Program-made: the position numbers and the translations under genes | The notes under the pieces: model-generated | The model's database searches: none | What the model saw: the letters and a program-made list of their open reading frames with translations, nothing else | Told to the model about the DNA's origin: nothing | NCBI GenBank assembly: GCA_947499735.1 | Contig: CANMPP010000001.1 | Coordinates: 1,054,001-1,118,000 of the forward strand | Length of the DNA: 64,000 nucleotides | DNA from: an uncultured Pelagimonas sp. | GTDB lineage: Bacteria; Pseudomonadota; Alphaproteobacteria; Rhodobacterales; Rhodobacteraceae | Direction of reading: 5' to 3' | In this document: one piece after another, positions 1-64,000 of the stretch | Layout of the letters: each line of letters opens with the position of its first letter | How positions within the stretch are numbered: position 1 is the stretch's first letter

Positions 1-1
1 C

Positions 2-2194
2 CAAGACAATCACTTTGATGCGCGCAGCTTTATGCATGCGGCGCGACTGTGGACTGTGACGTTGGAAATTTCCGTCTTGATGGCGCAATTTCCGTCACAA
101 GAAATCGCAAAACGGTCTTATGAATTCCGGACCTTGGGATTGGGATACGCAAATATCGGTGGCCTGTTGATGACCATGGGCATCGCCTATGACAGCGAAG
201 AGGGCCGGGCCATCTGTGCCGCGATCACCTCTGTCATGACAGGCACAGCTTATGCGACGTCCGCCGAAATGGCGGGTGAAATCGGTGCATTTGATGGTTT
301 TGAGCGCAACAAAGACGATATGCTGCGCGTCATTCGCAATCACCGCTCTGCGGCTATGGGGGCAAAACAAGGCTATGAAGGCCTGTCTATGCCGCCTTTG
401 CCGTTGGATCATGCCAAATGCAAAGACGATGTCCTGTCGGAACTGGCCGTCAGTTGTTGGGATGAGGCGTTGCGTCTGGGGGAAATCCACGGGTTTCGCA
501 ATGCCCAAGTGTCCGTTATCGCCCCGACCGGGACAATTGGTTTGGTCATGGATTGCGACACAACCGGTATTGAACCCGATTTCGCGCTTGTGAAATTCAA
601 AAAGCTTGCCGGTGGTGGTTATTTCAAAATCATCAATCAATCCGTGCCCGCGGCGCTGCGAAAGCTTGGCTATTCAGAAACGGCGGTGGATGAAATCACT
701 GGTTATGCGGTCGGGTATGGAACCTTGGAAACCGCACCAGAGGTGAATCATCAAACGCTGTCGGGTCACGGTTTTGGAGCGGACGAGATCGCCAAGATCG
801 AAGCCGCTTTAGAAGGGGCCTATGATATCCGCTTTGTGTTCAATCAATGGACATTGGGCGAGGTATTTTGCAAAGATGTTTTGGGAATTCCGGATGCGGC
901 ACTGAACAATCCCGGCTTCGATCTTTTGGCCCATCTGGGCTACACAAAGACCCAAGTGGAGGCAGCGAACCTTCACGTCTGTGGGGCCATGACATTGGAA
1001 GGGGCGCCACATCTGCAAGATCAACATTTGCCAGTATTTGATTGCGCGAATGCCTGCGGCAAAACCGGCACCCGGTTCCTATCGGTAGAAGCGCATATTC
1101 GGATGATGGCTGCGGCGCAAAGTTTCATCTCGGGCGCAATTTCCAAAACCGTCAACATGCCGGGCACCGCCACGATTGAAGATTGCCAAAACGCATATGA
1201 GCTCAGCTGGGCATTGGGTGTCAAAGCCAATGCAATATACCGGGATGGGTCAAAGTTAAGCCAACCCTTGGCTGCGGCGTTGTTCGATGATGATGAAGAT
1301 CTGGAAGAAGCGTTTGAAACCGGAACGCCCATCCAAAAGGCCGAGATTGTCGCAGAAAAGATCGTCGAAAAAATTGTGGTGAAAGAAATCGCCAGCCATC
1401 AGGCCCGCGAAAAAATGCCACATCGTCGGCGGGGCTATACGCAAAAGGCCAATGTCGGGGGTCATAAGGTCTATCTGCGGACTGGCGAATATGAAACAGG
1501 CAAGCTGGGCGAGATCTTTATCGACATGCATAAGGAAGGTTCTAGCTTCCGCGCCATGATGGATAGTTTCTCGATCGCTATTTCCATCGGGTTGCAATAC
1601 GGCGTGCCGTTGGAGGAATTCGTCGATGCCTTCACCTTTACCAAATTCGAACCGGCGGGCCTGGTGCAAGGCAATGATTCCATCAAGAATGCCACATCTA
1701 TTCTGGACTATATTTTCCGTGAACTGGCGATTTCCTATCTGGATCGCACGGATCTGGCACATGTCAAACCCGAAGGGGTGGCCTTTGACGAGATCACGAA
1801 AACAGATCCGGATGTGAAATCTGGTGGAAACTTTGCGCCCATTCGTGAGGCAACCGCCAGCAAGTCGCTTGAGATGCTGAAGCAAGTGACCTCGACCGGA
1901 TATTTGCGCAAACGGGTGCCGCAGGAATTGATGGTTCTCAATGGTGGATTGTCGGCCGAGCTAAAAGGCGATGTCGGGGGTGCCGATCCAATCACAGCAT
2001 TGAATGTTTTGGTGCCTGAAACGGCCTATGGAGCAGAGGGTGAAACCACGATCACTGCGCTGAGTGATGCAGGGCGTGCGCGCATGCAGGGCTATGAAGG
2101 TGACGCGTGCGGGGAATGTGGAAACTATACGCTGGTTCGAAACGGCACTTGCTTCAAATGCAATACATGCGGTGGCACATCCGGATGTAGCTAA
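2..2194 (+). CDS. nrdJ: Adenosylcobalamin-dependent (class II) ribonucleotide reductase, C-terminal part
   Basis: Reduces ribonucleotides to deoxyribonucleotides using adenosylcobalamin, supplying dNTPs without needing oxygen. The reading frame is open from base 2, so the 5' part lies outside the window and about 730 residues are seen of a family that is usually near 1200. Seen: the RNR alpha-chain core with '[18 protein letters not shown]' followed by '[15 protein letters not shown]', and a Cys-rich tail with paired CxxC motifs ('CGECG', 'CFKCNTCGG') ending in GCS. This tail is typical of NrdJ and is thought to pass electrons to the active site. A hairpin terminator follows about 105 bp after the stop. 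Family assignment is secure; the catalytic N-terminal motifs cannot be inspected here. Confidence 0.95.
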
Positions 2195-2299
2195 AAAATA
2201 CCAGATCCGAGGCCGGTGCGCTGGCCTCAGACGCGAACAAGGCCGCAGGCAAAAAACACGGGCGGTACAAAAACTGAGCCTTGTCAGCAAACCTAACGG

Positions 2300-2325
2300 C
2301 CCCGCGTCATGCGGGGTCTTTTTCT
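2300..2325 (+). terminator. Rho-independent terminator after nrdJ
   Basis: A perfect 6-bp GC stem (CCCCGC/GCGGGG) with a 5-nt loop is followed by TCTTTTTCTTT. A second, weaker hairpin (GAGGCC/GGCCTC, 2209-2228) sits between it and the stop codon. Confidence 0.85.
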
Positions 2326-2505
2326 TTCAATTAGCCGGGGAAAGGTTAACGTAAAAGGTTAATGAATCTGGATAAAAAGGCTGCTTGCCCCTTATCTTGT
2401 CACAAAACGTTTGCGGTTCCATGTCAGTAAGCTGCTGAAAAGAAAGAAACCTATGTCGATAATTTATATGGTCTAAACAAGCTGCGTAAAAGTTAGTTAA
2501 AATTA

Positions 2506-2534
2506 TTGACCTAACGCTAATGTGATTGTTAAGA
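2506..2534 (+). promoter_or_regulatory. Possible sigma70-type promoter of the VPLPA-CTERM gene
   Basis: TTGACC (2506-2511), a 17-nt spacer and TTAAGA (2529-2534) lie just upstream of the ATG at 2561. The rest of the 2326-2560 gap is AT-rich and shows no gene. Confidence 0.35.
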
Positions 2535-2560
2535 GATATATAACAATTGAGGGATGTATT

Positions 2561-3106
2561 ATGTATTTAAAATCAGTCTTGGCAGCAACTGCCTTATTTC
2601 TGGGTGCGTCGCAGGCAAACGCTGCGACATATAGTTTTTCCCAAGCCTATCCAGGCTTTGGTGTGTTTTCGGGCTATTTCGAAGCCGAAGACAATGTTGT
2701 GGTAGATAGCACCATCGCGTCTTTTGACGGAGAGCTGACGGATTTCGCCGGGACCTTCACGGATACCGATGGTTCGGTTTTGCTTAGCTTTGATCTGTCC
2801 GGAATCTTTGGTTTCGTCTACGAATTGGATGGATCCGACATCGTCGGTGACGACATCGGTGAAGGTTTGGCTATTGTGGATGCATCCAGCTCTTTGGCGT
2901 TCGTTATTGGAACCGGTCCGTTGAGTGACACCGCATGCGACGGTATCAATATTTGCGGAGTGGCATACGATGGTAGCGGCGATCCCGTTTTTGGCACTTC
3001 TGAGTTGTTTACCGTCGCGCAAGTTCCGCTGCCTGCATCCGGTTTGTTGCTTGGCGCCGGTGCTTTGGGTCTTGGCCTGATGCGTCGCAAAAAGCGTGCT
3101 GCATAA
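2561..3106 (+). CDS. Secreted VPLPA-CTERM sorting-domain protein
   Basis: Predicted exported protein of 181 residues. The N-terminus (MYLKSVLAATALFLGASQANA) is a classic signal peptide. The C-terminus carries the sorting tripartite: VPLPASG, a hydrophobic Gly/Leu/Ala helix, then a basic RRKK tail, which matches the VPLPA-CTERM signal cut by exosortases. The middle is acidic and rich in Asp, Gly, Ser and Phe, with no enzyme motif that I recognise. A GTG 39 bp upstream is in frame, but the ATG at 2561 is preceded by GAGGGA at good spacing and starts the signal peptide directly. No exosortase or polysaccharide gene is in the window, so the processing enzyme must be elsewhere. Role is probably cell surface or extracellular matrix (inference). 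Confidence 0.85.
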   Translation: MYLKSVLAATALFLGASQANAATYSFSQAYPGFGVFSGYFEAEDNVVVDSTIASFDGELTDFAGTFTDTDGSVLLSFDLSGIFGFVYELDGSDIVGDDIGEGLAIVDASSSLAFVIGTGPLSDTACDGINICGVAYDGSGDPVFGTSELFTVAQVPLPASGLLLGAGALGLGLMRRKKRAA

Positions 3107-3127
3107 GAGACGCAGTTGAGAATATTG

Positions 3128-3154
3128 AAAGCGCCCTTTTGGGGCGCTTTTTTG
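3128..3154 (+). terminator. Rho-independent terminator after the VPLPA-CTERM gene
   Basis: Stem AAAGCGCCC/GGGGCGCTTT with a TTTT loop, followed by a run of T. It lies between convergent genes and may serve the yitT-like gene as well. Confidence 0.9.
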
Positions 3155-3167
3155 TTGCCTTGTCGCG

Positions 3168-3779
3168 TTATGATTTGGCGATATAGCGGTCGTTGCGGTG
3201 GTTGATCGTCACAACAAGGTTCAAGATGACCGCTCCGAACAGGGACCAGGCAACGCCTTCCCAGTTGAAAATACTGATCGCGATTGCGAAAACACACAGG
3301 TCAACGGCCAGTAAAACATGGCCTGCCTTGATGCCGCGGGTGTTTTGCAACCAAACACCGACGATTCCAGCGCCACCCAGTGTCGTTCCATGACGGAACA
3401 ATGAAATCATGCCGACACCGGCGGTCAATCCACACATCACTGCCGCTGCGGCAGGGTGCATTGTTTCGATAGTGAAAAGAAGTGGCATGATTTCGGCTGT
3501 TACAGATAAAAGCGCGACGGCGCATAGGCTCTTAATTGCGAACCGCCATCCCATTTGCTTGACAGCAATGACGTAAAACGGAAGGTTGAAGACAAAGAAG
3601 ATCAGGCCAAAGCTGATACCGCTGAGATAGGTCGTGATCAAAGCAAGACCCGCGATTTGCCCTGTGACCAAATCGGCCGCGCGCAAAAATTGGATCGAAA
3701 GGGCGACAAGGATGACGCCGGTACAAATACCTTGGACGTCTTCCCAGGTTGTATGACGGTCTGCGGGGGGTGTTTCCAT
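3168..3779 (-). CDS. YitT family membrane protein
   Basis: Integral membrane protein of about 203 residues with five to six hydrophobic segments. It has the YitT/DUF161 layout: 'GLALITTYLSGISFGLIFFVFNLPFYVIA', then 'GAGIVGVWLQNTRGIKAGHVLLAVDL'. The family is widespread and its substrate is not established; transport is suspected. The frame can start 51 bp earlier, but the Met at 3779 gives a usual N-terminus (METPPADRH). A soluble stretch of about 15 residues precedes the first membrane segment. It is convergent with the VPLPA-CTERM gene and divergent from the DinB-like gene. Confidence 0.8.
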   Translation of the reverse strand: METPPADRHTTWEDVQGICTGVILVALSIQFLRAADLVTGQIAGLALITTYLSGISFGLIFFVFNLPFYVIAVKQMGWRFAIKSLCAVALLSVTAEIMPLLFTIETMHPAAAAVMCGLTAGVGMISLFRHGTTLGGAGIVGVWLQNTRGIKAGHVLLAVDLCVFAIAISIFNWEGVAWSLFGAVILNLVVTINHRNDRYIAKS

Positions 3780-3874
3780 GAATAGCATAATTGCGTTTTG
3801 AAACGTAGTGCTATGACGGGTCAACCCCAATCCTAAGCCACCTTCAAAAAACTATATTCTAGAGAGGAAAGTCG

Positions 3875-4375
3875 ATGATCGACGCACAGTATTGCCAGCT
3901 GATGGCGCGCTATAACGCGTGGCAAAATGATCAGCTCTTGGGGGTTCTGGATGAAATGAGCGATGAACAGATTCGGCACAATCGGGGCGCGTTTTTTGGA
4001 TCTATTTTTGAAACGCTGAATCATCTGCTTTGGGGAGATACAATGTGGTTGTCTCGTTTTGGGTTTTGTCCACCCGCAGACGTCCCGGGCAGCGAAAGCG
4101 TACGCTACTGCCCGGATTACCCTGCCTATAAATCCGTTCGGCTTGCTATGGATCAACAGATTTTAGACTGGTCACTGGCTGTGAGCGATCAGCAGATTAA
4201 AGGCATGTTGGAATGGCATTCCGTGATGTCCGGGACAAATTTGCAAGCACCTATGTGGGAATGCATTGTCCATCTTTTTAACCACCAAACCCATCATCGG
4301 GGGCAGGTACATGCCATGCTGACCCAGACGGGTGTCAAAGGGCCCGTCACAGATATTCCCTTTCTTCCAAAGTGA
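3875..4375 (+). CDS. DinB family protein
   Basis: DinB-like four-helix-bundle protein of 166 residues; the fold usually carries a divalent metal bound by three His. Seen: an N-terminal helix with 'ARYNAWQNDQLL', a central 'ETLNHLLWGDTMWLSRF', and a C-terminal 'HLFNHQTHHRGQVHAML'. These give the expected His triad (one in NHLLWGD, two in the HQTHHRGQ block). Relatives include thiol transferases and damage-inducible proteins of unknown activity, so no reaction can be given. A strong GAGAGGA ribosome site precedes the ATG. Monocistronic, and convergent with the CoA-transferase gene. Confidence 0.85.
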   Translation: MIDAQYCQLMARYNAWQNDQLLGVLDEMSDEQIRHNRGAFFGSIFETLNHLLWGDTMWLSRFGFCPPADVPGSESVRYCPDYPAYKSVRLAMDQQILDWSLAVSDQQIKGMLEWHSVMSGTNLQAPMWECIVHLFNHQTHHRGQVHAMLTQTGVKGPVTDIPFLPK

Positions 4376-4394
4376 TCAAACACCATCAGACGCC

Positions 4395-5717
4395 TTACGC
4401 CCAAACTGCAGGATCCATGCGCAGTGGACCTGCCTGGTAGGGATAGTTGGGACCAGATGCGTCGATCTCAAAGGGAAATTTGATGCGATGTGCCGGTCCC
4501 CAAACGGTGGCTTCGGGCAGGTAATATCTGTCTTCAGCGATAATGTCACCGGCCATTTCATGATGCGACCCACCGGAGGTCAGTAAATGTCCCACGCGTG
4601 CCAATGAAACCTGCGCGCTCATGATCTTGCCACGATCACGACGCAATCTGATCGCATGTGCCGCAGCGGCGGCGATGATATATCCAGTCGCATGATCAAG
4701 GGCCTGAACGGGCAGGGGATTGGGGCGATTGCCACCGGCGCGCTGCATACCTTCATGGGCAATCCCGCAGCTCATTTGAACCAAACTGTCAAAACCGCGT
4801 CTGTTCGCCCAAGGTCCGGTCCAGCCATAGGCGTTCAATGAAATATCCATGAGGTAAGGATTCAGGGCCAATCGTTCCTCAGGGCCGTAGCCCAACCGGA
4901 CCAAAGCATCAGGGCGATAGCCATGGATCAGCATATCCGCACGACGCAAAAGATGTTCGAAGACAGACCGATCTTTGGCAGCCTTTAGATCCAAAGCAGC
5001 TCGGCGTTTTCCGATGGAGATGTCTGGCACCAGACCTGGTTCCTCCCAATCGGGTGGATCAATGCGCAGGACCTCTGCCCCAAAGCCGGCCAAGCAACGT
5101 GTGGCGACCGGACCTGCCAAAACCCGCGTAAGGTCCAGAATTCGCAGGCCCTTCAGATCGATTTTTGGTGCATCTATTTCTGAACTCTGCCATGAAATCA
5201 GCGGTTCTTGTGCAACCGCCTGTCCCTGTGGATGCGCGCGCCAATCGGACATGGATCGCATAGACGCAGCCGCACCCCGTGCTGTGACGATGGCCTGTTC
5301 TAACGTGTCTTTTTCCCATGTCTTTACAGCTGATGAAACGGCGGATTTGGTTGGCGGGCATTTCAAGAGATTTAAAGCGGCGGCGCGATGGTGCGGGGCA
5401 TTCGTATGCAGGCGGATCCATCCGTCGCAGGTTTGATATACGCCAGCCAGATCGTCCCATGCAGATGGAATGCGCCATCCGTTCGGGCGAAGCGTCATAT
5501 CAAACCAAAGCTGCGACAGTCGCTTATCCAAGGTGACAGAGCTGGCCCCGGTTGCTGCAGCAATTTCCAATGCCGCCAGTTTGATCGAACCAATCGCCAA
5601 GTCATCAACGGCAAAACACGACGGCAGACGGCCCGCGCCGATTTCCTTTACGGCAATGTCTGGTGCAAGACCTGCAAAGAGGGCATGCGCCATTTGTGGA
5701 AATAGGGGCTGGGTCAT
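4395..5717 (-). CDS. CaiB/BaiF family (class III) CoA-transferase, two-part form
   Basis: Predicted acyl-CoA transferase of 440 residues. Residues from about 185 onward hold a normal CaiB N-terminal region ('LKGLRILDLTRVLAGPVATRCLAGFGAEVLRID', then 'RRGFDSLVQMSCGIA' with the Asp at the catalytic position). Residues 1-180 resemble the later part of a CaiB domain ('CDGWIRLHTNAPHHRAAALNLL', 'HPQGQAVAQEPLI'), so the order looks shifted relative to CaiB; this two-part form occurs in a proteobacterial subfamily. Start chosen at the ATG preceded by GGAG; the open frame runs a further 250 bp upstream into the divergent citrate-synthase gene. Substrate unknown. The divergent neighbour handles acyl-CoA condensation, which suggests shared use. 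Confidence 0.8.
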   Translation of the reverse strand: MTQPLFPQMAHALFAGLAPDIAVKEIGAGRLPSCFAVDDLAIGSIKLAALEIAAATGASSVTLDKRLSQLWFDMTLRPNGWRIPSAWDDLAGVYQTCDGWIRLHTNAPHHRAAALNLLKCPPTKSAVSSAVKTWEKDTLEQAIVTARGAAASMRSMSDWRAHPQGQAVAQEPLISWQSSEIDAPKIDLKGLRILDLTRVLAGPVATRCLAGFGAEVLRIDPPDWEEPGLVPDISIGKRRAALDLKAAKDRSVFEHLLRRADMLIHGYRPDALVRLGYGPEERLALNPYLMDISLNAYGWTGPWANRRGFDSLVQMSCGIAHEGMQRAGGNRPNPLPVQALDHATGYIIAAAAAHAIRLRRDRGKIMSAQVSLARVGHLLTSGGSHHEMAGDIIAEDRYYLPEATVWGPAHRIKFPFEIDASGPNYPYQAGPLRMDPAVWA

Positions 5718-5792
5718 TGGATATCTCCATCTTGAGGCCCGCACAGCATGACCCGCATTGACGATCAGGCAATCTTGATAAAGATAATCAAC

Positions 5793-6962
5793 ATGAAAAA
5801 TTTGGATTGGATGGATCGCGCAAGTGCCTGTTCTCGTCTCGGGATACGGCCACAAACGCTCTACGCTTATGTCAGTCGGGGATTGATCCGTGCGCAGGCC
5901 GATCCTGTGGATCGCCGTCGCAGCCTTTATTCGGCGGGGGATGTTGATGCATTGGCTGCTCAACACAAACGCCCGCGCGCCCGTGCAAAAGTGGCAGAAG
6001 GGGCGATGCGATGGGGGGATCCGGTTCTAAAAACCAAGATCTCTCATGTGGCTGATGGGTGTCTTTGGTTCGGTGCGAAAAGAGCGGATACCTGCGCGAC
6101 TGAAATGACGCTAGAGCAGGTTGCTGCGCATCATTGCGATGTTCCCAGATTTGACACCAATCCCCGGTCGCCGCGGGTTGGGCAGGGCGGTCTATCAGCA
6201 GCCCTTGCTTATTTGGCGCAAGAGGCCAGCACCGTAGCCCAAACATCTGATTCAAACCGCATGGCTCTGGCAGATGAAGGTGCGCGGTTGTTGTCTGGGA
6301 TATGTGATCAATGGCTGGCAAAAGAGCACAAGGGGGCCATACATGAACGCCTTGCGACGCATTGGGATGTCCGTGATCCAGATCTGATCAGGCGGGCATT
6401 GGTGCTGCTGTCAGATCATGAATTGAACCCGTCCAGTTTTGCCGTAAGGGTCTGTGCCTCAACCGGGGCCAGCTTGGCGGCTTCTTTATTGTCGGGACTG
6501 GCAACATTAACGGGACCGCGTCATGGCGGTGTCTATGAATTGGCGTCTGGCGTACTAGATGCAGCGCGCGCGGGAACAAAGACGCTGGATCGTTACCTGA
6601 TCAAACATGCCATCGACGATCCATATACCTGCGGATATGGCCATCCTTTATACCCCAAAGGTGATCCGCGAGCGGTCCATATCCTGTCAAACATCGCCAA
6701 GAGCACAGCCTATAGCGCCGATTTTGAGGCGTTGAACCATGTTGCAGATCACTTTGGGGCGCCTCCTAATATTGATGCAGCTCTGGCAATGATGACGCAT
6801 CTATTGAATTTGCCCAAAGATGCAGGTTTTGTTCTGTTTGCATTGGGTCGCATGGCAGGATGGATTGCGCATGCAATTGAACAAAGGGAAAACCCATTTT
6901 TGATCAGGCCGCGTGCAGACTATATCGGCGCATTGCCCGTTTCTGTGCAGAAACGCTCATAG
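5793..6962 (+). CDS. Citrate synthase-like protein with N-terminal MerR-type HTH
   Basis: Fusion protein of about 389 residues. The N-terminal 60 residues form a winged-helix, MerR-like unit ('SACSRLGIRPQTLYAYVSRGLIRAQADPVDRRRSLYSAGDVDAL'). The rest is citrate-synthase-like: 'SSFAVRVCASTGASLAASLLSGLATLTGPRHGGV' contains the substrate His region, and 'GYGHPLYPKGDPRA' matches the second conserved His loop. Family enzymes condense acyl-CoA with an oxo-acid. The HTH may bind DNA or only help assembly; this is unknown. The frame opens at 5748, but starting there leaves 30 bp to the divergent CoA-transferase, so the Met at 5793 is preferred with moderate confidence. Monocistronic. Confidence 0.85.
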   Translation: MKNLDWMDRASACSRLGIRPQTLYAYVSRGLIRAQADPVDRRRSLYSAGDVDALAAQHKRPRARAKVAEGAMRWGDPVLKTKISHVADGCLWFGAKRADTCATEMTLEQVAAHHCDVPRFDTNPRSPRVGQGGLSAALAYLAQEASTVAQTSDSNRMALADEGARLLSGICDQWLAKEHKGAIHERLATHWDVRDPDLIRRALVLLSDHELNPSSFAVRVCASTGASLAASLLSGLATLTGPRHGGVYELASGVLDAARAGTKTLDRYLIKHAIDDPYTCGYGHPLYPKGDPRAVHILSNIAKSTAYSADFEALNHVADHFGAPPNIDAALAMMTHLLNLPKDAGFVLFALGRMAGWIAHAIEQRENPFLIRPRADYIGALPVSVQKRS

Positions 6963-7040
6963 CTGTCAAAGGTTCTTGCCTGCGCAGCCTTTCGACAGTA
7001 AGCGGAAAGACGGTAAATGCATAAGCGAAGGTCAGGTCAT

Positions 7041-7481
7041 ATGCCCACGGCAGCCAAGCTGGTAGCAAGTGTCTGTATGGCGCTTTTGACCTTAGTGATA
7101 TCCCACATCATTATTGGTCTTATGCCGCCAGAAACCCAATTTGGCCATTTCATTTTGCGCAACGTTGGGATCGGTCTCAGCGTTGGTTGGATGTATATTG
7201 GCGCGCGCGCCGGGCGTGGTTGGAATAGTGCGATCACCAATGGGGTGACCGGGATCTTTCTATTGGTGGCGTGGGGGCTATTGATCTATGCGTGCATGGA
7301 AATGTTCAAACGCTCAATGCTGCGTCATTACGCATCCATTGAAGACGCTATCGGCGGCATTGGGAAAATCGTGATAGAATATGGCGTCGTTTTACTGAAT
7401 ATTCAGCTGATTTTGGTTCTGTTATGCGGCGGCTGCATCACAGCCTGTGCCGCTGAATATGCTGCGAAAAAGTGGAGATAA
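7041..7481 (+). CDS. trgA: TrgA family membrane protein (tellurite resistance locus)
   Basis: Small integral membrane protein of 146 residues with four hydrophobic segments, starting MPTAAKLVASVCMALL as in TrgA proteins. In Rhodobacter sphaeroides, trgA, trgB and cysK together raise tellurite resistance; how TrgA acts is not known. The same order is present here. The frame can begin at 7017, but GAAGG is 9 nt before the ATG at 7041 and this matches the family N-terminus. Its stop codon overlaps the GTG start of trgB, so the two are translationally coupled. Confidence 0.8.
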   Translation: MPTAAKLVASVCMALLTLVISHIIIGLMPPETQFGHFILRNVGIGLSVGWMYIGARAGRGWNSAITNGVTGIFLLVAWGLLIYACMEMFKRSMLRHYASIEDAIGGIGKIVIEYGVVLLNIQLILVLLCGGCITACAAEYAAKKWR

Positions 7482-8620
7482 AACTGACTAGATCCTTTCT
7501 TTATGGTGTGTTCTTACACAGACCATTGCTGCATGCCGTACTTGGCAACCCAGCTGAGATCTCCGAAATCACTGTTCCTGCTTTGAAGGTCGTGCCGTCA
7601 GCGCAAGACCCGCAAGACATGCCGTGTCTTATGTCAGATCCAACTGAAACGCTGAACGGGCTGATCGTCGAGGGGCTGACGTCAGATCAGCTTGAAAGGC
7701 TTAGATTGTTCGCGACCTGTATGGGCGCAGATCAAGACCACTGGGTTGATGTGCCATGCAATGACCAAAATGGTCAGACACTGGCCTTTGGCGGTACAGG
7801 TTTCGTGACCAGTGAACGCAGCGACAATTGGTCGTTCGAAACCTGGCAAAAAGACTGGGCAGAACTACAGACTTTGTTCGCGCATGAGATCTTTGGCCGC
7901 TTGGAACGCGGGCAAGACCGACATGAAATTATGCGCCTTGCTCCGTTCATTCAGTCACGCGCATGGGCAGCGGTTTTGGCAAAAGATGTCGCGCCAACAA
8001 CCTTGCGCAGCTCCATGGCCGCAGGCCCAGACACAGAATGGGATCAGGACCTGCCAGGGTATGACGGGTTCTTTCAAATGAAGGCGTTCGAAATGCGTCG
8101 GCGTAGTTTTGACGGCACCATGTCACAGCCCATGCAGCGTGCGGGATTTGTCGCCTATGATGCCGCGCTTGTCTTGCCCTATGATCCGGTGAACGATCTT
8201 GTGATGTTGGTCGAACAAATGCGTTTTGGACCAATGCTAAGGGGCGATAAGCACCCTTGGGTGTTTGAACCGGCCGCAGGATTGGTTGATGCCGCAGAAG
8301 ATCCCGCAGAAACGGCCAAACGCGAGGCGATGGAGGAAACGGGGTTAGACATCAAAGAGGTCGAATTTATGACCCGTGTCTATCCATCACCGGGCTATTC
8401 ATCAGAATTCTTCCACTGTTATCTCGCGACTGCGGATTTGGCGGGCTGGACATCCGGCGTGTCGGGCCTGTCTTCTGAATCTGAAGATATCAAAAGCCAT
8501 GTGATTACATTGGATGACGCGCTGGCGCTATGCGACAGCGGTGAAATCAATGCTGCGCCTTTGGTGATGATGCTTCACTGGGTTCTGCGCCATCGTGACC
8601 GTCTTCGTCGGGCTGCGTGA
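7472..8620 (+). CDS. trgB: TrgB: Nudix hydrolase with long N-terminal domain
   Basis: Nudix hydrolase of 382 residues, the usual TrgB size. The Nudix box is perfect at residues about 270-292 (G-x5-E-x7-REAMEETGL). Surrounding sequence ('PYDPVNDLVMLVEQMRFGPML', 'VFEPAAGLVDAAED') resembles ADP-ribose and nucleoside-diphosphate-sugar pyrophosphatases. The first 150 residues form a separate domain with a gamma-glutamylcyclotransferase-like start ('FLYGVFLHRPLLHAVLG'). The likely activity is hydrolysis of a nucleoside diphosphate derivative; its link with tellurite is genetic only. A GTG start at 7472 overlaps trgA by 10 bp; a slightly later start is possible. Confidence 0.85.
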   Translation: MEIKLTRSFLYGVFLHRPLLHAVLGNPAEISEITVPALKVVPSAQDPQDMPCLMSDPTETLNGLIVEGLTSDQLERLRLFATCMGADQDHWVDVPCNDQNGQTLAFGGTGFVTSERSDNWSFETWQKDWAELQTLFAHEIFGRLERGQDRHEIMRLAPFIQSRAWAAVLAKDVAPTTLRSSMAAGPDTEWDQDLPGYDGFFQMKAFEMRRRSFDGTMSQPMQRAGFVAYDAALVLPYDPVNDLVMLVEQMRFGPMLRGDKHPWVFEPAAGLVDAAEDPAETAKREAMEETGLDIKEVEFMTRVYPSPGYSSEFFHCYLATADLAGWTSGVSGLSSESEDIKSHVITLDDALALCDSGEINAAPLVMMLHWVLRHRDRLRRAA

Positions 8621-8690
8621 TTTCAAGGTTGAGTTCACCTGAAGCCTTGCCTATTGCTGTGGTCTGACCTGTGATCATTAAGAGGGCATT

Positions 8691-9725
8691 ATGCGCATTC
8701 ATGGAGATCTGGCTCAAGCCATCGGAAACACGCCGCTTATTCGTCTGAACAAAGCGTCCGAAATGACAGGATGTACCATCCTGGGCAAAGCGGAATTCAT
8801 GAATCCGGGGCAATCGATCAAAGATCGCGCTGCATTGTTCATAATTCGCGACGCGATTGAAAAGGGTTTGCTGAAACCTGGTGGTACAATCGTTGAAGGC
8901 ACGGCGGGCAATACAGGCATCGGTCTGGCCTTGGTCGGTGCCTCTATGGGGTTCAAGACAGTCATCGTTATTCCTGAAACACAAAGTCAGGAAAAGAAGG
9001 ACATGATCCGTCTTGCTGGCGCGGAATTGATACAAGTTCCCGCCGCACCTTACAAAAACCCCAACAACTATATTCGCTATTCGAACCGCTTGGCGACAGA
9101 GCTGGCCAAGACCGAACCAAATGGCGTGATTTGGGCGAACCAGTTTGACAATACGGCAAACCGTCAGGCCCATATTGAAACGACAGGGCCGGAAATCTGG
9201 GAACAGACGGACGGAAAAGTGGATGGATTTATCTGTGCGGCCGGATCTGGTGGCACGGTGGCTGGCGTCGCGGCAGCCCTTCAGCCCAAGGGGGTGAAAA
9301 TTGGCCTTGCGGATCCTGATGGCGCGGCACTGCATAGTTTTTACACCACGGGCACTTTGGCGTCTGAAGGCGGTTCGATCACAGAAGGGATCGGGCAGGG
9401 GCGGATTACGGCCAATCTTGAAGGCTTTACGCCTGATATGAATTACAACATTCCCGATGCCGAAGCCCTGCCAATCGTGTTCGATCTATTGGCAGAGGAA
9501 GGTCTATGCCTTGGCGGATCATCGGGCATCAATGTTGCTGGCGCCATCCGTATGGCACAGGAAATGGGTCCTGGTCACACGATCGTAACGATCCTTTGTG
9601 ACTACGGAACACGGTACCAGTCCAAACTGTTCAATCCAACCTTCCTCAAGGACAAAGGCCTGCCAGTTCCAAGCTGGTTGGACAAAGGTCCTATGAGCAT
9701 TCCAGGTGTATTTGAGGATAATTAA
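8691..9725 (+). CDS. cysK: Cysteine synthase A (O-acetylserine sulfhydrylase)
   Basis: Makes cysteine from O-acetylserine and sulfide with PLP. The 344 residues include 'GNTPLIRLN', the PLP lysine K44 in 'NPGQSIKDRA', the substrate loop 'EGTAGNTGIG', the PLP-phosphate glycine loop 'CAAGSGGTVAG', and 'GGSSGINV' near the end. A GAGGG site precedes the ATG. It forms the third gene of the trg cluster, and cysteine supply is thought to aid reduction and detoxification of tellurite. Its stop codon overlaps the next start as TAATG, so the MscS channel gene is probably co-translated. Confidence 0.93.
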   Translation: MRIHGDLAQAIGNTPLIRLNKASEMTGCTILGKAEFMNPGQSIKDRAALFIIRDAIEKGLLKPGGTIVEGTAGNTGIGLALVGASMGFKTVIVIPETQSQEKKDMIRLAGAELIQVPAAPYKNPNNYIRYSNRLATELAKTEPNGVIWANQFDNTANRQAHIETTGPEIWEQTDGKVDGFICAAGSGGTVAGVAAALQPKGVKIGLADPDGAALHSFYTTGTLASEGGSITEGIGQGRITANLEGFTPDMNYNIPDAEALPIVFDLLAEEGLCLGGSSGINVAGAIRMAQEMGPGHTIVTILCDYGTRYQSKLFNPTFLKDKGLPVPSWLDKGPMSIPGVFEDN

Positions 9726-12157
9726 TGCGCCACACGACTTTGGCCCGCTTCGCTCTACTTATTGCAGGGTGGTGCCTCAGCGCTGCCATTCTGATGGCGC
9801 AAGATACGCTAGATGATGATGCCTATGCTGACTGGGAAAGTTTCGCAGACCGTGCGGAATGGGTTTTGGTCAATGACAGCTCATCTGACCGCGCCTTAGA
9901 AATTCTACGCGAAGATCTTGTTGAATGGCGGGAATTGTTCACGGATGGGCAATCCCTGAATGAGGTGCGCATTGCAACGGTGCGCGCCCAGATAGAGGCA
10001 TTGGGGGATGCGCCGGAAGAGGGCGAAGATCCTGAAAGCACGGATATCGCCAATCGGCGGCAAGACTTGAATGCGACACTGGCCGATTTGGTTGCCCCGG
10101 TCACGCGCGCGGATGAAGCCTATATCCGCGCCGATGGTTTGATTGGTGAAATTGATACCGAACTGCGCTCTCGCACGTCCAGTCAGTTGTTCACATCTGG
10201 GTCCTCGCCACTAAATCCAACGAATTGGGTTGCGGCATATCAATCCTTGCAAGGTTCTTTGGCGACACTGTCGGGTGAACTGAAAAGCCAAAGTGGTCGT
10301 GCATTGAACCTGCAAACGCAACTAACACGTTTGCCGATTGTCCTGCCTTTGCTCGCGATTGGTCTTCTGCTGTTGTTCAAAAGCCGCGGCTGGGTGGATT
10401 TCGTCGCTGACAAAATGCGCCAAAATATGCGCCCTGGCACGGGTGTTTTCCGCCTGATGGCGTCGTTTCTGATGATCTTGCTGCCCTATTTGGGCGTTGT
10501 GGCCCTATGTGCAGCGGCAAAGCAAACTGGTCTGCTGGGCTATCGTACGGAAACTTTGGTCGACCTTTTCCCATCATTTGCATTGGTCCTTTTGTTCATC
10601 CGTTGGCTTGCTGAGATGGCGTTTCACCGGGATGCGGATCAGGCGATGTTGCCTTTGCCTGATCAGTATCGCCGAGAAGGGCGGTTTCATGCTGTGTCAC
10701 TGGCAGTTATATTTGTTCTGCGCGGCTTTTTGGATTGGTTGGCCGGTTTCGACAATTATTCGCAAGAATCCATCGTTGTCCTACACTTCCCACTCTTGGT
10801 GATTGCGGGTTTGCAATTGTTCATGTTGGGGCGTGTGCGCCGCGCCTTAGGGTCAAATGACCCAGAAACAGATAGCGACGATGAAGACGAACCGCGGGCC
10901 TTCCGAATAAGCGTGGTGCGCATCGTTGCGCGCGCTGCAGGTAGCGCCGGGATTGCGGGGCCTGTTCTGGCCGGGTTTGGCTATTTCGAACTTGGATCGA
11001 TGTTGGTCTATTCCACCATTGCTTCATTGGCCGTTATCACCGCGGTTTATATCGGACAACAAGCCATCCATATGCTGTTCCATTTGTTTACGGGCAAACA
11101 GAAAGAGGAGTCTAAAAGCCTGATTCCTGTGCTGCTCTCCATTGCATTGGCCATGATATCGCTGCCGGTTTTGGCACTGCTTTGGGGTGCACGCCGCAGT
11201 GATTTGACCGAAATCTGGTCGCGGTTTTTGGAAGGGTTCCAATTGGGCGAAACCACGATTTCCCCAACGGATTTTCTAACCGTCGCTCTGGTATTTATGA
11301 TCGGCTATATGGCCACACGTTTGGTGCAAGGGACCTTACGAAATTCGGTTCTTCCCCGAACAAAAATGGATACAGGCGGGCGCAATGCCGTTTTGGCCGG
11401 GACCGGATATCTGGGCATTGGGCTAGCGGCGATGGTTGCGGTGTCGGCGGGGGGATTGGATCTGTCGTCTCTGGCGTTGGTCGCGGGTGCATTATCCGTC
11501 GGTATTGGTTTTGGTCTGCAAAACATCATCCAAAACTTTGTGTCCGGCATCATTCTACTGATCGAGCGCCCCATTTCTGAAGGCGATTGGATTGAGGTCG
11601 GTGGTGTGCACGGGATTGTTCAGGATATCTCGGTCCGCTCAACCCGGATCCAAACCTTTGACCGCACCGATGTGATTGTTCCAAACGGCGACTTTGTTGC
11701 CGGTACGGTGACAAACTACACACGGGGCAATGTGTTGGGGCGTATCATCGTCCCGGTTGGTGTGGCGTATGGCACTGACACGCGCCGTGTTGAAAAGATC
11801 CTACTGGATATCGCGCGCCAGCATCCGTTGGTTTTGATGAACCCGGCCCCTTATGTCGTCTTTAGCGGCTTTGGTGCGGATAGTATGGATTTTGAAATCC
11901 GGGTTGTTCTGGTCGATGTGAACAAAGGGCTAGGCGTGCGTACCGAAATCAATCACCAGATTGCAGAACGGTTTGCTGAAGAAGAGATCGAGATTCCCTT
12001 CGCACAACGTGACATTTGGCTGCGCAATCCCGAGGCTTTGAACGCCCCCGCGACACCCAAAACCCCTACGGGCACCAGTGCACCGAATTATAACCCGATT
12101 GCGCGCGACAAAGACATTGATCTGGACGGTGACAGTGGGGATGGCGAAAGCCGCTAA
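9725..12157 (+). CDS. Large mechanosensitive channel (MscS family, DUF3772 type)
   Basis: Inner-membrane channel of 810 residues. A signal peptide (to about residue 25) is followed by a periplasmic helical region (to about 190) like the DUF3772 domain of long MscS homologues. Then come many membrane segments, and the MscS pore helix and beta domain at about 570-740: 'ALVAGALSVGIGFGLQNIIQNFVSGIILLIERPISEGDWIEV'. The acidic tail (DKDIDLDGDSGDGESR) is poorly conserved in such proteins. It should release solutes upon hypo-osmotic shock. It overlaps cysK by one base, which is unusual company for a channel and may reflect simple operon extension. Confidence 0.88.
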   Translation: MRHTTLARFALLIAGWCLSAAILMAQDTLDDDAYADWESFADRAEWVLVNDSSSDRALEILREDLVEWRELFTDGQSLNEVRIATVRAQIEALGDAPEEGEDPESTDIANRRQDLNATLADLVAPVTRADEAYIRADGLIGEIDTELRSRTSSQLFTSGSSPLNPTNWVAAYQSLQGSLATLSGELKSQSGRALNLQTQLTRLPIVLPLLAIGLLLLFKSRGWVDFVADKMRQNMRPGTGVFRLMASFLMILLPYLGVVALCAAAKQTGLLGYRTETLVDLFPSFALVLLFIRWLAEMAFHRDADQAMLPLPDQYRREGRFHAVSLAVIFVLRGFLDWLAGFDNYSQESIVVLHFPLLVIAGLQLFMLGRVRRALGSNDPETDSDDEDEPRAFRISVVRIVARAAGSAGIAGPVLAGFGYFELGSMLVYSTIASLAVITAVYIGQQAIHMLFHLFTGKQKEESKSLIPVLLSIALAMISLPVLALLWGARRSDLTEIWSRFLEGFQLGETTISPTDFLTVALVFMIGYMATRLVQGTLRNSVLPRTKMDTGGRNAVLAGTGYLGIGLAAMVAVSAGGLDLSSLALVAGALSVGIGFGLQNIIQNFVSGIILLIERPISEGDWIEVGGVHGIVQDISVRSTRIQTFDRTDVIVPNGDFVAGTVTNYTRGNVLGRIIVPVGVAYGTDTRRVEKILLDIARQHPLVLMNPAPYVVFSGFGADSMDFEIRVVLVDVNKGLGVRTEINHQIAERFAEEEIEIPFAQRDIWLRNPEALNAPATPKTPTGTSAPNYNPIARDKDIDLDGDSGDGESR

Positions 12158-12171
12158 GGACAACACGACCA

Positions 12172-12879
12172 ATGCTTTATCTATCAGACCCTTACCTGCG
12201 CAGTGCAGATGCAACTGTGATCGCCCACACACCAGAAGGCGGCGTTGTTTTAGACAATGCGCTGTTCTATCCCAAAGGCGGTGGGCAACCGGGTGACAGT
12301 GGGCGGCTGGACTGGATCGGTGGCAGCCTGTCTATTGCAACCACTGTAAAGGGCGAAGATGGCGTTCCTGTCCTTGTGCCTGCCGAACCCGCTGCGTTGC
12401 CCGAGATCGGGATGCGTGTGTCGCAGGTGTTGGATTGGGAACGTCGACACAAACATATGCGCATGCATACCGCGCTGCATGTTCTGTCTGTTGTGATCCC
12501 TCTGCCGGTGACAGGTGGTCAGATCGAGGCGGGAAAAGGGCGGTTGGACTTTGCCATGCCCGAACCGTTGGCTAATCCAGACGCGATTGAAAACGCGCTG
12601 AACGATATCGTCGATCGTGATCTTTTGGTTGGTGAAGATTGGGTGTCTCAGGATTTTCTAGCAGCCAATCCTGACCTGGTTAAAACACTTAACGTCAACC
12701 CGCCCAAAAACGGCGGAGAGGTCCGGTTGGTTTGGATCGGCGAGGCGGATCATCAGATTGATCTACAGCCGTGTGGTGGCACCCATGTGGCGCGAACGTC
12801 TGAAATCGGACGCCTGCGTTTGGGCAAAGTGACGAACAAGGGCAAGAACAATCGACGCGTGACACTGCATCTAGACTGA
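12172..12879 (+). CDS. alaX: Alanyl-tRNA editing protein AlaX-like
   Basis: Free-standing homologue of the AlaRS editing domain, expected to deacylate Ser-tRNA(Ala) or Gly-tRNA(Ala). It has 235 residues. The zinc-binding set is visible: HTALH (H99, H103) and CGGTH (C201, H205). The N-terminal 'VVLDNALFYPKGGGQPGDSG' is the usual AlaX beta-barrel signature. It starts 14 bp after the MscS channel stop, so it is the last gene of the trg-cysK-MscS run. It is convergent with the Fur-like gene 17 bp away. Confidence 0.9.
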   Translation: MLYLSDPYLRSADATVIAHTPEGGVVLDNALFYPKGGGQPGDSGRLDWIGGSLSIATTVKGEDGVPVLVPAEPAALPEIGMRVSQVLDWERRHKHMRMHTALHVLSVVIPLPVTGGQIEAGKGRLDFAMPEPLANPDAIENALNDIVDRDLLVGEDWVSQDFLAANPDLVKTLNVNPPKNGGEVRLVWIGEADHQIDLQPCGGTHVARTSEIGRLRLGKVTNKGKNNRRVTLHLD

Positions 12880-12896
12880 CACCAAGTCAGACGGTG

Positions 12897-13325
12897 TCAC
12901 ACATCATCTGTGTCTTTTTTCTGGATCGGCACGCCATACAGTTCCAGCTTATGACCCTTTAATTTAAAGCCCAGTTTGGCCGCAATTTTTTCCTGCAAGG
13001 CTTCGATATCAGGATCAACAAATTCGATGACAGTGCCGGTGGTCAAATCGATCAGATGGTCATGATGTTCGCGATCTGCGTCCTCATAACGCGCGCGACC
13101 ATCGCCGAAATCCACCTTTTCAATAATGCCAGTTTCTTCAAACAGCTTAACTGTACGGTACACGGTGGCCAATGAAATGCCGTCATCAAGTGCAGACGCC
13201 CGACGATAGAGTTCTTCGACATCAGGGTGATCTCGTGCCTCTTGCAAAACCTGTGCGATCACCTTGCGAGGCGCGGTCATACGCAGCCCTTTTTCAGCAC
13301 AGCGATCAATGAGGTCTTGGGTCAT
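12897..13325 (-). CDS. Fur family metalloregulator (Fur/Mur type)
   Basis: DNA-binding metal sensor of 142 residues. The winged helix spans about residues 10-80 ('RMTAPRKVIAQVLQEARDHPDVEELYRRA', 'ISLATVYRTVKLFEETGII'). The dimer and metal domain carries 'REHHDHLIDLTTGTVIEF' and 'HKLELYGV'. It lacks the C-terminal CxxC zinc pair of E. coli Fur, as do many alphaproteobacterial members. Alphaproteobacterial genes of this kind often act as Mur, repressing manganese uptake; the metal cannot be decided here. No uptake gene lies next to it. It stands alone, about 60 bp from selO. Confidence 0.85.
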   Translation of the reverse strand: MTQDLIDRCAEKGLRMTAPRKVIAQVLQEARDHPDVEELYRRASALDDGISLATVYRTVKLFEETGIIEKVDFGDGRARYEDADREHHDHLIDLTTGTVIEFVDPDIEALQEKIAAKLGFKLKGHKLELYGVPIQKKDTDDV

Positions 13326-13382
13326 GGGTATCTCGTCTTTTGGTTAGCGGCTCATAGCGCAGCAGATACGCAAATTCCAGAG

Positions 13383-14798
13383 CTAGGTGCCACAAAAAGT
13401 CGCAGAAATCCGTTCGTTCGGCAATGGGGCTTGCCGTAAATCGGCCACATCGTCATTGGCAGAAAACGGTGTCGCAAATGCCGCGTTCAAACGATGAAAC
13501 GGTGCATCATCTTCGGTGAGCGCGGCTTGAATGGCCTCTTCAATGCGATGATTGCGCGGGATAAGGGCCGGATTGGCCTCACGCATAACCGTTTCCGGAT
13601 CGGTTTCAGAGGCAATGCGGGCCTTCCACGTGCTCTGCCATTCCCCAAAAGCGGATGGATCTGCAAAATGGTCTGCGGCCGTGTCATCACCCAATCCGTA
13701 AAACGTGTTCGTGAAATCCGCTTGCCCGCTTTGCATCGCGCTGAGAAGGGATGTGATCAGCTTGGCGTCCTCTGGTTCAGGATCTGCAATGCCGATTTTG
13801 GGTGCGAAATGCGTCAACCACGCCGCACGCAGCATGTCGGGCATTGTGCCGATCAGGGACTGCATCTGTTCAATTGCGCTGTCCCGGTCAGACATAAGGG
13901 GCAAAAGAGATGTCGCCAATTGCGCCATATTCCATACGATCACGTCAGCTTGGGACGAATACGCGTAACGCCCCATGTGATCGATCGAAGAAAAGACGCG
14001 ATCAGAATGAAAGTCATCCATAAAGGCGCAGGGCCCATAGTCGATTGTTTCACCAGAAAGCGTGCAATTGTCCGTGTTCATCACCCCATGAATAAAGCCA
14101 AGACTTAACCATTGGGCGACCAGATCTGCCTGACGCGCCATCACAGCCGACAGCATATCAATCGGCGTTTCGGCATCCGGGTAATGTCGATCACGGGTGT
14201 ATTCAAATAGAATACGGAGCGCCTCCAAATCTCCGCGTGCGGCAAAGATCTGAAAGGTGCCAACGCGAATATGGCTGGATGCAATGCGTGTGAGAACCGC
14301 ACCGGGCAAAGCTGTTTCGCGATACACCTGTTCCCCGCTGCGCACGGCAGCCAAAGCGCGGGTTGTCGGCACGCCCAATGCTGCCATGGCTTCGCTGACG
14401 ATATATTCACGCAATACCGGCCCAAGTGCCGCGCGGCCATCGCCATTGCGCGAATAGGGTGTACGACCCGCGCCTTTCAATTGCATGTCAAATCGCTTGC
14501 CATCGGGCGCAACGATTTCACCCAACAACACTGCACGGCCATCGCCAAGTTGTGGATTGAAATTACCGAATTGATGACCAGCATAAAGCTGGGCCAGCGG
14601 ATCAGCACCACCGGGTACATGATTGCCCGAAAACAGCAATGCTTTGTCTATCTGATCAGGTAGATCCACCCCCAACCGTTTCGACAAACCCCCGTTAAAC
14701 GTAATCAGCGACGGGTTGCTAACGGGATGGGGCGGTTGTTTGGAATAAAACCCATCTGGCAAAGCTGCATAACTGTTGTCAAAGGCGATCTCAGCCAT
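13383..14798 (-). CDS. selO: SelO pseudokinase (protein adenylyltransferase, YdiU/UPF0061)
   Basis: SelO transfers AMP to Ser, Thr and Tyr of proteins, working in redox homeostasis. The 471 residues match family length. Seen: 'LAQLYAGHQFGNFNPQLGDGRAVLLGEI', 'DMQLKGAGRTPYSRNGDGRAALGPVLREYI', and 'SLGFIHGVMNTDNCTLSGETIDYGPCAFMD', which holds the flipped-kinase active-site residues. The protein ends FCGT, so a Cys stands third from the end where other family members have Sec-Ser-Ser. The start is a clear ATG. It is followed 14 bp upstream on the same strand by a GNAT gene, which may share its transcript. Confidence 0.92.
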   Translation of the reverse strand: MAEIAFDNSYAALPDGFYSKQPPHPVSNPSLITFNGGLSKRLGVDLPDQIDKALLFSGNHVPGGADPLAQLYAGHQFGNFNPQLGDGRAVLLGEIVAPDGKRFDMQLKGAGRTPYSRNGDGRAALGPVLREYIVSEAMAALGVPTTRALAAVRSGEQVYRETALPGAVLTRIASSHIRVGTFQIFAARGDLEALRILFEYTRDRHYPDAETPIDMLSAVMARQADLVAQWLSLGFIHGVMNTDNCTLSGETIDYGPCAFMDDFHSDRVFSSIDHMGRYAYSSQADVIVWNMAQLATSLLPLMSDRDSAIEQMQSLIGTMPDMLRAAWLTHFAPKIGIADPEPEDAKLITSLLSAMQSGQADFTNTFYGLGDDTAADHFADPSAFGEWQSTWKARIASETDPETVMREANPALIPRNHRIEEAIQAALTEDDAPFHRLNAAFATPFSANDDVADLRQAPLPNERISATFCGT

Positions 14799-14811
14799 CG
14801 GGTTTTATCCT

Positions 14812-15258
14812 TTAGAACACATGCGTCATAAGCGCATAATCAGCACGTAAATCAAATCCTGCCCGTTGATACAGGCCCTGCACACGGGCATTTTGACGAT
14901 CCACCTCAAGGCTCAACGCACGCACGCCAGAGCTTTGAAGCGCTTTCATCAAAGTGATCAATGCCTCTGTTCCCATGCCCCGGCCACGTACAGCTTTGCG
15001 AATATAAAATTCGTCCACCATGCCATCCAAGCCGCCCAATTCCAAAGACCAGCCAAAGGAAACACAGATATACCCGACCGGTGCGATCCGTGGCCCAATC
15101 AGCCAAATCGCACCATGTGGGGACCCTTCCAACAAGGGCATAACAGCGTCGTGGATCAGATCCTCTGTGCTGCCAAAGCCCTTTTCTTCATGGAATGCCA
15201 CAACCAATGGCACCAATTTGTTGGTGTCACCGGGTCCCGCAAGATGAACAGATTTCAT
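14812..15258 (-). CDS. GNAT family N-acetyltransferase
   Basis: Acetyl-CoA-dependent transferase of 148 residues. The acetyl-CoA loop is 'KAVRGRGMGTEAL' (about residues 90-100). It is followed by 'ALSLEVDRQNARVQGLYQRAGF', the usual GNAT motif B with a catalytic Tyr. The substrate cannot be told from sequence. It overlaps the nucleoside hydrolase gene by 4 bp, so the two are translationally coupled. Confidence 0.85.
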   Translation of the reverse strand: MKSVHLAGPGDTNKLVPLVVAFHEEKGFGSTEDLIHDAVMPLLEGSPHGAIWLIGPRIAPVGYICVSFGWSLELGGLDGMVDEFYIRKAVRGRGMGTEALITLMKALQSSGVRALSLEVDRQNARVQGLYQRAGFDLRADYALMTHVF

Positions 15259-16196
15259 AACCGGCCAAGCCGTTCAGTCAACAGATCAAAGAAACCATCC
15301 GCATCCAGATCCCCCATGAACATTGCATTGGCTGGACGATCAGTGATCCCCCACCAATCCGCAACTGTCATACCCATGGTCAAAGGAGATGTCGTTTCGA
15401 TTTCCACATTGATGTGGCGGCCTGAAAAGAGTTCGGGGTTGATCAAATAGGCAATCACGCATGGATCATGCAATGGCGCGCCTTTTGATCCGTATTTTTC
15501 AACGTCGTAGCGTTCAAAAAAGTCTAACATTTCCGCCGTGGCGATGCCCGTTTCGGTGCCTAAAGCCCGGAACGCATCCACGCGAGGTTTGGTTGTCAGC
15601 GCTTTATGGGTTACATCCAACGGCATCACGACAATCCCAACGCCCGATTTAAACACGATATCAGCGGCTTTGGGGTCGACATAAATGTTAAACTCGGCAG
15701 CGGGCGTTACATTTCCAACCTCGAAATACGCGCCGCCCATCAAGACGATTTCTTGAACCTTTTCAACAATGTCCGGTGCCTTTTCGAAAGCCGTTGCAAT
15801 GTTTGTCAGCGGGCCAAGAGGGCAAAGCGTTACAGTGCCCGCCGGTTCAGATCGTAGCGTGTCGATGATGAAATCAATCGCATCCTGATCCTGCAACGGC
15901 ATAGTTGGTTCGGGCATGTCAGGTCCGTTCAATCCGTTGTCGCCATGCACATGCTCTGCGGTGACAAGGGTGCCATTCATCGGCCCTTTGCATCCTGCAA
16001 AAACCTTTACATCAGGTTTTCCTGCCAACTCGCAGATTTTGCGTGCATTTTTCTCAGTCAGGGAAAGCGGTACATTGCCTGCGACGGCCGTTATTCCAAG
16101 AACGTCAATCTCTTCGGGCGATGCCAGTGCCAATAGAATCGCAACCGCGTCGTCCTGGCCGGGATCTGTATCAATGATGATTTTTCTTGTGCTCAT
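15255..16196 (-). CDS. Nucleoside hydrolase (inosine-uridine preferring family)
   Basis: Splits the N-glycosidic bond of ribonucleosides for salvage. It has 313 residues. The calcium-binding signature 'IDTDPGQDDAVAILLAL' starts at residue 8 and is complete (D9, D11, D15, D16). 'CPLGPLTNIA' and 'HDPCVIAYLI' supply further ribose-binding and catalytic residues. The upstream gap of 111 bp to the radical SAM gene shows no clear terminator. Nucleoside preference is unknown. Confidence 0.93.
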   Translation of the reverse strand: MSTRKIIIDTDPGQDDAVAILLALASPEEIDVLGITAVAGNVPLSLTEKNARKICELAGKPDVKVFAGCKGPMNGTLVTAEHVHGDNGLNGPDMPEPTMPLQDQDAIDFIIDTLRSEPAGTVTLCPLGPLTNIATAFEKAPDIVEKVQEIVLMGGAYFEVGNVTPAAEFNIYVDPKAADIVFKSGVGIVVMPLDVTHKALTTKPRVDAFRALGTETGIATAEMLDFFERYDVEKYGSKGAPLHDPCVIAYLINPELFSGRHINVEIETTSPLTMGMTVADWWGITDRPANAMFMGDLDADGFFDLLTERLGRL

Positions 16197-16307
16197 GATG
16201 CGCTCCTAGTTCTGGCGCAATGGGTTGCATGCCCCAATCGCGGGCGCAAGAGGCTGTTACAACTGTCACAAAAAATGGCGGCGACATGCTAAAATGCACG
16301 CCACAGT

Positions 16308-17270
16308 TTAGGCTGAACAACTGGCCCCGCCCAGAACACAGAATTTTGCGCAATGAGGATGGTTGAGAGCGACATCCGCTTCGGCGTCTTTTAAATCATG
16401 CCCCATTTCAAACTGCGTGTCATAGGCCAGCAATGTGCAGGCCAAGACACTGGCGCGCTCTGATCCTTTTCGACGCACGACCATACGGGATGACGAACAC
16501 ATAACCTCGGTCGGTTTTTTGTTTAGAATGTCCCAGCAGGCCGTGGTGATTTCAGGCACTTCGACTGTTTCATCCATTTCGGGGAAAAGCACGCATTGGC
16601 CGGGGTTATTGGGATCGATATCAAAGCCTTCGCGCATGAAAAGATCTGCAAAGCCCGCGCGACTTTCAGCGTCCGTTTCGTTCCACATGGTACGCCCCGC
16701 AATGGCCAGTGCAGCGCCCTGATCCCGCAGCCAGCGCATGCCTTCAATGGATCGCGCAAAAGCGGTTTTGCCACGGACGCTATCATGTAAGTCTGCCGTG
16801 AAATGATCCAGTGACACGCGGAATGTCAGTTTTCCTGGGTAATCTTTAATCAACGGAGCAAGAGCGGTTTTCACACGATTGCGCTGCATGGGTTGCATCG
16901 CATTGGTCAGGATTAAAACGTCATATCCGCGCTCTAATGCAGCAGCCATCATTGGGATCATGTCAGGATTCATAAAGGGTTCGCCCCCTGTGAAACCGAT
17001 TTCCCGCACGCCCCAATCGCGCGCCTCTAATTGATCGAGATAATCAACAATCTCGGCCGTGGTAAGATAGACCAATTCGTCATTCTTAGGCGAACTTAGA
17101 ATATAGCAACCTTCGCATTCGATATTGCACAATGTTCCGGTATTGAACCAAAGCGTCTCTGGATTGCTCAGTGCAACCGTTGCCCGTGGATCGCCTTTGG
17201 CTGTAACATACGGATCGAGGAATTTTCCAGCATTCGCAATATTGCCGTTGCTATGTTCAGTATCTTTCAT
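16308..17270 (-). CDS. Radical SAM protein with C-terminal cysteine cluster
   Basis: Iron-sulfur enzyme of 320 residues that should cleave S-adenosylmethionine. The radical SAM motif is CNIECEGC (C48, C52, C55; CxxxCxxC), followed by 'GFTGGEPFMNPDMIP' (the GGE motif) and 'LTFRVSLDHFTADLHDSVRGKTAF'. The C-terminal third has at least six more Cys, including 'VMCSSSRMVV', 'VLACTLL' and 'HPHCAKFCVLGGASCSA'. These look like SPASM/twitch-type auxiliary cluster ligands. The substrate is unknown and no peptide precursor is visible beside it. It sits divergently from zwf with a 224-bp shared upstream region. Confidence 0.82.
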   Translation of the reverse strand: MKDTEHSNGNIANAGKFLDPYVTAKGDPRATVALSNPETLWFNTGTLCNIECEGCYILSSPKNDELVYLTTAEIVDYLDQLEARDWGVREIGFTGGEPFMNPDMIPMMAAALERGYDVLILTNAMQPMQRNRVKTALAPLIKDYPGKLTFRVSLDHFTADLHDSVRGKTAFARSIEGMRWLRDQGAALAIAGRTMWNETDAESRAGFADLFMREGFDIDPNNPGQCVLFPEMDETVEVPEITTACWDILNKKPTEVMCSSSRMVVRRKGSERASVLACTLLAYDTQFEMGHDLKDAEADVALNHPHCAKFCVLGGASCSA

Positions 17271-17345
17271 ACATCTACTCTTTTAAGCACGTGTGTCAGA
17301 AGGTTAGGGTCAATATAGGCAACATACCAGCAGAGAAGAATTCTG

Positions 17346-17377
17346 TTGACGTCAATGTGAAAACATTGAGCTATGGT
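17346..17377 (+). promoter_or_regulatory. Inverted repeat in the zwf upstream region
   Basis: A perfect inverted repeat TCAATGT-GAAA-ACATTGA (17352-17369) lies between TTGACG (17346-17351) and TATGGT (17372-17377). The -35/-10 pairing would need a 20-nt spacer, so the promoter assignment is weak. The repeat itself is clear and looks like a regulator site. Confidence 0.4.
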
Positions 17378-17411
17378 ATTTGTCATTAGACAAGCGGCGC
17401 AGGAGGCAGTA

Positions 17412-17537
17412 ATGTCGTTAGCGCTAACATATCGTGTCGCCAAATCTGTGAACCGAAATCGGATTCGGCGCATTGTACAGAAGGAAAAGCCAGCATGGTG
17501 TCCCGCGTTATCCCCGTTGATCCATTTGACCTTGTGA
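17412..17537 (+). CDS. Possible leader ORF overlapping the start of zwf
   Basis: A 41-codon ORF begins with ATG 5 nt after a perfect AGGAGG (17401-17406) and ends at TGA 17535-17537, overlapping the first 43 bp of zwf in another frame. Its product would be a basic peptide (MSLALTYRVAKSVNRNRIRR...). The strong ribosome site makes translation plausible, and it could couple to zwf. It also contains the palindrome at 17417-17428. No homologue is known to me. Confidence 0.35.
   Translation: MSLALTYRVAKSVNRNRIRRIVQKEKPAWCPALSPLIHLTL
17417..17428. promoter_or_regulatory. LacI-family-type operator palindrome upstream of zwf
   Basis: GTTAGCGCTAAC is a perfect 12-bp palindrome with the central CG pair typical of LacI-family operators. 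It lies 67 bp before the zwf start, downstream of the likely promoter, a position suited to repression. No LacI-family gene is in the window. Confidence 0.6.
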
Positions 17538-18949
17538 TATTTGGCGGGACAGGCGACCTTGCCCGCCGCAAAATTTTGCCAGGATTGTATCGACGTTTTT
17601 GTTCCGGCCAGATGCCTGAGGGCGCACGTATCATTGGCGCTGCGCGTACAGAAACCGACAGCGAAGGCTATCGCAAAATCGTGTCTGATGCGATCCATGA
17701 ATTCGATCCGAAATCTGCCCAATGCGGAAAACTGGACGCGTTTCTGAGCCTGCTGGAATATGAAACAGTTGATGCAATGGGCGAAGCAGGGTGGAACGAA
17801 TTGCGTCCACATCTGCGTGACGGCCATGTTCGTGCTTTCTATTTCTCGGTTGGTCCCAGCTTGTTCGGCATTTTGGCCGAACGTCTTAGCCATTTTGGTC
17901 TGGTCGATGATGAAAGCCGGATCGTGATCGAAAAACCGCTGGGCCATGATTTGGCAACTGCCAAAGAATTGAACGCGACGCTTGGTGCGTATTTCGATGA
18001 AAGCCAAATCTACCGGATCGACCACTATCTGGGCAAAGAAACTGTTCAGAACCTGATGGCAGTTCGGTTCGGAAATATCTTGTTTGAACCGCTTTGGAAC
18101 GCGCAGCATATCGATCACATCCAAATCACCGTTGCGGAAACGGTGGGCGTTGGTGGGCGCGGTGGATATTACGACAAATCCGGCGCGATGCGAGATATGG
18201 TTCAGAACCATTTGATGCAGCTTTTGTGTCTGATCGCGATGGAACCGCCTTCGCAGTTTGAACCTAATTCCGTACGCGACGAAAAACTAAAAGTTATCCG
18301 CGCATTGCAACCTGTTCCGCCACATCACATCGTGCGCGGCCAATATGACGCGACCGACAGCGAACCATCCTACCGCGAAGACGTTGAAAACGCGCGTAGT
18401 TTCACGGAAAGCTTTATCGCCTTGCGCTGCGAAATCGCCAATTGGCGTTGGGCTGGCACGCCGTTTTACATGCGGACTGGCAAAAAGTTGAAGGCGCGGA
18501 CATCGGAAATCGCAGTGCGCTTTAAACCTGCGCCGCATTCCATTTTTGGCGAAGACAAGGAAACAGGCAGCCAACCCAATGAACTGATCATTCGCTTGCA
18601 ACCCAATGAAGGGATCACGCTGTCTGTGACGATCAAAGAACCGGGTCCGGGCGGTATGCGTCTGGTCAATGTTCCACTGGACATGACCTTTGCCGAGGCA
18701 CTGGGCGAAGAAGCAGAAGCGCCAGATGCTTATGAACGTCTGATCATGGATGTCATCCGGGGCAACCAAACGCTCTTCATGCGTGGTGACGAGGTTGAGG
18801 CCGCATGGGCCTGGACCGATCCCATCATCGAGGGCTGGCAAGCACGCCATGATGTTCCAAAACTATACGACGTCGGGTCCGCAGGCCCTGATGATGCATT
18901 GATGCTGTTGCATCGCGACAATAGAAAATGGCGAGATATCAAAGCATGA
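17495..18949 (+). CDS. zwf: Glucose-6-phosphate 1-dehydrogenase
   Basis: Oxidises glucose-6-phosphate to 6-phosphogluconolactone with NADP+, feeding the Entner-Doudoroff and pentose-phosphate routes. It has 484 residues. Seen: the coenzyme motif 'FGGTGDLARRKILPGLY' near the N-terminus and the active-site signature 'RIDHYLGKE' at about residue 174. An AAGGAAA ribosome site precedes the ATG. Its stop overlaps the pgl start as ATGA, and pgi follows, giving the zwf-pgl-pgi operon common in Rhodobacteraceae. An upstream palindrome and a leader ORF suggest control at both transcription and translation. Confidence 0.96.
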   Translation: MVSRVIPVDPFDLVIFGGTGDLARRKILPGLYRRFCSGQMPEGARIIGAARTETDSEGYRKIVSDAIHEFDPKSAQCGKLDAFLSLLEYETVDAMGEAGWNELRPHLRDGHVRAFYFSVGPSLFGILAERLSHFGLVDDESRIVIEKPLGHDLATAKELNATLGAYFDESQIYRIDHYLGKETVQNLMAVRFGNILFEPLWNAQHIDHIQITVAETVGVGGRGGYYDKSGAMRDMVQNHLMQLLCLIAMEPPSQFEPNSVRDEKLKVIRALQPVPPHHIVRGQYDATDSEPSYREDVENARSFTESFIALRCEIANWRWAGTPFYMRTGKKLKARTSEIAVRFKPAPHSIFGEDKETGSQPNELIIRLQPNEGITLSVTIKEPGPGGMRLVNVPLDMTFAEALGEEAEAPDAYERLIMDVIRGNQTLFMRGDEVEAAWAWTDPIIEGWQARHDVPKLYDVGSAGPDDALMLLHRDNRKWRDIKA

Positions 18950-19623
18950 GCTTTATCTTCAACGAATATACCAGCCGCGAAACGTTGCTGGACACATTGA
19001 CGGATCAAATCGCGACGCAGCTACGTGCAGCTGTGTCTGATAAGGGCAGGGCGGTGTTTTCGGTTCCCGGTGGCAGTTCCCCTGGACCCGTATTTGATGC
19101 GCTGTCCAACATCGATCTGGACTGGCCTAAGATCCAAGTTGTCCTGAATGACGAACGTTGGGTTCCTGAGGATCATGACCGTTCGAACACACGTCTGTTG
19201 CGCGAACGGTTGCTGGTCAATAAGGCCGAATATGCGGGGTATCTGCCGCTTTATGCGCCATTTGATACGCCCGAAGAAGGTCTGCCTGCGCTGGATGATG
19301 CTATTGCTGCGGCGCTGCCGGTCGATGTTTTGCTGCTTGGTATGGGCGGTGACATGCATACAGCATCCCTGTTTCCCGGGGCAGATAAATTGGCAGAGGC
19401 CTTGGCAGATGACGCGCCAAACCTATTGCCTATGCGTGCACCCGGCGCGCCCGAGCCACGCATCACTTTATCGGCCCGTGCCCTCAATACCGCAGCGCAT
19501 AAACATATCCTGATTTTCGGTGCCGAAAAACGGACCGCGCTTGAGGAATCGCAAACCCTTCCCGTAGAACAGGCCCCAGTTAAGTCTGTTTATGACGGCG
19601 CAAATATTCATTGGGCGGAGTGA
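18946..19623 (+). CDS. pgl: 6-phosphogluconolactonase
   Basis: Hydrolyses 6-phosphogluconolactone, the product of Zwf. It has 225 residues with 'RAVFSVPGGSSPGPVFDALS', 'VVLNDERWVPEDHDRSNTRLLRERLL' and 'VLLLGMGGDMHTASLFPGAD', the standard motifs of the NagB-like fold. The start at 18946 overlaps the zwf stop (ATGA); the longer frame from 18928 would overlap zwf more and adds no conserved residues. pgi begins 7 bp after the stop. Confidence 0.94.
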   Translation: MSFIFNEYTSRETLLDTLTDQIATQLRAAVSDKGRAVFSVPGGSSPGPVFDALSNIDLDWPKIQVVLNDERWVPEDHDRSNTRLLRERLLVNKAEYAGYLPLYAPFDTPEEGLPALDDAIAAALPVDVLLLGMGGDMHTASLFPGADKLAEALADDAPNLLPMRAPGAPEPRITLSARALNTAAHKHILIFGAEKRTALEESQTLPVEQAPVKSVYDGANIHWAE

Positions 19624-19630
19624 TTGAGAT

Positions 19631-21211
19631 ATGTGGACTGATGTAAAACGCGTAGCAGACGGATTGGGTAATCGCCGGATCGTTGATTTGTTTTCTGATA
19701 CGAAACGGGCCGAAGATTTCAGCGTCACTGCGCTGGATATGTTGTTTGATTTCTCCAAAACACAATTAGACGACACCAGCTTGCCTATGATGTTGTCCAT
19801 TGTGGACAACAGCGGTTTGGCTGCCAAGCGCGCTGCCATGTTTGGTGGTGAGAAGATCAACGAAACGGAAGGGCGCGCGGTTCTACACACGGCCCTGCGC
19901 AATCTTGATGGCACAGCCGTGTCAGTTGATGGCGCAGATGTTATGCCAGAGGTTCTAGACACGTTGGCGCGTATGGGAACAGCGGCCACCGAAATTCGCG
20001 CAAGCGAGGTCACAGATGTGATCAATATCGGCATTGGCGGCTCTGATCTCGGCCCTGTGATGGCCACGATTGCGCTGTCCCCATATCATGATGGACCGCG
20101 TACACATTTCGTATCAAATGTGGATGGTGCGGATATCGCGGATGTTTTGAAGGTCTGCGATCCTAAGACAACATTGGTGATTGTTGCGTCCAAGACATTC
20201 ACCACAATTGAAACCATGACAAATGCCCGCACTGCGAAAGCATGGTTTGAAGCCGCCGGTGTCAGCCTGGATGGCAAATTCGTGGCATTGTCGTCAAACC
20301 AAGACGCGGCAGCAGAATGGGGCATCCCAGCGACACGTGTCTTTGGTTTTGAAGACTGGGTTGGCGGGCGTTATTCTATGTGGGGGCCGATTGGTCTGTC
20401 CATTATGATCGCGATTGGTCCTGATAACTTCCGCGACTTCCTAACAGGTGGAATGGAGATGGATCGCCATTTCCAAACTGCACCTTTGGCCGAAAACATG
20501 CCGGTTCTTCTGGCGTTGGTTGGCCTGTGGCACAATCAAGTATTGGATTATGGAACGCGGGCCGTTCTGCCATATGAAAACCGTTTGGCGCGTTTGCCTG
20601 CCTATCTTCAGCAGCTGGAAATGGAAAGCAACGGTAAAGGCGTATCCATGGATGGCGTGGATTTGCCCTATCATTCAGGACCCGTGGTTTGGGGTGAACC
20701 CGGCACCAATGGTCAGCACGCGTTCTACCAGCTGATCCACCAAGGTACACGGGTCATTCCTTGCGAATTTATGGTCGGTGCAAACAGCCATGAACCTGAG
20801 CTGCGCCACCAGCATGATTTGTTGATCGCCAATTGTTTTGCGCAATCTGAAGCGTTGATGAAAGGCCGTGATCTGGACGAAGCGCGCGGGAAAGTTGCCG
20901 GCAAATTTGAAGGCGATGAACTTGAACGCCAAGCGCGCCACCGTGTATTCCCGGGCAATCGCCCCTCGACCACATTGATCTATGACAAGCTGGATCCGAA
21001 AACACTGGGCAAAATCGTGGCTCTGTATGAGCACCGCGTTTTTGTTGAGGGCGTGGTTTTGGGTATCAATTCCTACGACCAATGGGGCGTGGAATTGGGC
21101 AAAGAACTGGCCACCGCGCTTGGCCCTGTGGTCACGGGTGAAGTTTCGACTAAAGGCAAAGATGGATCAACCGCGCAACTGGTGAACCACGTGTTGTCGC
21201 GCAAAACGTGA
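19631..21211 (+). CDS. pgi: Glucose-6-phosphate isomerase
   Basis: Interconverts glucose-6-phosphate and fructose-6-phosphate. It has 526 residues. Seen: '[16 protein letters not shown]', '[14 protein letters not shown]', the signature '[18 protein letters not shown]', and the catalytic His/Lys region near the C-terminus. As the last gene of zwf-pgl-pgi it allows fructose-6-phosphate to be recycled into the Entner-Doudoroff route. A long hairpin follows the stop. Confidence 0.96.
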
Positions 21212-21215
21212 TAAA

Positions 21216-21251
21216 ATTGCGCTGCGTGTGATGGATCATCCGCAGCGCAAT
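21216..21251 (+). terminator. Hairpin after pgi
   Basis: A perfect 11-bp inverted repeat (ATTGCGCTGCG/CGCAGCGCAAT) with a 14-nt loop lies 4 bp after the pgi stop. There is no T run after it, so it may be a Rho-dependent stop or an RNA-stabilising hairpin. Confidence 0.55.
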
Positions 21252-21334
21252 ATACCCCAACCTTGACCTTGTAACATGACGGGTCCATGACTGGGCTGAT
21301 TAAAATCGATTTTTTTTGCCAGAAGGCATTCGTC

Positions 21335-23188
21335 ATGTTGAAAATTTATGATCGGCTGACCCGTTTGGCCCTAGGTCTGGCCAATCCCTATACACAGGGC
21401 GAACCCGGCATGCCGCCTCGGGATGTTTGGCCCTACATTCGGGCCCATTTGCGCCCGCTGAACAAAGTCATTTGGCTTAGCGTTCTAATCACCGTCATAA
21501 CAGCGTCGATTGAGGTCTGGTTGATCAGCTATGCAGGCCGATTGATCGATATGCTCAGCACCACAAAACCGGATCAATTATGGGAAACCTATCAGTGGAA
21601 CCTGATCGGGGCTGGTGCGATGATTGTTCTGTTGCGCCCTTTGTCCCAATTCGCGCGTCATGCTGTGAATGACATCGGTCTGCAATGTAACGCGGCCAAT
21701 CTGTTTCGCTGGCGCGCGCATGATTATCTGACGCAGCAATCCGTAGGCTGGTTTCAGGATGATCTGGCCGGGCGTACGGCCTCTCGTCTGGTTCTTATCG
21801 GAAATTACGCGACAGATGTGATTTATCATTGCCTGAACGCTTTGGCCTTTGGTCTGGTCTATATGGTTGGTCTGACGATTTTTATGGCCGGTGAAGATAT
21901 CCGCCTTGCTGTTCCGTTATTTGTTTGGTTGGCGCTTTACGTGTCTTTGACAGCATTAATTGTCCCGCGCATGGTTCAATCCATGGAAGATTTCATGGCG
22001 TCCAAATCCGCATTGCTGGGTAAGGTCGTTGATGTGTTTTCCAATTTTGACACGATCAGCTTGTTTGCCAAACGGATCGATATTGAAGCAGATCACCGTG
22101 TCTCTTTGGATGCCACGCGCGACAAATTGTTTGAAGCCCGTCAAATCTCCATCGCATTCCGGACCCTGACCGTTCTGTTAGAAGGGATCATTATCGTCGG
22201 CTTTGTCGGCTACGGAATATGGATCTGGTCCCAGGGTGTGGCCTCAATCGGGTTGATCAGTGCGGCGGTCGCCTTATCATTGCGGATCACGACATTGGCG
22301 GATTGGGTTATGCAATCCACCTTTTCGATCTTTCAACAGGTTGGGTCTGTGCGGGAAGCACTTCGCAGCATCAGCCAACCTTTGACGATCCCTCATGGAC
22401 ATGATGTCCATGCGCTGAATGTGACAAAGGGGCAAATCACAATCACCAATGCCTGCCATCACTATGGCAAAGGGCAGGGTGGTTTGAATGGTGTCAATTT
22501 GGACATTGCACCGGGTGAAAAGGTCGGATTGGTCGGCCCCTCTGGCGCGGGAAAATCCACGCTGGTCAATTTAATCCTGCGCTTTTACGAGGCGGAAGAA
22601 GGGAAAATTTCCATCGATGGCCAAGATATTCGCAATGTCGAACAAGAAAGCCTGCGTCACGCAATTGGCATGGTCAGCCAGCAGGCGGCGCTTTTAAATC
22701 GATCCGTGCGCGAAAATATTGTTCTGGGCCTGCGAGATGTCAGTGATGAACAAATTTACGCAGCCGCGCGTGAGGCGCAGGCGCATGATTTTATTTTGGG
22801 TCTAGAAGATAATAAGGGACGCACTGGTTATGACGCCCATGTTGGGGAACGGGGCGTAAAACTGTCCGGTGGACAAAGACAACGTATCGCCTTGGCACGT
22901 GTCATCCTAAAAGATGCACCTATTTTGATTTTGGACGAAGCAACCAGCGCCCTGGACAGCGAGGTCGAAGCGGAAATCCAAACATCGTTGCAATCGGTTA
23001 TGCAGGGCAAAACCGTCATCGCCATTGCACACCGCCTGTCCACGATTGCGGAAATGGATCGTATTGTTGTATTGCAAGATGGTCAAATTGCAGAAGACGG
23101 CAATCACCATGATTTGCTGTCTAAAAATGGTCTTTATGCCAAATTATGGAACCACCAATCAGGCGGTTTTATCGGCGATACGATCTGA
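21335..23188 (+). CDS. ABC exporter, fused permease and ATPase
   Basis: Type IV ABC half-transporter of 617 residues. Five to six membrane helices (about 40-330) are followed by an ATPase: Walker A 'GPSGAGKST', signature 'LSGGQRQRIALARV', Walker B 'PILILDEATSALDSE', and the switch His in 'IAIAHRLSTIA'. It resembles lipid/multidrug exporters of the MsbA type, but the cargo cannot be named. The frame opens at 21287; the ATG at 21335 has AGAAGG in front and gives the N-terminus MLKIYDRLTRLALGL. It should work as a homodimer in the inner membrane. Confidence 0.9.
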   Translation: MLKIYDRLTRLALGLANPYTQGEPGMPPRDVWPYIRAHLRPLNKVIWLSVLITVITASIEVWLISYAGRLIDMLSTTKPDQLWETYQWNLIGAGAMIVLLRPLSQFARHAVNDIGLQCNAANLFRWRAHDYLTQQSVGWFQDDLAGRTASRLVLIGNYATDVIYHCLNALAFGLVYMVGLTIFMAGEDIRLAVPLFVWLALYVSLTALIVPRMVQSMEDFMASKSALLGKVVDVFSNFDTISLFAKRIDIEADHRVSLDATRDKLFEARQISIAFRTLTVLLEGIIIVGFVGYGIWIWSQGVASIGLISAAVALSLRITTLADWVMQSTFSIFQQVGSVREALRSISQPLTIPHGHDVHALNVTKGQITITNACHHYGKGQGGLNGVNLDIAPGEKVGLVGPSGAGKSTLVNLILRFYEAEEGKISIDGQDIRNVEQESLRHAIGMVSQQAALLNRSVRENIVLGLRDVSDEQIYAAAREAQAHDFILGLEDNKGRTGYDAHVGERGVKLSGGQRQRIALARVILKDAPILILDEATSALDSEVEAEIQTSLQSVMQGKTVIAIAHRLSTIAEMDRIVVLQDGQIAEDGNHHDLLSKNGLYAKLWNHQSGGFIGDTI

Positions 23189-23192
23189 GTGA

Positions 23193-23459
23193 TCATAATT
23201 TCGCAGAATCCAGACCCTTCTTGCACTGTTTTGGTCCAGCGCGTTCGGTCGAATAGGCCGTGACACCACAGGTCGCGCATTCAAATTCCCGCAAGACACC
23301 GGAAGCAGAGGCATTGCGCAGGGACCAATTGCAGCGGTTTTTTGAAAAGAGGGGTGGTTTTGATCTTGGGGATGCGGCGTTGGATCGTCCAAAAGACGTC
23401 CTGCGTGTCCAGATCACATACATGCCGATCAAGAGCGCGGAAATGACCAATAGTTCCAT
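23193..23459 (-). CDS. Small membrane-anchored Cys-containing protein, unknown function
   Basis: Product of 88 residues. The N-terminus is one hydrophobic helix (MELLVISALLIGMYVIW), followed by a basic linker. The C-terminal part has 'CNWSLRNASASGVLREFECATCGVTAYS' and 'GPKQCKKGL', that is four Cys that could hold a zinc or be redox active. The start is supported by GGGAAGAG 8 nt upstream, and three internal reading clues (signal-like helix, Cys pairs, ribosome site) argue that it is real. It converges with the ABC exporter, with 4 bp between the stops. I do not recognise the family. Confidence 0.65.
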   Translation of the reverse strand: MELLVISALLIGMYVIWTRRTSFGRSNAASPRSKPPLFSKNRCNWSLRNASASGVLREFECATCGVTAYSTERAGPKQCKKGLDSAKL

Positions 23460-23528
23460 GTCTCTTCCCCTTCTTAACAAAACCTAAGGAAGGGTAGAGA
23501 TAGGTGTATTTGTTGTTTTGAAAAGAGG

Positions 23529-24320
23529 TTAGCCGCGCAATTTATGTATTTTTGCGTTTTCCAGCGCGGATTTCGCATCTTCCCCATTGGGATAAACCAT
23601 GCCGGCCGACATCACGAGCTTGGCCGCATCGTCAAAGTTCATGTCCAATTCGATCACATCTTCACGCGGAAAATATAGCAAAAATCCCGAGGTCGGGTTC
23701 GGCGTGGTTGGTACAAAAATCGCCAACATACCACCGACACTGGCGACACGTTCGGCAATTTCACCGCGGGCCTCCGTGGTGATAAATCCAACTGCCCAAA
23801 TGCCCCGGCGGGGATATTCGATCAAGCAGGCTTTTTTAGGATCATTCGCCTCAGAGCTGGTTAGAACCGTCTCTGCCAGTTGTTTGATCCCGGAATAGAC
23901 CGAGCGGACCACCGGTGTCCGCTCCATCAAATGTTCCATCGATTGGATCAGAGATCGCCCAATCAATCCTTTTGCGATCCATCCAACCAATGTGGTGAAC
24001 AGCAAGAAAATAACAACGCCCAAGCCCCGAACATTGACCTCGATCCGACCGTCTTTGTCGCCATCCAAGATATCGAACAGCCATGGCAGGCGCTTGATAC
24101 CGTCTTCATTGGTGAGAAAACGGTTCAAAAGCGCGTTTGGTTGATAGGCATCCGGCACAAAGGGCCAGACAAACCCGTCAACCCAACCGACAACAGTCCA
24201 GATCAGCCAGATCGTCAAACCTACAGGTGCGATGACAACAATGCCTGTCAGAAACGAATTCCTCACCCGGGTAAAGAGCCCAGGACGCTTTGGCGTGGGT
24301 GTTTCAAACGGTGCTGACAT
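23529..24320 (-). CDS. DUF502 family membrane protein
   Basis: Membrane protein of 263 residues with two helices: one at about 30-50 ('LTGIVVIAPVGLTIWLIWTVVG') and one at about 105-125 ('GLGVVIFLLFTTLVGWIAKGLIG'). A soluble domain follows with the family's 'TPVVRSVYSGIKQ', 'GFITTE' and 'PTTPNPTSGFLLYFPREDVIELDM'. The family is widespread in bacteria and in plants (COV-like) and its biochemical role is unknown. The Met at 24320 is preferred to the one 15 bp earlier because GGAAGA lies just upstream. Confidence 0.88.
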   Translation of the reverse strand: MSAPFETPTPKRPGLFTRVRNSFLTGIVVIAPVGLTIWLIWTVVGWVDGFVWPFVPDAYQPNALLNRFLTNEDGIKRLPWLFDILDGDKDGRIEVNVRGLGVVIFLLFTTLVGWIAKGLIGRSLIQSMEHLMERTPVVRSVYSGIKQLAETVLTSSEANDPKKACLIEYPRRGIWAVGFITTEARGEIAERVASVGGMLAIFVPTTPNPTSGFLLYFPREDVIELDMNFDDAAKLVMSAGMVYPNGEDAKSALENAKIHKLRG

Positions 24321-24422
24321 CAGATCTTCCGGCAATTGCGTTACGAATTAAGTTAGGCGCGGGGGGGGATCAGAACAATAGACTATTGCCAAATCGCATC
24401 ATCTATTCGGGGTATCCTTGGG

Positions 24423-25322
24423 TCAGGTCGCCATTTCGCGCGCTATTTCAGCGGCCAAACGAGCATTGTTGAGAACCAGCGCGATATTGGCCTCTAATGA
24501 TTTGCCTTCGGTTAATTCGTAAATCCGCTGCAACAGGTAAGGCGTGACACCTTTGCCCCCAATTCCATGGGCCTGCGCATCCGCATTGGCACGCGCAATG
24601 ATTGGGGCCAATGTTTCCTTAGAAATCTCGGCCTCTTCTGGGATCGGATTGCAGACCAGTACACCGCCAGGCAGGCCTAGATCGCTGCGCATTTTATGTG
24701 CCGCGGCAATTTCAGCTGCATTTTCAGCGCTCAAAGGTGACGGCAACCCGGAATCACGCGACCAAAAGGCGGGTAGGGTGGTTTGACCCAATGTCATCAC
24801 AGGAACGCCCAGTGTTTCCAGAACCTCTAACGTTTTTGGCAGATCCAAAATCGCTTTCGCCCCAGCACAGACAACAGTCACAGGTGTTTGCGCCAGTTCT
24901 TGTAGATCCGCGGACACATCAAAACTAAGTTCTGCACCTTTATGCACACCGCCAATACCGCCGGTTGCAAACACTTTAATGCCTGCCAAATGCGCACCGA
25001 TCATTGTGGCGGCGACGGTGGTCGAACCGGTGCCACCCCGGGACATAATCACCGGCAGATCCGCACGCGATAGTTTGGCAACATTCTTTGCTTGGGCCAG
25101 TGCCTCTAGCTGATCGCGTTCCAAACCAGCATAAAGCGTCCCATCGATAACCGCGATCGTGGCGGGGACTGCGCCTTTTTCACGCACGGTTTCTTCGACT
25201 TGCAAAGCCACTTCTAGGTTTTGCGGCCAAGGCATACCATGTGTGATGATGGTCGACTCCAACGCCACAACAGGGCGATTTTCTGCCAGGGCCTGTGCGA
25301 CCTCTTTTGACAATGTGATCAT
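24423..25322 (-). CDS. psuG: Pseudouridine-5'-phosphate glycosidase
   Basis: Cleaves the C-C glycosidic bond of pseudouridine 5'-phosphate to uracil and ribose 5-phosphate. It has 299 residues. Seen: 'VALESTIITHGMPWPQNLEVA', 'SRGGTGSTTVAATMIGAHLAGIKVFATGGIGGVH' and 'SGLPSPLSAENAAEIAAAHKMRSDLGLPGGVLVCNPIP', all characteristic of PsuG. Its start overlaps the stop of the kinase gene psuK by 4 bp, so kinase and glycosidase are made together and act in sequence on pseudouridine from RNA turnover. Confidence 0.95.
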   Translation of the reverse strand: MITLSKEVAQALAENRPVVALESTIITHGMPWPQNLEVALQVEETVREKGAVPATIAVIDGTLYAGLERDQLEALAQAKNVAKLSRADLPVIMSRGGTGSTTVAATMIGAHLAGIKVFATGGIGGVHKGAELSFDVSADLQELAQTPVTVVCAGAKAILDLPKTLEVLETLGVPVMTLGQTTLPAFWSRDSGLPSPLSAENAAEIAAAHKMRSDLGLPGGVLVCNPIPEEAEISKETLAPIIARANADAQAHGIGGKGVTPYLLQRIYELTEGKSLEANIALVLNNARLAAEIAREMAT

Positions 25323-26227
25323 AGTGCAGTTTCTCCTGAAACATGGGCGGCGGCTACGGCCAATGCGCTGTCTAACGCATCTGTACGCGATGAGCCGCGA
25401 AGTTCGGCAGCAATATGGGCTGCCATAAACGTATCACCAGCGCCAGTCACGCGGGCAACCTGAATTTTTGGAGGTTGGGCTTGTACCAAACCCTCCGCTG
25501 TCGCGTCACAACAGGGTTCTCCCCCATTTGTGATCAAGGCTCGGGCGGCACCGCGTTCCAGCAACGCAGCGCCTGCATCCAATGTATTCGTAAATTGAGT
25601 GTGACACAAAAGGCCAGCTTCTTCCAAATTTACATAAAGCGTTCCACGTTTGGCGCGTAGAAATGGCAAAAGACGATCTGCCTTTCCCGGTGACGCAGGT
25701 GCGATGCGCAGGTCTGATTGCGTGAACAAATCGGATGTTGAAATTTCATCCAATAGTTTCACGGTCAAATTGCCATCCAACGCAACGACACCTTGATAAG
25801 GCGCATCTGCGCTGCCCAAACGGCCATCCTGCAACGGTGTCAGGATGCGGGATCCAACGGCCTCTAAAGAATGCGCATCAGCAATCGCTGCGATCAAACC
25901 ATTTGGGGCTTCGACAGCCATATAGCGATCCGTTGCCAATTCATTGCTGCGATAAAGATATTCGCAATTCACACCCAAAGCACGTGCCTGCGTGATCAGC
26001 TCTTCGCCTTCGCTATCCTTGCCAACGGAACTGATCACGATCGGCGACAGACCGAGTCGTGACAGGGCAATCGCGATATTCATCGCAACCCCGCCAGGAA
26101 TGCGCGTGATCCGTCCGGGCATATCATTGCCCGCTACCATAGAGACATCCGCACGCCCGATAATATCCCAGAGCACGGATCCGATACAAAGAATTGCTTT
26201 TTTCTGTTCCATTTCAAACTTGTGCAA
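25319..26227 (-). CDS. psuK: Pseudouridine kinase, PfkB family
   Basis: PfkB-type sugar kinase of about 302 residues, expected to phosphorylate pseudouridine for PsuG. Seen: 'IPGGVAMNIAIALSRLGLSPIVISSVGKDSEGEEL' near the N-terminus, and the catalytic loop 'ARVTGAGDTFMAAHIAAEL' near the C-terminus with the base Asp. The pairing with psuG fixes the likely substrate. The start is a TTG with GGAG 7 nt upstream; an in-frame ATG 15 bp later (26212) gives MEQKKAILCIG and is also possible, but lacks a ribosome site. Confidence 0.88.
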   Translation of the reverse strand: MHKFEMEQKKAILCIGSVLWDIIGRADVSMVAGNDMPGRITRIPGGVAMNIAIALSRLGLSPIVISSVGKDSEGEELITQARALGVNCEYLYRSNELATDRYMAVEAPNGLIAAIADAHSLEAVGSRILTPLQDGRLGSADAPYQGVVALDGNLTVKLLDEISTSDLFTQSDLRIAPASPGKADRLLPFLRAKRGTLYVNLEEAGLLCHTQFTNTLDAGAALLERGAARALITNGGEPCCDATAEGLVQAQPPKIQVARVTGAGDTFMAAHIAAELRGSSRTDALDSALAVAAAHVSGETAL

Positions 26228-26491
26228 CGGTGGCTCCGAAGGTGCAAGATGTGAAAATGTTGGTTGCCCAAGTCAGTGGATCGCATTGGATCTTTTCAGT
26301 GGTGTTCTTGGATAAAACGTCATTGAAAGTGGCAAATATCTGCCGTTCACTTTGCCGTGCGATGGGCTTGTTGGATTTCGCCAGTCCTTTAGATTGATCG
26401 TGAGGCGGACAGTCATTCGAACAGTGTCGATCCCGACAACACGTTCTGTGTGTCCTGGCCTGACAAAATGGATTTTCTGGGAGTGACCCTA

Positions 26492-26974
26492 ATGACGTCA
26501 TTTTGGTATTCAAGGCGCAAAGCGCTGATTGCGACCGGGGCCGCGATGACGTCCGGTATTATAGGTGGTTCTGCTCAGGCTCAGGGATTGGCACCAACGC
26601 GCACCATGCGCAGTGGTGCGAACAATTATCGGCCCGGTGCACCGATCGTCGACAGAATCGGTGGCGGTGGCTTTTTGATGACAGGTCGCATTCGTAGGGC
26701 AGGGGATGGCGCCCCATTGGAAGGACAGCGCATTCAGGTTTGGGCCCATACAACAGAAGGCCATGAACGGGATTCACGCAGCCATGGTGCGACGCTTAGT
26801 TTGGCAGATGGGTCATTTCAAATCGAAATGCCCCAGATTGTGCCGGCCGTTGGACAGGCGCATGCGCATTTGGCCTATGATGGTGGCGCATTCAAAACGG
26901 TGTTCCTGCGACCGATTTTAGAAAACTGGCGCGATACGACCATGCATGTCGACTTTGTCTTAGAGCCTGCTTAA
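26492..26974 (+). CDS. Tat-exported protein with intradiol-dioxygenase-like beta fold
   Basis: Product of 160 residues. It begins with a twin-arginine type signal (SRRKALIATGAAMTSGIIGGSAQAQG). The mature part has the pattern of the intradiol ring-cleavage/CarboxypepD-like beta sandwich: 'GRIRRAGDGAPLEGQRIQVWAHTTEGHE', 'GATLSLADGSFQIEMPQIVP' and 'GQAHAHLAYDGGAFKTVFLRP'. The HAH pair sits where intradiol enzymes have their iron His ligands; the Tyr ligands are not evident, so catalysis is uncertain. The start at 26492 has GGGAG 8 nt upstream; the frame opens at 26450. The next gene, 26 bp on, is a ferric-reductase-like membrane protein, suggesting a periplasmic redox pair. Confidence 0.7.
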   Translation: MTSFWYSRRKALIATGAAMTSGIIGGSAQAQGLAPTRTMRSGANNYRPGAPIVDRIGGGGFLMTGRIRRAGDGAPLEGQRIQVWAHTTEGHERDSRSHGATLSLADGSFQIEMPQIVPAVGQAHAHLAYDGGAFKTVFLRPILENWRDTTMHVDFVLEPA

Positions 26975-27000
26975 TCGACGATTGCTTCGGGACCGTCTGG

Positions 27001-27582
27001 ATGTCGATGAAGGCCCTCATTCGAATAAGCATTTGGAGCGGCCTTGGGCTGGCAATGATCCTGCCCATATGGTTAGCAACCCATAGCCCGTTTTTAGCAT
27101 GGCGCGACCCGATCTACATATTCGGCTGTTTTGCCGGAATTGGAGCACTGGCGCTTTTGTTGCTGCAGCCGTTATTGGCCACCAAAGCACTGCCGGCCAT
27201 ATCGGTGCGAACATCACGTCATGTTCATCGGTTTATCGGGATAACACTGGTTTTCCTGGTGATCGCGCATGTTGCGCTGCTTTGGATGACCAGCCCGCCA
27301 GATATCATTGACGCTTTATTGTTTCGATCACCCACGCCGTTTGCCCCTTGGGGGGTGATCGCAATGCTGGGGGTGTTTCTGTCGGCGCTTCTGGTGTTTG
27401 CACGTCGCCACATTTCCATCCCTTGGCGTCAAACCCATATCGTGTTGGCTGGGGTCATCGTGACCGGCTCTGTCGGTCATGCAATTATGATCGAGGGTCT
27501 TATGGAACCAATCAGCAAGCTGTGTCTAAGCATCCTTGTTGTGCTTACGTCTGTTGTCATTCTGTTTAAGAGGCGATCGTGA
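27001..27582 (+). CDS. Ferric-reductase-like transmembrane (heme b) protein
   Basis: Integral membrane protein of 193 residues with six helices. Helix 3 has 'HRFIGITLVFLVIAHVALLWM' and helix 5 'HIVLAGVIVTGSVGHAIMI'. The paired His in each fit the two-heme ferric reductase-like (YedZ/MsrQ-type) fold. No FAD/NAD domain is present, so electrons must come from quinol or another partner. It follows the Tat-exported gene directly and likely supplies that protein with electrons (inference). The downstream gap ends at the insertion site of the IS element. Confidence 0.78.
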   Translation: MSMKALIRISIWSGLGLAMILPIWLATHSPFLAWRDPIYIFGCFAGIGALALLLLQPLLATKALPAISVRTSRHVHRFIGITLVFLVIAHVALLWMTSPPDIIDALLFRSPTPFAPWGVIAMLGVFLSALLVFARRHISIPWRQTHIVLAGVIVTGSVGHAIMIEGLMEPISKLCLSILVVLTSVVILFKRRS

Positions 27583-27632
27583 AGCCTTGTGGTTCAAGAT
27601 TATCTACTTAACGTATAATCTGTATTATGTTA

Positions 27633-27640
27633 AACATACA
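27633..27640. repeat. Left target-site duplication of the IS1595-family element
   Basis: AACATACA directly abuts the left terminal repeat; the same 8 bp abuts the right one at 29879-29886. An 8-bp duplication is the family norm. Confidence 0.92.
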
Positions 27641-27663
27641 GGGGTGTATCCCTTCAGCATACG
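27641..27663 (+). repeat. Left terminal inverted repeat of the IS
   Basis: GGGGTGTATCCCTT...CATACG matches the complement of 29856-29878 at 18 of 23 positions. Confidence 0.88.
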
Positions 27664-27721
27664 TAGTTGACGAATCTCGGAAAGGTTGAAACGATATACT
27701 CCATTGATAATGGAGATTGTT

Positions 27722-27970
27722 TTGAGCGACTTAGCAAATGGAAGTGTAAGCCTATATTTTGGATTGCATGAGGGCCAGAAGGCAGACCTTGAAGTAATTT
27801 CAAAAGCAGCTATCGAGTGGGTGAACTCGATACGTCTTGCCACCAACCTTATTGCCCCCGATGTTGAAGTGCGTGTCGAGTTCGTGAACGCTCATGAAAG
27901 TAGCCTTTCGATCAATTCCACACTCAAGTGGCTGGGGCCGTTGAAAGCAAAATCAAGTACCCAAAATTAA
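27722..27970 (+). CDS. IS passenger ORF 1, N-terminal piece of a possibly split protein
   Basis: Product of 82 residues (MSDLANGSVSLYFGLHEGQ...). The start is a TTG with GGAG 6 nt upstream; an ATG 12 bp earlier lacks a ribosome site. Hydrophilic, predicted mixed alpha/beta, with 'VEVRVEFVNAHESSLSINSTL'. The reading frame ends 43 bp inside the next ORF. At 27934-27937 a GGGG run would allow a -1 shift from CTG-GGG directly into the frame of ORF 2, giving one protein of about 282 residues. The two ORFs may thus be one gene broken by an indel or joined by frameshifting. Function unknown. Confidence 0.6.
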   Translation: MSDLANGSVSLYFGLHEGQKADLEVISKAAIEWVNSIRLATNLIAPDVEVRVEFVNAHESSLSINSTLKWLGPLKAKSSTQN

Positions 27971-28569
27971 CCAAGTATGCGGTTGCTTTGGCTGTTTTCC
28001 TTGCAATAGATGCCGGTCCCTCAGCCGACTTTTGGTTGGGTGGGCCTGACACCATAGAGCTTGATGAAACAGACCGGCAGCTTTTTGAAAAATTGCTCGA
28101 AAAAATGTCTGAGTCCCCTGAGATTAAGGCGACAAACCGTAGATTTTTTAAAATATTAACTCATGATCCTGCCGTTAGTAGTGTCGGCATATGCGAAGCT
28201 TCGGGGCAAGACCTTGCCTTTAGTGTGCCTAGTGAGCAATTTGCAGAACGTACTGGCCTTTGGGACCAAGAAGATGAGCCCGACATAAGAACGAGCGAAC
28301 GAGTTTCAGATGTCATATTGGACCGCCCAAATCTCAGCGAACGCGACTTGGCGTGGACCTTCACAGATGTTGCTACAGGATTGCCATTTACCGCCAAGAT
28401 GCGAGACGACTACTTTGCAAAGTCAATTTTGGAGGGAGGCGTGAACGAAAACTTGCGGCAAGGAATTGAAATGCAGATACATATCTCTTTCAAAGAGAAA
28501 TTCTCTGACGGGGAATGGCGACCAGTTAAAGGGACAATCCAAGTCCTAAGAGTCACGCCCACGCTTTAG
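27928..28569 (+). CDS. IS passenger ORF 2, unknown function, one membrane segment
   Basis: Up to 213 residues from a GTG at 27928, which has no good ribosome site. One hydrophobic stretch (YAVALAVFLAIDAG) lies near the N-terminus. An acidic, helical domain follows ('DETDRQLFEKLLEKMSESPEIKATNRRFFKIL'), then a mixed region ('DLAWTFTDVATGLPFTAKMRD') and a beta-rich end. It has no catalytic motif that I recognise. Codon use is more AT-rich than in host genes. It probably forms the C-terminal part of the protein begun by ORF 1, either by frameshift or by coupled translation. Its 3' end overlaps the small minus-strand membrane gene by 24 bp. Confidence 0.6.
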   Translation: MAGAVESKIKYPKLTKYAVALAVFLAIDAGPSADFWLGGPDTIELDETDRQLFEKLLEKMSESPEIKATNRRFFKILTHDPAVSSVGICEASGQDLAFSVPSEQFAERTGLWDQEDEPDIRTSERVSDVILDRPNLSERDLAWTFTDVATGLPFTAKMRDDYFAKSILEGGVNENLRQGIEMQIHISFKEKFSDGEWRPVKGTIQVLRVTPTL

Positions 28570-28740
28570 TTTCCTGAACCCGCCTGATACTAGTAAAAAA
28601 GCCACGATAACCACAAAAGCGATGGGGGTAACGGTATACACCACAGCAGGGAAATGCGAGCGTGCAACTAACAAAAGCACGACTACCGCAGCGATCTGCA
28701 ATACACTTAACCCAAGCCTTTGATAAATATGGTTCTTCAT
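28546..28740 (-). CDS. IS passenger: small two-helix membrane protein
   Basis: Product of 64 residues with two hydrophobic helices (LSVLQIAAVVVLLLVA and VVYTVTPIAFVVIVAFLLV) and a basic tail (RKLKRGRDS). AAAGGG lies 8-9 nt before the ATG. It is convergent with ORF 2, overlapping it by 24 bp. Function unknown; no homologue recognised. Confidence 0.5.
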   Translation of the reverse strand: MKNHIYQRLGLSVLQIAAVVVLLLVARSHFPAVVYTVTPIAFVVIVAFLLVSGGFRKLKRGRDS

Positions 28741-28851
28741 GACGGTGACCCTTTGCGCCCGTTACTATTACCATATAAGACGCTGCTTTGTCAACTCAAG
28801 GCCTAACTAACATGCTGAAAATAAACAGATAAATACATCGGGATAGCTTTT

Positions 28852-29022
28852 ATGCCCAACCTTAAAGACGCCCGAAAGGGCAAGATTGAAGACTTCATCA
28901 AGGAACACGAGATTGACCCAGATGGCGACCTCGACAAGCTAGACGCCCTGATTAAGCGCCCAACTCAGGAAATCGTGAAAGCAACTCGGAAAGCATCACC
29001 TCCGGAGTCGTCCGACGATTGA
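28852..29022 (+). CDS. IS passenger: small acidic/charged protein
   Basis: Product of 56 residues, MPNLKDARKGKIEDFIKEHE..., ending PPESSDD. It is helical and highly charged with no Cys. It starts about 110 bp after the small membrane gene and overlaps the 3' end of the antisense transposase gene by 71 bp. Small proteins starting MPNLKDA are, as far as I recall, seen beside other alphaproteobacterial transposases, which would make it a regular part of such elements; this needs a search. Function unknown. Confidence 0.55.
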   Translation: MPNLKDARKGKIEDFIKEHEIDPDGDLDKLDALIKRPTQEIVKATRKASPPESSDD

Positions 29023-29830
29023 AACGGTACTCAAACTCTTTGACGTAGGCTTCAAGATACTTGGGCGACACATTGTTGTGCGTGCCTTTCAATGAGCGCT
29101 TCAAGTGCCCAAAGAAGTTCTCGATTGAGTTGGTCGTTTCGCCGTTAGGGCCAACATATTCGTCTTGCGAATGGTTCACCGTCTTGTGCGTATAGCGGGA
29201 TACATCGACCGCCTTGTTGTAGGTGCGCAGTTCATCAGTGTGAATTTCAGTACCATCCGCAATATTGCTGTTGATTTGAGGCATCAAAGAGCCGCGCGTT
29301 TGGTCAGGAACCACTTTCAGCATCACATCGCCGCCACGCTCCATCATGCCCATCACAACGGTTTTGCGCTTGCGCCAATCCATGCCGGTTGTTTTGCCAC
29401 CGACAAACGTTTCGTCAATCTCCACAACAGCGCCAGTGCCACCTAGAGGGGCTTCGCCATCAACTTCGGCCATGTGCTCACGGATCAGCTTCGCCATGCG
29501 CCAAGCAGTTTTGTATGTCACGCCAAGTTGGCGCTGCAATTCCTTGCCGCTTACGCCGTGCTTGGACGTGGTGAACAGAAAGATCGCATAGAACCAAAGT
29601 TGCAAAGGTGTGCGACTTTTTTCAAAGATGGAGCCAACCATTGGATGGATGTGGTGACCACACCACTGGCAGGAATAAGCCTGTTCTGACTGCAAGCGAT
29701 ACCACTTAGCGGCCCGCTTGCATTTAGGACATTCGTGGCCCTGACCAAAGCGAACATTAAACAAATGCTCAAGACATGCTTCGTCTGTAGGGAATTGCTT
29801 GAAGAACTGGCGGACGTTTGTCTGTTTCAT
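28952..29830 (-). CDS. IS1595 family (ISXO2-like) transposase
   Basis: DDE-type transposase of 292 residues, intact. An N-terminal zinc ribbon has CPKC (C34, C37) and CQWC (C54, C57). It is followed by a helix-turn-helix ('GVSGKELQRQLGVTYKTAWRMAKLIRE') and the catalytic core: D139 in 'VVEIDETFVGGK', D199 in 'IHTDEL', and E237 in 'NSIENFF'. 'GHLKRSLKGTHNNVSPKYLEAYVKEFEYRFNRR' is a family hallmark. The start lies 48 bp inside the right end of the element, so the promoter must lie in or near the terminal repeat. Confidence 0.95.
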   Translation of the reverse strand: MKQTNVRQFFKQFPTDEACLEHLFNVRFGQGHECPKCKRAAKWYRLQSEQAYSCQWCGHHIHPMVGSIFEKSRTPLQLWFYAIFLFTTSKHGVSGKELQRQLGVTYKTAWRMAKLIREHMAEVDGEAPLGGTGAVVEIDETFVGGKTTGMDWRKRKTVVMGMMERGGDVMLKVVPDQTRGSLMPQINSNIADGTEIHTDELRTYNKAVDVSRYTHKTVNHSQDEYVGPNGETTNSIENFFGHLKRSLKGTHNNVSPKYLEAYVKEFEYRFNRRTTPEVMLSELLSRFPELGA

Positions 29831-29855
29831 GCATTATAAATAGGATTTTTACCAC

Positions 29856-29878
29856 CGTATGTCAAGGGGATAAACCCC
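29856..29878 (-). repeat. Right terminal inverted repeat of the IS
   Basis: Read on the minus strand it starts GGGGTTTATCCCCTT and matches the left end at 18 of 23 positions. Confidence 0.88.
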
Positions 29879-29886
29879 AACATACA
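29879..29886. repeat. Right target-site duplication of the IS
   Basis: AACATACA, identical to 27633-27640. Confidence 0.92.
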
Positions 29887-30009
29887 GGTCGTTCATGAAC
29901 TTTAAAGCAAGAACCACTGCCATCCATTCAATTAATGCTTATTCAATTGATCGAGCAACTAACATTAGATAGCTTTTGCAAAACCTAAAAAATTGACTTC
30001 TGGATAGCT

Positions 30010-30771
30010 ATGAAACCATCACTCCTGAACGATTTAACCGAAATGACCAACACGAACAGTGTTGATCGACTGTGGAACGATCACTGTGAACGCATGGCCG
30101 CCTATGGGTTCGATCGTTTGATCTATGGTTTTACTTTGTTTAGCACGCAAACATCTTTGGGAGATCCAAACGAATTTCTCGTTCTCTCTAATCATGGGCG
30201 CGACTATTTGGACGGTTTTGTTGAAGGCGGCCTTTATCGCGATGCGCCTATGGTCAATTGGGCGATGTCACATGCTGGCGCATCCAGTTGGCGCCGTGTT
30301 GGCGATAAATTACAACTCGGTGAACTGTCGCCAAAGATGTTAAAAGTAATCGAGTTCAATTTTTCTCACAACGTCACTGCGGGCTATTCGATCAGTTTCA
30401 AAACCGTCTCAAGCCGTACCAGAGCGGCAATTTCTTTGGCTGGCAAAGTTGGACTAAGCCAGGATGATGTCGATGCGATTTGGGACGAGTTCGGTACCGA
30501 AATCGTCCTTCTCAACAATCTCATGCATCTTAAGATCATGACATTGCCTCAACCGATGCCCAACCAAAGCCTGACAGCCCGGCAGCGAGAAACACTGGAA
30601 TGGGTTGGCGATGGAAAAACGATGCAAGATATCGCGATCATTATGGGGCTCACCCAAGCAACCGTTGAAAAACATCTGCGTCTTGCTCGAGAAACTTTGA
30701 ACGTCGATACAACCGCACAAGCCGTGACAAAAGCAGCGTTCCAGAATCAGATATATGTTTTGAAGTCCTAA
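30010..30771 (+). CDS. LuxR-family regulator with autoinducer-binding domain (LuxR solo)
   Basis: Transcription factor of 253 residues. The first 170 form a PAS-like autoinducer domain ('HCERMAAYGFDRLIYGFTLF', 'YRDAPMVNWAMSHAGASSWRR'). Residues about 185-245 form the GerE helix-turn-helix ('LTARQRETLEWVGDGKTMQDIAIIMGLTQATVEKHLRLARETLNV'). No luxI synthase lies nearby, so it may sense signals made elsewhere in the genome or by other cells. The IS inserted 130 bp upstream could have altered its expression. No lux-box-like dyad was found just upstream. Confidence 0.88.
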   Translation: MKPSLLNDLTEMTNTNSVDRLWNDHCERMAAYGFDRLIYGFTLFSTQTSLGDPNEFLVLSNHGRDYLDGFVEGGLYRDAPMVNWAMSHAGASSWRRVGDKLQLGELSPKMLKVIEFNFSHNVTAGYSISFKTVSSRTRAAISLAGKVGLSQDDVDAIWDEFGTEIVLLNNLMHLKIMTLPQPMPNQSLTARQRETLEWVGDGKTMQDIAIIMGLTQATVEKHLRLARETLNVDTTAQAVTKAAFQNQIYVLKS

Positions 30772-30833
30772 TTGGGTCAATTGAAGCGCTTTAATCCCCT
30801 ATTGACTGCAATTGCGCATAGAAATTAAACTTT

Positions 30834-30853
30834 AAGTTGTGAGAAATACAACT
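30834..30853 (+). terminator. Weak hairpin after the luxR gene
   Basis: AAGTTGT-GAGAAAT-ACAACTT followed by TT. It is AT-rich, so only a modest terminator. Confidence 0.4.
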
Positions 30854-30974
30854 TTTCCGTGAAATTAAGCAACATTACTTAATTTATTTACGGAGAATTG
30901 TCGAAGTCGGGAATTCCACACTTCCGGCTCCCACGTAAAATTGTCATTATATCCTCAGTTCCGTGAGTGGTGGC

Positions 30975-31200
30975 TTTTTTGGCCATGGAGCATTGGATAG
31001 ATACCCTGGAGATTACCAGGCCCTGTCAATCTTCCGGCATTGCCGGTGCCGGTCCAGGTGAATTATTTTCGTTCATTTGGGCCGGCTCTTTCACGGAGTT
31101 GGTTTTGAAATACCGTCGGGAAAAGACGTGTCCCAATGTCTCCCCTAGCTTCCCGGCTGTTATGGGGTCGTCCCGCTATATTTAAGGGGCGGCCCCAGTT
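30975..31200 (+). ncRNA. Candidate structured non-coding RNA between luxR and tsf
   Basis: A series of hairpins fills this gap: CCTGG/CCAGG (31005-31020), CCGGCA/TGCCGG (31034-31046), a 15-bp stem GCCGGTCCAGGTGAA/TTCATTTGGGCCGGC (31048-31086) and a 12-bp stem TGGGGTCGTCCC/GGGGCGGCCCCA (31163-31197). The last two pair fully only if G-U wobbles are allowed on the plus strand; on the minus strand they would be A-C mismatches. This points to plus-strand RNA. The final hairpin could end it. A 72-codon ORF (30967-31185) overlaps but has no supporting features. No known RNA family was recognised. Confidence 0.45.
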
Positions 31201-31230
31201 TCAAAGCTTACTCCGTTTTGGATTTCAAAT

Positions 31231-31268
31231 CGCAAACAAAAGAAAAGGCAGGACGAAACCGCCCTGCC
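31231..31268 (-). terminator. Rho-independent terminator after tsf
   Basis: On the minus strand, stem GGCAGGGCG/CGTCCTGCC with a GTTT loop, followed by TTTTCTTTTG. Confidence 0.85.
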
Positions 31269-31327
31269 CTCTATGTGATGTCAAATTATTCGGACTGGTT
31301 TACACCAGTCCCAAAATTCGGCTGACG

Positions 31328-32203
31328 TTAGCCCTGAGCAACTTTTGCAACTTCAGCTGCAAAGTCTTCTTCTTTTTTCTCGATGCCTTCGCCAACTTGC
31401 ATGCGAACATAGCCAACGATTTCCGCACCTGCTTCTTTCGCAGCTTGCTCAACCGTGATGTCTGGGTTCAACACGAAACCTTGGCCCAGCAGCGTCACCT
31501 CAGCCATGAATTTCTTCATACGGCCAACGATCATCTTTTCGATAACCGCATCTGGTTTGCCGGACTCTTTCGCGATGTCGATCTGAACTTGCTTTTCTTT
31601 CTCAACGATCGCTGGGTCTAGATCCGCTTCGGACAATGCAGATGGGTTTGCCGCTGCAATGTGCATCGCAACCTGCCTACCAAAAGATTCGTCGCCACCT
31701 TTCAGCGCAACCAGAACACCAATCTGGCCCATGCCAGTGGTCGCAGCATTGTGCACATATGATGCAACAACGTCACCTTCCACAGTCGCCATGCGGCGCA
31801 ATGTCATGTGCTCGCCGATTTTCGCAACGGCGTCAGTGATGTTTTCGGAAACTGGTTTGCCGTTCAGATCCGCCGCACCAAGCGCTTCAACATCTGCTAC
31901 AGACAAAGCAGCGGATGCGATGCCGCCAACCAATGTTTGGAATTCAGCGTTTTTCGCAACGAAGTCGGTTTCAGAGTTAACTTCAACCGCAACACCTTTG
32001 CCGCCGTCAACTGCAACAGCAACCAGACCTTCCGCTGCCGTACGGCCGGATTTCTTAGCGGCTTTGGCCAGACCTTTGGTGCGCAACCAGTCGATTGCTG
32101 CTTCCAGATCGCCATCATTTTCGGTCAACGCTTTTTTGGCATCCATCATGCCCGCGCCTGTCATTTCGCGCAGTTCTTTAACCTGTGCTGCTGTGATCGC
32201 CAT
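31328..32203 (-). CDS. tsf: Translation elongation factor Ts
   Basis: Nucleotide exchange factor for EF-Tu. It has 291 residues, starting '[32 protein letters not shown]' with the expected UBA-like domain. '[12 protein letters not shown]' (the TDFV motif that contacts EF-Tu) and '[10 protein letters not shown]' follow. An AAGGAGAG site precedes the ATG. It lies downstream of rpsB, as in most bacteria, with a 164-bp gap containing a long inverted repeat. Confidence 0.97.
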
Positions 32204-32319
32204 GGCTTGGCTCTCCTTGTAATTCGCAATGTTGCAAGTTTCGTGCCGGTTGGTCTATCGACCTTAGGACCATCCTGACAAAAGGATGTGACGCCCCGGC
32301 TCATGTCACGTCTGCATGT

Positions 32320-32358
32320 CGGTTTTGCGACAGTTTGAAAAAACGGGCCGCAAAACCG
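32320..32358 (-). promoter_or_regulatory. Inverted repeat between rpsB and tsf
   Basis: CGGTTTTGCG and CGCAAAACCG form a perfect 10-bp stem with a 19-nt loop that contains GCCCGTTTTTT on the minus strand. It starts 9 bp after the rpsB stop and may attenuate tsf or protect the rpsB mRNA. Confidence 0.5.
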
Positions 32359-32367
32359 AAAATTGGC

Positions 32368-33135
32368 TTACGCTTCGGCTGGTGCTTCAGTCAGTTCTTC
32401 TTCTGACATTTCTTCCAGTGCGCCCAGATCAACGCCTGCTGCACCCAATTGTGCAGACATGCCGTCCAGAGCTGCACGTGCAGCCAAGTCGCAGTAAAGA
32501 GAAATCGCACGAGATGCGTCATCGTTGCCTGGGATGATGTAATCAACACCGGCTGGTGAGCAGTTCGTGTCAACAACACCAACAACTGGGATGCCCAGTT
32601 TGTTTGCTTCAGCAACAGCCAGAGCTTCTTTTTTCACGTCGATGACGAACAGCAGATCAGGAACGCCGCCCATTTCGCGGATACCGCCCAGAGACGCTTG
32701 CAATTTGCCCTGGTCGCGCTCCATGTTCAGACGCTCTTTTTTCGTCAGACCTTCAGCGCCGGATTCCATTTGCTCGTCGATGGTGCGCAGACGCTGGATG
32801 GACTGAGAAACAGTCTGCCAGTTTGTCAGCGTGCCGCCCAACCAGCGGTGGTTCATGTAATATTGTGCGCATTTCTCAGCTGCTTCAGCAACTGGACCTG
32901 CCGCCTGGCGCTTGGTGCCAACGAACAGAACACGACCGCCTTTTGCGACGGTTTCACGGATCACGTTCAGCGCCGCGTCCAACATTGGAACGGTCTGTGT
33001 CAGGTCCATGATGTGGATGCCATTGCGCGAACCGTAGATGAATTCGCCCATACGTGGGTTCCAGCGCTGTGTCTGGTGACCAAAGTGAACGCCTGCTTCC
33101 AGCAGCTGGCGCATTGTGAACTCGGGAAGAGCCAT
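32368..33135 (-). CDS. rpsB: 30S ribosomal protein S2
   Basis: Ribosomal small-subunit protein. It has 255 residues with '[38 protein letters not shown]' and '[49 protein letters not shown]'. The start is the Met of MALPEFTM with AAAGGAAA upstream; the frame runs 84 bp further, but that part is leader. The gene heads the rpsB-tsf unit. Confidence 0.97.
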
Positions 33136-33188
33136 GCTATTTCCTTTCCGGTTTATGCCTTGGCGAAGGGTGAGGGGCATTTTTTCGT

Positions 33189-33211
33189 CCAGATTTGTTA
33201 GACAAATCCAG
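33189..33211 (-). promoter_or_regulatory. Hairpin in the rpsB leader
   Basis: CTGGATTTGT and ACAAATCTGG (minus strand) pair over 10 bp around a 3-nt loop, about 55 nt before the rpsB start. S2 represses its own mRNA in other bacteria, so this could be part of such a site. Confidence 0.4.
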
Positions 33212-33291
33212 AACCCCAACCGGTGGACCTTTTAGGATGTCTCCCCAAAACGGCCCGCCTTCGCCTGCGAAGTGTGCGGGGTCATTACCGC

Positions 33292-33310
33292 CCCTGCCCC
33301 ATATTTGCAA
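33292..33310 (-). promoter_or_regulatory. Likely promoter of rpsB-tsf
   Basis: Partly visible sigma70-type elements on the minus strand: TTGCAA (33305-33310) and TAATGA (33292-33297). Counting on the minus strand the spacer is 7 nt between the boxes as given, so only one of them may be real; the promoter position is tentative. It lies about 160 bp upstream of the rpsB start. Confidence 0.2.
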
Positions 33311-33364
33311 GGCTAAATTTTGACTTTGATATCCATATTCCAAACCCAATCCTGAAAGGCGGGT

Positions 33365-33985
33365 TTAGACAAGTGATGTCACCCACAGGATGGTTGCGTC
33401 TTCGGGGGAAATCGAAACGACATTATGGCCCATTTCGCCATCGTAATAGGCACTATCGCCACGCTTCATTTCAATAGGTTCGTAGAATTCGGTGTAGAGG
33501 CGCACAACGCCTGTCAAAACATATAGGAATTCTTCGCCTTCATGGCGCACCCAGCCGTCAAATTCATCCATGGACCGGGCCCGGATCCGGGCGTGATAAG
33601 GCAACATTTGCTTTTGCGTCAACGAATTGGCCAGAAGATGGTGTTCATATGTCGTTGTGACGGTATGTGTCCCTTCGCCCATTCGGTTGGATGTCAAACG
33701 TCCGTTCACAGCCGCTTTTTGCGCTGGCGTGAACAATTGCGGCACGGAAATATCCAGACCTTCGGCCAGCTTTTTCAATGCATCATAGGTTGGCGACATT
33801 TGTCCGTTTTCAATTTTGGACAATGTAGACCGTGCCATACCGGCCTGTGTGGCCGCCTGCTCTAGCGTCCAACTGCGCGCTTTGCGCAACTCACGCACGC
33901 GTTCACCTAGATCGACGGGCTTGCTCAGCTCGTTTTGGCCATTTTCACGCGCGATGCGAATTAAGTTTTTTGGATCTGAACTCAT
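33365..33985 (-). CDS. XRE-type regulator with C-terminal cupin domain
   Basis: DNA-binding regulator of 206 residues. The helix-turn-helix is at about 28-82 ('VRELRKARSWTLEQAATQAGMARSTLSKIENGQMSPTYDALKKLA'). The cupin barrel is at about 135-200 ('VRHEGEEFLYVLTGVVRLYTEFYEPIEMKRGDSAYYDGEMGHNV') with the metal-binding His/Glu pattern partly kept. Family members often control amine, amino-acid or sulfur metabolism in response to a small ligand. It is divergent from the dsbA-like gene, whose control is a natural guess. Confidence 0.87.
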   Translation of the reverse strand: MSSDPKNLIRIARENGQNELSKPVDLGERVRELRKARSWTLEQAATQAGMARSTLSKIENGQMSPTYDALKKLAEGLDISVPQLFTPAQKAAVNGRLTSNRMGEGTHTVTTTYEHHLLANSLTQKQMLPYHARIRARSMDEFDGWVRHEGEEFLYVLTGVVRLYTEFYEPIEMKRGDSAYYDGEMGHNVVSISPEDATILWVTSLV

Positions 33986-34086
33986 GTCGAGAACCTATAC
34001 GGATCTGTGACCACCCCCGCAAGTTCCGCCCCTCGCCTTTTATAGACTTTCGGACTAAGAAGGCCGAAACATAGGCGAGGCAAAGC

Positions 34087-34734
34087 ATGATCCAACTTGA
34101 TATTTTTTCTGACCCGATTTGTCCTTGGTGCTACATCGGTAAATCCTACCTAGATCGCGCCTTAGAGGCCCATCCGGATCACCCGTTTCAAATTCGGTGG
34201 CTGCCCTTCATGCTGAATCCCGCAATGCCAGCTGCAGGCATGGATCGTCGCACGTATTTGGAAGACAAATTTGGCGGTACAGAAGGCGCAATGCACGCCT
34301 ATGCTCCTGTTGTCGAACATGGTGAAAAAGCAGGTTTGGCCCTGAACCTAGACAAAATCAAAACCACACCCAATACAGTCGATGCCCACCGATTGATCCA
34401 TTGGGCCGAACTGGAAGGACGTCAAACCGCCATCGTGTCCAAATTGTTCAAAGCCTATTTTGTCGAAGGTCGCGACATCGGGAATCGCGAAGTTTTGGCC
34501 GATATCGCAGATAGTGCTGAAATGGATGCTGCGGTGATTTTGCGCCTTCTCGCATCCGATGCAGATCGTCGTGAAACAATCGAACGCGACGCTTCGGCAC
34601 GGGGTATGGGGATTACATCGGTTCCCACATTTATCGTCGCTGGCCAACACGCGGTTCCCGGCGCGCAACCACCAGAACTTTGGGCGCAAGTGATCAAAGA
34701 ACTGACAGCGGAAGCTGCGCCGAAAGACGCCTAG
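34087..34734 (+). CDS. DsbA family oxidoreductase (FrnE-like)
   Basis: Thioredoxin-fold protein of 215 residues with CPWC at C12-C15 in 'DIFSDPICPWCYIGKSYLDRAL'. The cis-Pro loop 'GITSVPTFIVAGQHAVPGAQPPELW' lies near the C-terminus. No signal peptide is visible, so it is cytoplasmic, as for FrnE and 2-hydroxychromene-2-carboxylate isomerase relatives. Redox substrate unknown. It is divergent from the XRE-cupin gene, with a 101-bp shared region. Confidence 0.88.
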   Translation: MIQLDIFSDPICPWCYIGKSYLDRALEAHPDHPFQIRWLPFMLNPAMPAAGMDRRTYLEDKFGGTEGAMHAYAPVVEHGEKAGLALNLDKIKTTPNTVDAHRLIHWAELEGRQTAIVSKLFKAYFVEGRDIGNREVLADIADSAEMDAAVILRLLASDADRRETIERDASARGMGITSVPTFIVAGQHAVPGAQPPELWAQVIKELTAEAAPKDA

Positions 34735-34816
34735 TTTCGCTAAATTTGGTACAATCCAGCGCTTGTTCAATCGGGCCGCTCCTATAGGCTAAACTCATTA
34801 GTTTAGGAGTAAGGCG

Positions 34817-36070
34817 TTGTCCAATACAGCACCAGCCATTGATGACATGGCGACTGGTCCCGCGCAAAAAATTTCACGCAACGAATTCATTGCTCTTTTG
34901 GCGATGATGTTTGCCACCATCGCCTTTTCGGTAGACGCGATGTTACCTGCGCTTGGTGACATCGCCGGTGAACTCACTCCGGACGCTGTGAATAAGGCCC
35001 AGTTGGTGGTTGGTGTCTTTATTATGGGAATGGGGTTTGGCACGTTTTTCACCGGCCCCCTGTCAGACGCATGGGGGCGAAAGCCTGTCGTCTTGGCTGG
35101 TTTGGTCCTGTACACGATCGGTGCAGCATGTGCGGCCATAGCGCCTAACCTTGAAACATTGCTCTTTGCCCGATTGCTGCAGGGCTTTGGCGCCGCGGCC
35201 CCTCGGGTTGTTGGCCTGTCTATCATTCGCGACCTCTATAAGGGGCGCGAGATGGCAAAAATTTCGTCATTCGTCATGATGATTTTCACCCTATTCCCCG
35301 CATTCGCCCCAAGTGTCGGTGCTTCATTGATGGTATTCGGCAGCTGGCGGGTCATTTTTGTCGCGTTTATCGGCTTTGCAGGTTTGATTTCTATCTGGTT
35401 CTCTTTGCGGTTGGTTGAAACCCTGCCGCAAGAACGCCGCATCACATTTAAAATAAGCACCATTGTCGATGGGGTTAAACAGGTCCTCAGCAATCGAATG
35501 GTTGTGGTATGTATCGCCGTGATGGCCACATCCTTTGCGATCCTCCTAAGCTTTATCAATTCAATCCAACAGATCTATGATGTGGTCTTTGATAGGCTTG
35601 ACAGTTTCCATTATTGGTTCGCGTTTGTTGCTCTGGTGGGCGTCACGTCGAATGCGGTAAACGCCTATTTGGTCAACCGAATTGGTATGCGGGCCATCAT
35701 TTCCGGAACATTGGGCATACAATCAATCCTGTCTGGCCTGGTTATCATCGCGCTTTTCGCAGGGCTGGACGAGCCAGGACATGAAACCTTGTTCTTCGTG
35801 GTATTTATAATTTGGCAGATATCTGTGTTCTACATGTTGGGGCTTTTGATCGGAAACCTGAATGCGCTGGCGTTGGAACCAATGGGCCATATCGCCGGAA
35901 TGGCCGCATCCATCACAGGCGCGCTCTCTACCGTTTTGGCGATGATCATCGCGATCCCTGTTGGATTGCTGTTCAATGGCACGCTCTGGCCGCTGGTGAT
36001 CGCGATTTTCCTGATCGCTTTAGCTGCGTTTGGATTGTCCACTTGTATCCCAGATCGTGAAAAAACTTAA
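34817..36070 (+). CDS. Bcr/CflA-type MFS efflux transporter
   Basis: Drug:proton antiporter of 417 residues with twelve membrane helices. Motif A 'GPLSDAWGRKPVVLAGLVLYTIGA' lies after helix 2, and 'LLQGFGAAAPRVVGLSIIRDLYKGREMAK' matches Bcr/CflA proteins. The start is a TTG with AGGAG 8 nt upstream, giving MSNTAPAIDDMATGPAQKISRNEF. The drug range is unknown. It stands alone, with a 123-bp gap before icd. Confidence 0.88.
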   Translation: MSNTAPAIDDMATGPAQKISRNEFIALLAMMFATIAFSVDAMLPALGDIAGELTPDAVNKAQLVVGVFIMGMGFGTFFTGPLSDAWGRKPVVLAGLVLYTIGAACAAIAPNLETLLFARLLQGFGAAAPRVVGLSIIRDLYKGREMAKISSFVMMIFTLFPAFAPSVGASLMVFGSWRVIFVAFIGFAGLISIWFSLRLVETLPQERRITFKISTIVDGVKQVLSNRMVVVCIAVMATSFAILLSFINSIQQIYDVVFDRLDSFHYWFAFVALVGVTSNAVNAYLVNRIGMRAIISGTLGIQSILSGLVIIALFAGLDEPGHETLFFVVFIIWQISVFYMLGLLIGNLNALALEPMGHIAGMAASITGALSTVLAMIIAIPVGLLFNGTLWPLVIAIFLIALAAFGLSTCIPDREKT

Positions 36071-36193
36071 GCACTTACGCAATAGTGCTAACCTGAAATT
36101 AGTGTTCGCAGGCGATAGGGGTTGAGAAAGCCAATTCATCCGCTAGGCTCGTGATGAATCTTCTGTTTCGGCACCCAAAAGAAAGACCGTGCG

Positions 36194-37408
36194 ATGAGCA
36201 AAATCAAGGTTGAGAACCCGATCGTGGAAATGGACGGGGATGAAATGACCCGGATCATCTGGGATTTTATCAAAAAGAAGCTGATCCTTCCCTATCTCGA
36301 CATTGATCTGCTCTATTATGACCTATCGGTTGAAGAACGGGATCGCACCGAGGACCAGATCACAATTGACGCCGCGAATAAGACCAAAGAGGTCGGGGTC
36401 GCAGTCAAATGTGCCACCATCACGCCAGACGAGGCGCGCGTGGAAGAGTTTGGTTTGAAAAAGATGTGGAAGTCGCCAAATGGCACGATCCGCAATATTC
36501 TGGGCGGTGTTGTGTTCCGCCAACCGATCATTTGTAAAAATGTACCTCGTTTGGTCCCTGGTTGGACGTCCCCCATCGTTGTGGGGCGACACGCATTCGG
36601 TGATCAATATAAGGCCACTGATTTCCATTTCCCGTCCAAGGGTAAGCTGACCATGAAATGGGAAGGCGAAAATGGCGAAGTCATCGAACGGGATGTTTAT
36701 GATGCGCCGGATGCCGGCGTTTACATGGGCATGTACAATCAGGATGAAAGCATCCGCGATTTTGCGCGTGCCTCGTTCAACCACGGTCTTAGCCTTGGAT
36801 GGCCCGTTTACCTGTCGACTAAGAACACAATTCTAAAGGCCTATGATGGCCGCTTTAAGGATCTGTTCCAAGAAGTGTACGAGGCCGAGTTCGCTGACAA
36901 GTATAAGGACGCAGGCCTGTGGTACGAACACCGTCTGATCGACGATATGGTCGCTTGTGCGTTGAAATGGAACGGTAAATTCGTTTGGGCCTGCAAAAAC
37001 TACGATGGCGATGTTCAGTCTGACATTGTCGCCCAAGGGTTCGGGTCGCTTGGCATGATGGCCTCGCAATTGACCACGCCGGATGGCAAAATCGTGGAAT
37101 CCGAGGCCGCCCATGGTACTGTAACGCGCCATTATCGCCAGCACCAAAAAGGTGAAGCCACATCTACAAATTCCATTGCATCTATATATGCTTGGACAGG
37201 CGCCCTAAAGCATCGCGCGAAGTTGGATGAGAATGCTCAATTGAAATCATTCGCCGAAACGCTGGAGCGTGTAATCATTGAAACCGTTGAAAGCGGCCAC
37301 ATGACCAAAGACCTGGCTTTGCTGGTTGGTCCAAACCAAAGCTGGCTGACCACTATGGGTTTCTTGGAAAAGGTAGATGAGAACCTGAACAAAGCTTTGG
37401 TTGGCTAA
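36194..37408 (+). CDS. icd: NADP-dependent isocitrate dehydrogenase
   Basis: Oxidises isocitrate to 2-oxoglutarate in the TCA cycle, making NADPH. It has 404 residues of the eukaryote-like homodimeric type (IDH-II): '[24 protein letters not shown]', '[33 protein letters not shown]', '[28 protein letters not shown]' and '[18 protein letters not shown]'. It is monocistronic, with a strong terminator behind it. Confidence 0.97.
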
Positions 37409-37431
37409 AGCTGACCCGATAGGTTCAATAT

Positions 37432-37461
37432 ACACCCCCGTATATGCGGGGGTGTTTTTTT
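37432..37461 (+). terminator. Rho-independent terminator after icd
   Basis: ACACCCCCG-TATAT-GCGGGGGTGT followed by seven T. Confidence 0.93.
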
Positions 37462-37462
37462 A

Positions 37463-37493
37463 TGGAAATACTATTTCCAAATTTCTGGAAATA
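37463..37493. promoter_or_regulatory. Operator upstream of arsC, shared with the aquaglyceroporin gene
   Basis: Two overlapping dyads: TGGAAATA-C-TATTTCCA (37463-37479, perfect) and TATTTCC-AAATTTCT-GGAAATA (37472-37493). The second is nearly identical to TATTTCC-GGTTTTCT-GGAAATA at 62431-62452. It ends 4 bp before a TTGCCC/TATTTG promoter (37498-37526, 17-nt spacer). An arsenic-responsive regulator such as ArsR is the obvious candidate. Confidence 0.6.
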
Positions 37494-37669
37494 TAACTTG
37501 CCCCACATCTATATTTCTCTTATTTGGGAAATACGGAACAATAGCGCGCTGAGGCTTCCATTGGTTTTCATCTTATGTTTCCCGAGGTCTCATTTATGGT
37601 CGCGGGTCACAGTAACCGCCAACGCCTTGTTCCTTTCCTCAACTGACCTGATCTGATGGAGAGCCATAA

Positions 37670-38167
37670 ATGGCCGACACAAAATACGCAGCATTGTTTG
37701 TTTGCTCTGGAAACTCAGCCCGTTCTCTTTTTGCAGAGGCCATTCTACGCAAACTCGGTGGCGATGCGTTTGACGTTTATTCTGCGGGAACAAATCCACA
37801 TGGATCCCCTAATCCGCATGCTTTGGCACTTATGCAGCAAAAAGGGCACGATGTATCACAGCTGCGTTCAAAGGACATCGCGGAGTTTACAAGTGAAGGT
37901 GCGCCAAAGTTTGACTTCATATTCACCGTCTGTGACCAAGCGGCCAATGAAGAATGCCCAGCCTTTCCCGGCCAACCCATCACAGCCCATTGGGGCATGA
38001 AAGACCCTGTTAAGGTCGAGGGTGAAGAGGCCGAAAAAAGCCTTGCATTCCAAGAGGCTTATGGAATTTTATTCAATCGCCTCAGCTTGTTTACGGCATT
38101 ATCGATCGACGCGCTGGATGGCATGTCTCTACAGAAAGCGGTTGATAAAATCGCAACGCAAGCGTGA
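37670..38167 (+). CDS. arsC: Arsenate reductase, LMW-phosphatase (thioredoxin-coupled) type
   Basis: Reduces arsenate to arsenite through a Cys relay. It has 165 residues. The phosphatase loop is C12-S-G-N-S-A-R18-S19. The two further Cys expected in thioredoxin-coupled ArsC are present at C88 ('FTVCDQA') and C96 ('NEECPAFPG'). GGAGA precedes the ATG. No arsR or arsB is beside it; arsenite export may be through the aquaglyceroporin at 62.5 kb, which has the same operator. A hairpin follows the gene. Confidence 0.88.
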   Translation: MADTKYAALFVCSGNSARSLFAEAILRKLGGDAFDVYSAGTNPHGSPNPHALALMQQKGHDVSQLRSKDIAEFTSEGAPKFDFIFTVCDQAANEECPAFPGQPITAHWGMKDPVKVEGEEAEKSLAFQEAYGILFNRLSLFTALSIDALDGMSLQKAVDKIATQA

Positions 38168-38180
38168 TAGTTTTCATAAG

Positions 38181-38205
38181 AACAGGGCGGCTTAGCTGCC
38201 CTGTT
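38181..38205. terminator. Hairpin between arsC and the CoA-transferase gene
   Basis: AACAGGGCGGC-TTA-GCTGCCCTGTT, an 11-bp stem with one wobble, overlapping the 3' end of the convergent CoA-transferase. The T run is short on both strands. Confidence 0.55.
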
Positions 38206-39346
38206 TAAAGGACCAATCCCCGTTGCCCAAAGTTGGGCCAGCCTTATCGAGCGCCAGTTCTGATCGGGAAAACTGGATTGGTGTCCGCAACCCCTTTATG
38301 CCCTCTGGTTCAATCTGCATGCCCCGGTGCTGGATCTGTGGGTCAGCCATGACATCCTTAACGGTATTGATCGGGCCGACAGGCACTTTTGCAGCCTCTA
38401 ACGCTGCGATCAAATCGTCCTTTTTCCACGATTTGGTTTGCTCCATGACGGCGGCATTCACTTGGTCGCGGTTTTGAACCCTTGCAGGATTGGTCGCAAA
38501 CGCAGGATCCTCGATCCAAGAAACCATGTCGAACACCCGCGCCATCGAAGCAAACTGACCATCATTGCCACATGCAACAATCAAATGGCCATCGGAACAT
38601 TCATACGTGTCATAAGGCACAATGCTGGGATGCCCATTGCCCAACCGTTTCGGCACCTGATGGCCCAGCAAATAGATCATGCCTTGATGGCCCAGCACGC
38701 CAACACCGCTATCCAAAAGTGACAGATCGATATGTTGCCCCTGCCCGGATCGCGCCCGTTCAGCCAAGGCTGCTTGGACACCCACAACACCGTAGAGCCC
38801 TGTGAAAAGATCCATAATCGCAATGCCAGCCTTCATCGGTGTGCCATCGGGATCGCCGGACACATCCATGATGCCACTCATACCTTGGATCAGAAAATCA
38901 TAACCCGGCTGAGACGCTCTCGGTCCCGTTTGCCCAAAACCGGTGACTGATGCGTAGATCAGCCCCGGATTGTCTTTAGCTAAAGACGCATAATCCAACC
39001 CAAATTTGGCCAGCCCCCCGACTTTAAAATTTTCAATCACAACATCAGCATCAGAAATCAAAGCTTTGACTTTATTGAGGTCTTCCTCACTTCTAAAGTC
39101 CGCGCATACGGATGTTTTTCCGCGATTGGCCGCATGAAAATAGGTTGCGACCGTTTCGGTATCACCGCTGGGCAATTCACGTTCAATGAAAGGAGGGCCC
39201 CAGCGACGGGTGTCATCCCCTTGAGGTGCTTCAACCTTGATCACTTCGGCACCTAGATCCGCCAAACATTGGCCAATCCATGGACCGGCCAAAATTCGCG
39301 CCAATTCAACGACTTTCAACCCTTTATAGGGTGTTCCAGCACTCAT
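38192..39346 (-). CDS. CaiB/BaiF family CoA-transferase, probably glutarate-linked
   Basis: Class III CoA-transferase of 384 residues in the normal order: 'YKGLKVVELARILAGPWIGQCLADLGAEVIKVEAPQGDDTRRWGPPF', 'CADFRSEEDLNKVKALISDADVVIENFKVGGLAKFGLDY', and 'QPGYDFLIQGMSGIM' with the catalytic Asp. It begins 3 bp after the glutaryl-CoA dehydrogenase gene. Elsewhere, this gene pair matches succinyl-CoA:glutarate CoA-transferase with GcdH, so it likely makes glutaryl-CoA in lysine or glutarate breakdown (inference from context). Confidence 0.88.
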   Translation of the reverse strand: MSAGTPYKGLKVVELARILAGPWIGQCLADLGAEVIKVEAPQGDDTRRWGPPFIERELPSGDTETVATYFHAANRGKTSVCADFRSEEDLNKVKALISDADVVIENFKVGGLAKFGLDYASLAKDNPGLIYASVTGFGQTGPRASQPGYDFLIQGMSGIMDVSGDPDGTPMKAGIAIMDLFTGLYGVVGVQAALAERARSGQGQHIDLSLLDSGVGVLGHQGMIYLLGHQVPKRLGNGHPSIVPYDTYECSDGHLIVACGNDGQFASMARVFDMVSWIEDPAFATNPARVQNRDQVNAAVMEQTKSWKKDDLIAALEAAKVPVGPINTVKDVMADPQIQHRGMQIEPEGIKGLRTPIQFSRSELALDKAGPTLGNGDWSFKQGS

Positions 39347-39349
39347 ATC

Positions 39350-40549
39350 TTATCCAAACGCCTGTAGACCGGTTTGCGCACGACCCAAGATCAGGGCGTG
39401 CACATCATGTGTGCCTTCATAGGTGTTCACGGTTTCCAAATTTTGGGCGTGTCGCATCACGTGATAGCCTGACTGAATACCGTTCCCGCCATGCATGTCG
39501 CGGGCCATCCGGGCAATATCTAGGGCTTTGCCGCAATTGTTGCGTTTGACGATGGAAATCATCTCAGGGGCGAAAGCATTCTCATCCATCAAGCGACCCA
39601 CACGCAACGACGACTGTAGCCCAAGCGAGATTTCGGTCATCATGTCCGCCAGTTTCTTTTGATATAGTTGTGTCGCTGCCAAGGGTTTGCCAAATTGCTT
39701 ACGGTCCATCCCATAGCCATGCGCCCGCATCCAGCAATCCTCTGCTGCGCCCAAAACACCCCATGAAATACCGTAACGCGCGCGGTTCAAACAACCAAAT
39801 GGTCCGCCCATTCCGGTAATTCCGGGCAGCAGCGCATCTTCGCCAACTTCGACATTTTCCATGACGATTTCACCAGTGATTGAGGCGCGCAAGGACAGCT
39901 TGCCTTCAATTTTCGGCGCGCTTAGGCCCTTCATTCCTTTGTCCAAGACAAACCCGACTACTTTGCCGTCATGCGCATCGGACTTGGCCCAAACCACAAA
40001 AACATCGGCTATGGGCGCGTTCGAAATCCACATTTTCGAACCATTCAACACATAACCGCCCGCTGTTTTTGTCGCGCGTGTTTTCATTCCACCGGGATCT
40101 GAACCGGCTTCAGGCTCGGTCAGGCCGAAACATCCAATCCATTCTCCTGTGGCCAGTTTTGGCAGATATTTTTCGCGCTGCGCCTCTGATCCATATGCAA
40201 AAATCGGGAACATCACGAGGCTAGATTGAACGGACATCATGGACCGATATCCGCTGTCAACCCGTTCAACTTCGCGTGCAACCAAACCATAGGACACATA
40301 GGACGCGCCAACCCCGCCATATTCTTCTGGAACCGTCACACCCAACAGGCCCGAAGCCCCCATTTCAGCAAAAATCTCGGGATCCGTTGTTTCGTTCAAA
40401 TAGGCATCTTCCACCCGCGGGGCCAGTTTATCGGCCGCAAAGCTGGCTGCGGCATCCCGGATCATGCGCTCTTCTTCATTCAATTGCTGTTCTAAAAGAA
40501 ACGGATCTTGCCAGTTGAACGCGATACCTTTGTGAGACGTCTGTGCCAT
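39350..40549 (-). CDS. gcdH: Glutaryl-CoA dehydrogenase (acyl-CoA dehydrogenase family)
   Basis: FAD enzyme of 399 residues that oxidises and decarboxylates glutaryl-CoA to crotonyl-CoA. Seen: '[25 protein letters not shown]' and '[38 protein letters not shown]', and the catalytic Glu in '[19 protein letters not shown]' (TYEGTHD is typical of GcdH). The start at 40549 gives [16 protein letters not shown] with AGGA upstream; the frame opens 57 bp earlier. It is followed at 3 bp by the CoA-transferase gene. Confidence 0.93.
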
Positions 40550-40566
40550 ATCTGTGGTCCTATTGG

Positions 40567-41547
40567 TTATTTCGGTGCAATCGCGAATACGGATTGCTGT
40601 TGCCAAATTTGTCCTGGCAAAAGAAGAATTTCGGGAAACCCGGAATGGTTTGGCGCATCTGGCCAGTGTTGTGGCTCTAATGCAAGCCCCGGATGGGGGC
40701 CGTATCTGCGGAGATCATGCCCGATGACACTGCCATCAAAATGGCGCGCATCATAGACCTGAAGGCCCGGGGCATCAGTGAACAGTTGAAGCGTGGCCAT
40801 GTCTGTTTCCAAAGTGCACGCCAGCTGCGGTTCCTCCAATGGGTGCTCTGAATGGCAGAAATTGTGATCCAATCCCCCTTCAATGATTGGCGATTTTGAC
40901 TGGGTGAAATCAAAAGATGTCCCAGTCACCTCCGCGCTGCATCCGATCGGAATGTTTTCTTTATTTAAGGGCAGGTAACGATCTGTATTCACCTGAAACA
41001 CATGATCAGATATGGTCTCTGACCCATCCAGGTTCCAATAACCATGGCTTGCTAGATTACACAATGTCGGCGCATCGCTTTGCCCGCTCAGCGTGATATG
41101 CAGGCCCTGATCGCTAAGACGATAGGTGCACCGCGCGGTCAGGTTTCCGGGAAACCCACATGTCCCATCTGGGGATACGGTTTGCAGCGTCACACTATCG
41201 CTAGATTGTGCAATCACCGACCAATTTTGGTCTGACAGACCATGTTCACCCGAATGCAGGATATTTGCACCTTCATTGGCGGCAAATCTTAGATCCGTTC
41301 CGTTCAATTTGGCCCGCGCCCCGCCAATCCGATTGGCCACGCGCCCCACAATTGCACCCGCATACCGCAACGGGCCAAGATAATCGGTCAGATCATCAGA
41401 ACCCACCACCAAAGAAAACGGCAAACCCCTGTGGCGCATATCCTGTAGCGTTGCCCCCCAAGTGATCACCTTGGCGGAAAATGCGCCATGGTTTAGCGTC
41501 ACCTGTCCAACCTCTGTGCCATCTGCAAGTGTGCCGAAACGGTCCAA
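40567..41547 (-). CDS. galM: Aldose 1-epimerase (galactose mutarotase)
   Basis: Interconverts alpha and beta anomers of hexoses. About 326 residues with '[17 protein letters not shown]', '[15 protein letters not shown]', the catalytic His in '[11 protein letters not shown]' and the catalytic Glu in '[17 protein letters not shown]'. The start is unclear: the frame opens with TTG at 41604, but a TTG at 41547 gives [13 protein letters not shown], the usual family start, and stays clear of the ssrA promoter. It lies 17 bp upstream of gcdH on the same strand, so they may be co-transcribed. Confidence 0.88.
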
Positions 41548-41627
41548 TAGAAATACTGCCTTTTTGTTTTGCGCTATATGACCTCGTCCTATTTGGCAAA
41601 GCAATGGGCTTTGACTGCATTAGTATA

Positions 41628-41656
41628 TTGAAACTCTTGAAAAGCATGCCTATATA
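41628..41656 (+). promoter_or_regulatory. Promoter of ssrA
   Basis: TTGAAA (41628-41633), a 17-nt spacer and TATATA (41651-41656), a near-consensus sigma70 promoter just before the tmRNA acceptor segment. Confidence 0.7.
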
Positions 41657-41662
41657 TTCACC

Positions 41663-41985
41663 GTTCCCTCGTGGAACTATGGGCATAAACGCGCGTGAAA
41701 TAAACGGATTGGACCCGGGGGCGGTACCCGGCGGCTCCACCAAAATCCCGTCATTTGGGGGATCATGGGGCCGAAATAGGATCGACAAACGCGTAAAGAC
41801 GTAGCTTTGCTTCGGTGAGATACCACCGTTACCGGTTCAAAATGTACAATTGCAAATGACAATCGTGCTCCGATGGCTCTGGCTGCGTAAGCAGTTCGAG
41901 TGATCGAAACTTAAGCCCTAGCGCCTAGCCGCGTTAGGCGGGGTTCGCAGGTACCTGGCAACAGAAACCTGCACTACCACCCCCA
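41663..41985 (+). ncRNA. ssrA: Transfer-messenger RNA, circularly permuted two-piece form
   Basis: The acceptor piece comes first and ends at CCA 41740-41742 (GGACCCGGGGGCGG...CTCCACCA). The coding piece begins at about 41767 with GGGGCCG, which pairs with CGGCTCC of the acceptor piece and leaves the G3-U70-type wobble needed by alanyl-tRNA synthetase. The tag frame is GCA 41852 to TAA 41888-41890 and codes ANDNRAPMALAA. Split, permuted genes of this order are the rule in alphaproteobacteria. The outer ends given are approximate. It rescues stalled ribosomes; SspB at 44.3 kb recognises its tag. Confidence 0.9.
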
Positions 41986-42102
41986 AAAAAAGTGATGTCG
42001 TTGCAAATAGAAACGCCAGAAAGCGGTCCTTCACAGAGTGTTGTCCGGTCTCTTTTGGCTTGTGCTTGACACAGAGGCGTGCCGCCTCGTTTCATGATGT
42101 GC

Positions 42103-42819
42103 ATGAAACGCGCATTTTTTGTTGTTTTTTTGCTGATCGCGCAGGCTTCACATGCCTGCCAAACCGCATTGATCTTATCCATGGATGTTTCCAATTCCGT
42201 GGATGTTGGGGAATATCGCATTCAGGTTGATGGTTTGGCAGCCGCCTTACAGGACCGCGAAATCGCAGAAATTTTGGTGCAAGATCAGGTATCACTGAGC
42301 GTGATACAGTGGTCAGGCGTGGATCGTCAGGTTGTCAGCATTGATTGGCAACAAATGCGTAGCGCGGCGGATGTGCGTGCATTTGCGGCGCAAACACGCG
42401 CCCTGCCCCGTGCATTTGTTTTATCAGACACAGCCCCCGCTGAAGCGATGATGTTTGCAATCAATCATTTTCCGAACGCCCCAAAATGCGCGCGCTGGGT
42501 TGTCGATATGTCTGGCGATGGCACGGCGAATTCTGGCGGATCGGTTTCTGCCACACGCCGTTTGGCCGAACGTCGTGGGATCACATTCAACGCACTGGCG
42601 ATTGAAAGCATGGGACAGGCCATCACCAATTATTATCGCAAAAACGTACTGACACAGGATGGGTTCGTGATGACAGCGGCTGGTTTTCAGGACTATCCGC
42701 CCATGATACGCGAAAAACTGTTGCGCGAATTGCGCCAATTGATTGGCGAAGGACCCGACCAAAATGGCACATATCGTCTTGCACAAAATCGCGCCAACCG
42801 GTTGATGTCACAAGAATGA
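42103..42819 (+). CDS. Secreted DUF1194 (VWA-like) protein
   Basis: Exported protein of 238 residues. A signal peptide (MKRAFFVVFLLIAQASHA) is followed at once by a Cys-containing start and a von Willebrand A-like domain: 'ALILSMDVSNSVDVGEYRIQVDGLAAAL' holds the DxSxS metal site, and 'VVDMSGDGTANSGG' the second acidic loop. DUF1194 proteins are common in alphaproteobacteria; function unknown, probably metal-dependent adhesion or assembly. Several Met lie close together at 42079-42103; the last begins the signal peptide. Confidence 0.85.
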   Translation: MKRAFFVVFLLIAQASHACQTALILSMDVSNSVDVGEYRIQVDGLAAALQDREIAEILVQDQVSLSVIQWSGVDRQVVSIDWQQMRSAADVRAFAAQTRALPRAFVLSDTAPAEAMMFAINHFPNAPKCARWVVDMSGDGTANSGGSVSATRRLAERRGITFNALAIESMGQAITNYYRKNVLTQDGFVMTAAGFQDYPPMIREKLLRELRQLIGEGPDQNGTYRLAQNRANRLMSQE

Positions 42820-42881
42820 CGTGAAATCCCTGCTAATTGCGCAAAGGTCTTGGAACAAGATGCATAAGGGATCGCATTTAT

Positions 42882-44159
42882 ATGCCAGAGGACACGCAAC
42901 AATCCGTCTCGGGGTGGTCTGAATTTTTTCGTATTTTCGGACGTATCGGTCTTTTGTCATTCGGAGGACCTGCGGCACAAATTTCCGTTATGCACCGCGA
43001 ATTGGTCGAAGACCGCACGTGGCTAAGCGAAGATCAATTCCTGCGCGCCCTTAGCTTCTGCATGCTGTTGCCCGGGCCAGAGGCAATGCAGTTGGCCACC
43101 TATGCTGGCTGGTTGCGGCGCGGTGTTCTTGGCGGTGTGATTGCAGGATTGCTGTTCGTTCTGCCCGGCGCGGCAGTTATTGCTGTATTGGCCTTGCTCT
43201 ATGCCCAATATGGCGCGTTACCGGAAACCGAAGCTTTGCTATTAGGCATCAAAGCTCTGGTCATGATAATTGTGATTCAGGCCTTGATGAAATTGTCACA
43301 AAAGGCACTCAGATCCCGCAGGGCCTACTGTCTTGCCATAGCGGCCTTTGTCGCGATTTTTCTGTTCAGAACTCCCTTTCCAGTCATTATTGCCACCGCC
43401 GCCTTGATCGGATGGTGGACATCAAACGCCACGGAAAGGACGGTGGACACGCCCCAAAGCGTCGGCCTTAACTGGCGCATTATCCTGTTTTGGAGCATCC
43501 TTTGGTTGGCGCCCTTGCCGGTTCTTTGGCTCACAGGTCAAACCGCCTTGCTGCAAATATCGACCTTCTTTGCCAAGCTGGCCGTTTCAACCTTTGGCGG
43601 AGCCTATGCCGTTTTGGCCTATATGGCCCAACAGGTTGTCGACACTTATGCATGGCTGAGTGCACCACAAATGATGGATGCTTTGGGACTGGCCGAAACC
43701 ACGCCGGGGCCATTGATCCTTGTCACGCAATTCGTTGCGATGATGGCTGGGCATGGCCTTGGCGGGACGGGGCTGGCCATCGCAGCAGGCGGATTGACCC
43801 TATGGATGACGTTCGTACCCTGTTTTTTATGGATTTTCGCAGGTGCGCCTCATGTTGAAACCCTTTTGGCGCGCCCGCGTTTGAAAAGCGCATTGGACGC
43901 CATCACCGCCGCTGTCGTCGGCGTCATTGCAAATTTGTCGCTTTGGTTTGCGCTGCATGTTCTGTTTGATGACGTGACCCCGATCACATGGGGATTTCTG
44001 TCATTTGATTGGCCGATGTTCACAAGCGTCAATTGGAATATTTTTCCACTTATCGCTTTGGGTGGAGTTTTGATGTTTATCTTGAAACGTGGGATTTTCA
44101 TGTCAATTTGCATTTGCGCCCTGTCAGGGCTTTTACTGGGCATGATGTCCCAAACATGA
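42882..44159 (+). CDS. chrA: Chromate transporter, two-domain ChrA
   Basis: Inner-membrane chromate exporter of 425 residues. The two homologous halves are visible. The first has 'IFGRIGLLSFGGPAAQISVMHRELVEDRTWLSEDQFLRALSFCMLLPGPEAMQLATYAGW'. The second has 'FFAKLAVSTFGGAYAVLAYMAQQVVDTYAWLSAPQMMDALGLAETTPGPLILVTQFVAMMAG'. The FGG...PGP motifs are family marks. The start at 42882 (MPEDTQQSV) follows AAGGG; the frame opens 45 bp earlier. No regulator gene is beside it. Confidence 0.9.
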   Translation: MPEDTQQSVSGWSEFFRIFGRIGLLSFGGPAAQISVMHRELVEDRTWLSEDQFLRALSFCMLLPGPEAMQLATYAGWLRRGVLGGVIAGLLFVLPGAAVIAVLALLYAQYGALPETEALLLGIKALVMIIVIQALMKLSQKALRSRRAYCLAIAAFVAIFLFRTPFPVIIATAALIGWWTSNATERTVDTPQSVGLNWRIILFWSILWLAPLPVLWLTGQTALLQISTFFAKLAVSTFGGAYAVLAYMAQQVVDTYAWLSAPQMMDALGLAETTPGPLILVTQFVAMMAGHGLGGTGLAIAAGGLTLWMTFVPCFLWIFAGAPHVETLLARPRLKSALDAITAAVVGVIANLSLWFALHVLFDDVTPITWGFLSFDWPMFTSVNWNIFPLIALGGVLMFILKRGIFMSICICALSGLLLGMMSQT

Positions 44160-44323
44160 TTTTTCCCAACGCCCCCTTCCAAATGGTGTGTAATTCAATA
44201 TGATGTGAACCAAGGTTAAGCTTGCGCCGCGCGCAGCACATCACCAAATCCCTTTTAACCTTCTGGAAAGCTTTCAGCCTAACAAAGGGATGTGCGGAAT
44301 AAAGGTATCGAGGACCCCCTACA

Positions 44324-44794
44324 ATGTCGGCGACAATAGACTATGGAAGCCTGATGCATCGTGCCATGCGCGGTCTGATCCGAGAAGTATTGATGGATGT
44401 TCAGGAAAATGGCCTGCCGGGGAATCATCATTTCTTCGTCACCTTTGACACCCGCCAAAGCGATGTAAACATTGCCGGTTGGTTGCGTGAACGCTATCCA
44501 ACGGAAATGACCGTTGTCATGCAGCACGAGTTCGAAAACCTGCTGGTGGACGAAACCGGGTTCCGCGTTACGATGAGCTTTGGAGATCAGCCAGAAGAAT
44601 TGGTTATTCCCTTTGATGCCATTCGCACATTTGTGGATCCTTCTGTCGAATTCGGGCTGCGTTTTGAAACGCCGGATGAAGACGATGACGAAGAACCAAC
44701 TGCTTTGGTTGCTGATGAAGACGACGTTGCCGAAATCGTCGAAACCCCGACGGGTGAAGCCGAAGTCGTCAGCCTGGACAGTTTCCGCAAATAA
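44324..44794 (+). CDS. sspB: ClpXP specificity-enhancing factor SspB (alpha type)
   Basis: Adaptor that binds the ssrA tag and hands tagged proteins to ClpXP. It has 156 residues. The tag-binding domain includes 'GLPGNHHFFVTFDTRQSDVNIAGWLRERYPTEMTVVMQHEFENLLVDETGFRVTMSFGDQPEELVIPFDAI'. An acidic flexible linker follows, and the protein ends in 'EVVSLDSFRK', a ClpX-docking tail like that of Caulobacter SspB. It lies about 2.4 kb downstream of ssrA on the same strand, with chrA and a DUF1194 gene between. Confidence 0.9.
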   Translation: MSATIDYGSLMHRAMRGLIREVLMDVQENGLPGNHHFFVTFDTRQSDVNIAGWLRERYPTEMTVVMQHEFENLLVDETGFRVTMSFGDQPEELVIPFDAIRTFVDPSVEFGLRFETPDEDDDEEPTALVADEDDVAEIVETPTGEAEVVSLDSFRK

Positions 44795-44935
44795 GGGGGT
44801 GGCGGCGAAAACGCCGCATTCCTTCCATTTGCGTGAAAATTGGTACACGTTCGCATACAAAAAGCGCTGCAAATCATTGCACGTAGGCGCATTGAAAGCT
44901 AAAGCTTTGCCGAACCTATTTTCGGAGGAGCTTCC

Positions 44936-46330
44936 ATGTCCCAGACCCGCACCGAAACCGACAGCTTTGGCCCGCTAGAGGTCCCATCAGATAAATATTG
45001 GGGCGCGCAAACCCAGCGTTCCATTATGAATTTCCCGATCGGTTGGGAAAAGCAGCCTATTGCGATTGTTCGCGCCCTTGGCGTGATCAAAAAGGCCTGC
45101 GCTATGGCCAATAAAGACAACGGCAAAATGGATGCGACAATCGCTGACGCTGTTATTCAGGCGGCTGGTGAAGTGTTTGAAGGCAAGTTCGACGACAACT
45201 TCCCTCTGGTCGTGTGGCAAACCGGCTCCGGCACACAGTCAAACATGAACTCGAACGAGGTCATCGCGAACCGCGCGATTGAAATCCTCGGCGGCGTGAT
45301 CGGCTCCAAAGATCCTGTGCACCCGAACGATCATTGCAACATGGGCCAGTCCTCCAACGACACGTTCCCAACAGCGATGCATATCGCGGCTGCTATGACG
45401 GTACGTGACGTACTGCTGCCCGGTTTGAACAAGTTGCTGGCTGGTCTTGAGGCCAAGCAGGAAGAATTCAAAGACATCATCAAAATCGGCCGGACGCACA
45501 CGCAAGATGCGACGCCTTTGACATTGGGTCAGGAATTTTCCGGCTATGCGCATCAGATCCGCATGGGCATTTCCCGTATCGAAGCAGCCCTGCCGGGCAT
45601 TTATGAATTGGCCCAAGGTGGTACAGCGGTTGGTACCGGTCTGAACACAGCCCCCGGTTGGGGCGAAACGGTTGCGGCGAATATGGCCGAAATCACAGGC
45701 CTGCCATTTGTCACGGCGCCAAACAAATTCGAAAGCTTGGCAGCGCATGACGCGATGGTCTTTATGTCCGGCGCATTGGCCACGGTTGCGGGCGCGATGT
45801 ACAAAATCGCCAACGACATCCGTTTCTTGGGCTCAGGTCCACGCTCCGGTCTGGGTGAATTGATCCTACCTGAAAACGAACCAGGCTCGTCCATCATGCC
45901 GGGCAAAGTGAACCCGACACAGGCCGAAGCCATGACGCAAGTCGCCGCACATGTCATGGGCAACAATGCCGCAATGACGTTTGCCGGTTCGCAAGGTCAT
46001 TTTGAACTGAACGTCTACAACCCGATGATGTCCTACAACCTGCTGCAGAGCATGCAGTTGTTGGGCGACGTGGCTGACAGCTTTACGGAACGCATGTTGA
46101 ACGGCATCAAAGCCAACGAACCACGCATCGACAAGCTGATGAAAGAAAGCCTGATGCTGGTCACAGCGCTGGCCCCAACCATCGGCTATGACAACGCAAC
46201 CAAAGTTGCGAAAACAGCCCACAAGAATGGTACGACATTGAAAGAAGAAGCGATCGCGCTTGGTTTTGTCGATGAAGAAACATTCGACGCGGTCGTGCGC
46301 CCAGAGCAAATGATCGGCCCAAAGGCGTAA
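44936..46330 (+). CDS. fumC: Class II fumarate hydratase
   Basis: Converts fumarate to malate in the TCA cycle without an iron-sulfur cluster. It has 464 residues with '[21 protein letters not shown]', '[24 protein letters not shown]', '[24 protein letters not shown]' and the superfamily signature '[16 protein letters not shown]'. GGAGG precedes the ATG. A strong terminator follows. Confidence 0.97.
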
Positions 46331-46356
46331 GATCGTTTTGTGTCGTTAAGAAAAAA

Positions 46357-46385
46357 GGGGAGCAGTTCTGCTCCCCTTTCTTTTT
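46357..46385 (+). terminator. Rho-independent terminator after fumC
   Basis: GGGGAGCAG-TT-CTGCTCCCC followed by TTTCTTTTT. Confidence 0.94.
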
Positions 46386-46433
46386 GTCTAAAGCCCTAAA
46401 CCGTTCCAAGTCCTAAAGCGCTTCATTGCTGCA

Positions 46434-46451
46434 TAACCGGTTTGAGCCCAG
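46434..46451. repeat. Left direct repeat, copy of the phoB 3' end
   Basis: TAACCGGTTTGAGCCCAG, identical at 17 of 18 positions to 47557-47574, which spans the phoB stop codon. The two bracket the HEPN-like ORF. Confidence 0.75.
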
Positions 46452-46599
46452 AATAACCGTTTCTGAGCAACGCAGCGAGTGTCCGGTCGTTTGGCGACGC
46501 TTTATACTCCCAGTAAATTCTATTGATTTAACGGCAGCGAACTCTACACTTCTGAAGTGTGTAAGGCCATTGTGTCCCTACATCAAAGACGAGTGTGAA

Positions 46600-47271
46600 A
46601 TGATGCAGCCAGAAAAATACAATCTGCGCGAAGATGATGAGTTTATTTATTTACCGGAGGAACTCTTTAAGTATCTGCCGAAAGAGTATCGCGACGCTGT
46701 GCAGGCTCGTAAGCAACAAGGTGCGGATGTACTTCGAATTGCGGATAACGACATCAAAAAGCTCATCAGGCTCATCAATGCAATACCGACCACATCAAGT
46801 CTCAGTTATATCTATTGCCGTCTAAGAACGCTCCAAATCGAGGTGACAACGGAGGCAGTGATGGAGCAAGAGGTTCTGACAACTGCATTCATTGTGACCT
46901 ATGCCCGCCTATTCACGAGCGGCAATGGAACTATAAAGCTTTCAAAGTCGGATATTCCTGATCACTTGAAATTTGTTCACGACGAAATCATGGACCTTCG
47001 AAATAAGAGATATGCTCATAATGATGCTCATAAAACAATGAGCAGCGGAATCGAGGTGGTTTTTGATGATGATGGCTTCCATTTAAGGGCGCAAATGAGC
47101 TTTGGGTTCTATTGTGGTGGAAGAAACGAGTGGAAGGAACTAATAACATTCATACAATCTCATATGTATGAACGCCTTAGAGGCATACTCGACCAGCTGT
47201 CGAAAAAGACTGGTTACGAATGGTCATTTCAAAGTGGGCCGGCACCGGATTGGGTAGACAACTACGGCTAG
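46600..47271 (+). CDS. HEPN-like protein of unknown function
   Basis: Product of 223 residues starting MMQPEKYNLREDDEF. It is mostly alpha-helical, with 'PKEYRDAVQARKQQGADVLRIADNDIKKLIRLINAIP' and 'HDEIMDLRNKRYAHNDAHKTM'. RNKRYAH fits the R-x(4-6)-H motif of HEPN RNases, found in toxins and abortive-infection proteins; the rest of the fold is not proven. The frame is open from 46426, but that part has no ribosome site; GTGTGAA lies before the ATG at 46600. Base composition is lower in G+C than the flanks. It lies alone between direct repeats, so it was probably acquired by transfer. Confidence 0.65.
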   Translation: MMQPEKYNLREDDEFIYLPEELFKYLPKEYRDAVQARKQQGADVLRIADNDIKKLIRLINAIPTTSSLSYIYCRLRTLQIEVTTEAVMEQEVLTTAFIVTYARLFTSGNGTIKLSKSDIPDHLKFVHDEIMDLRNKRYAHNDAHKTMSSGIEVVFDDDGFHLRAQMSFGFYCGGRNEWKELITFIQSHMYERLRGILDQLSKKTGYEWSFQSGPAPDWVDNYG

Positions 47272-47456
47272 ATAATGGCTACCTGCATGCTCGACTGATC
47301 CCTCTCTGCCCAAACCTGCCTAGGCATGAGCCGACATTGGTGCAAGCGCAGCTAATTCACCCTTCATCCCCTAGAGCAAACCTTAGACATTCGAGCCTAA
47401 AAATGGTGTTTGGGGAAGCTTCTATGTCCGCACAATCTAGAGATTTAGGTCGTGAT

Positions 47457-47504
47457 AAAGTCAGGGCATGCAAGGTGCGCAATCATCCCTGACTTTCTTA
47501 TTTT
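47457..47504 (+). terminator. Terminator downstream of the HEPN-like gene
   Basis: AAAGTCAGGG and CCCTGACTTT form a perfect 10-bp stem with a 20-nt loop, followed by CTTATTTT. The remaining sequence 47272-47556 shows no gene. Confidence 0.65.
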
Positions 47505-47556
47505 ATGATCCTGCCCTCTACGGGAATCGTCTGGATGACTTTTGACAAAAGCCCCC

Positions 47557-47574
47557 TAACCGGTTTTAGCCCAG
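47557..47574. repeat. Right direct repeat at the phoB 3' end
   Basis: TAACCGGTTTTAGCCCAG; includes the last codons and stop of phoB (minus strand) and the palindrome AACCGGTT. See the matching copy at 46434-46451. Confidence 0.75.
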
Positions 47575-48258
47575 TGCATAGCCCGCGCCGCGCACTGTGC
47601 GTAGAGGATCGTCGCCTCCATGCTGGCACAGCGCTTTGCGCAAGCGGCCGATATGGACGTCGACGGTTCGCGTATCCACATAGATATCGCGCCCCCAGAC
47701 ACGGTCCAGCAATTGTTCACGTGACCAAACACGACCCGGTTTTTCCATAAATGTGCTCAACAGGCGAAACTCGGTTGGGCCCAGTTTCAGCTCTTTGGTT
47801 TCACGCGTCACGCGATGCGTTTCGCTGTCCAGAACGATGTCATCATATTCCAGACGCAAACCTGCCGCCGATGGACGTGTGCGGCGCAATTGCGCGCGCA
47901 CCCGTGCCATCAGTTCGACCACGGAATAGGGTTTGATCACGTAATCATCCGCACCGGTTTCCAAACCGCGCACACGATCCAATTCCTCGGAACGTGCAGA
48001 CAGCATGATGATCGGAACAGATCGCGTTTCCGGCCGTGTCTTTAATTGGCGGCACACTTCGATGCCTGAGACATTCGGCAACATCCAGTCGAGAACGATA
48101 ATGTCGGGATTTTCTTCCTCAACCAAAACCAGCGCTTCTTCGCCATTTTCAGCACGCGCAACGCGAAACCCTTCAGCTTCTAAATTGTAGCTAAGCACTT
48201 CACGTTGTGCGGCTTCGTCTTCGACGACCAAAACCGTAGGTTGATGATCGGGCGACAT
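47566..48258 (-). CDS. phoB: Phosphate regulon response regulator PhoB
   Basis: OmpR-type response regulator of 230 residues that activates Pho genes at low phosphate. The receiver domain has the phospho-acceptor Asp in 'PDIIVLDWMLPNVSGIEVC' and the Lys in 'GADDYVIKPYS'. The winged helix covers the last 100 residues ('LGPTEFRLLSTFMEKPGRVWSREQLLDRVWG', 'RTVDVHIGRLRKAL'). The ATG at 48258 has GGGAGA upstream and overlaps phoU by a few bases; a start 27 bp earlier is in frame. It is the last gene of the pho-pst cluster. Confidence 0.95.
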   Translation of the reverse strand: MSPDHQPTVLVVEDEAAQREVLSYNLEAEGFRVARAENGEEALVLVEEENPDIIVLDWMLPNVSGIEVCRQLKTRPETRSVPIIMLSARSEELDRVRGLETGADDYVIKPYSVVELMARVRAQLRRTRPSAAGLRLEYDDIVLDSETHRVTRETKELKLGPTEFRLLSTFMEKPGRVWSREQLLDRVWGRDIYVDTRTVDVHIGRLRKALCQHGGDDPLRTVRGAGYALG

Positions 48259-48259
48259 T

Positions 48260-49006
48260 CTATGCGTCTCCCTCAGAACCGACATCCATGCTGAGTTTTG
48301 GATCGCTGGATGTCACATCTTCTTTGATGCGGTCTTCTGAACCGGGTTTGACGCCCGAGGTCAAAAACACAACCTGTTCCGCGATAGAGGTCACGTGATC
48401 CCCTGCCCGTTCCAGATTTTTCGCGATGAAATGCAGATGCATGCAGGCCGTGATGTTGCGCGGATCTTCCATCATGAAGGTCAGGAATTCGCGGAACAAC
48501 GTATTGTGCATCTGATCCACATCACGGTCACGATCGATGACGTCCAGCGCCAAAGCTTCGTCACGTTGGATATAGGCATCCAATGCGTCCTTCAGCATCA
48601 ATTCAACCTCACGCGCCATACGGCGCAGAGATGTCGCGGTGCCACCGATTGGCTGCATTTGCGTCAAAACACCGGTCCGCTTGGCCACGTTTTTGGACAG
48701 ATCGCCAATTCGCTCCAAGTTGGAGGAAATACGGATTACCGACAAAACCAGACGCAAATCAGACGCGGTTGGGCTGCGCAGCGCGATGACGCGTGCGGCA
48801 TCTTCGTTCAACTGATCTTCCAGCGCATCAATGGCGACATCGCCTTTGCGCACTTTTTCTGCCAGTTCTTCGTCGCGGGATTCTAGCGATTTCGCAGAAT
48901 TGGAAATCGCGGATTCCGCAAGGCCACCCATTTTCATGATCAGCGCTTGGATGCCTTCGAGATCTTTGTCAAAGGCACTGTGAATGTGTTGATTAAGCTC
49001 TTTCAT
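48260..49006 (-). CDS. phoU: Phosphate signalling protein PhoU
   Basis: Regulator that links the Pst transporter to PhoR and turns the regulon off when phosphate is plentiful. It has 248 residues with two PhoU repeats; 'ISSNLERIGDLSKNVAKRTG' and 'IAKNLERAGDHVTSIAEQVVFLTSG' are the two metal-binding E/DxxxD helices. A short acidic tail follows. It starts a base after pstB ends and overlaps the phoB start region. Confidence 0.95.
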   Translation of the reverse strand: MKELNQHIHSAFDKDLEGIQALIMKMGGLAESAISNSAKSLESRDEELAEKVRKGDVAIDALEDQLNEDAARVIALRSPTASDLRLVLSVIRISSNLERIGDLSKNVAKRTGVLTQMQPIGGTATSLRRMAREVELMLKDALDAYIQRDEALALDVIDRDRDVDQMHNTLFREFLTFMMEDPRNITACMHLHFIAKNLERAGDHVTSIAEQVVFLTSGVKPGSEDRIKEDVTSSDPKLSMDVGSEGDA

Positions 49007-49804
49007 TTACCCGATCCGTCCTGTGATGTAGCTTTCTGTACGAGGGTCTTCTGGGTTGGTGAAAATCTTGCTTGTGTCGTCAAACTCAACAAGATTTCCA
49101 AGGTGGAAAAAGGCTGTTTTCTGCGAAACACGAGCCGCCTGCTGCATTGAGTGCGTGACGATGACCACGGAATAGTTTGAGCGTAGCTCATCGATCAGTT
49201 CTTCAACCTGCGCTGTGGCAATTGGGTCCAAAGCGGAACAAGGTTCGTCCATCAACAGTACCTCTGGTTCGGTTGCAACCGCGCGTGCAATACACAGACG
49301 TTGCTGCTGACCGCCGGACATGCCTGTCGCTGGATCACCAAGGCGATCCTTGACCTCTTCCCATAGTGCGCCGCGACGTAGGGCTTTTTCTACGATATCA
49401 TCCAGTTCAGCTTTTGTTTTGAACAGACCGTGGATGCGTGGACCATAAGCCACGTTATCATAGATTGATTTTGGGAATGGGTTTGGCTTTTGGAACACCA
49501 TGCCCACTTTGGCGCGCAGCTGTACCGGGTCTACCCGCTTGTCGTAAATGTCTTCGCCATCCAGATTAATGGAGCCTTCGACACGACACACAGAAATCGT
49601 GTCGTTCATACGGTTCAAGCAGCGCAGGAAAGTGGATTTACCGCATCCTGACGGACCAATGAACGCAGTGACGGTTTTGTCCTGGATCTCGCAATCAACA
49701 TCTTTGATCGCCTGCTTTTCGCCGTAATAAACCTGTACTTTATTCGCCGAAATTTTAATGTCGTTCACGGTCGTGTCTCTTTCTGTATTTGGGACGTCAT
49801 ACAT
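49007..49804 (-). CDS. pstB: Phosphate ABC transporter ATPase PstB
   Basis: ATP-hydrolysing subunit of the high-affinity phosphate importer. It has 265 residues: Walker A '[20 protein letters not shown]', signature '[15 protein letters not shown]', Walker B '[14 protein letters not shown]' and switch '[14 protein letters not shown]'. The Met at 49804 ([10 protein letters not shown]) has AAGGAC upstream; the frame opens 21 bp earlier, overlapping pstA. Confidence 0.96.
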
Positions 49805-49818
49805 GATTTTGTCCTTTC

Positions 49819-51174
49819 TTACCACCGGCGCTCAAATCGGCGACGCAGAATGATTGCGATAATGTTCATGGTCAAAAGGAAGACCAGCAAGATAATAATG
49901 CCACCCCAGGCACGTTCGTACCACGCACCATCGGCGCGGGTTGCCCAAATGTAGATCTGGGCGGGCATGCCCACGTTGGGATCTGAAAAGAATCCGCTGA
50001 CGCTGTCCAGATCCATCTGAACAAAGGCCACCATGCCGATCATCAGCAGCGGTGCGGTTTCACCAAGGGCTGCCGCCAAACCAATGATGGTCCCTGTCAG
50101 GATACCCGGCATCGCCAGAGGCAGAATGTGGTGGAACACGGCCTGCATGCGGGATGCGCCCAGCCCCAGAGCCGCTTCACGGATCGTGCCGGGAACTGCC
50201 TTAAGCGAAGCACGTGTCGCGATGATGATCGTTGGCAATGTCATCAAAGACAGGGCCAGACCACCCACCAAAGGTGCCGAGTTGCGTAAGGCTGAGAAGC
50301 CCAACGTTCCGCCACCGAATTGGATGAACGCCGCCAAGGCCAAGATACCGAAGACGATGGAAGGCACCGCGGCAAGGTTGGAAATATTCACCTCGATGAA
50401 ATCGGTGATTTTGTTCTTTGGTGCGAATTCTTCAAGGTAGATCGAAGCGCCAACCGAAATGGGTAGGCAGACCAGCAGAACAACAATCATCATCGCCAGC
50501 GATCCCAACATCGACTGACCAAAGCCAGACTGTTCTGGACGCAAGTCAGATGTGTCATTGCCGGTGATAAAGCCCATATTGAACCCTTTGCGTAGAACAC
50601 CGCTGTCTTTCAGCGTATCTACAAGTTCCAGATGAGCCTCATTGATGCTTTTGTCATTTGCAATGCTTTCACGTGACACACGGCCCTTTAGGTATCCGTC
50701 GACCGTACCATTTGTCAGCACGTTGAACTTAAACGGTTCGCCAATTTGATCTGGATGGGTCAACAAGTGCTGGCGCAATGTGTTGCCTGCACCGCTGGAA
50801 ATCAGCGGGCGAATATCTTTGCCTTTGGTGAACGGGGTTTCGATCCCGTTTTCCTGAATTGTAACCAGCAAAGCGTTTTCCAGAATACCGCGATATTTGG
50901 ACGTCTTCAGAGACGATTTCTCGGCGCTGTCAAATTCCTCTTGCGACACTGTCAGCTCGACATCGATCCGCGTTTGTTGAAACGCTGAAGCCCCGTTGCC
51001 GACGATTTGAGTGACCAGAATGACCAGAAATACCAGACCAATCAGGATTGCGCCGATGCCGATGGCTTTAAATCGTGCCTCTTTGGCGTTCCGCTTCTTC
51101 ACATGTGGTGACAGAGCATAGAGTGATGATTTCGTGCTGGGTCCGGGGACCGCATCCGTATGTTCCATGGTCAT
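49819..51174 (-). CDS. pstA: Phosphate ABC transporter permease PstA, long form
   Basis: Membrane subunit of the phosphate importer, 451 residues against about 280-300 in E. coli. The extra N-terminal part has one membrane helix (about 38-60) followed by a periplasmic region of some 170 residues like DUF3333. The permease core has '[44 protein letters not shown]' and the ATPase-contact loop '[33 protein letters not shown]'. Its start overlaps the pstC stop. Confidence 0.93.
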
Positions 51175-52682
51175 CAGTACTGTTCCCGATATTTATTCAC
51201 GATGCGTTGCGCGATAAAGTTCAGCGCCAGCGTGAGGATGAATAGGGTTGTGCCAAGCGCATAGGCGACCAGCACTTCGGGTTGTGTGAAATCCGCGTCG
51301 CCCGTCAGCTGCGATACGATTTTGGCCGTCACAGTTGTCATGGCTTCAAACGGATTGCCGGACAATTTACCAGCTGCACCAGCGCCAAAGACAACCAACA
51401 TGGTTTCACCAATTGCGCGGGATGCGGCCAGAATGATCGCACCGACGATACCGGGCAGAGCTGCGGGCAAAATAACCTGTTTGATGGTTTCGGAATGGGT
51501 TGCGCCCAAACCATAAGATCCATCGCGCAGATATTGCGGAACCGCATTGATGATATCGTCTGACAAAGAGGATACGAATGGGATCAACATGATCCCCATA
51601 ACCAAACCCGCTGTCATAACGGATCGTGCACCCGGCATAATGCCAATGCCACTGTTCCCAAAGATGTCCAAAAGCATTGGACCAACGGTGATCAGCGCGA
51701 ACAGACCGTAGACGATGGACGGGATACCCGCGAGAACCTCAAGCGCTGGTTTTACGAAACCACGCACGCGGGGTGATGCGTATTCTGCCAGATAGATTGC
51801 AGCGAACAGGCCGATCGGTACAGCCACGACCAATGCGATGATCGAGATATAGAGCGTACCCCAAAGCAACGGCAGCAGACCCAAAGGCTGATGCGTTCCT
51901 GCGCCGGAACGTGGGGACCATGTGGTGCCAAATAGGTAATCGGTCCAGTTGTAGATACTAAAGAATTCCACAGTGTTGAATGCAAGCGAAAGAACGATCC
52001 CCACCGTTGTTAAAATCGCTATGCAAGCCATCAATACAAGGAGACCAAGGATCATAAATTCAACGGAATTACGCGCTCTATAGTCTTTATGTGATTGCAA
52101 GACACTATATATGAAAAAAGCTAGTGCTACGCCTATAATGAATATCGATTTCATTATGTCTGCGCGCTTGTCTAAAGCCAACTTTCGCTGCGACGCTTTT
52201 AGGACCGGTGCAATAATTTCGCCTGTGACAACCTGTCCAGCGTCTTTCAAGAGTTTCTCAACGTCGACCTTGTCCAAGGTTAAATTTTGCGCTTCATCTT
52301 CTGTCAAAAGATCAGCGGCAATCAAGTAGTTCAAACCCTCCGCAGTCCGTCGCATTTCAGCCATTCGGAGAGAATGATTAGCGTCGATCACTTTCAATGC
52401 GAGATCTAAATCTTCCCCTTCAAGGCCTATCGTAATCTCTTCCTTTGGAATTATGCCGGATACCGTTTTTTCAACGATAATAGTCTGCACCAGAGACCAA
52501 ACCGCCAACCAAATAAACGCCGGAAGCAGAACTTTAATCGCAACGTTCCAACCATAGAAACGTGGCAGCGAATGCAAGGCCCGGCTGTTGCCGCCCCCGC
52601 TTTGAAGCGCTCTTTGGCGCCCGATCACATAGCCAGCAATGGCCAGTGCGAGCACGATAAGAACAAGCCATAATCCAGGCAT
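51174..52682 (-). CDS. pstC: Phosphate ABC transporter permease PstC, long form
   Basis: Second membrane subunit, 502 residues, with an extra N-terminal periplasmic region (about 70-175) between two helices. The core has 'VAVPIGLFAAIYLAEYASPRVRGFVKPALEVLAGIPSIVYGLFAL' and the EAA-like loop 'YGLGATHSETIKQVILPAALPGIVGAI'. The stretch at about 52,040-52,480 is richer in A+T and in rare codons (ATA, AGT, TTA) than the rest of the gene, suggesting a recombined segment. It pairs with PstA. Confidence 0.93.
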   Translation of the reverse strand: MPGLWLVLIVLALAIAGYVIGRQRALQSGGGNSRALHSLPRFYGWNVAIKVLLPAFIWLAVWSLVQTIIVEKTVSGIIPKEEITIGLEGEDLDLALKVIDANHSLRMAEMRRTAEGLNYLIAADLLTEDEAQNLTLDKVDVEKLLKDAGQVVTGEIIAPVLKASQRKLALDKRADIMKSIFIIGVALAFFIYSVLQSHKDYRARNSVEFMILGLLVLMACIAILTTVGIVLSLAFNTVEFFSIYNWTDYLFGTTWSPRSGAGTHQPLGLLPLLWGTLYISIIALVVAVPIGLFAAIYLAEYASPRVRGFVKPALEVLAGIPSIVYGLFALITVGPMLLDIFGNSGIGIMPGARSVMTAGLVMGIMLIPFVSSLSDDIINAVPQYLRDGSYGLGATHSETIKQVILPAALPGIVGAIILAASRAIGETMLVVFGAGAAGKLSGNPFEAMTTVTAKIVSQLTGDADFTQPEVLVAYALGTTLFILTLALNFIAQRIVNKYREQY

Positions 52683-52760
52683 GAGTCCCCCGCAGGATTT
52701 AAGAAATACGGTGCTGTGCCAGATATTCGGCCATCAGCGTCGCAAAGGTCTAGAGTAATA

Positions 52761-52787
52761 AAGGGGCGGCAGAAAACGCCGCCCCTT
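52761..52787 (-). terminator. Hairpin between pstS and pstC
   Basis: AAGGGGCGGC-GTTTTCT-GCCGCCCCTT on the minus strand, then TATTACT. The T run is poor, so it probably acts as a partial terminator or protects the pstS mRNA, giving more PstS than permease. Confidence 0.65.
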
Positions 52788-52815
52788 CGTAATTTTCACA
52801 GTCAAGGCGACCAGC

Positions 52816-53856
52816 TTATGAGTTGGAGCCCATAACAGTTTCGGAAGAAACTGCTTCTTGTGTTGCTTCCAGCTCTGGGTCGGACACAAGACCGTATTCA
52901 GCCAAAGGACCGTCTGCACCTGCCAGATCTTCAGAGATGAAGAATTCTGCATATTCTTTCAGGCCAGGAACAACACCGATATGTGCTTTCTTGACGTAGA
53001 AATACAGCGGACGAGATACTGGGTATTCGCCTGTTGCAATGGATTCAGTGGAAGGCACAACGCCGCCCATTGTTGCAACTTTCAACTTGTCTGTGTTGTT
53101 CTCGTAGAACGCCAGACCGAAGATGCCGATACCATTTGGTGTCGAGTCGATGGACGCCAGTGTTTCTGTGTAGTCACCGTCGATGTCTACAGAAACGCCG
53201 TCTGTGCGAACTGCCAGACATGCATCTTCTGCGTCATCTTCAGACATGCCGCCTGCGATCATCGCGTCCATTGCGCCAGTGACTTCACAGCCAGCTGCCA
53301 GAACTTTTTCTTCAAACACTTCACGTGTGCCGTGCTTTGTGCCTGGGATGAAGGTTGCGATGTCAACCGCTGGCAGGTCTGCGTTGAATTCGGACCATTG
53401 CGTGTATGGGTTGTCAACCAGCGCGCCGTCTACCAATACTTTTGGTGCCAGTGCGTTAAAGATGTCAGCAGGCTGGAACGCTGTGAAGGCTGGGCCGTCA
53501 AGCTGAGATGCGAATACGATGCCGTCATAACCGATGCGAACTTCGATGATTTCGGAAACACCTGCTTCAGCACATGCTTTGATTTCTTTTTCACGGATTT
53601 TGCGGGATGCGTTTGCAACGTCGATGGTGTTTTCGCCAACACCTTCACAGAAGCGCTTTAGACCTGCGGAAGAACCACCAGACTCAACAACCGGTGTTGG
53701 GAAGTCTGTGTTTTCGCCGAACAGTTCAGCAACGATAGACGCATATGGAAGAACAGTGGATGACCCTGCTACTTGAACATTGTCGCGTGCAACAGCGGAG
53801 GTTGCGGATACAGCAGCGATCGCGACAGCAGAAGCGGTCAGTTTCACGGATTTCAT
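52816..53856 (-). CDS. pstS: Phosphate-binding protein PstS
   Basis: Periplasmic substrate-binding protein of 346 residues with a signal peptide (MKSVKLTASAVAIAAVSATSAVA). Phosphate-binding loops are visible: 'VAGSSTVLPYASIVAEL' near the N-terminus, then 'SGGSSAGLKRFCEGVGENTIDVANASRKI'. 'GTKHGTREVFEEKVLAAGCE' carries the Arg-Glu part. AGGAG precedes the ATG. A Pho-box-like site lies about 95 bp upstream. A hairpin separates it from pstC. Confidence 0.95.
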   Translation of the reverse strand: MKSVKLTASAVAIAAVSATSAVARDNVQVAGSSTVLPYASIVAELFGENTDFPTPVVESGGSSAGLKRFCEGVGENTIDVANASRKIREKEIKACAEAGVSEIIEVRIGYDGIVFASQLDGPAFTAFQPADIFNALAPKVLVDGALVDNPYTQWSEFNADLPAVDIATFIPGTKHGTREVFEEKVLAAGCEVTGAMDAMIAGGMSEDDAEDACLAVRTDGVSVDIDGDYTETLASIDSTPNGIGIFGLAFYENNTDKLKVATMGGVVPSTESIATGEYPVSRPLYFYVKKAHIGVVPGLKEYAEFFISEDLAGADGPLAEYGLVSDPELEATQEAVSSETVMGSNS

Positions 53857-53948
53857 TAGGAAACTCCTAGATTATCGTAACGGCCCCCCCTGCGGCGGCC
53901 TGTGTGGCTCGATCTAGAGGGTGATCACGATCCTTTTGTGACACCAGT

Positions 53949-53966
53949 GTAACAGTTTTATGAAAG
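53949..53966 (-). promoter_or_regulatory. Pho box upstream of pstS
   Basis: On the minus strand CTTTCAT-AAAA-CTGTTAC, close to the PhoB consensus of two 7-bp CTGTCAT-like repeats 11 bp apart. It lies about 95 bp before pstS. Confidence 0.7.
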
Positions 53967-54189
53967 CCGAAGTTTTTGGCGATAAATTTTACTTTTGTAT
54001 AGTTGTCGCATGCCAAGGCGATCTGAGAGAAAATTATTTACTATATATTACAGCACCTTACATTATCCAATCAAAACAGCTGTCATTCATGGAAATTAAC
54101 AAAACAGCGACATATGCGCCGGAAAAGCGGCCCATTGCGAATCTCATCCGGTATCTAAGTGGCGGTTTCGGTGCGACATCAAAAGAAAT

Positions 54190-54207
54190 GTAACAGAATC
54201 TAAACAG
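54190..54207 (-). promoter_or_regulatory. Second Pho-box-like site between phoR and pstS
   Basis: On the minus strand CTGTTTA-GATT-CTGTTAC, two direct repeats at an 11-bp period. It lies about 335 bp before pstS and just after the phoR stop. The rest of 53857-54241 holds no gene. Confidence 0.45.
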
Positions 54208-54241
54208 CGATTTCGGTCGTATCCCAATATCGCCGCCAACT

Positions 54242-55279
54242 CTAATCGATCGGCAGGTAGATTCTGAATTCTGTCCCGGCGCCCAAATTGCTGTCGATTT
54301 TCATACGCCCCCGGTGTCGCGCCACGATGTGCTTTACAATCGCCAGCCCCAAACCGGTCCCACCCATTTCCCGCGAACGGTGATCATCCACCCGGTAAAA
54401 CCGTTCCGTCAATCGTGGCAAATGGAACGCATCGATGCCTGGACCATTGTCCGTAACAAGAATTTCGACAACCTGACACCGCAAACGCGCGTCATATTGC
54501 GGCCCGTCTAGTGTAACCGCGACTCGACATCCAGCCCCAGAATATTTGATACCGTTCTCAATGATATTCGTCAGCACCTGATGCAATTGATCACTATCTG
54601 CCACGATCTTTATCGGATGCTTGGGAAATTTGCTTTCAAGCGTTACATCGGCATCTTGTGAAATCGGTTCCAACCGCATCATCACCGAATGGATCACCTC
54701 AGCGGGATCCACACGCTCTGATGGACGCACACGCGCTTCGGCCTGAACCCGGCTGAGCGACAAAAGGTCCCCCACCAATCGGTTCATCCGCAAAGCTTCG
54801 GATTCCATGGTTGTTAAAAACCGATCCCGGGCTGCGGCGTCATCGCGCGCAGGCCCTTTGATCGTTTCAATAAACCCAATCAAAGCCGTCAAAGGCGTGC
54901 GCAATTCATGACTGACATTGGCCACAAAATCCCGCCGAATTTGGCCGATATGTTCGAGATGTGAAATATCTTCAAAAGACACCAGCAAACCAACACCGCG
55001 TTCTAGAACCAAACGCCGCCCATAGGCCCGCAGCATGACATCTTGTTGATCCACGGATGTCAGATATTCCACTTCGCGGTCTTTGCCGTCCCGTAGGCTG
55101 GCTTCGATCATGGACAGCAGCTCTGGATTGCGCAGGGCCGTCATAAAGTGGCGCTTTTCGATCCCGCCTCCAAATAGATCTTTTGCCGGATCATTGGCGG
55201 CCTCAATACGTTCATTTGACATAATGAGGATCGAGGGCTGCGGCACAGCCGCGACAAAACTACGGGCATCACCAAGCAT
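54242..55279 (-). CDS. phoR: Phosphate regulon sensor kinase PhoR, without membrane segment
   Basis: Histidine kinase of 345 residues, partner of PhoB. A PAS domain occupies about residues 8-115. The H-box is 'RRDFVANVSHELRTPLTALIGFIETI', the N-box region 'LHQVLTNIIENGIKYSGAG', and the G-boxes 'VTDNGPGIDAFHLP' and 'GGTGLGLAIVKHI'. No N-terminal helix is present. An in-frame stop lies 15 bp before the ATG, so the missing membrane part is not an annotation error. AAGG precedes the start. It would be cytosolic, reaching Pst through PhoU (inference). Confidence 0.92.
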   Translation of the reverse strand: MLGDARSFVAAVPQPSILIMSNERIEAANDPAKDLFGGGIEKRHFMTALRNPELLSMIEASLRDGKDREVEYLTSVDQQDVMLRAYGRRLVLERGVGLLVSFEDISHLEHIGQIRRDFVANVSHELRTPLTALIGFIETIKGPARDDAAARDRFLTTMESEALRMNRLVGDLLSLSRVQAEARVRPSERVDPAEVIHSVMMRLEPISQDADVTLESKFPKHPIKIVADSDQLHQVLTNIIENGIKYSGAGCRVAVTLDGPQYDARLRCQVVEILVTDNGPGIDAFHLPRLTERFYRVDDHRSREMGGTGLGLAIVKHIVARHRGRMKIDSNLGAGTEFRIYLPID

Positions 55280-55302
55280 GTGAAAAACCTTTTAACCTTC
55301 CG

Positions 55303-56478
55303 CTAAACTTTACTGGCCGCGTTAAGGCCAGCAGTGAATGTGTCGATCAGCGCTGCGGGATCTTCCAAGCCAACCGAGACACGGAAGAACCCTTCTGTGA
55401 TACCTTGTGCTTCACGGGCTTCAGGGGCCATCACACGATGCGAAGATGAGGCTGCATGGGATAGTGTCGTACCCACATCCCCAAGGGTTGGCGCAAATGC
55501 GACCCCAGACGCGGCCGTGGCAAAAGCATTTGCACTGTCACGCCCCCCTTTCAGGGTGAAGCTGATAATGTTGCCGCCCTGACCCTTCATCAATCCCATC
55601 GTGCGGTTATGGTCGGGGTGATCTGGGCGTGCGGGATATAAAACCCGCTCAACGATATCTTGATCCGCCAACCAATCCGCCAAAACAGCTGCGCTTTCTT
55701 GGCTACGGGCAAAGCGCAGACCGAAACTGGCCAGCCCGCGTTCCGCCAACCAGCAGTCAAACGGGCTGGCCGTCATTCCTGTTGTCACAGCAAAGACGCG
55801 CATTTTGTCTTCCAGTTCGCCATTCTTTGCACCGACCCAGCCCAGCGTGACATCCGCATGGCCAGCCAATAATTTGGTCACAGAATGGATGACAATATCC
55901 GCCCCATAATCGAACGGTTTGATCATAGAGGGCGTTGTGAACGTATTGTCGACAACCAATAAGATCCCACGTTCTTTGCACACCGCGGCAATGCCTTCCA
56001 AATCGGCGACGCGAAGCGTTGGATTGGATACGGTTTCCAGCAAGATCATACGTGTGTTTGGCTGTAGGCCGCTCAACACAGCGCCTGCATCCGTTGGATC
56101 AACCAGCGAGGTTTCCATACCCAAACGCGGCAGATCTTCGTTCAAAAGACGCAAAGAACGGCCATATAGTTGGGCGCCCCCCAACACGTGATCCCCAGAT
56201 TTGCACAGCCCCAACACCGCAGCCGTCACAGCCGCCATGCCCGAACCGGTCATAATCCCGTTTTCGCAACCCTCCATGGCCGCAATGGTTTTCGCAACGA
56301 CATCGGCATTTGGGTGACCTTCGCGGGCATAGGTGTAGCCAAACGCGTCCCCGTTATATTGCTGATCCAGCTGATCCGGGGAATCCGACGCGTACACCAC
56401 CGCAGGCATCAAAGGTGTGACAACTGGGCGCGATACGGAAGATGGCATAGCGAAAGGGCGTTGAATCGTCGATTTCAT
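55303..56478 (-). CDS. Cys/Met metabolism PLP-dependent enzyme (trans-sulfuration family)
   Basis: PLP enzyme of 391 residues related to cystathionine gamma-synthase, methionine gamma-lyase and O-acetylhomoserine sulfhydrylase. Seen: 'YTYAREGHPNADVVAKTIAAMEGCENGIMTGSGMAAV', 'LLVVDNTFTTPSMIKPFDYGADIVIHSVTKLLAGHAD' with the PLP lysine in SVTKLL, and 'GITEGFFRVSVGLEDPAALIDTF'. The exact reaction cannot be fixed from sequence. It lies 38 bp after the gamma-carbonic anhydrase gene and 23 bp before phoR, all on the same strand. Confidence 0.88.
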   Translation of the reverse strand: MKSTIQRPFAMPSSVSRPVVTPLMPAVVYASDSPDQLDQQYNGDAFGYTYAREGHPNADVVAKTIAAMEGCENGIMTGSGMAAVTAAVLGLCKSGDHVLGGAQLYGRSLRLLNEDLPRLGMETSLVDPTDAGAVLSGLQPNTRMILLETVSNPTLRVADLEGIAAVCKERGILLVVDNTFTTPSMIKPFDYGADIVIHSVTKLLAGHADVTLGWVGAKNGELEDKMRVFAVTTGMTASPFDCWLAERGLASFGLRFARSQESAAVLADWLADQDIVERVLYPARPDHPDHNRTMGLMKGQGGNIISFTLKGGRDSANAFATAASGVAFAPTLGDVGTTLSHAASSSHRVMAPEAREAQGITEGFFRVSVGLEDPAALIDTFTAGLNAASKV

Positions 56479-56516
56479 ATGGAATTGCTTTCTTTTCTCT
56501 GGCTGTCACTTGCGCA

Positions 56517-57038
56517 TCAAATCTGACGCAAGCCTTTGGCAAAACGCGCAGCGTTTGCTTGATAGCCCAATGCACTGTTGCGTAATCCTTGGATTGCGAC
56601 ATCATCCAACTGACGGACGACTTTGCCCGGCATACCCATAACCAAGGATCCATCGGGGATGTCTTTTCCCTCTGTCACCAAAGCCCCTGCCCCAATCAGG
56701 CAGTTTTTGCCAATCCGCGCGCCGTTCAAAATCGTTGCGCCCATTCCAATCAGAGAATTCTCACCAATCACACATCCATGAAGCATCGCTTTATGTCCCA
56801 CTGTCACGCCTGCACCAATATGCATGGGAAACCCGACATCTGTGTGACACACGACGTTTTCTTGAATATTTGATCCTGCACCCAGATAAATCTGTTCATT
56901 GTCCCCACGCAAAGTGCAACCAAACCAAACAGAACTGTCGTTTTCTAAAAGGACATTGCCGATGACATTTGCATCCGGGGCGACCCAGGCATTTGGGGCG
57001 ATCTGGGGTTCTATACCGTCCAATTCATATATCGGCAT
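56517..57038 (-). CDS. Gamma-carbonic-anhydrase-like protein (YrdA type)
   Basis: Left-handed beta-helix protein of 173 residues. Hexapeptide repeats run through the middle ('VIGNVLLENDSSVWFGCTLRGDNEQIYLGAGSNIQENVVCHTD', 'IGAGVTVGHKAMLHGCVIGENSLIGMGATILNGARIGKNCLIGAGAL'). The three zinc His of the family are visible (CHTD, VGHKAMLHG). Many such proteins lack measurable carbonic anhydrase activity. It lies 17 bp after gmk. Confidence 0.9.
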   Translation of the reverse strand: MPIYELDGIEPQIAPNAWVAPDANVIGNVLLENDSSVWFGCTLRGDNEQIYLGAGSNIQENVVCHTDVGFPMHIGAGVTVGHKAMLHGCVIGENSLIGMGATILNGARIGKNCLIGAGALVTEGKDIPDGSLVMGMPGKVVRQLDDVAIQGLRNSALGYQANAARFAKGLRQI

Positions 57039-57055
57039 CCGTCGCCCCTTTTTCG

Positions 57056-57697
57056 CTATTCGATTTCGGTGAACTCGGTTTGTAGACTGCGGACATGATC
57101 CGTCAGATTTGGCTGTTGCAGACGCCGCAACCGTGTCGCTGTTACGATGTTTTTGAGACGCTCAAAGGTTTTATCGAGGTCATCATTGACCAACACATAA
57201 TCATAACTGCCCCAATGGCTGATTTCGTCCCAGCTTTTTTGCATTCGTTTGGAAATCACATCATCGCTGTCTTGCCCGCGGCTGATCAGCCGGCGACGCA
57301 ATTCGGCGATGGAAGGCGGCAGCAGGAAAATCGTTAGCGTATGCGCACCCAGCGCAGAATTCACGATTTGCTGCGCACCCTGCCAATCGATGTCAAAAAC
57401 CACGTCCCGGCCTTCGTCGATCGCCTCTTTCACCGGACCCATCGGAGATCCGTAGAAATTACCAAAGACAAAAGCGTGCTCCAACATCTCGCTGTTGGTG
57501 ACATGCTGTTTGAATGTCTCTTCATTCAGGAAATGATAATGTATGCCATTTTCTTCACCGGGCCGTGGTGCGCGTGTTGTCGCTGAAACGGAAAAGGACA
57601 ACGAATTGTCCCAATCCAACAAGCGGCGCGACAAAGTCGATTTCCCTGCCCCAGATGGCGAGGACAAAATGATGAGCAGGCCGCGTCTTGAGGTCAT
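57056..57697 (-). CDS. gmk: Guanylate kinase
   Basis: Phosphorylates GMP to GDP. It has 213 residues with the P-loop '[19 protein letters not shown]', '[25 protein letters not shown]' for GMP binding and '[14 protein letters not shown]'. It begins 3 bp after the yicC stop; the yicC-gmk order is frequent in proteobacteria. Confidence 0.95.
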
Positions 57698-57700
57698 GGT

Positions 57701-58615
57701 TTACTCCACATTCTGAACTTGTTCGCGCATTTGATCGATGACCGTTTTTAGCGACAGTCCGACCTGCGTCAATGCCGAGTTTTGTGATTTTGAACACAAG
57801 GTGTTGGCTTCGCGGTTGAATTCTTGCATCAAAAAATCCAACTTACGCCCAACAGCCCCTTCGACCTTCAACAGATCTCGGGCCGCCACGATATGGGCGC
57901 GCAGACGATCGATCTCTTCCGTCACATCCAGTTTCACAACGATCAGCGCCAATTCTTGCGCAATCCGATTTTCATCCAATTGCTCAGATGTGCCAAGAAT
58001 TTTTTGCAACTGCTCTTGCAGGCGGGCTTTTTGGGCTAACTCACGATCGTCTGCCAATGTATTGGCTTGCCCAACCAGATCTTCGATCTCATCGAGTTGG
58101 GCGGTCATAATCGACAGCAATGCCGCGCCTTCACTTTGCCGGGATTCGCAAAACGACGCGAGCGCTGTTTCAAAACTGGCAAACACCGCGTCACGAATGA
58201 TGGCGACATCCTGTTTTGGCGCATCGCTTGTTAAGAGGCCACGCAGCGAGACGATTTCGGCAGCAGTTGAGGGTTGCAAAGATAGCCCACGATCCAGCGC
58301 CGCCGCTTCGATCTGGTTCATGGCTTCTAACACGGCAAGCATATAGGGTTCATCAACGCGAACCGATTGCCCAGTGTCTTCGTCATGAACCCGCAACGCG
58401 ATTTGCACATTGCCGCGGGTCAAGCGGGATGAAACCGCCTTACGGACCAAAGGTTCGAGACCGTCAATCCAATCAGGCAGCCGAACACGGATATCCAAAC
58501 CTTTGGCATTGACCCCACGCAGTTCCCACTGCCAGGACAATGCATGATCTGCACCCTGACTTTGTTCGATCGATCCTTGATGTGACGCGAAACCGGTCAT
58601 TGACTGACGCAACAT
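57701..58615 (-). CDS. yicC: YicC/YloC family endoribonuclease
   Basis: YicC-type RNase of 304 residues. The N-terminus 'MLRQSMTGFASHQG' and 'WELRGVNAKGLDIRVRLPDWIDGLEPLVRKAVSSRLTRGNVQIALRV' are diagnostic. The C-terminal DUF1732 region has 'GRKLDFLMQEFNREANTLCSKSQNSALTQVGLSLKTVIDQMREQVQNVE'. Members cleave small RNAs and 3' ends. It heads a run yicC-gmk-gamma-CA-PLP enzyme. Confidence 0.94.
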   Translation of the reverse strand: MLRQSMTGFASHQGSIEQSQGADHALSWQWELRGVNAKGLDIRVRLPDWIDGLEPLVRKAVSSRLTRGNVQIALRVHDEDTGQSVRVDEPYMLAVLEAMNQIEAAALDRGLSLQPSTAAEIVSLRGLLTSDAPKQDVAIIRDAVFASFETALASFCESRQSEGAALLSIMTAQLDEIEDLVGQANTLADDRELAQKARLQEQLQKILGTSEQLDENRIAQELALIVVKLDVTEEIDRLRAHIVAARDLLKVEGAVGRKLDFLMQEFNREANTLCSKSQNSALTQVGLSLKTVIDQMREQVQNVE

Positions 58616-58879
58616 GGCACTCTCCCTTCAGTGAAAAGAGGCCTACGCGTTAAGCATGATAAGTTCAATGAAGTTAGATTTTTTGGACAATTTTCAATTG
58701 TAGTGGAAGGGAATTCTTAACGATTACCCCTGTTCGCGTTAACCAATTCAACGCAAAATAGGAGAAATTTGATATAAGATGAGTTATTAAAGATTTCATA
58801 ACAAATTTTACCGAAAAGTTAGCAAAAGGGTAATCATCTCTTTTGACTGCTTGCAGTAACCAAGAGTTAGGAACAAGCC

Positions 58880-59665
58880 ATGCTAGACAATGATGATAAT
58901 AAGCGGGGCGTAATTTCAATGCTGGAGCGCGACAAAGACCGTCGTTTTGCACCTGTTAAACTGGTAGAATCCTACTGGTCTGGTCTGCGCGTCGAGGGCA
59001 GCGTTCCATTGCGTAGCCAAATCGATCCACGTGGGATCGAAGATGCATTGGAAAACGCATTTCTTATTGAACGCATTGCATCAGGCATGGCCAAAATCCG
59101 CGTCGCTGGCATGCATGTTTCTGGTCTGATGGGTATGGAAGTCGCGGGAATGCCGATTTCCAGCCTGATCACCCCATCGCATCGTGATGATTTCGCACGC
59201 TGCTTGGAGCAGGTCTTTTCAACACCTTCCATTCTGCGGATCGAATTGAAAGCAGAAGACGGTTTTGGAAAACCATCGCTGGATGCACATATCGAACTGT
59301 ATCCGCTGCGCTCTGACTTTGGTGATATTACACGCGCTTTGGGTGTTTTGGTGACGAATGGCCGGATTGGCCGCGCACCGCGCCGTTTTGAAATCGTGCG
59401 TATGACGGTCACGCAACTGACTGAAGCGAACCAAAATGCGGCCCTTACGCCAGCGCCTGAAAAAGCGTCCGCGCCTAAGCCATCGGCCAAACCTGCTGCC
59501 GCAACACCAAAACCGGCTGCGAAAACCAAACTGTTCTCTGGCCCACGCAAAGCGGACGAAACCGCAGTGCCAACAGCTATGAACAAAGCGCGCGCAGATT
59601 TTGCACGTAAACAACGCGACACAAATGACCGACCTCATTTGCGTCTGGTCGTATCGAACGACTAA
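58880..59665 (+). CDS. PAS domain protein (PAS_5 type) with disordered tail
   Basis: Cytosolic protein of 261 residues. A PAS-like domain spans about 20-175 ('LVESYWSGLRVEGSVPLRSQIDPRGIEDALENAFLIERIASGMAKIRVAG', 'LGVLVTNGRIG'), as in the alphaproteobacterial PAS_5 family. An Ala/Pro/Lys-rich linker follows, and it ends in a short basic motif 'RPHLRLVVSND'. No output domain is present. AGGAAC precedes the ATG. The 264-bp upstream gap is AT-rich, with GTTAT/ATAAC dyads but no gene. Its role may be cell-cycle or stress sensing (unproven). Confidence 0.85.
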   Translation: MLDNDDNKRGVISMLERDKDRRFAPVKLVESYWSGLRVEGSVPLRSQIDPRGIEDALENAFLIERIASGMAKIRVAGMHVSGLMGMEVAGMPISSLITPSHRDDFARCLEQVFSTPSILRIELKAEDGFGKPSLDAHIELYPLRSDFGDITRALGVLVTNGRIGRAPRRFEIVRMTVTQLTEANQNAALTPAPEKASAPKPSAKPAAATPKPAAKTKLFSGPRKADETAVPTAMNKARADFARKQRDTNDRPHLRLVVSND

Positions 59666-59730
59666 AGCAGCGCACGCAGGCGCAAACTTACTCTCGTAAT
59701 TCTATGGCTCTATGAGCTTGTTTCAGACCT

Positions 59731-59766
59731 CACCCCTTAGCCAGAAGGCAAGGGGTGTCTTTTTTT
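59731..59766 (+). terminator. Rho-independent terminator after the PAS gene
   Basis: CACCCCTTAGCC-AGAA-GGCAAGGGGTG followed by TCTTTTTTT. Confidence 0.9.
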
Positions 59767-59781
59767 GTGCGCAAAAACAAA

Positions 59782-59819
59782 ACACCCCACAGGACAGCCT
59801 GCAGGGTGTATTTATATTT
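59782..59819 (-). terminator. Terminator after the DAHP synthase gene
   Basis: On the minus strand ACACCCTGCAGG-CTGT-CCTGTGGGGTGT followed by TTTTGTTTTTG. Confidence 0.8.
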
Positions 59820-59835
59820 TCAATTAGCTGGCGGC

Positions 59836-61206
59836 TTATCCGTGCGCAGCAAGATCCATGTTTTGGCGAAACTTGACCAGTTCTTCCGCGACAAGGAATG
59901 CCAGTTCTAGGGACTGAGAGGCATTCAGGCGCGGATCACAGGCTGTGTGATAGCGATCTGACAGGTTTTCTTCTGTCACTTCCCAAACGCCGCCCGTGCA
60001 TTCGGTCACATCAAAGCCGGTCATTTCAAAATGGACACCGCCAGGGATGGTGCCTTCGGATTTGTGGACCGCAAAGAATTCCTGAACCTCGCCCAAAACG
60101 GACTGGAATGGACGTGTTTTGTATCCAGTTGCAGACTTGATCGTGTTGCCATGCATCGCATCACAGACCCAAGTCACATTCGCGCCCTCAGATTTCACGG
60201 TTTCGATCAGACGTGGCAGATGCTCGGCCACTTTGCCCGCACCAAAGCGCGCAATCAGCGTCAGCTTGCCTTCTTCGTTTTCAGGGTTCAGCTTACCCAT
60301 CAAAACTTTCAGATCTTCGGCGGTTGTGGTTGGGCCACATTTCAAACCAACAGGGTTGATCACGCCGCTTGCGAAATCCACATGCGCACCATCTGGCTGA
60401 CGTGTCCGATCACCAATCCAGATCATATGACCCGAACCTGCCAACCATTTGCCAGACGTGCTGTCCAAACGCGTTAGGGCTTCTTCATATTCCAGCAGTA
60501 GCGATTCATGGCTGGTGTAGAAATCCACGGTTTGCAACGTATGCGCACGTGCACTATCGACACCGGCCGCCTTTAAGAAATCCAACGCGTCGGAAATCCG
60601 AGTCGCCATATCGCGATACTGCGCAGCCTTTTCGCTTTCAGTAAAGCCAAGCGTCCACTGGTGCACCTGATGTACATCCGCGTAACCACCTGTCGAAAAC
60701 GCACGTAGTAAGTTTAGCGTGGCAGCAGATTGCGTATAGGCCTGTAGCATTTTGTCCGGATTGGGAATGCGCGCTTCTGGCGTGAAATCCAGATCGTTGA
60801 TGATATCGCCGCGATAGGACGGCAGTTCGACACCATCGACAGTTTCGGTCGCGGCAGAACGTGGTTTGGCGAATTGGCCCGCCATGCGTCCAACCTTTAC
60901 AACCGGTACTTTAGCACCAAAGGTCAAAACCATCGCCATCTGCAACATCACCTTGAATGTGTCGCGAATCCCATCGGCGCTGAATTGGTCAAAACTTTCT
61001 GCGCAATCGCCCCCTTGCAGCAAAAATGCCTCGCCACGCGAGGCTGCAGCCAAAGATGCCTTTAATTTACGCGCTTCTCCGGCAAAGACCAAAGGAGGGT
61101 AATTGGACAATTTCGACTCGACAGCATGTAGTTTGGTCGGGTCGGTATAATCGGGCATTTGCACCCTTGGTTTATTGCGCCAATTGGATTTTTTCCACTC
61201 TGACAT
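59836..61206 (-). CDS. Class II 3-deoxy-7-phosphoheptulonate (DAHP) synthase
   Basis: First enzyme of the shikimate pathway, condensing PEP with erythrose 4-phosphate. It has 456 residues of the plant/Mycobacterium-like class II: 'FLLQGGDCAESFDQFSADGIRDTFKVMLQMAMVLTF', 'GRMAGQFAKPRS', 'NPVGLKCGPTTTAEDL' and 'GVHFEMTGFDVTECTGG'. The start at 61206 (MSEWKKSNWRNKP) has GGAGG upstream; the frame opens 120 bp earlier. It is divergent from a GlxA-type regulator gene, and has a terminator behind it. Confidence 0.95.
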   Translation of the reverse strand: MSEWKKSNWRNKPRVQMPDYTDPTKLHAVESKLSNYPPLVFAGEARKLKASLAAASRGEAFLLQGGDCAESFDQFSADGIRDTFKVMLQMAMVLTFGAKVPVVKVGRMAGQFAKPRSAATETVDGVELPSYRGDIINDLDFTPEARIPNPDKMLQAYTQSAATLNLLRAFSTGGYADVHQVHQWTLGFTESEKAAQYRDMATRISDALDFLKAAGVDSARAHTLQTVDFYTSHESLLLEYEEALTRLDSTSGKWLAGSGHMIWIGDRTRQPDGAHVDFASGVINPVGLKCGPTTTAEDLKVLMGKLNPENEEGKLTLIARFGAGKVAEHLPRLIETVKSEGANVTWVCDAMHGNTIKSATGYKTRPFQSVLGEVQEFFAVHKSEGTIPGGVHFEMTGFDVTECTGGVWEVTEENLSDRYHTACDPRLNASQSLELAFLVAEELVKFRQNMDLAAHG

Positions 61207-61387
61207 ACAAGGCCTCCGCTTCGAACATGCTGCAATCTGCGTTTTTTGATGCTTCCCTATACAGAGTTCAGGCAAGCAGACCAATAGAATTTCTTTACCG
61301 ATTTTTAGCAACCTATCTTGACGCACTGTTTGGTCTCAGTGTCAGTGTAAAAATCCTCGACCAATTCGTGTGTAGCGTGGGACCAAA

Positions 61388-62401
61388 ATGCAGCGAAACA
61401 CAGCAACCTATATGGCAGCAAATGGACGGCACGCAGACGCGCCGTGCCGATTTGTATTTTGTCTAGTACCCCAATTTAGCTTGGCCAGTTTTACCAATGC
61501 TATCGAAGTCCTCCGCCTGGCCAATCGCAGCGCAGGGCGTGAAATTTACACATGGGAAACATGTGTGGCTTTCGAGAACACTGAAGCAATCAGAAGCTCT
61601 TGTGGCTTGCTGGTCACCGTGGGTGGTTTTCAGCCAGAACTTACCCGCGATGATACATTGATCGTATGTGGTGGTGAAAACATCCGCCAAGCGATCAATA
61701 AACCAATGCTGAATTGGATTCGCCGGGAAGCCCGCCGTAACATCCAACTGGGCGCTTTATGCACAGGCGCGCATGTTTTGGCATTGGCCGGTTTGCTGGA
61801 CGGAAAGCGCGCCACGGTTCATTGGGAAAACCAAGATAGTTTCGAAGAAGAATTTCCCGACGTTGAACTGTCGCAATCGGTGTTTTGTATCGACGGCAAA
61901 CGCATCACAGCAGCTGGCGGTACCGCATCTATCGATTTGGTTTTGAAATTGGTCGCGACAGATCACGGCACCGATTTGGCAAATGAAGTTGCTGACCAGT
62001 TGATTTATACATCCATCCGAACCGACCGCGACACCCAACGCCTGTCCACCCCGACGCGCATTGGCGTTCGTCATCCCAAGCTGAGCCAAGTCATCAAAAT
62101 GATGGAGGCCAATTTGGAAGAGCCCATCAGCCCGAATGCCTTGGCGGACTATGTGGCGATGTCGACGCGGCAATTGGAACGGTTGTTCCGCCGTTACCTC
62201 GATCGTTCGCCAAAGCGCTATTATATGGAGCTGAGATTGCAAAAGGCCCGCAACCTTTTGCTGCAAACAGATATGAGCGTGATCAATGTCGCATTGGCCT
62301 GCGGGTTTTCATCCCCGTCGCATTTTTCGAAATGCTACCGCCAGCGTTATGACACCACCCCATATCGCGAACGCGGCGCGCATGCGGCTGCTCCGCATTA
62401 A
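61388..62401 (+). CDS. GlxA family AraC-type transcriptional regulator
   Basis: Regulator of 337 residues. The N-terminal DJ-1/PfpI-like domain (about 20-200) has 'FCLVPQFSLASFTNAIEVLRLANR' and the nucleophile-elbow 'LGALCTGAHVLALAGLLDGKRATVHW'. The C-terminal AraC double helix-turn-helix spans about 235-335 ('NALADYVAMSTRQLERLFRRYLDRSPKRYYMELRLQKARNLL', 'NVALACGFSSPSHFSKCYRQRYDTTP'). Relatives such as GbdR and CdhR control amine and betaine catabolism. Its target is unknown here. Confidence 0.9.
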   Translation: MQRNTATYMAANGRHADAPCRFVFCLVPQFSLASFTNAIEVLRLANRSAGREIYTWETCVAFENTEAIRSSCGLLVTVGGFQPELTRDDTLIVCGGENIRQAINKPMLNWIRREARRNIQLGALCTGAHVLALAGLLDGKRATVHWENQDSFEEEFPDVELSQSVFCIDGKRITAAGGTASIDLVLKLVATDHGTDLANEVADQLIYTSIRTDRDTQRLSTPTRIGVRHPKLSQVIKMMEANLEEPISPNALADYVAMSTRQLERLFRRYLDRSPKRYYMELRLQKARNLLLQTDMSVINVALACGFSSPSHFSKCYRQRYDTTPYRERGAHAAAPH

Positions 62402-62430
62402 GGACACATCCTAGCAGCATCGGCGTAAAC

Positions 62431-62486
62431 TATTTCCGGTTTTCTGGAAATAAAAAGTTGACAGTTTTTTCCTCTCCGGTCACTAG
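62431..62486 (+). promoter_or_regulatory. Operator and promoter of the aquaglyceroporin gene
   Basis: The dyad TATTTCC-GGTTTTCT-GGAAATA (62431-62452) ends 5 bp before TTGACA (62458-62463), with a weak -10 (CACTAG) at 17-nt spacing. The dyad matches the one in front of arsC at 37472-37493, including its position relative to the -35. Confidence 0.6.
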
Positions 62487-62526
62487 AGGGCGGGTCTAGT
62501 TTTGCCCGTCCATTAGGAGACACCAA

Positions 62527-63180
62527 ATGAAACGACAAATCGCAACTGAAGGCCTAGGTACCGCATTGCTTTTGATCGGTGTCGTCGGATCGGGGATCAT
62601 GGCTGAGACCCTAGCCGATGGGAATACAGCCCTGGCTTTGCTAGCAAACGCCGTTGCAACGGGCTGCATGCTGTTTGTGATCATCACGATTTTGGGTCGC
62701 CTGTCTGGCGCGCATTTCAATCCAATGGTGTCGTTGTTCTTTGCGTGGCGCGGCGAATTGGATAAATCCGCCCTGCCCGGCTATATCGGCGCACAGGTGA
62801 TCGGTGGTATTTTGGGCGTGTGGGCCTGCCATGTCATGTTTGATATGACCGTCTTGCAGTTTTCCACGACCGTGCGCACCGGAACAGCGCAATGGTTTTC
62901 CGAAATCATCGCCAGCTTTGGCCTGCTTTTTGTGATTTTGGGTGGCTTGCGGGCACGTGCAGATTTGGTCCCGATGCTGGTGGCCATGTATATCACAGGC
63001 GCCTACTGGTTTACGTCCTCCACGAGCTTTGCCAATCCGGCCGTAACCATTGCGCGCATGTTTTCAGATTCCTTCGCAGGGATCCGTCCGATGGACGCGC
63101 CAGGCTTTATCGTTGCGCAAATCGTCGCTCTTATCATAGCAATTGCGGTTTTACCTTGGCTCTTGGAAAAAGAAGACTAA
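62527..63180 (+). CDS. MIP family channel, arsenic-type aquaglyceroporin
   Basis: Membrane channel of 217 residues with six helices and two half-helices. The pore motifs are NPM (N65-P66-M67 in 'GAHFNPMVSL') and NPA (N170-P171-A172 in 'SFANPAVTIARMF'), a change from the usual NPA/NPA. Similar proteins (AqpS) export arsenite from alphaproteobacteria that use ArsC to reduce arsenate. An operator shared with arsC supports that role here. The ATG has AGGAG upstream. Confidence 0.85.
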   Translation: MKRQIATEGLGTALLLIGVVGSGIMAETLADGNTALALLANAVATGCMLFVIITILGRLSGAHFNPMVSLFFAWRGELDKSALPGYIGAQVIGGILGVWACHVMFDMTVLQFSTTVRTGTAQWFSEIIASFGLLFVILGGLRARADLVPMLVAMYITGAYWFTSSTSFANPAVTIARMFSDSFAGIRPMDAPGFIVAQIVALIIAIAVLPWLLEKED

Positions 63181-63189
63181 TCTGATCGC

Positions 63190-63384
63190 ATGAGCAATGT
63201 GATCAATCTAAACAAGTTTCGCAAATCCAAACAACGCCAAGACCGTCGTGTTCAGGCCGATGAAAATGCTGTGAAATTTGGTCAGTCAAAGACCGAAAAG
63301 TCAAAGAACATCAGCGATATAGAGAAAGCTAAGCGTGACTTGGATGGACACCATTTGTCCGACGATGACACCCCGACATCATGA
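63190..63384 (+). CDS. DUF4169 family protein
   Basis: Small basic protein of 64 residues, starting 'MSNVINLNKFRKSKQRQDRRVQADENAVKFG', the DUF4169 signature seen throughout Rhodobacteraceae. It has no membrane segment or Cys. The stop codon overlaps the start of the ribbon-helix-helix gene by 4 bp, so the two are coupled. Function unknown. Confidence 0.8.
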   Translation: MSNVINLNKFRKSKQRQDRRVQADENAVKFGQSKTEKSKNISDIEKAKRDLDGHHLSDDDTPTS

Positions 63385-63605
63385 AAGGGCCGGTTAAACA
63401 TTCCCTTAGCTTGCGTGGACATCGAACATCTGTGTCTTTGGAAGATGTCTTTTGGCGCGCTTTTCAAATAGCGGCCAAAGAAGAAGGTTTGGCGATCAAT
63501 GCCTTAGCGGCCAAAATTGATGAAACGCGTGATCCAGAAAACGGTCTGGCCTCCGCCATCCGTGTTTGGCTATTCGAACGCGAAATCACCAAAAACGAAG
63601 TGTAA
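63381..63605 (+). CDS. Ribbon-helix-helix domain protein
   Basis: Product of 74 residues with 'HSLSLRGHRTSVSLEDVFWRAFQIAAKEEGLAINALAAKIDETR', a ribbon-helix-helix fold in which 'HRTSVSLE' is the DNA-contacting strand. It is a likely regulator. It is co-translated with the DUF4169 gene, and this pairing is common in Rhodobacterales. Targets are unknown. Confidence 0.8.
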   Translation: MKGPVKHSLSLRGHRTSVSLEDVFWRAFQIAAKEEGLAINALAAKIDETRDPENGLASAIRVWLFEREITKNEV

Positions 63606-63610
63606 GACTG

Positions 63611-64000
63611 TCAGTCAGCTTTCTGGGCAAACACAAAGCAGCGTTTGCGCCGCACCGTCAGCCATAGAACTGTACCTGGCTTTGGCAAAAATACGTTTGG
63701 CACTTTGGCTTTGATTTTGGTGCCCGCATCACACAACATAAATTCGACCAAGCTTTCGCTTCCCAAAAGACGGGCACGTTCAACAACGGCTCGCGCTGGG
63801 GTACCTGCGATCTCGGTCGAATTGGGGCCTTGGCCGGCGCGATCAAAGTCAATGTTTACATGTTGGGGCCGAAAAACAATTTCAACTTTCGTTCCGTTTT
63901 CAAACCCTGGGGCAAAGAACTGACCAAAGGCCGTATCAACCGAAGCACCATCAATGACGCCTGACAACATATTGATATCGCTAAAAAAGGATACGACCTT
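63611..64000 (-). CDS. ABC transporter ATP-binding protein, C-terminal TOBE part (cut by window end)
   Basis: The frame is open to base 64000, so only about the last 129 residues are seen. 'FFSDINMLSGVIDG' is the link after the ATPase domain of PotA/FbpC-like importers. 'VEIVFRPQHVNIDF' and 'EIAGTPARAVVERARLLGSESLVEFML' match the TOBE regulatory domain. The cargo may be ferric iron, polyamine or another solute and cannot be told from this part. Its stop is 5 bp from the ribbon-helix-helix gene (convergent). Confidence 0.82.
   Translation of the reverse strand, partial: KVVSFFSDINMLSGVIDGASVDTAFGQFFAPGFENGTKVEIVFRPQHVNIDFDRAGQGPNSTEIAGTPARAVVERARLLGSESLVEFMLCDAGTKIKAKVPNVFLPKPGTVLWLTVRRKRCFVFAQKAD

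Follow-up and report, generated by a model that had tools for sequence, protein, structure and literature searches.

Why should one and the same inverted repeat stand in front of an arsenate reductase gene (arsC) and, far away on the same DNA, in front of a channel gene of the MIP family (mip)? The question is raised by a stretch of 64,000 nucleotides from the genome of an uncultured Pelagimonas sp. (hereafter the window), whose initial annotation took TATTTCC-N8-GGAAATA to be common to the two upstream regions and proposed a regulon for arsenate reduction and arsenite exit. The exact dyad does occur at two places in the genome, these being the two in the window (Table 1), where about 0.01 would be expected (0.009-0.011, from Markov models of orders 0 to 2 trained on about 107 kb of its sequence). 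Both spacers fit NNNTTTCT and are identical at five of eight positions. The control region of arsC, which begins directly after the terminator-like hairpin of the isocitrate dehydrogenase gene, also contains the second perfect dyad, GGAAATA-C-TATTTCC, that had been described as overlapping the first (O1), together with an additional one-mismatch dyad (O2) absent from the earlier description.

Table 1. Positions of the candidate control elements and neighbouring genes, numbered from the first letter of the window
Feature	Position	Strand	Basis or remark
Terminator-like hairpin of isocitrate dehydrogenase gene	37432-37455	+	terminator scan
Extra half-site GGAAATA; forms perfect dyad 37464-37478 with left arm of O1	37464-37470	+	direct reading
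Candidate operator O1 of arsC, exact TATTTCC-N8-GGAAATA, TATTTCCAAATTTCTGGAAATA	37472-37493	+	one of the genome's two exact places
Candidate operator O2 of arsC, 1 mismatch, 40 bp from O1, across likely -10 region	37512-37533	+	
arsC, Trx-type arsenate reductase, LMWPc family; cysteines at residues 12, 88, 96	37670-38167	+	Pfam LMWPc
Candidate operator of MIP gene, exact TATTTCC-N8-GGAAATA, TATTTCCGGTTTTCTGGAAATA	62431-62452	+	one of the genome's two exact places
TTGACA, -35-like (mip), 5 bp past dyad	62458-62463	+	by eye; not in promoter scan
MIP channel gene, aquaglyceroporin-like, NPM and NPA motifs	62527-63180	+	Pfam MIP above cut-off

The arsC product carries CX5R plus two more cysteines, and its best NCBIfam match is the Trx-type ArsC model TIGR02691, at 87.5 bits under a cut-off of 174.3. 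NCBIfam MIP and aquaporin models likewise match the channel protein below cut-off. Its first channel motif is NPM; among 16 relatives read, this motif is NPA in 15 and NPL in one. Ars genes (arsC, ArsR or arsH) lie within about 1.5 kb in 10 of 17 MIP relatives, and within the window genome the shared operator is the sole link of the channel gene to arsenic. As a MIP protein linked to ars genes, the channel can be regarded as a candidate arsenite channel of the AqpS type. Upstream of mip and on the same strand is a GbdR-like AraC-type regulator gene (61388-62401; 360.3 bits, cut-off 480), which ends 125 bp before it.

All 3,774,859 bases of the genome were scanned for the dyad, with the reversed pattern as a control. 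Four places have at most one mismatch, compared with one for the control, and 19 have at most two, the same number as for the control; only near-perfect sites are therefore informative. Chance places are common even at one mismatch: of 16 loci with at-most-one-mismatch places, from a scan that took in relatives, tblastn recognised an ars gene at 6 and none at the other 10. Outside the window, a single place has one mismatch (G000:C1:715495-715516); 22 bp separate its end from the ATG of a gene in which an ArsR domain is fused to an arsenate reductase. Refinement of the pattern, in which the spacer TTC was included and up to three mismatches were allowed, yielded 9 forward hits and 10 reverse ones, which amount to 15 distinct places; the control gave 3 and 2 hits. 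Six of these are arsenic-linked, at five loci: the two arsC sites, mip, the fusion gene, a Grx-type arsC followed by arsH, and an ArsR gene linked to an ArsP_1 permease gene. The place at the Grx-type arsC (TIGR00014, 118.8 bits, cut-off 106.05; arsH, TIGR02690, 394.5 bits, cut-off 292.25) has two mismatches and lies 31 bp upstream. The suggestion that a genome scan might turn up further ars genes has thus proved fruitful, in that the next-best dyads precede the fusion and this arsC-arsH operon. The ArsP_1 permease gene and its own ArsR are found on another contig (G000:C3, about 274-275 kb; L119 132-1509). There, a weaker related dyad with three mismatches lies across the start of the ArsR gene, whose protein ends, on direct reading, in CC-x6-C.

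No ars gene was recognised at the other nine refined-pattern places, eight of which were judged by eye from reading frames; the ninth (G000:C1:1089698, window 35698) falls inside an MFS gene of the window. Nor were phosphate genes recognised beside the places inspected, as judged from the reading frames viewed. Acr3 was not found in the genome, and the search for ArsB gave one distant ArsB-like transporter (C2:305768), which scores below every NCBIfam cut-off, falls well short of those for ArsB, is most like MamN and has no refined-pattern place; we rejected it as a member of the regulon. An Rfam search found no RNA element in the four control regions. Its sole match is a TPP riboswitch (RF00059, 70.3 bits) past the fusion gene at L003 (2416-2516), with a thiD-like frame, recognised by eye, downstream of it.

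The fusion gene (G000:C1:715539-716372) is 376 kb from the window arsC and encodes a protein of 278 residues. An N-terminal ArsR-type helix-turn-helix (Pfam HTH_20, 32 bits, cut-off 27) is followed in the same frame by an LMWPc domain (low-molecular-weight phosphatase/ArsC; 58.3 bits, cut-off 23.2) with the reductase cysteine triad C123/C198/C206, as befits a true fusion. Matches to NCBIfam models are lower: 50.4 bits for HTH_metalloreg, just under the cut-off of 55, and 67.7 bits for TIGR02691, below 174.3. An AlphaFold2 model built with 19 sequences (mean pLDDT 86.9, pTM 0.75) finds its best solved matches among Trx-type arsenate reductases (8p5n, E 2.2e-11), and the best for the ArsR half is the arsenite-responsive ArsR 6j05 (E 1.3e-6, TM-score 0.82 by target length). 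This fold match and HTH_20 together identify the ArsR half as an ArsR/SmtB winged helix-turn-helix. The CC of a relative aligns with the CC of 6j05. The fusion of the window genome forms a long branch and retains C-D-C as the remains of the cysteine triad; the complete three-cysteine arsenite site of type 2 was not found in its ArsR half, which has C88 and C90 only. At the closest fusion relative (L024, G020:C22:117452-117522; 55% identity) there are two dyads 49 bp apart, a pair that resembles the one at arsC.

To place these sites in a wider context, we surveyed a sample of 394 genomes of the family, with neighbours identified by tblastn. The exact dyad occurs at 18 places in 17 genomes (reversed control, 2). 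Fifteen are directly upstream of a fusion gene, two are those of arsC and mip in the window, and one is unrelated. A second pattern, derived from fusion promoters, gave 64 places in 64 genomes (control, 1), of which 49 adjoin a fusion and 13 a separate ArsR; one lies at an arsC followed by a fusion, and one has nothing related beside it. Automatic sorting had left eight of the 64 unassigned; seven were sorted by hand (two fusions, four separate ArsR genes and the arsC before a fusion), and the eighth is the unrelated one. Two stray sites of the family scans, at L205 and L286, lie inside open frames. Seen from the genes, 72 of 95 full-length fusions have a dyad with at most three mismatches between -75 and +25, and 85 have one with at most four. 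When the 12 fusions picked by motif are set aside, 60 of 83 have a dyad with at most three; among random 100-base stretches (n = 1779), 0.1% reach three mismatches and 1.7% reach four. The first 23 fusion loci, that of the window genome included, comprise 17 with at most three mismatches, four with four, and two without any site within four. Candidatus Contendobacter, which we take to belong to the Gammaproteobacteria, also has fusion genes at two loci (L197 and L198), accompanied by an exact dyad and a one-mismatch dyad.

At three loci of relatives (L146, Leisingera aquaemixtae; L168; L214), a second arsC and mip are adjacent to the fusion, which is preceded by a dyad. These arrangements and the genome scan support the proposal that arsenate reduction and a channel share an operator in an arsenic regulon. 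A dyad with at most three mismatches was found neither within 250 bp upstream of 17 MIP relatives, nor anywhere in eight MIP loci that were rescanned whole, nor close upstream at seven unfused arsC-type loci; several of these genes, though, occupy the second place in an operon. The scattered arrangement is consequently an observation on one genome, and the relatives searched all lie outside the window's genus.

The shared sites, the fusion gene and the gene neighbourhoods in relatives are apparent from the sequence itself. Fusion, arsC and mip share one contig (positions of about 716, 1092 and 1117 kb) and have a dyad each, and the likely operator recurs at the arsC-arsH operon, so that these genes probably form one scattered arsenic-detoxification circuit. 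In our reading, the dyads are probably operators of an ArsR-type repressor, for which the fusion is the best candidate, and the arsenic circuit would be dispersed over four loci. The fusion comes first among candidate regulators because outside this genome the exact arms precede 15 fusions and no separate ArsR. The same arsenic regulon could instead be read by the ArsP-linked ArsR, which would bind the window sites either by itself or jointly with the fusion. This protein carries a complete triad and has a related dyad across its own start, and a separate ArsR stands at 13 of the 64 fusion-derived places, 10 of them with arsP as at G000:C3. The details of the sites point both ways. Position 15, a T in both window sites, is T in 13 of 13 separate-ArsR sites versus 1 of 49 fusion sites, whereas the C at position 7, again present in both, is found in 17 of 49 fusion sites and in none of the 13 separate-ArsR sites. 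The window sites thus mix features of the two classes. However, none of the 18 exact-arm places in the 394 genomes is beside a separate ArsR, and arsC and mip adjoin the fusion at L146, L168 and L214, not arsR-arsP. We therefore consider a role for the ArsP-linked ArsR at these sites unlikely, though worth bearing in mind, and retain the fusion as the most likely regulator.

How the dyads might act is a separate matter. The initial annotation placed them 4-5 bp before -35 boxes and hinted at an activator, or a regulator acting both ways, bound just upstream of -35. Hexamers resembling -35 elements are indeed present at these distances, TTGCCC (37498-37503) being 4 bp past O1, but they are boxes recognised by eye with which the promoter scan disagrees: it proposes TGGAAA-18-TATATT (37486-37515) for arsC and found no promoter at mip. 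The sole dyad of mip directly precedes TTGACA, a point in favour of such a regulator. Against it, O2 lies across the likely -10 region of arsC, and most related fusion genes have their dyad in a position typical of a repressor: among the 85 that carry a site, 75 have their first ATG 21 bases past the start of the dyad, whose final A in GAAATA is the A of the ATG (GAAATATG). To our knowledge, a binding site just ahead of the -35 element does not set activators apart among ArsR proteins, the footprint of R773 ArsR being reportedly of this kind. ArsR proteins are described as repressors (PMC6205960, PMC11868830). Activation or two-way control from upstream of -35 is consequently very improbable, and this part of the earlier interpretation is not supported. 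Least probable of all is purely local control, in which the mip dyad would belong to the GbdR-like gene that ends shortly before it on the same strand and its likeness to the arsC site would be due to chance, a possibility that we dismiss since the site is shared, exact dyads are expected about 0.01 times per genome, the same dyad marks ars genes throughout the family, and 10 of 17 MIP relatives lie near ars genes.

A repressor could exert its effect by covering the core promoter. Among the 85 fusion genes, 11 have a TTGAC that starts 13-15 bases upstream of the dyad, a spacing at which the -10 element would fall inside the dyad and transcription would start near the ATG; repression through the core promoter is thereby suggested. 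Where the dyad ends on the start codon, the messages may be leaderless. The fusion gene of the window genome differs in this respect, its dyad ending upstream of the ATG as noted above. When arsenic is low, a repressor dimer would occupy the fusion's own promoter and those of arsC (at two sites), mip and the Grx-type arsC-arsH operon, and would block transcription. Intracellular arsenic would then release the repressor, ArsC would reduce arsenate, and arsenite would flow out of the cell down its gradient by way of the MIP channel, in the manner of the Sinorhizobium AqpS pathway. Here we infer binding, repression, arsenic as the signal and arsenite as the substrate of the channel. The channel is a plausible exit since Acr3 is absent from the genome.

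What the fusion might sense was approached with an alignment of fusions 240 residues or longer (96 rows), from which one duplicate (L199 of L034) was dropped for the tree and the dyad count; most of the shorter loci left out were separate ArsR genes that tblastn had joined. Where the ArsR domain ends, CC is accompanied by a third cysteine in 65 rows and stands alone in 6; the remaining 25, one of which is the fusion of the window genome (C88-D-C90), lack it. The three reductase cysteines are intact in every one of these 25, and in 92 of the 96 overall. Twenty-one of the 25 form one clade (support 100/99; for example L042, L049, L156, L164 and L204) that includes Rhodobacter capsulatus and Tistrella mobilis, and in 15 members of this clade the ArsR half is devoid of cysteine. 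The tree requires at least four changes of the no-CC label, and the loss was thus not a single event. Dyads are present throughout this clade (21 of 21 with at most four mismatches, 18 of 21 with at most three; 7 of the 21 were picked by motif). The clade combines an ArsR half without an obvious arsenite site with a candidate operator. Because the cysteine pair is lost while the operator and the reductase triad are kept, it is conceivable, though we would not count on it, that in part of the fusion family the sensor has moved from the ArsR half to the reductase half, and that the repressor reads arsenate or its own catalytic state, not arsenite; the C-D-C fusion of the window genome would then represent a separate step. 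Elsewhere, ArsR proteins with two cysteines are reported to answer methylarsenite and not arsenite (PMC11868830, PMC4287715), and a Thermus ArsR/SmtB repressor with one of three such cysteines was modelled as arsenate-responsive (PMC5658604).

Several components of this arrangement have precedents. ArsR-ArsC fusions are in print for Leptospirillum ferriphilum, Microbacterium, Sinorhizobium and actinobacterial clusters (PMC6205960, PMC6514093), and a review leaves their functionality open (PMC6205960). These proteins likewise unite an ArsR half and a Trx-type ArsC half in a single chain, but the present family adds a conserved operator and, in the window genome, likely trans targets at the unlinked arsC, mip and arsC-arsH. 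AfArsR, which binds arsenite through Cys95, Cys96 and Cys102 (PMC11868830), represents the type 2 repressors to which 6j05, the best solved match of the fusion's ArsR half, belongs. Most fusions share with them the CC and a third cysteine, in contrast to the C-D-C of the window fusion and the 21-row clade without CC. In the AqpS-ArsC pathway of Sinorhizobium meliloti, an arsenate reductase and a MIP channel that replaces an arsenite pump operate together (PMC6205960). The window genome similarly has an arsenate reductase, a MIP channel and no Acr3, whereas its genes are scattered and share operators, its channel carries NPM, and transport by it is putative. Interspersed arsenic genes are known from Thermus thermophilus HB27, where one ArsR/SmtB is bound to three promoters (PMC5658604). 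Scattered genes under what is probably one repressor are the common trait; a separate ArsR/SmtB and an ATPase are used there, and a fusion, a channel and another operator here. An ArsR that reaches genes outside its own operon has also been described (PMC7965956). Fused ArsR-ArsC, exit of the AqpS type and control of dispersed arsenic genes by one ArsR are accordingly already known, each separately. A search of the literature at the level of titles and abstract openings, with subscription journals mostly outside its reach, returned no description of this operator or of a trans-acting fusion.

Our findings provide the ArsR-ArsC fusions with a precise candidate operator, one that is common in the family and is also present at the two Contendobacter loci. 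Since the predicted targets are unlinked within one genome, the trans function of such a fusion becomes accessible promoter by promoter. Finally, the clade without CC, in which an ArsR domain is joined to an intact arsenate reductase, bears on the question of whether an enzyme domain may serve as the sensor of a repressor.
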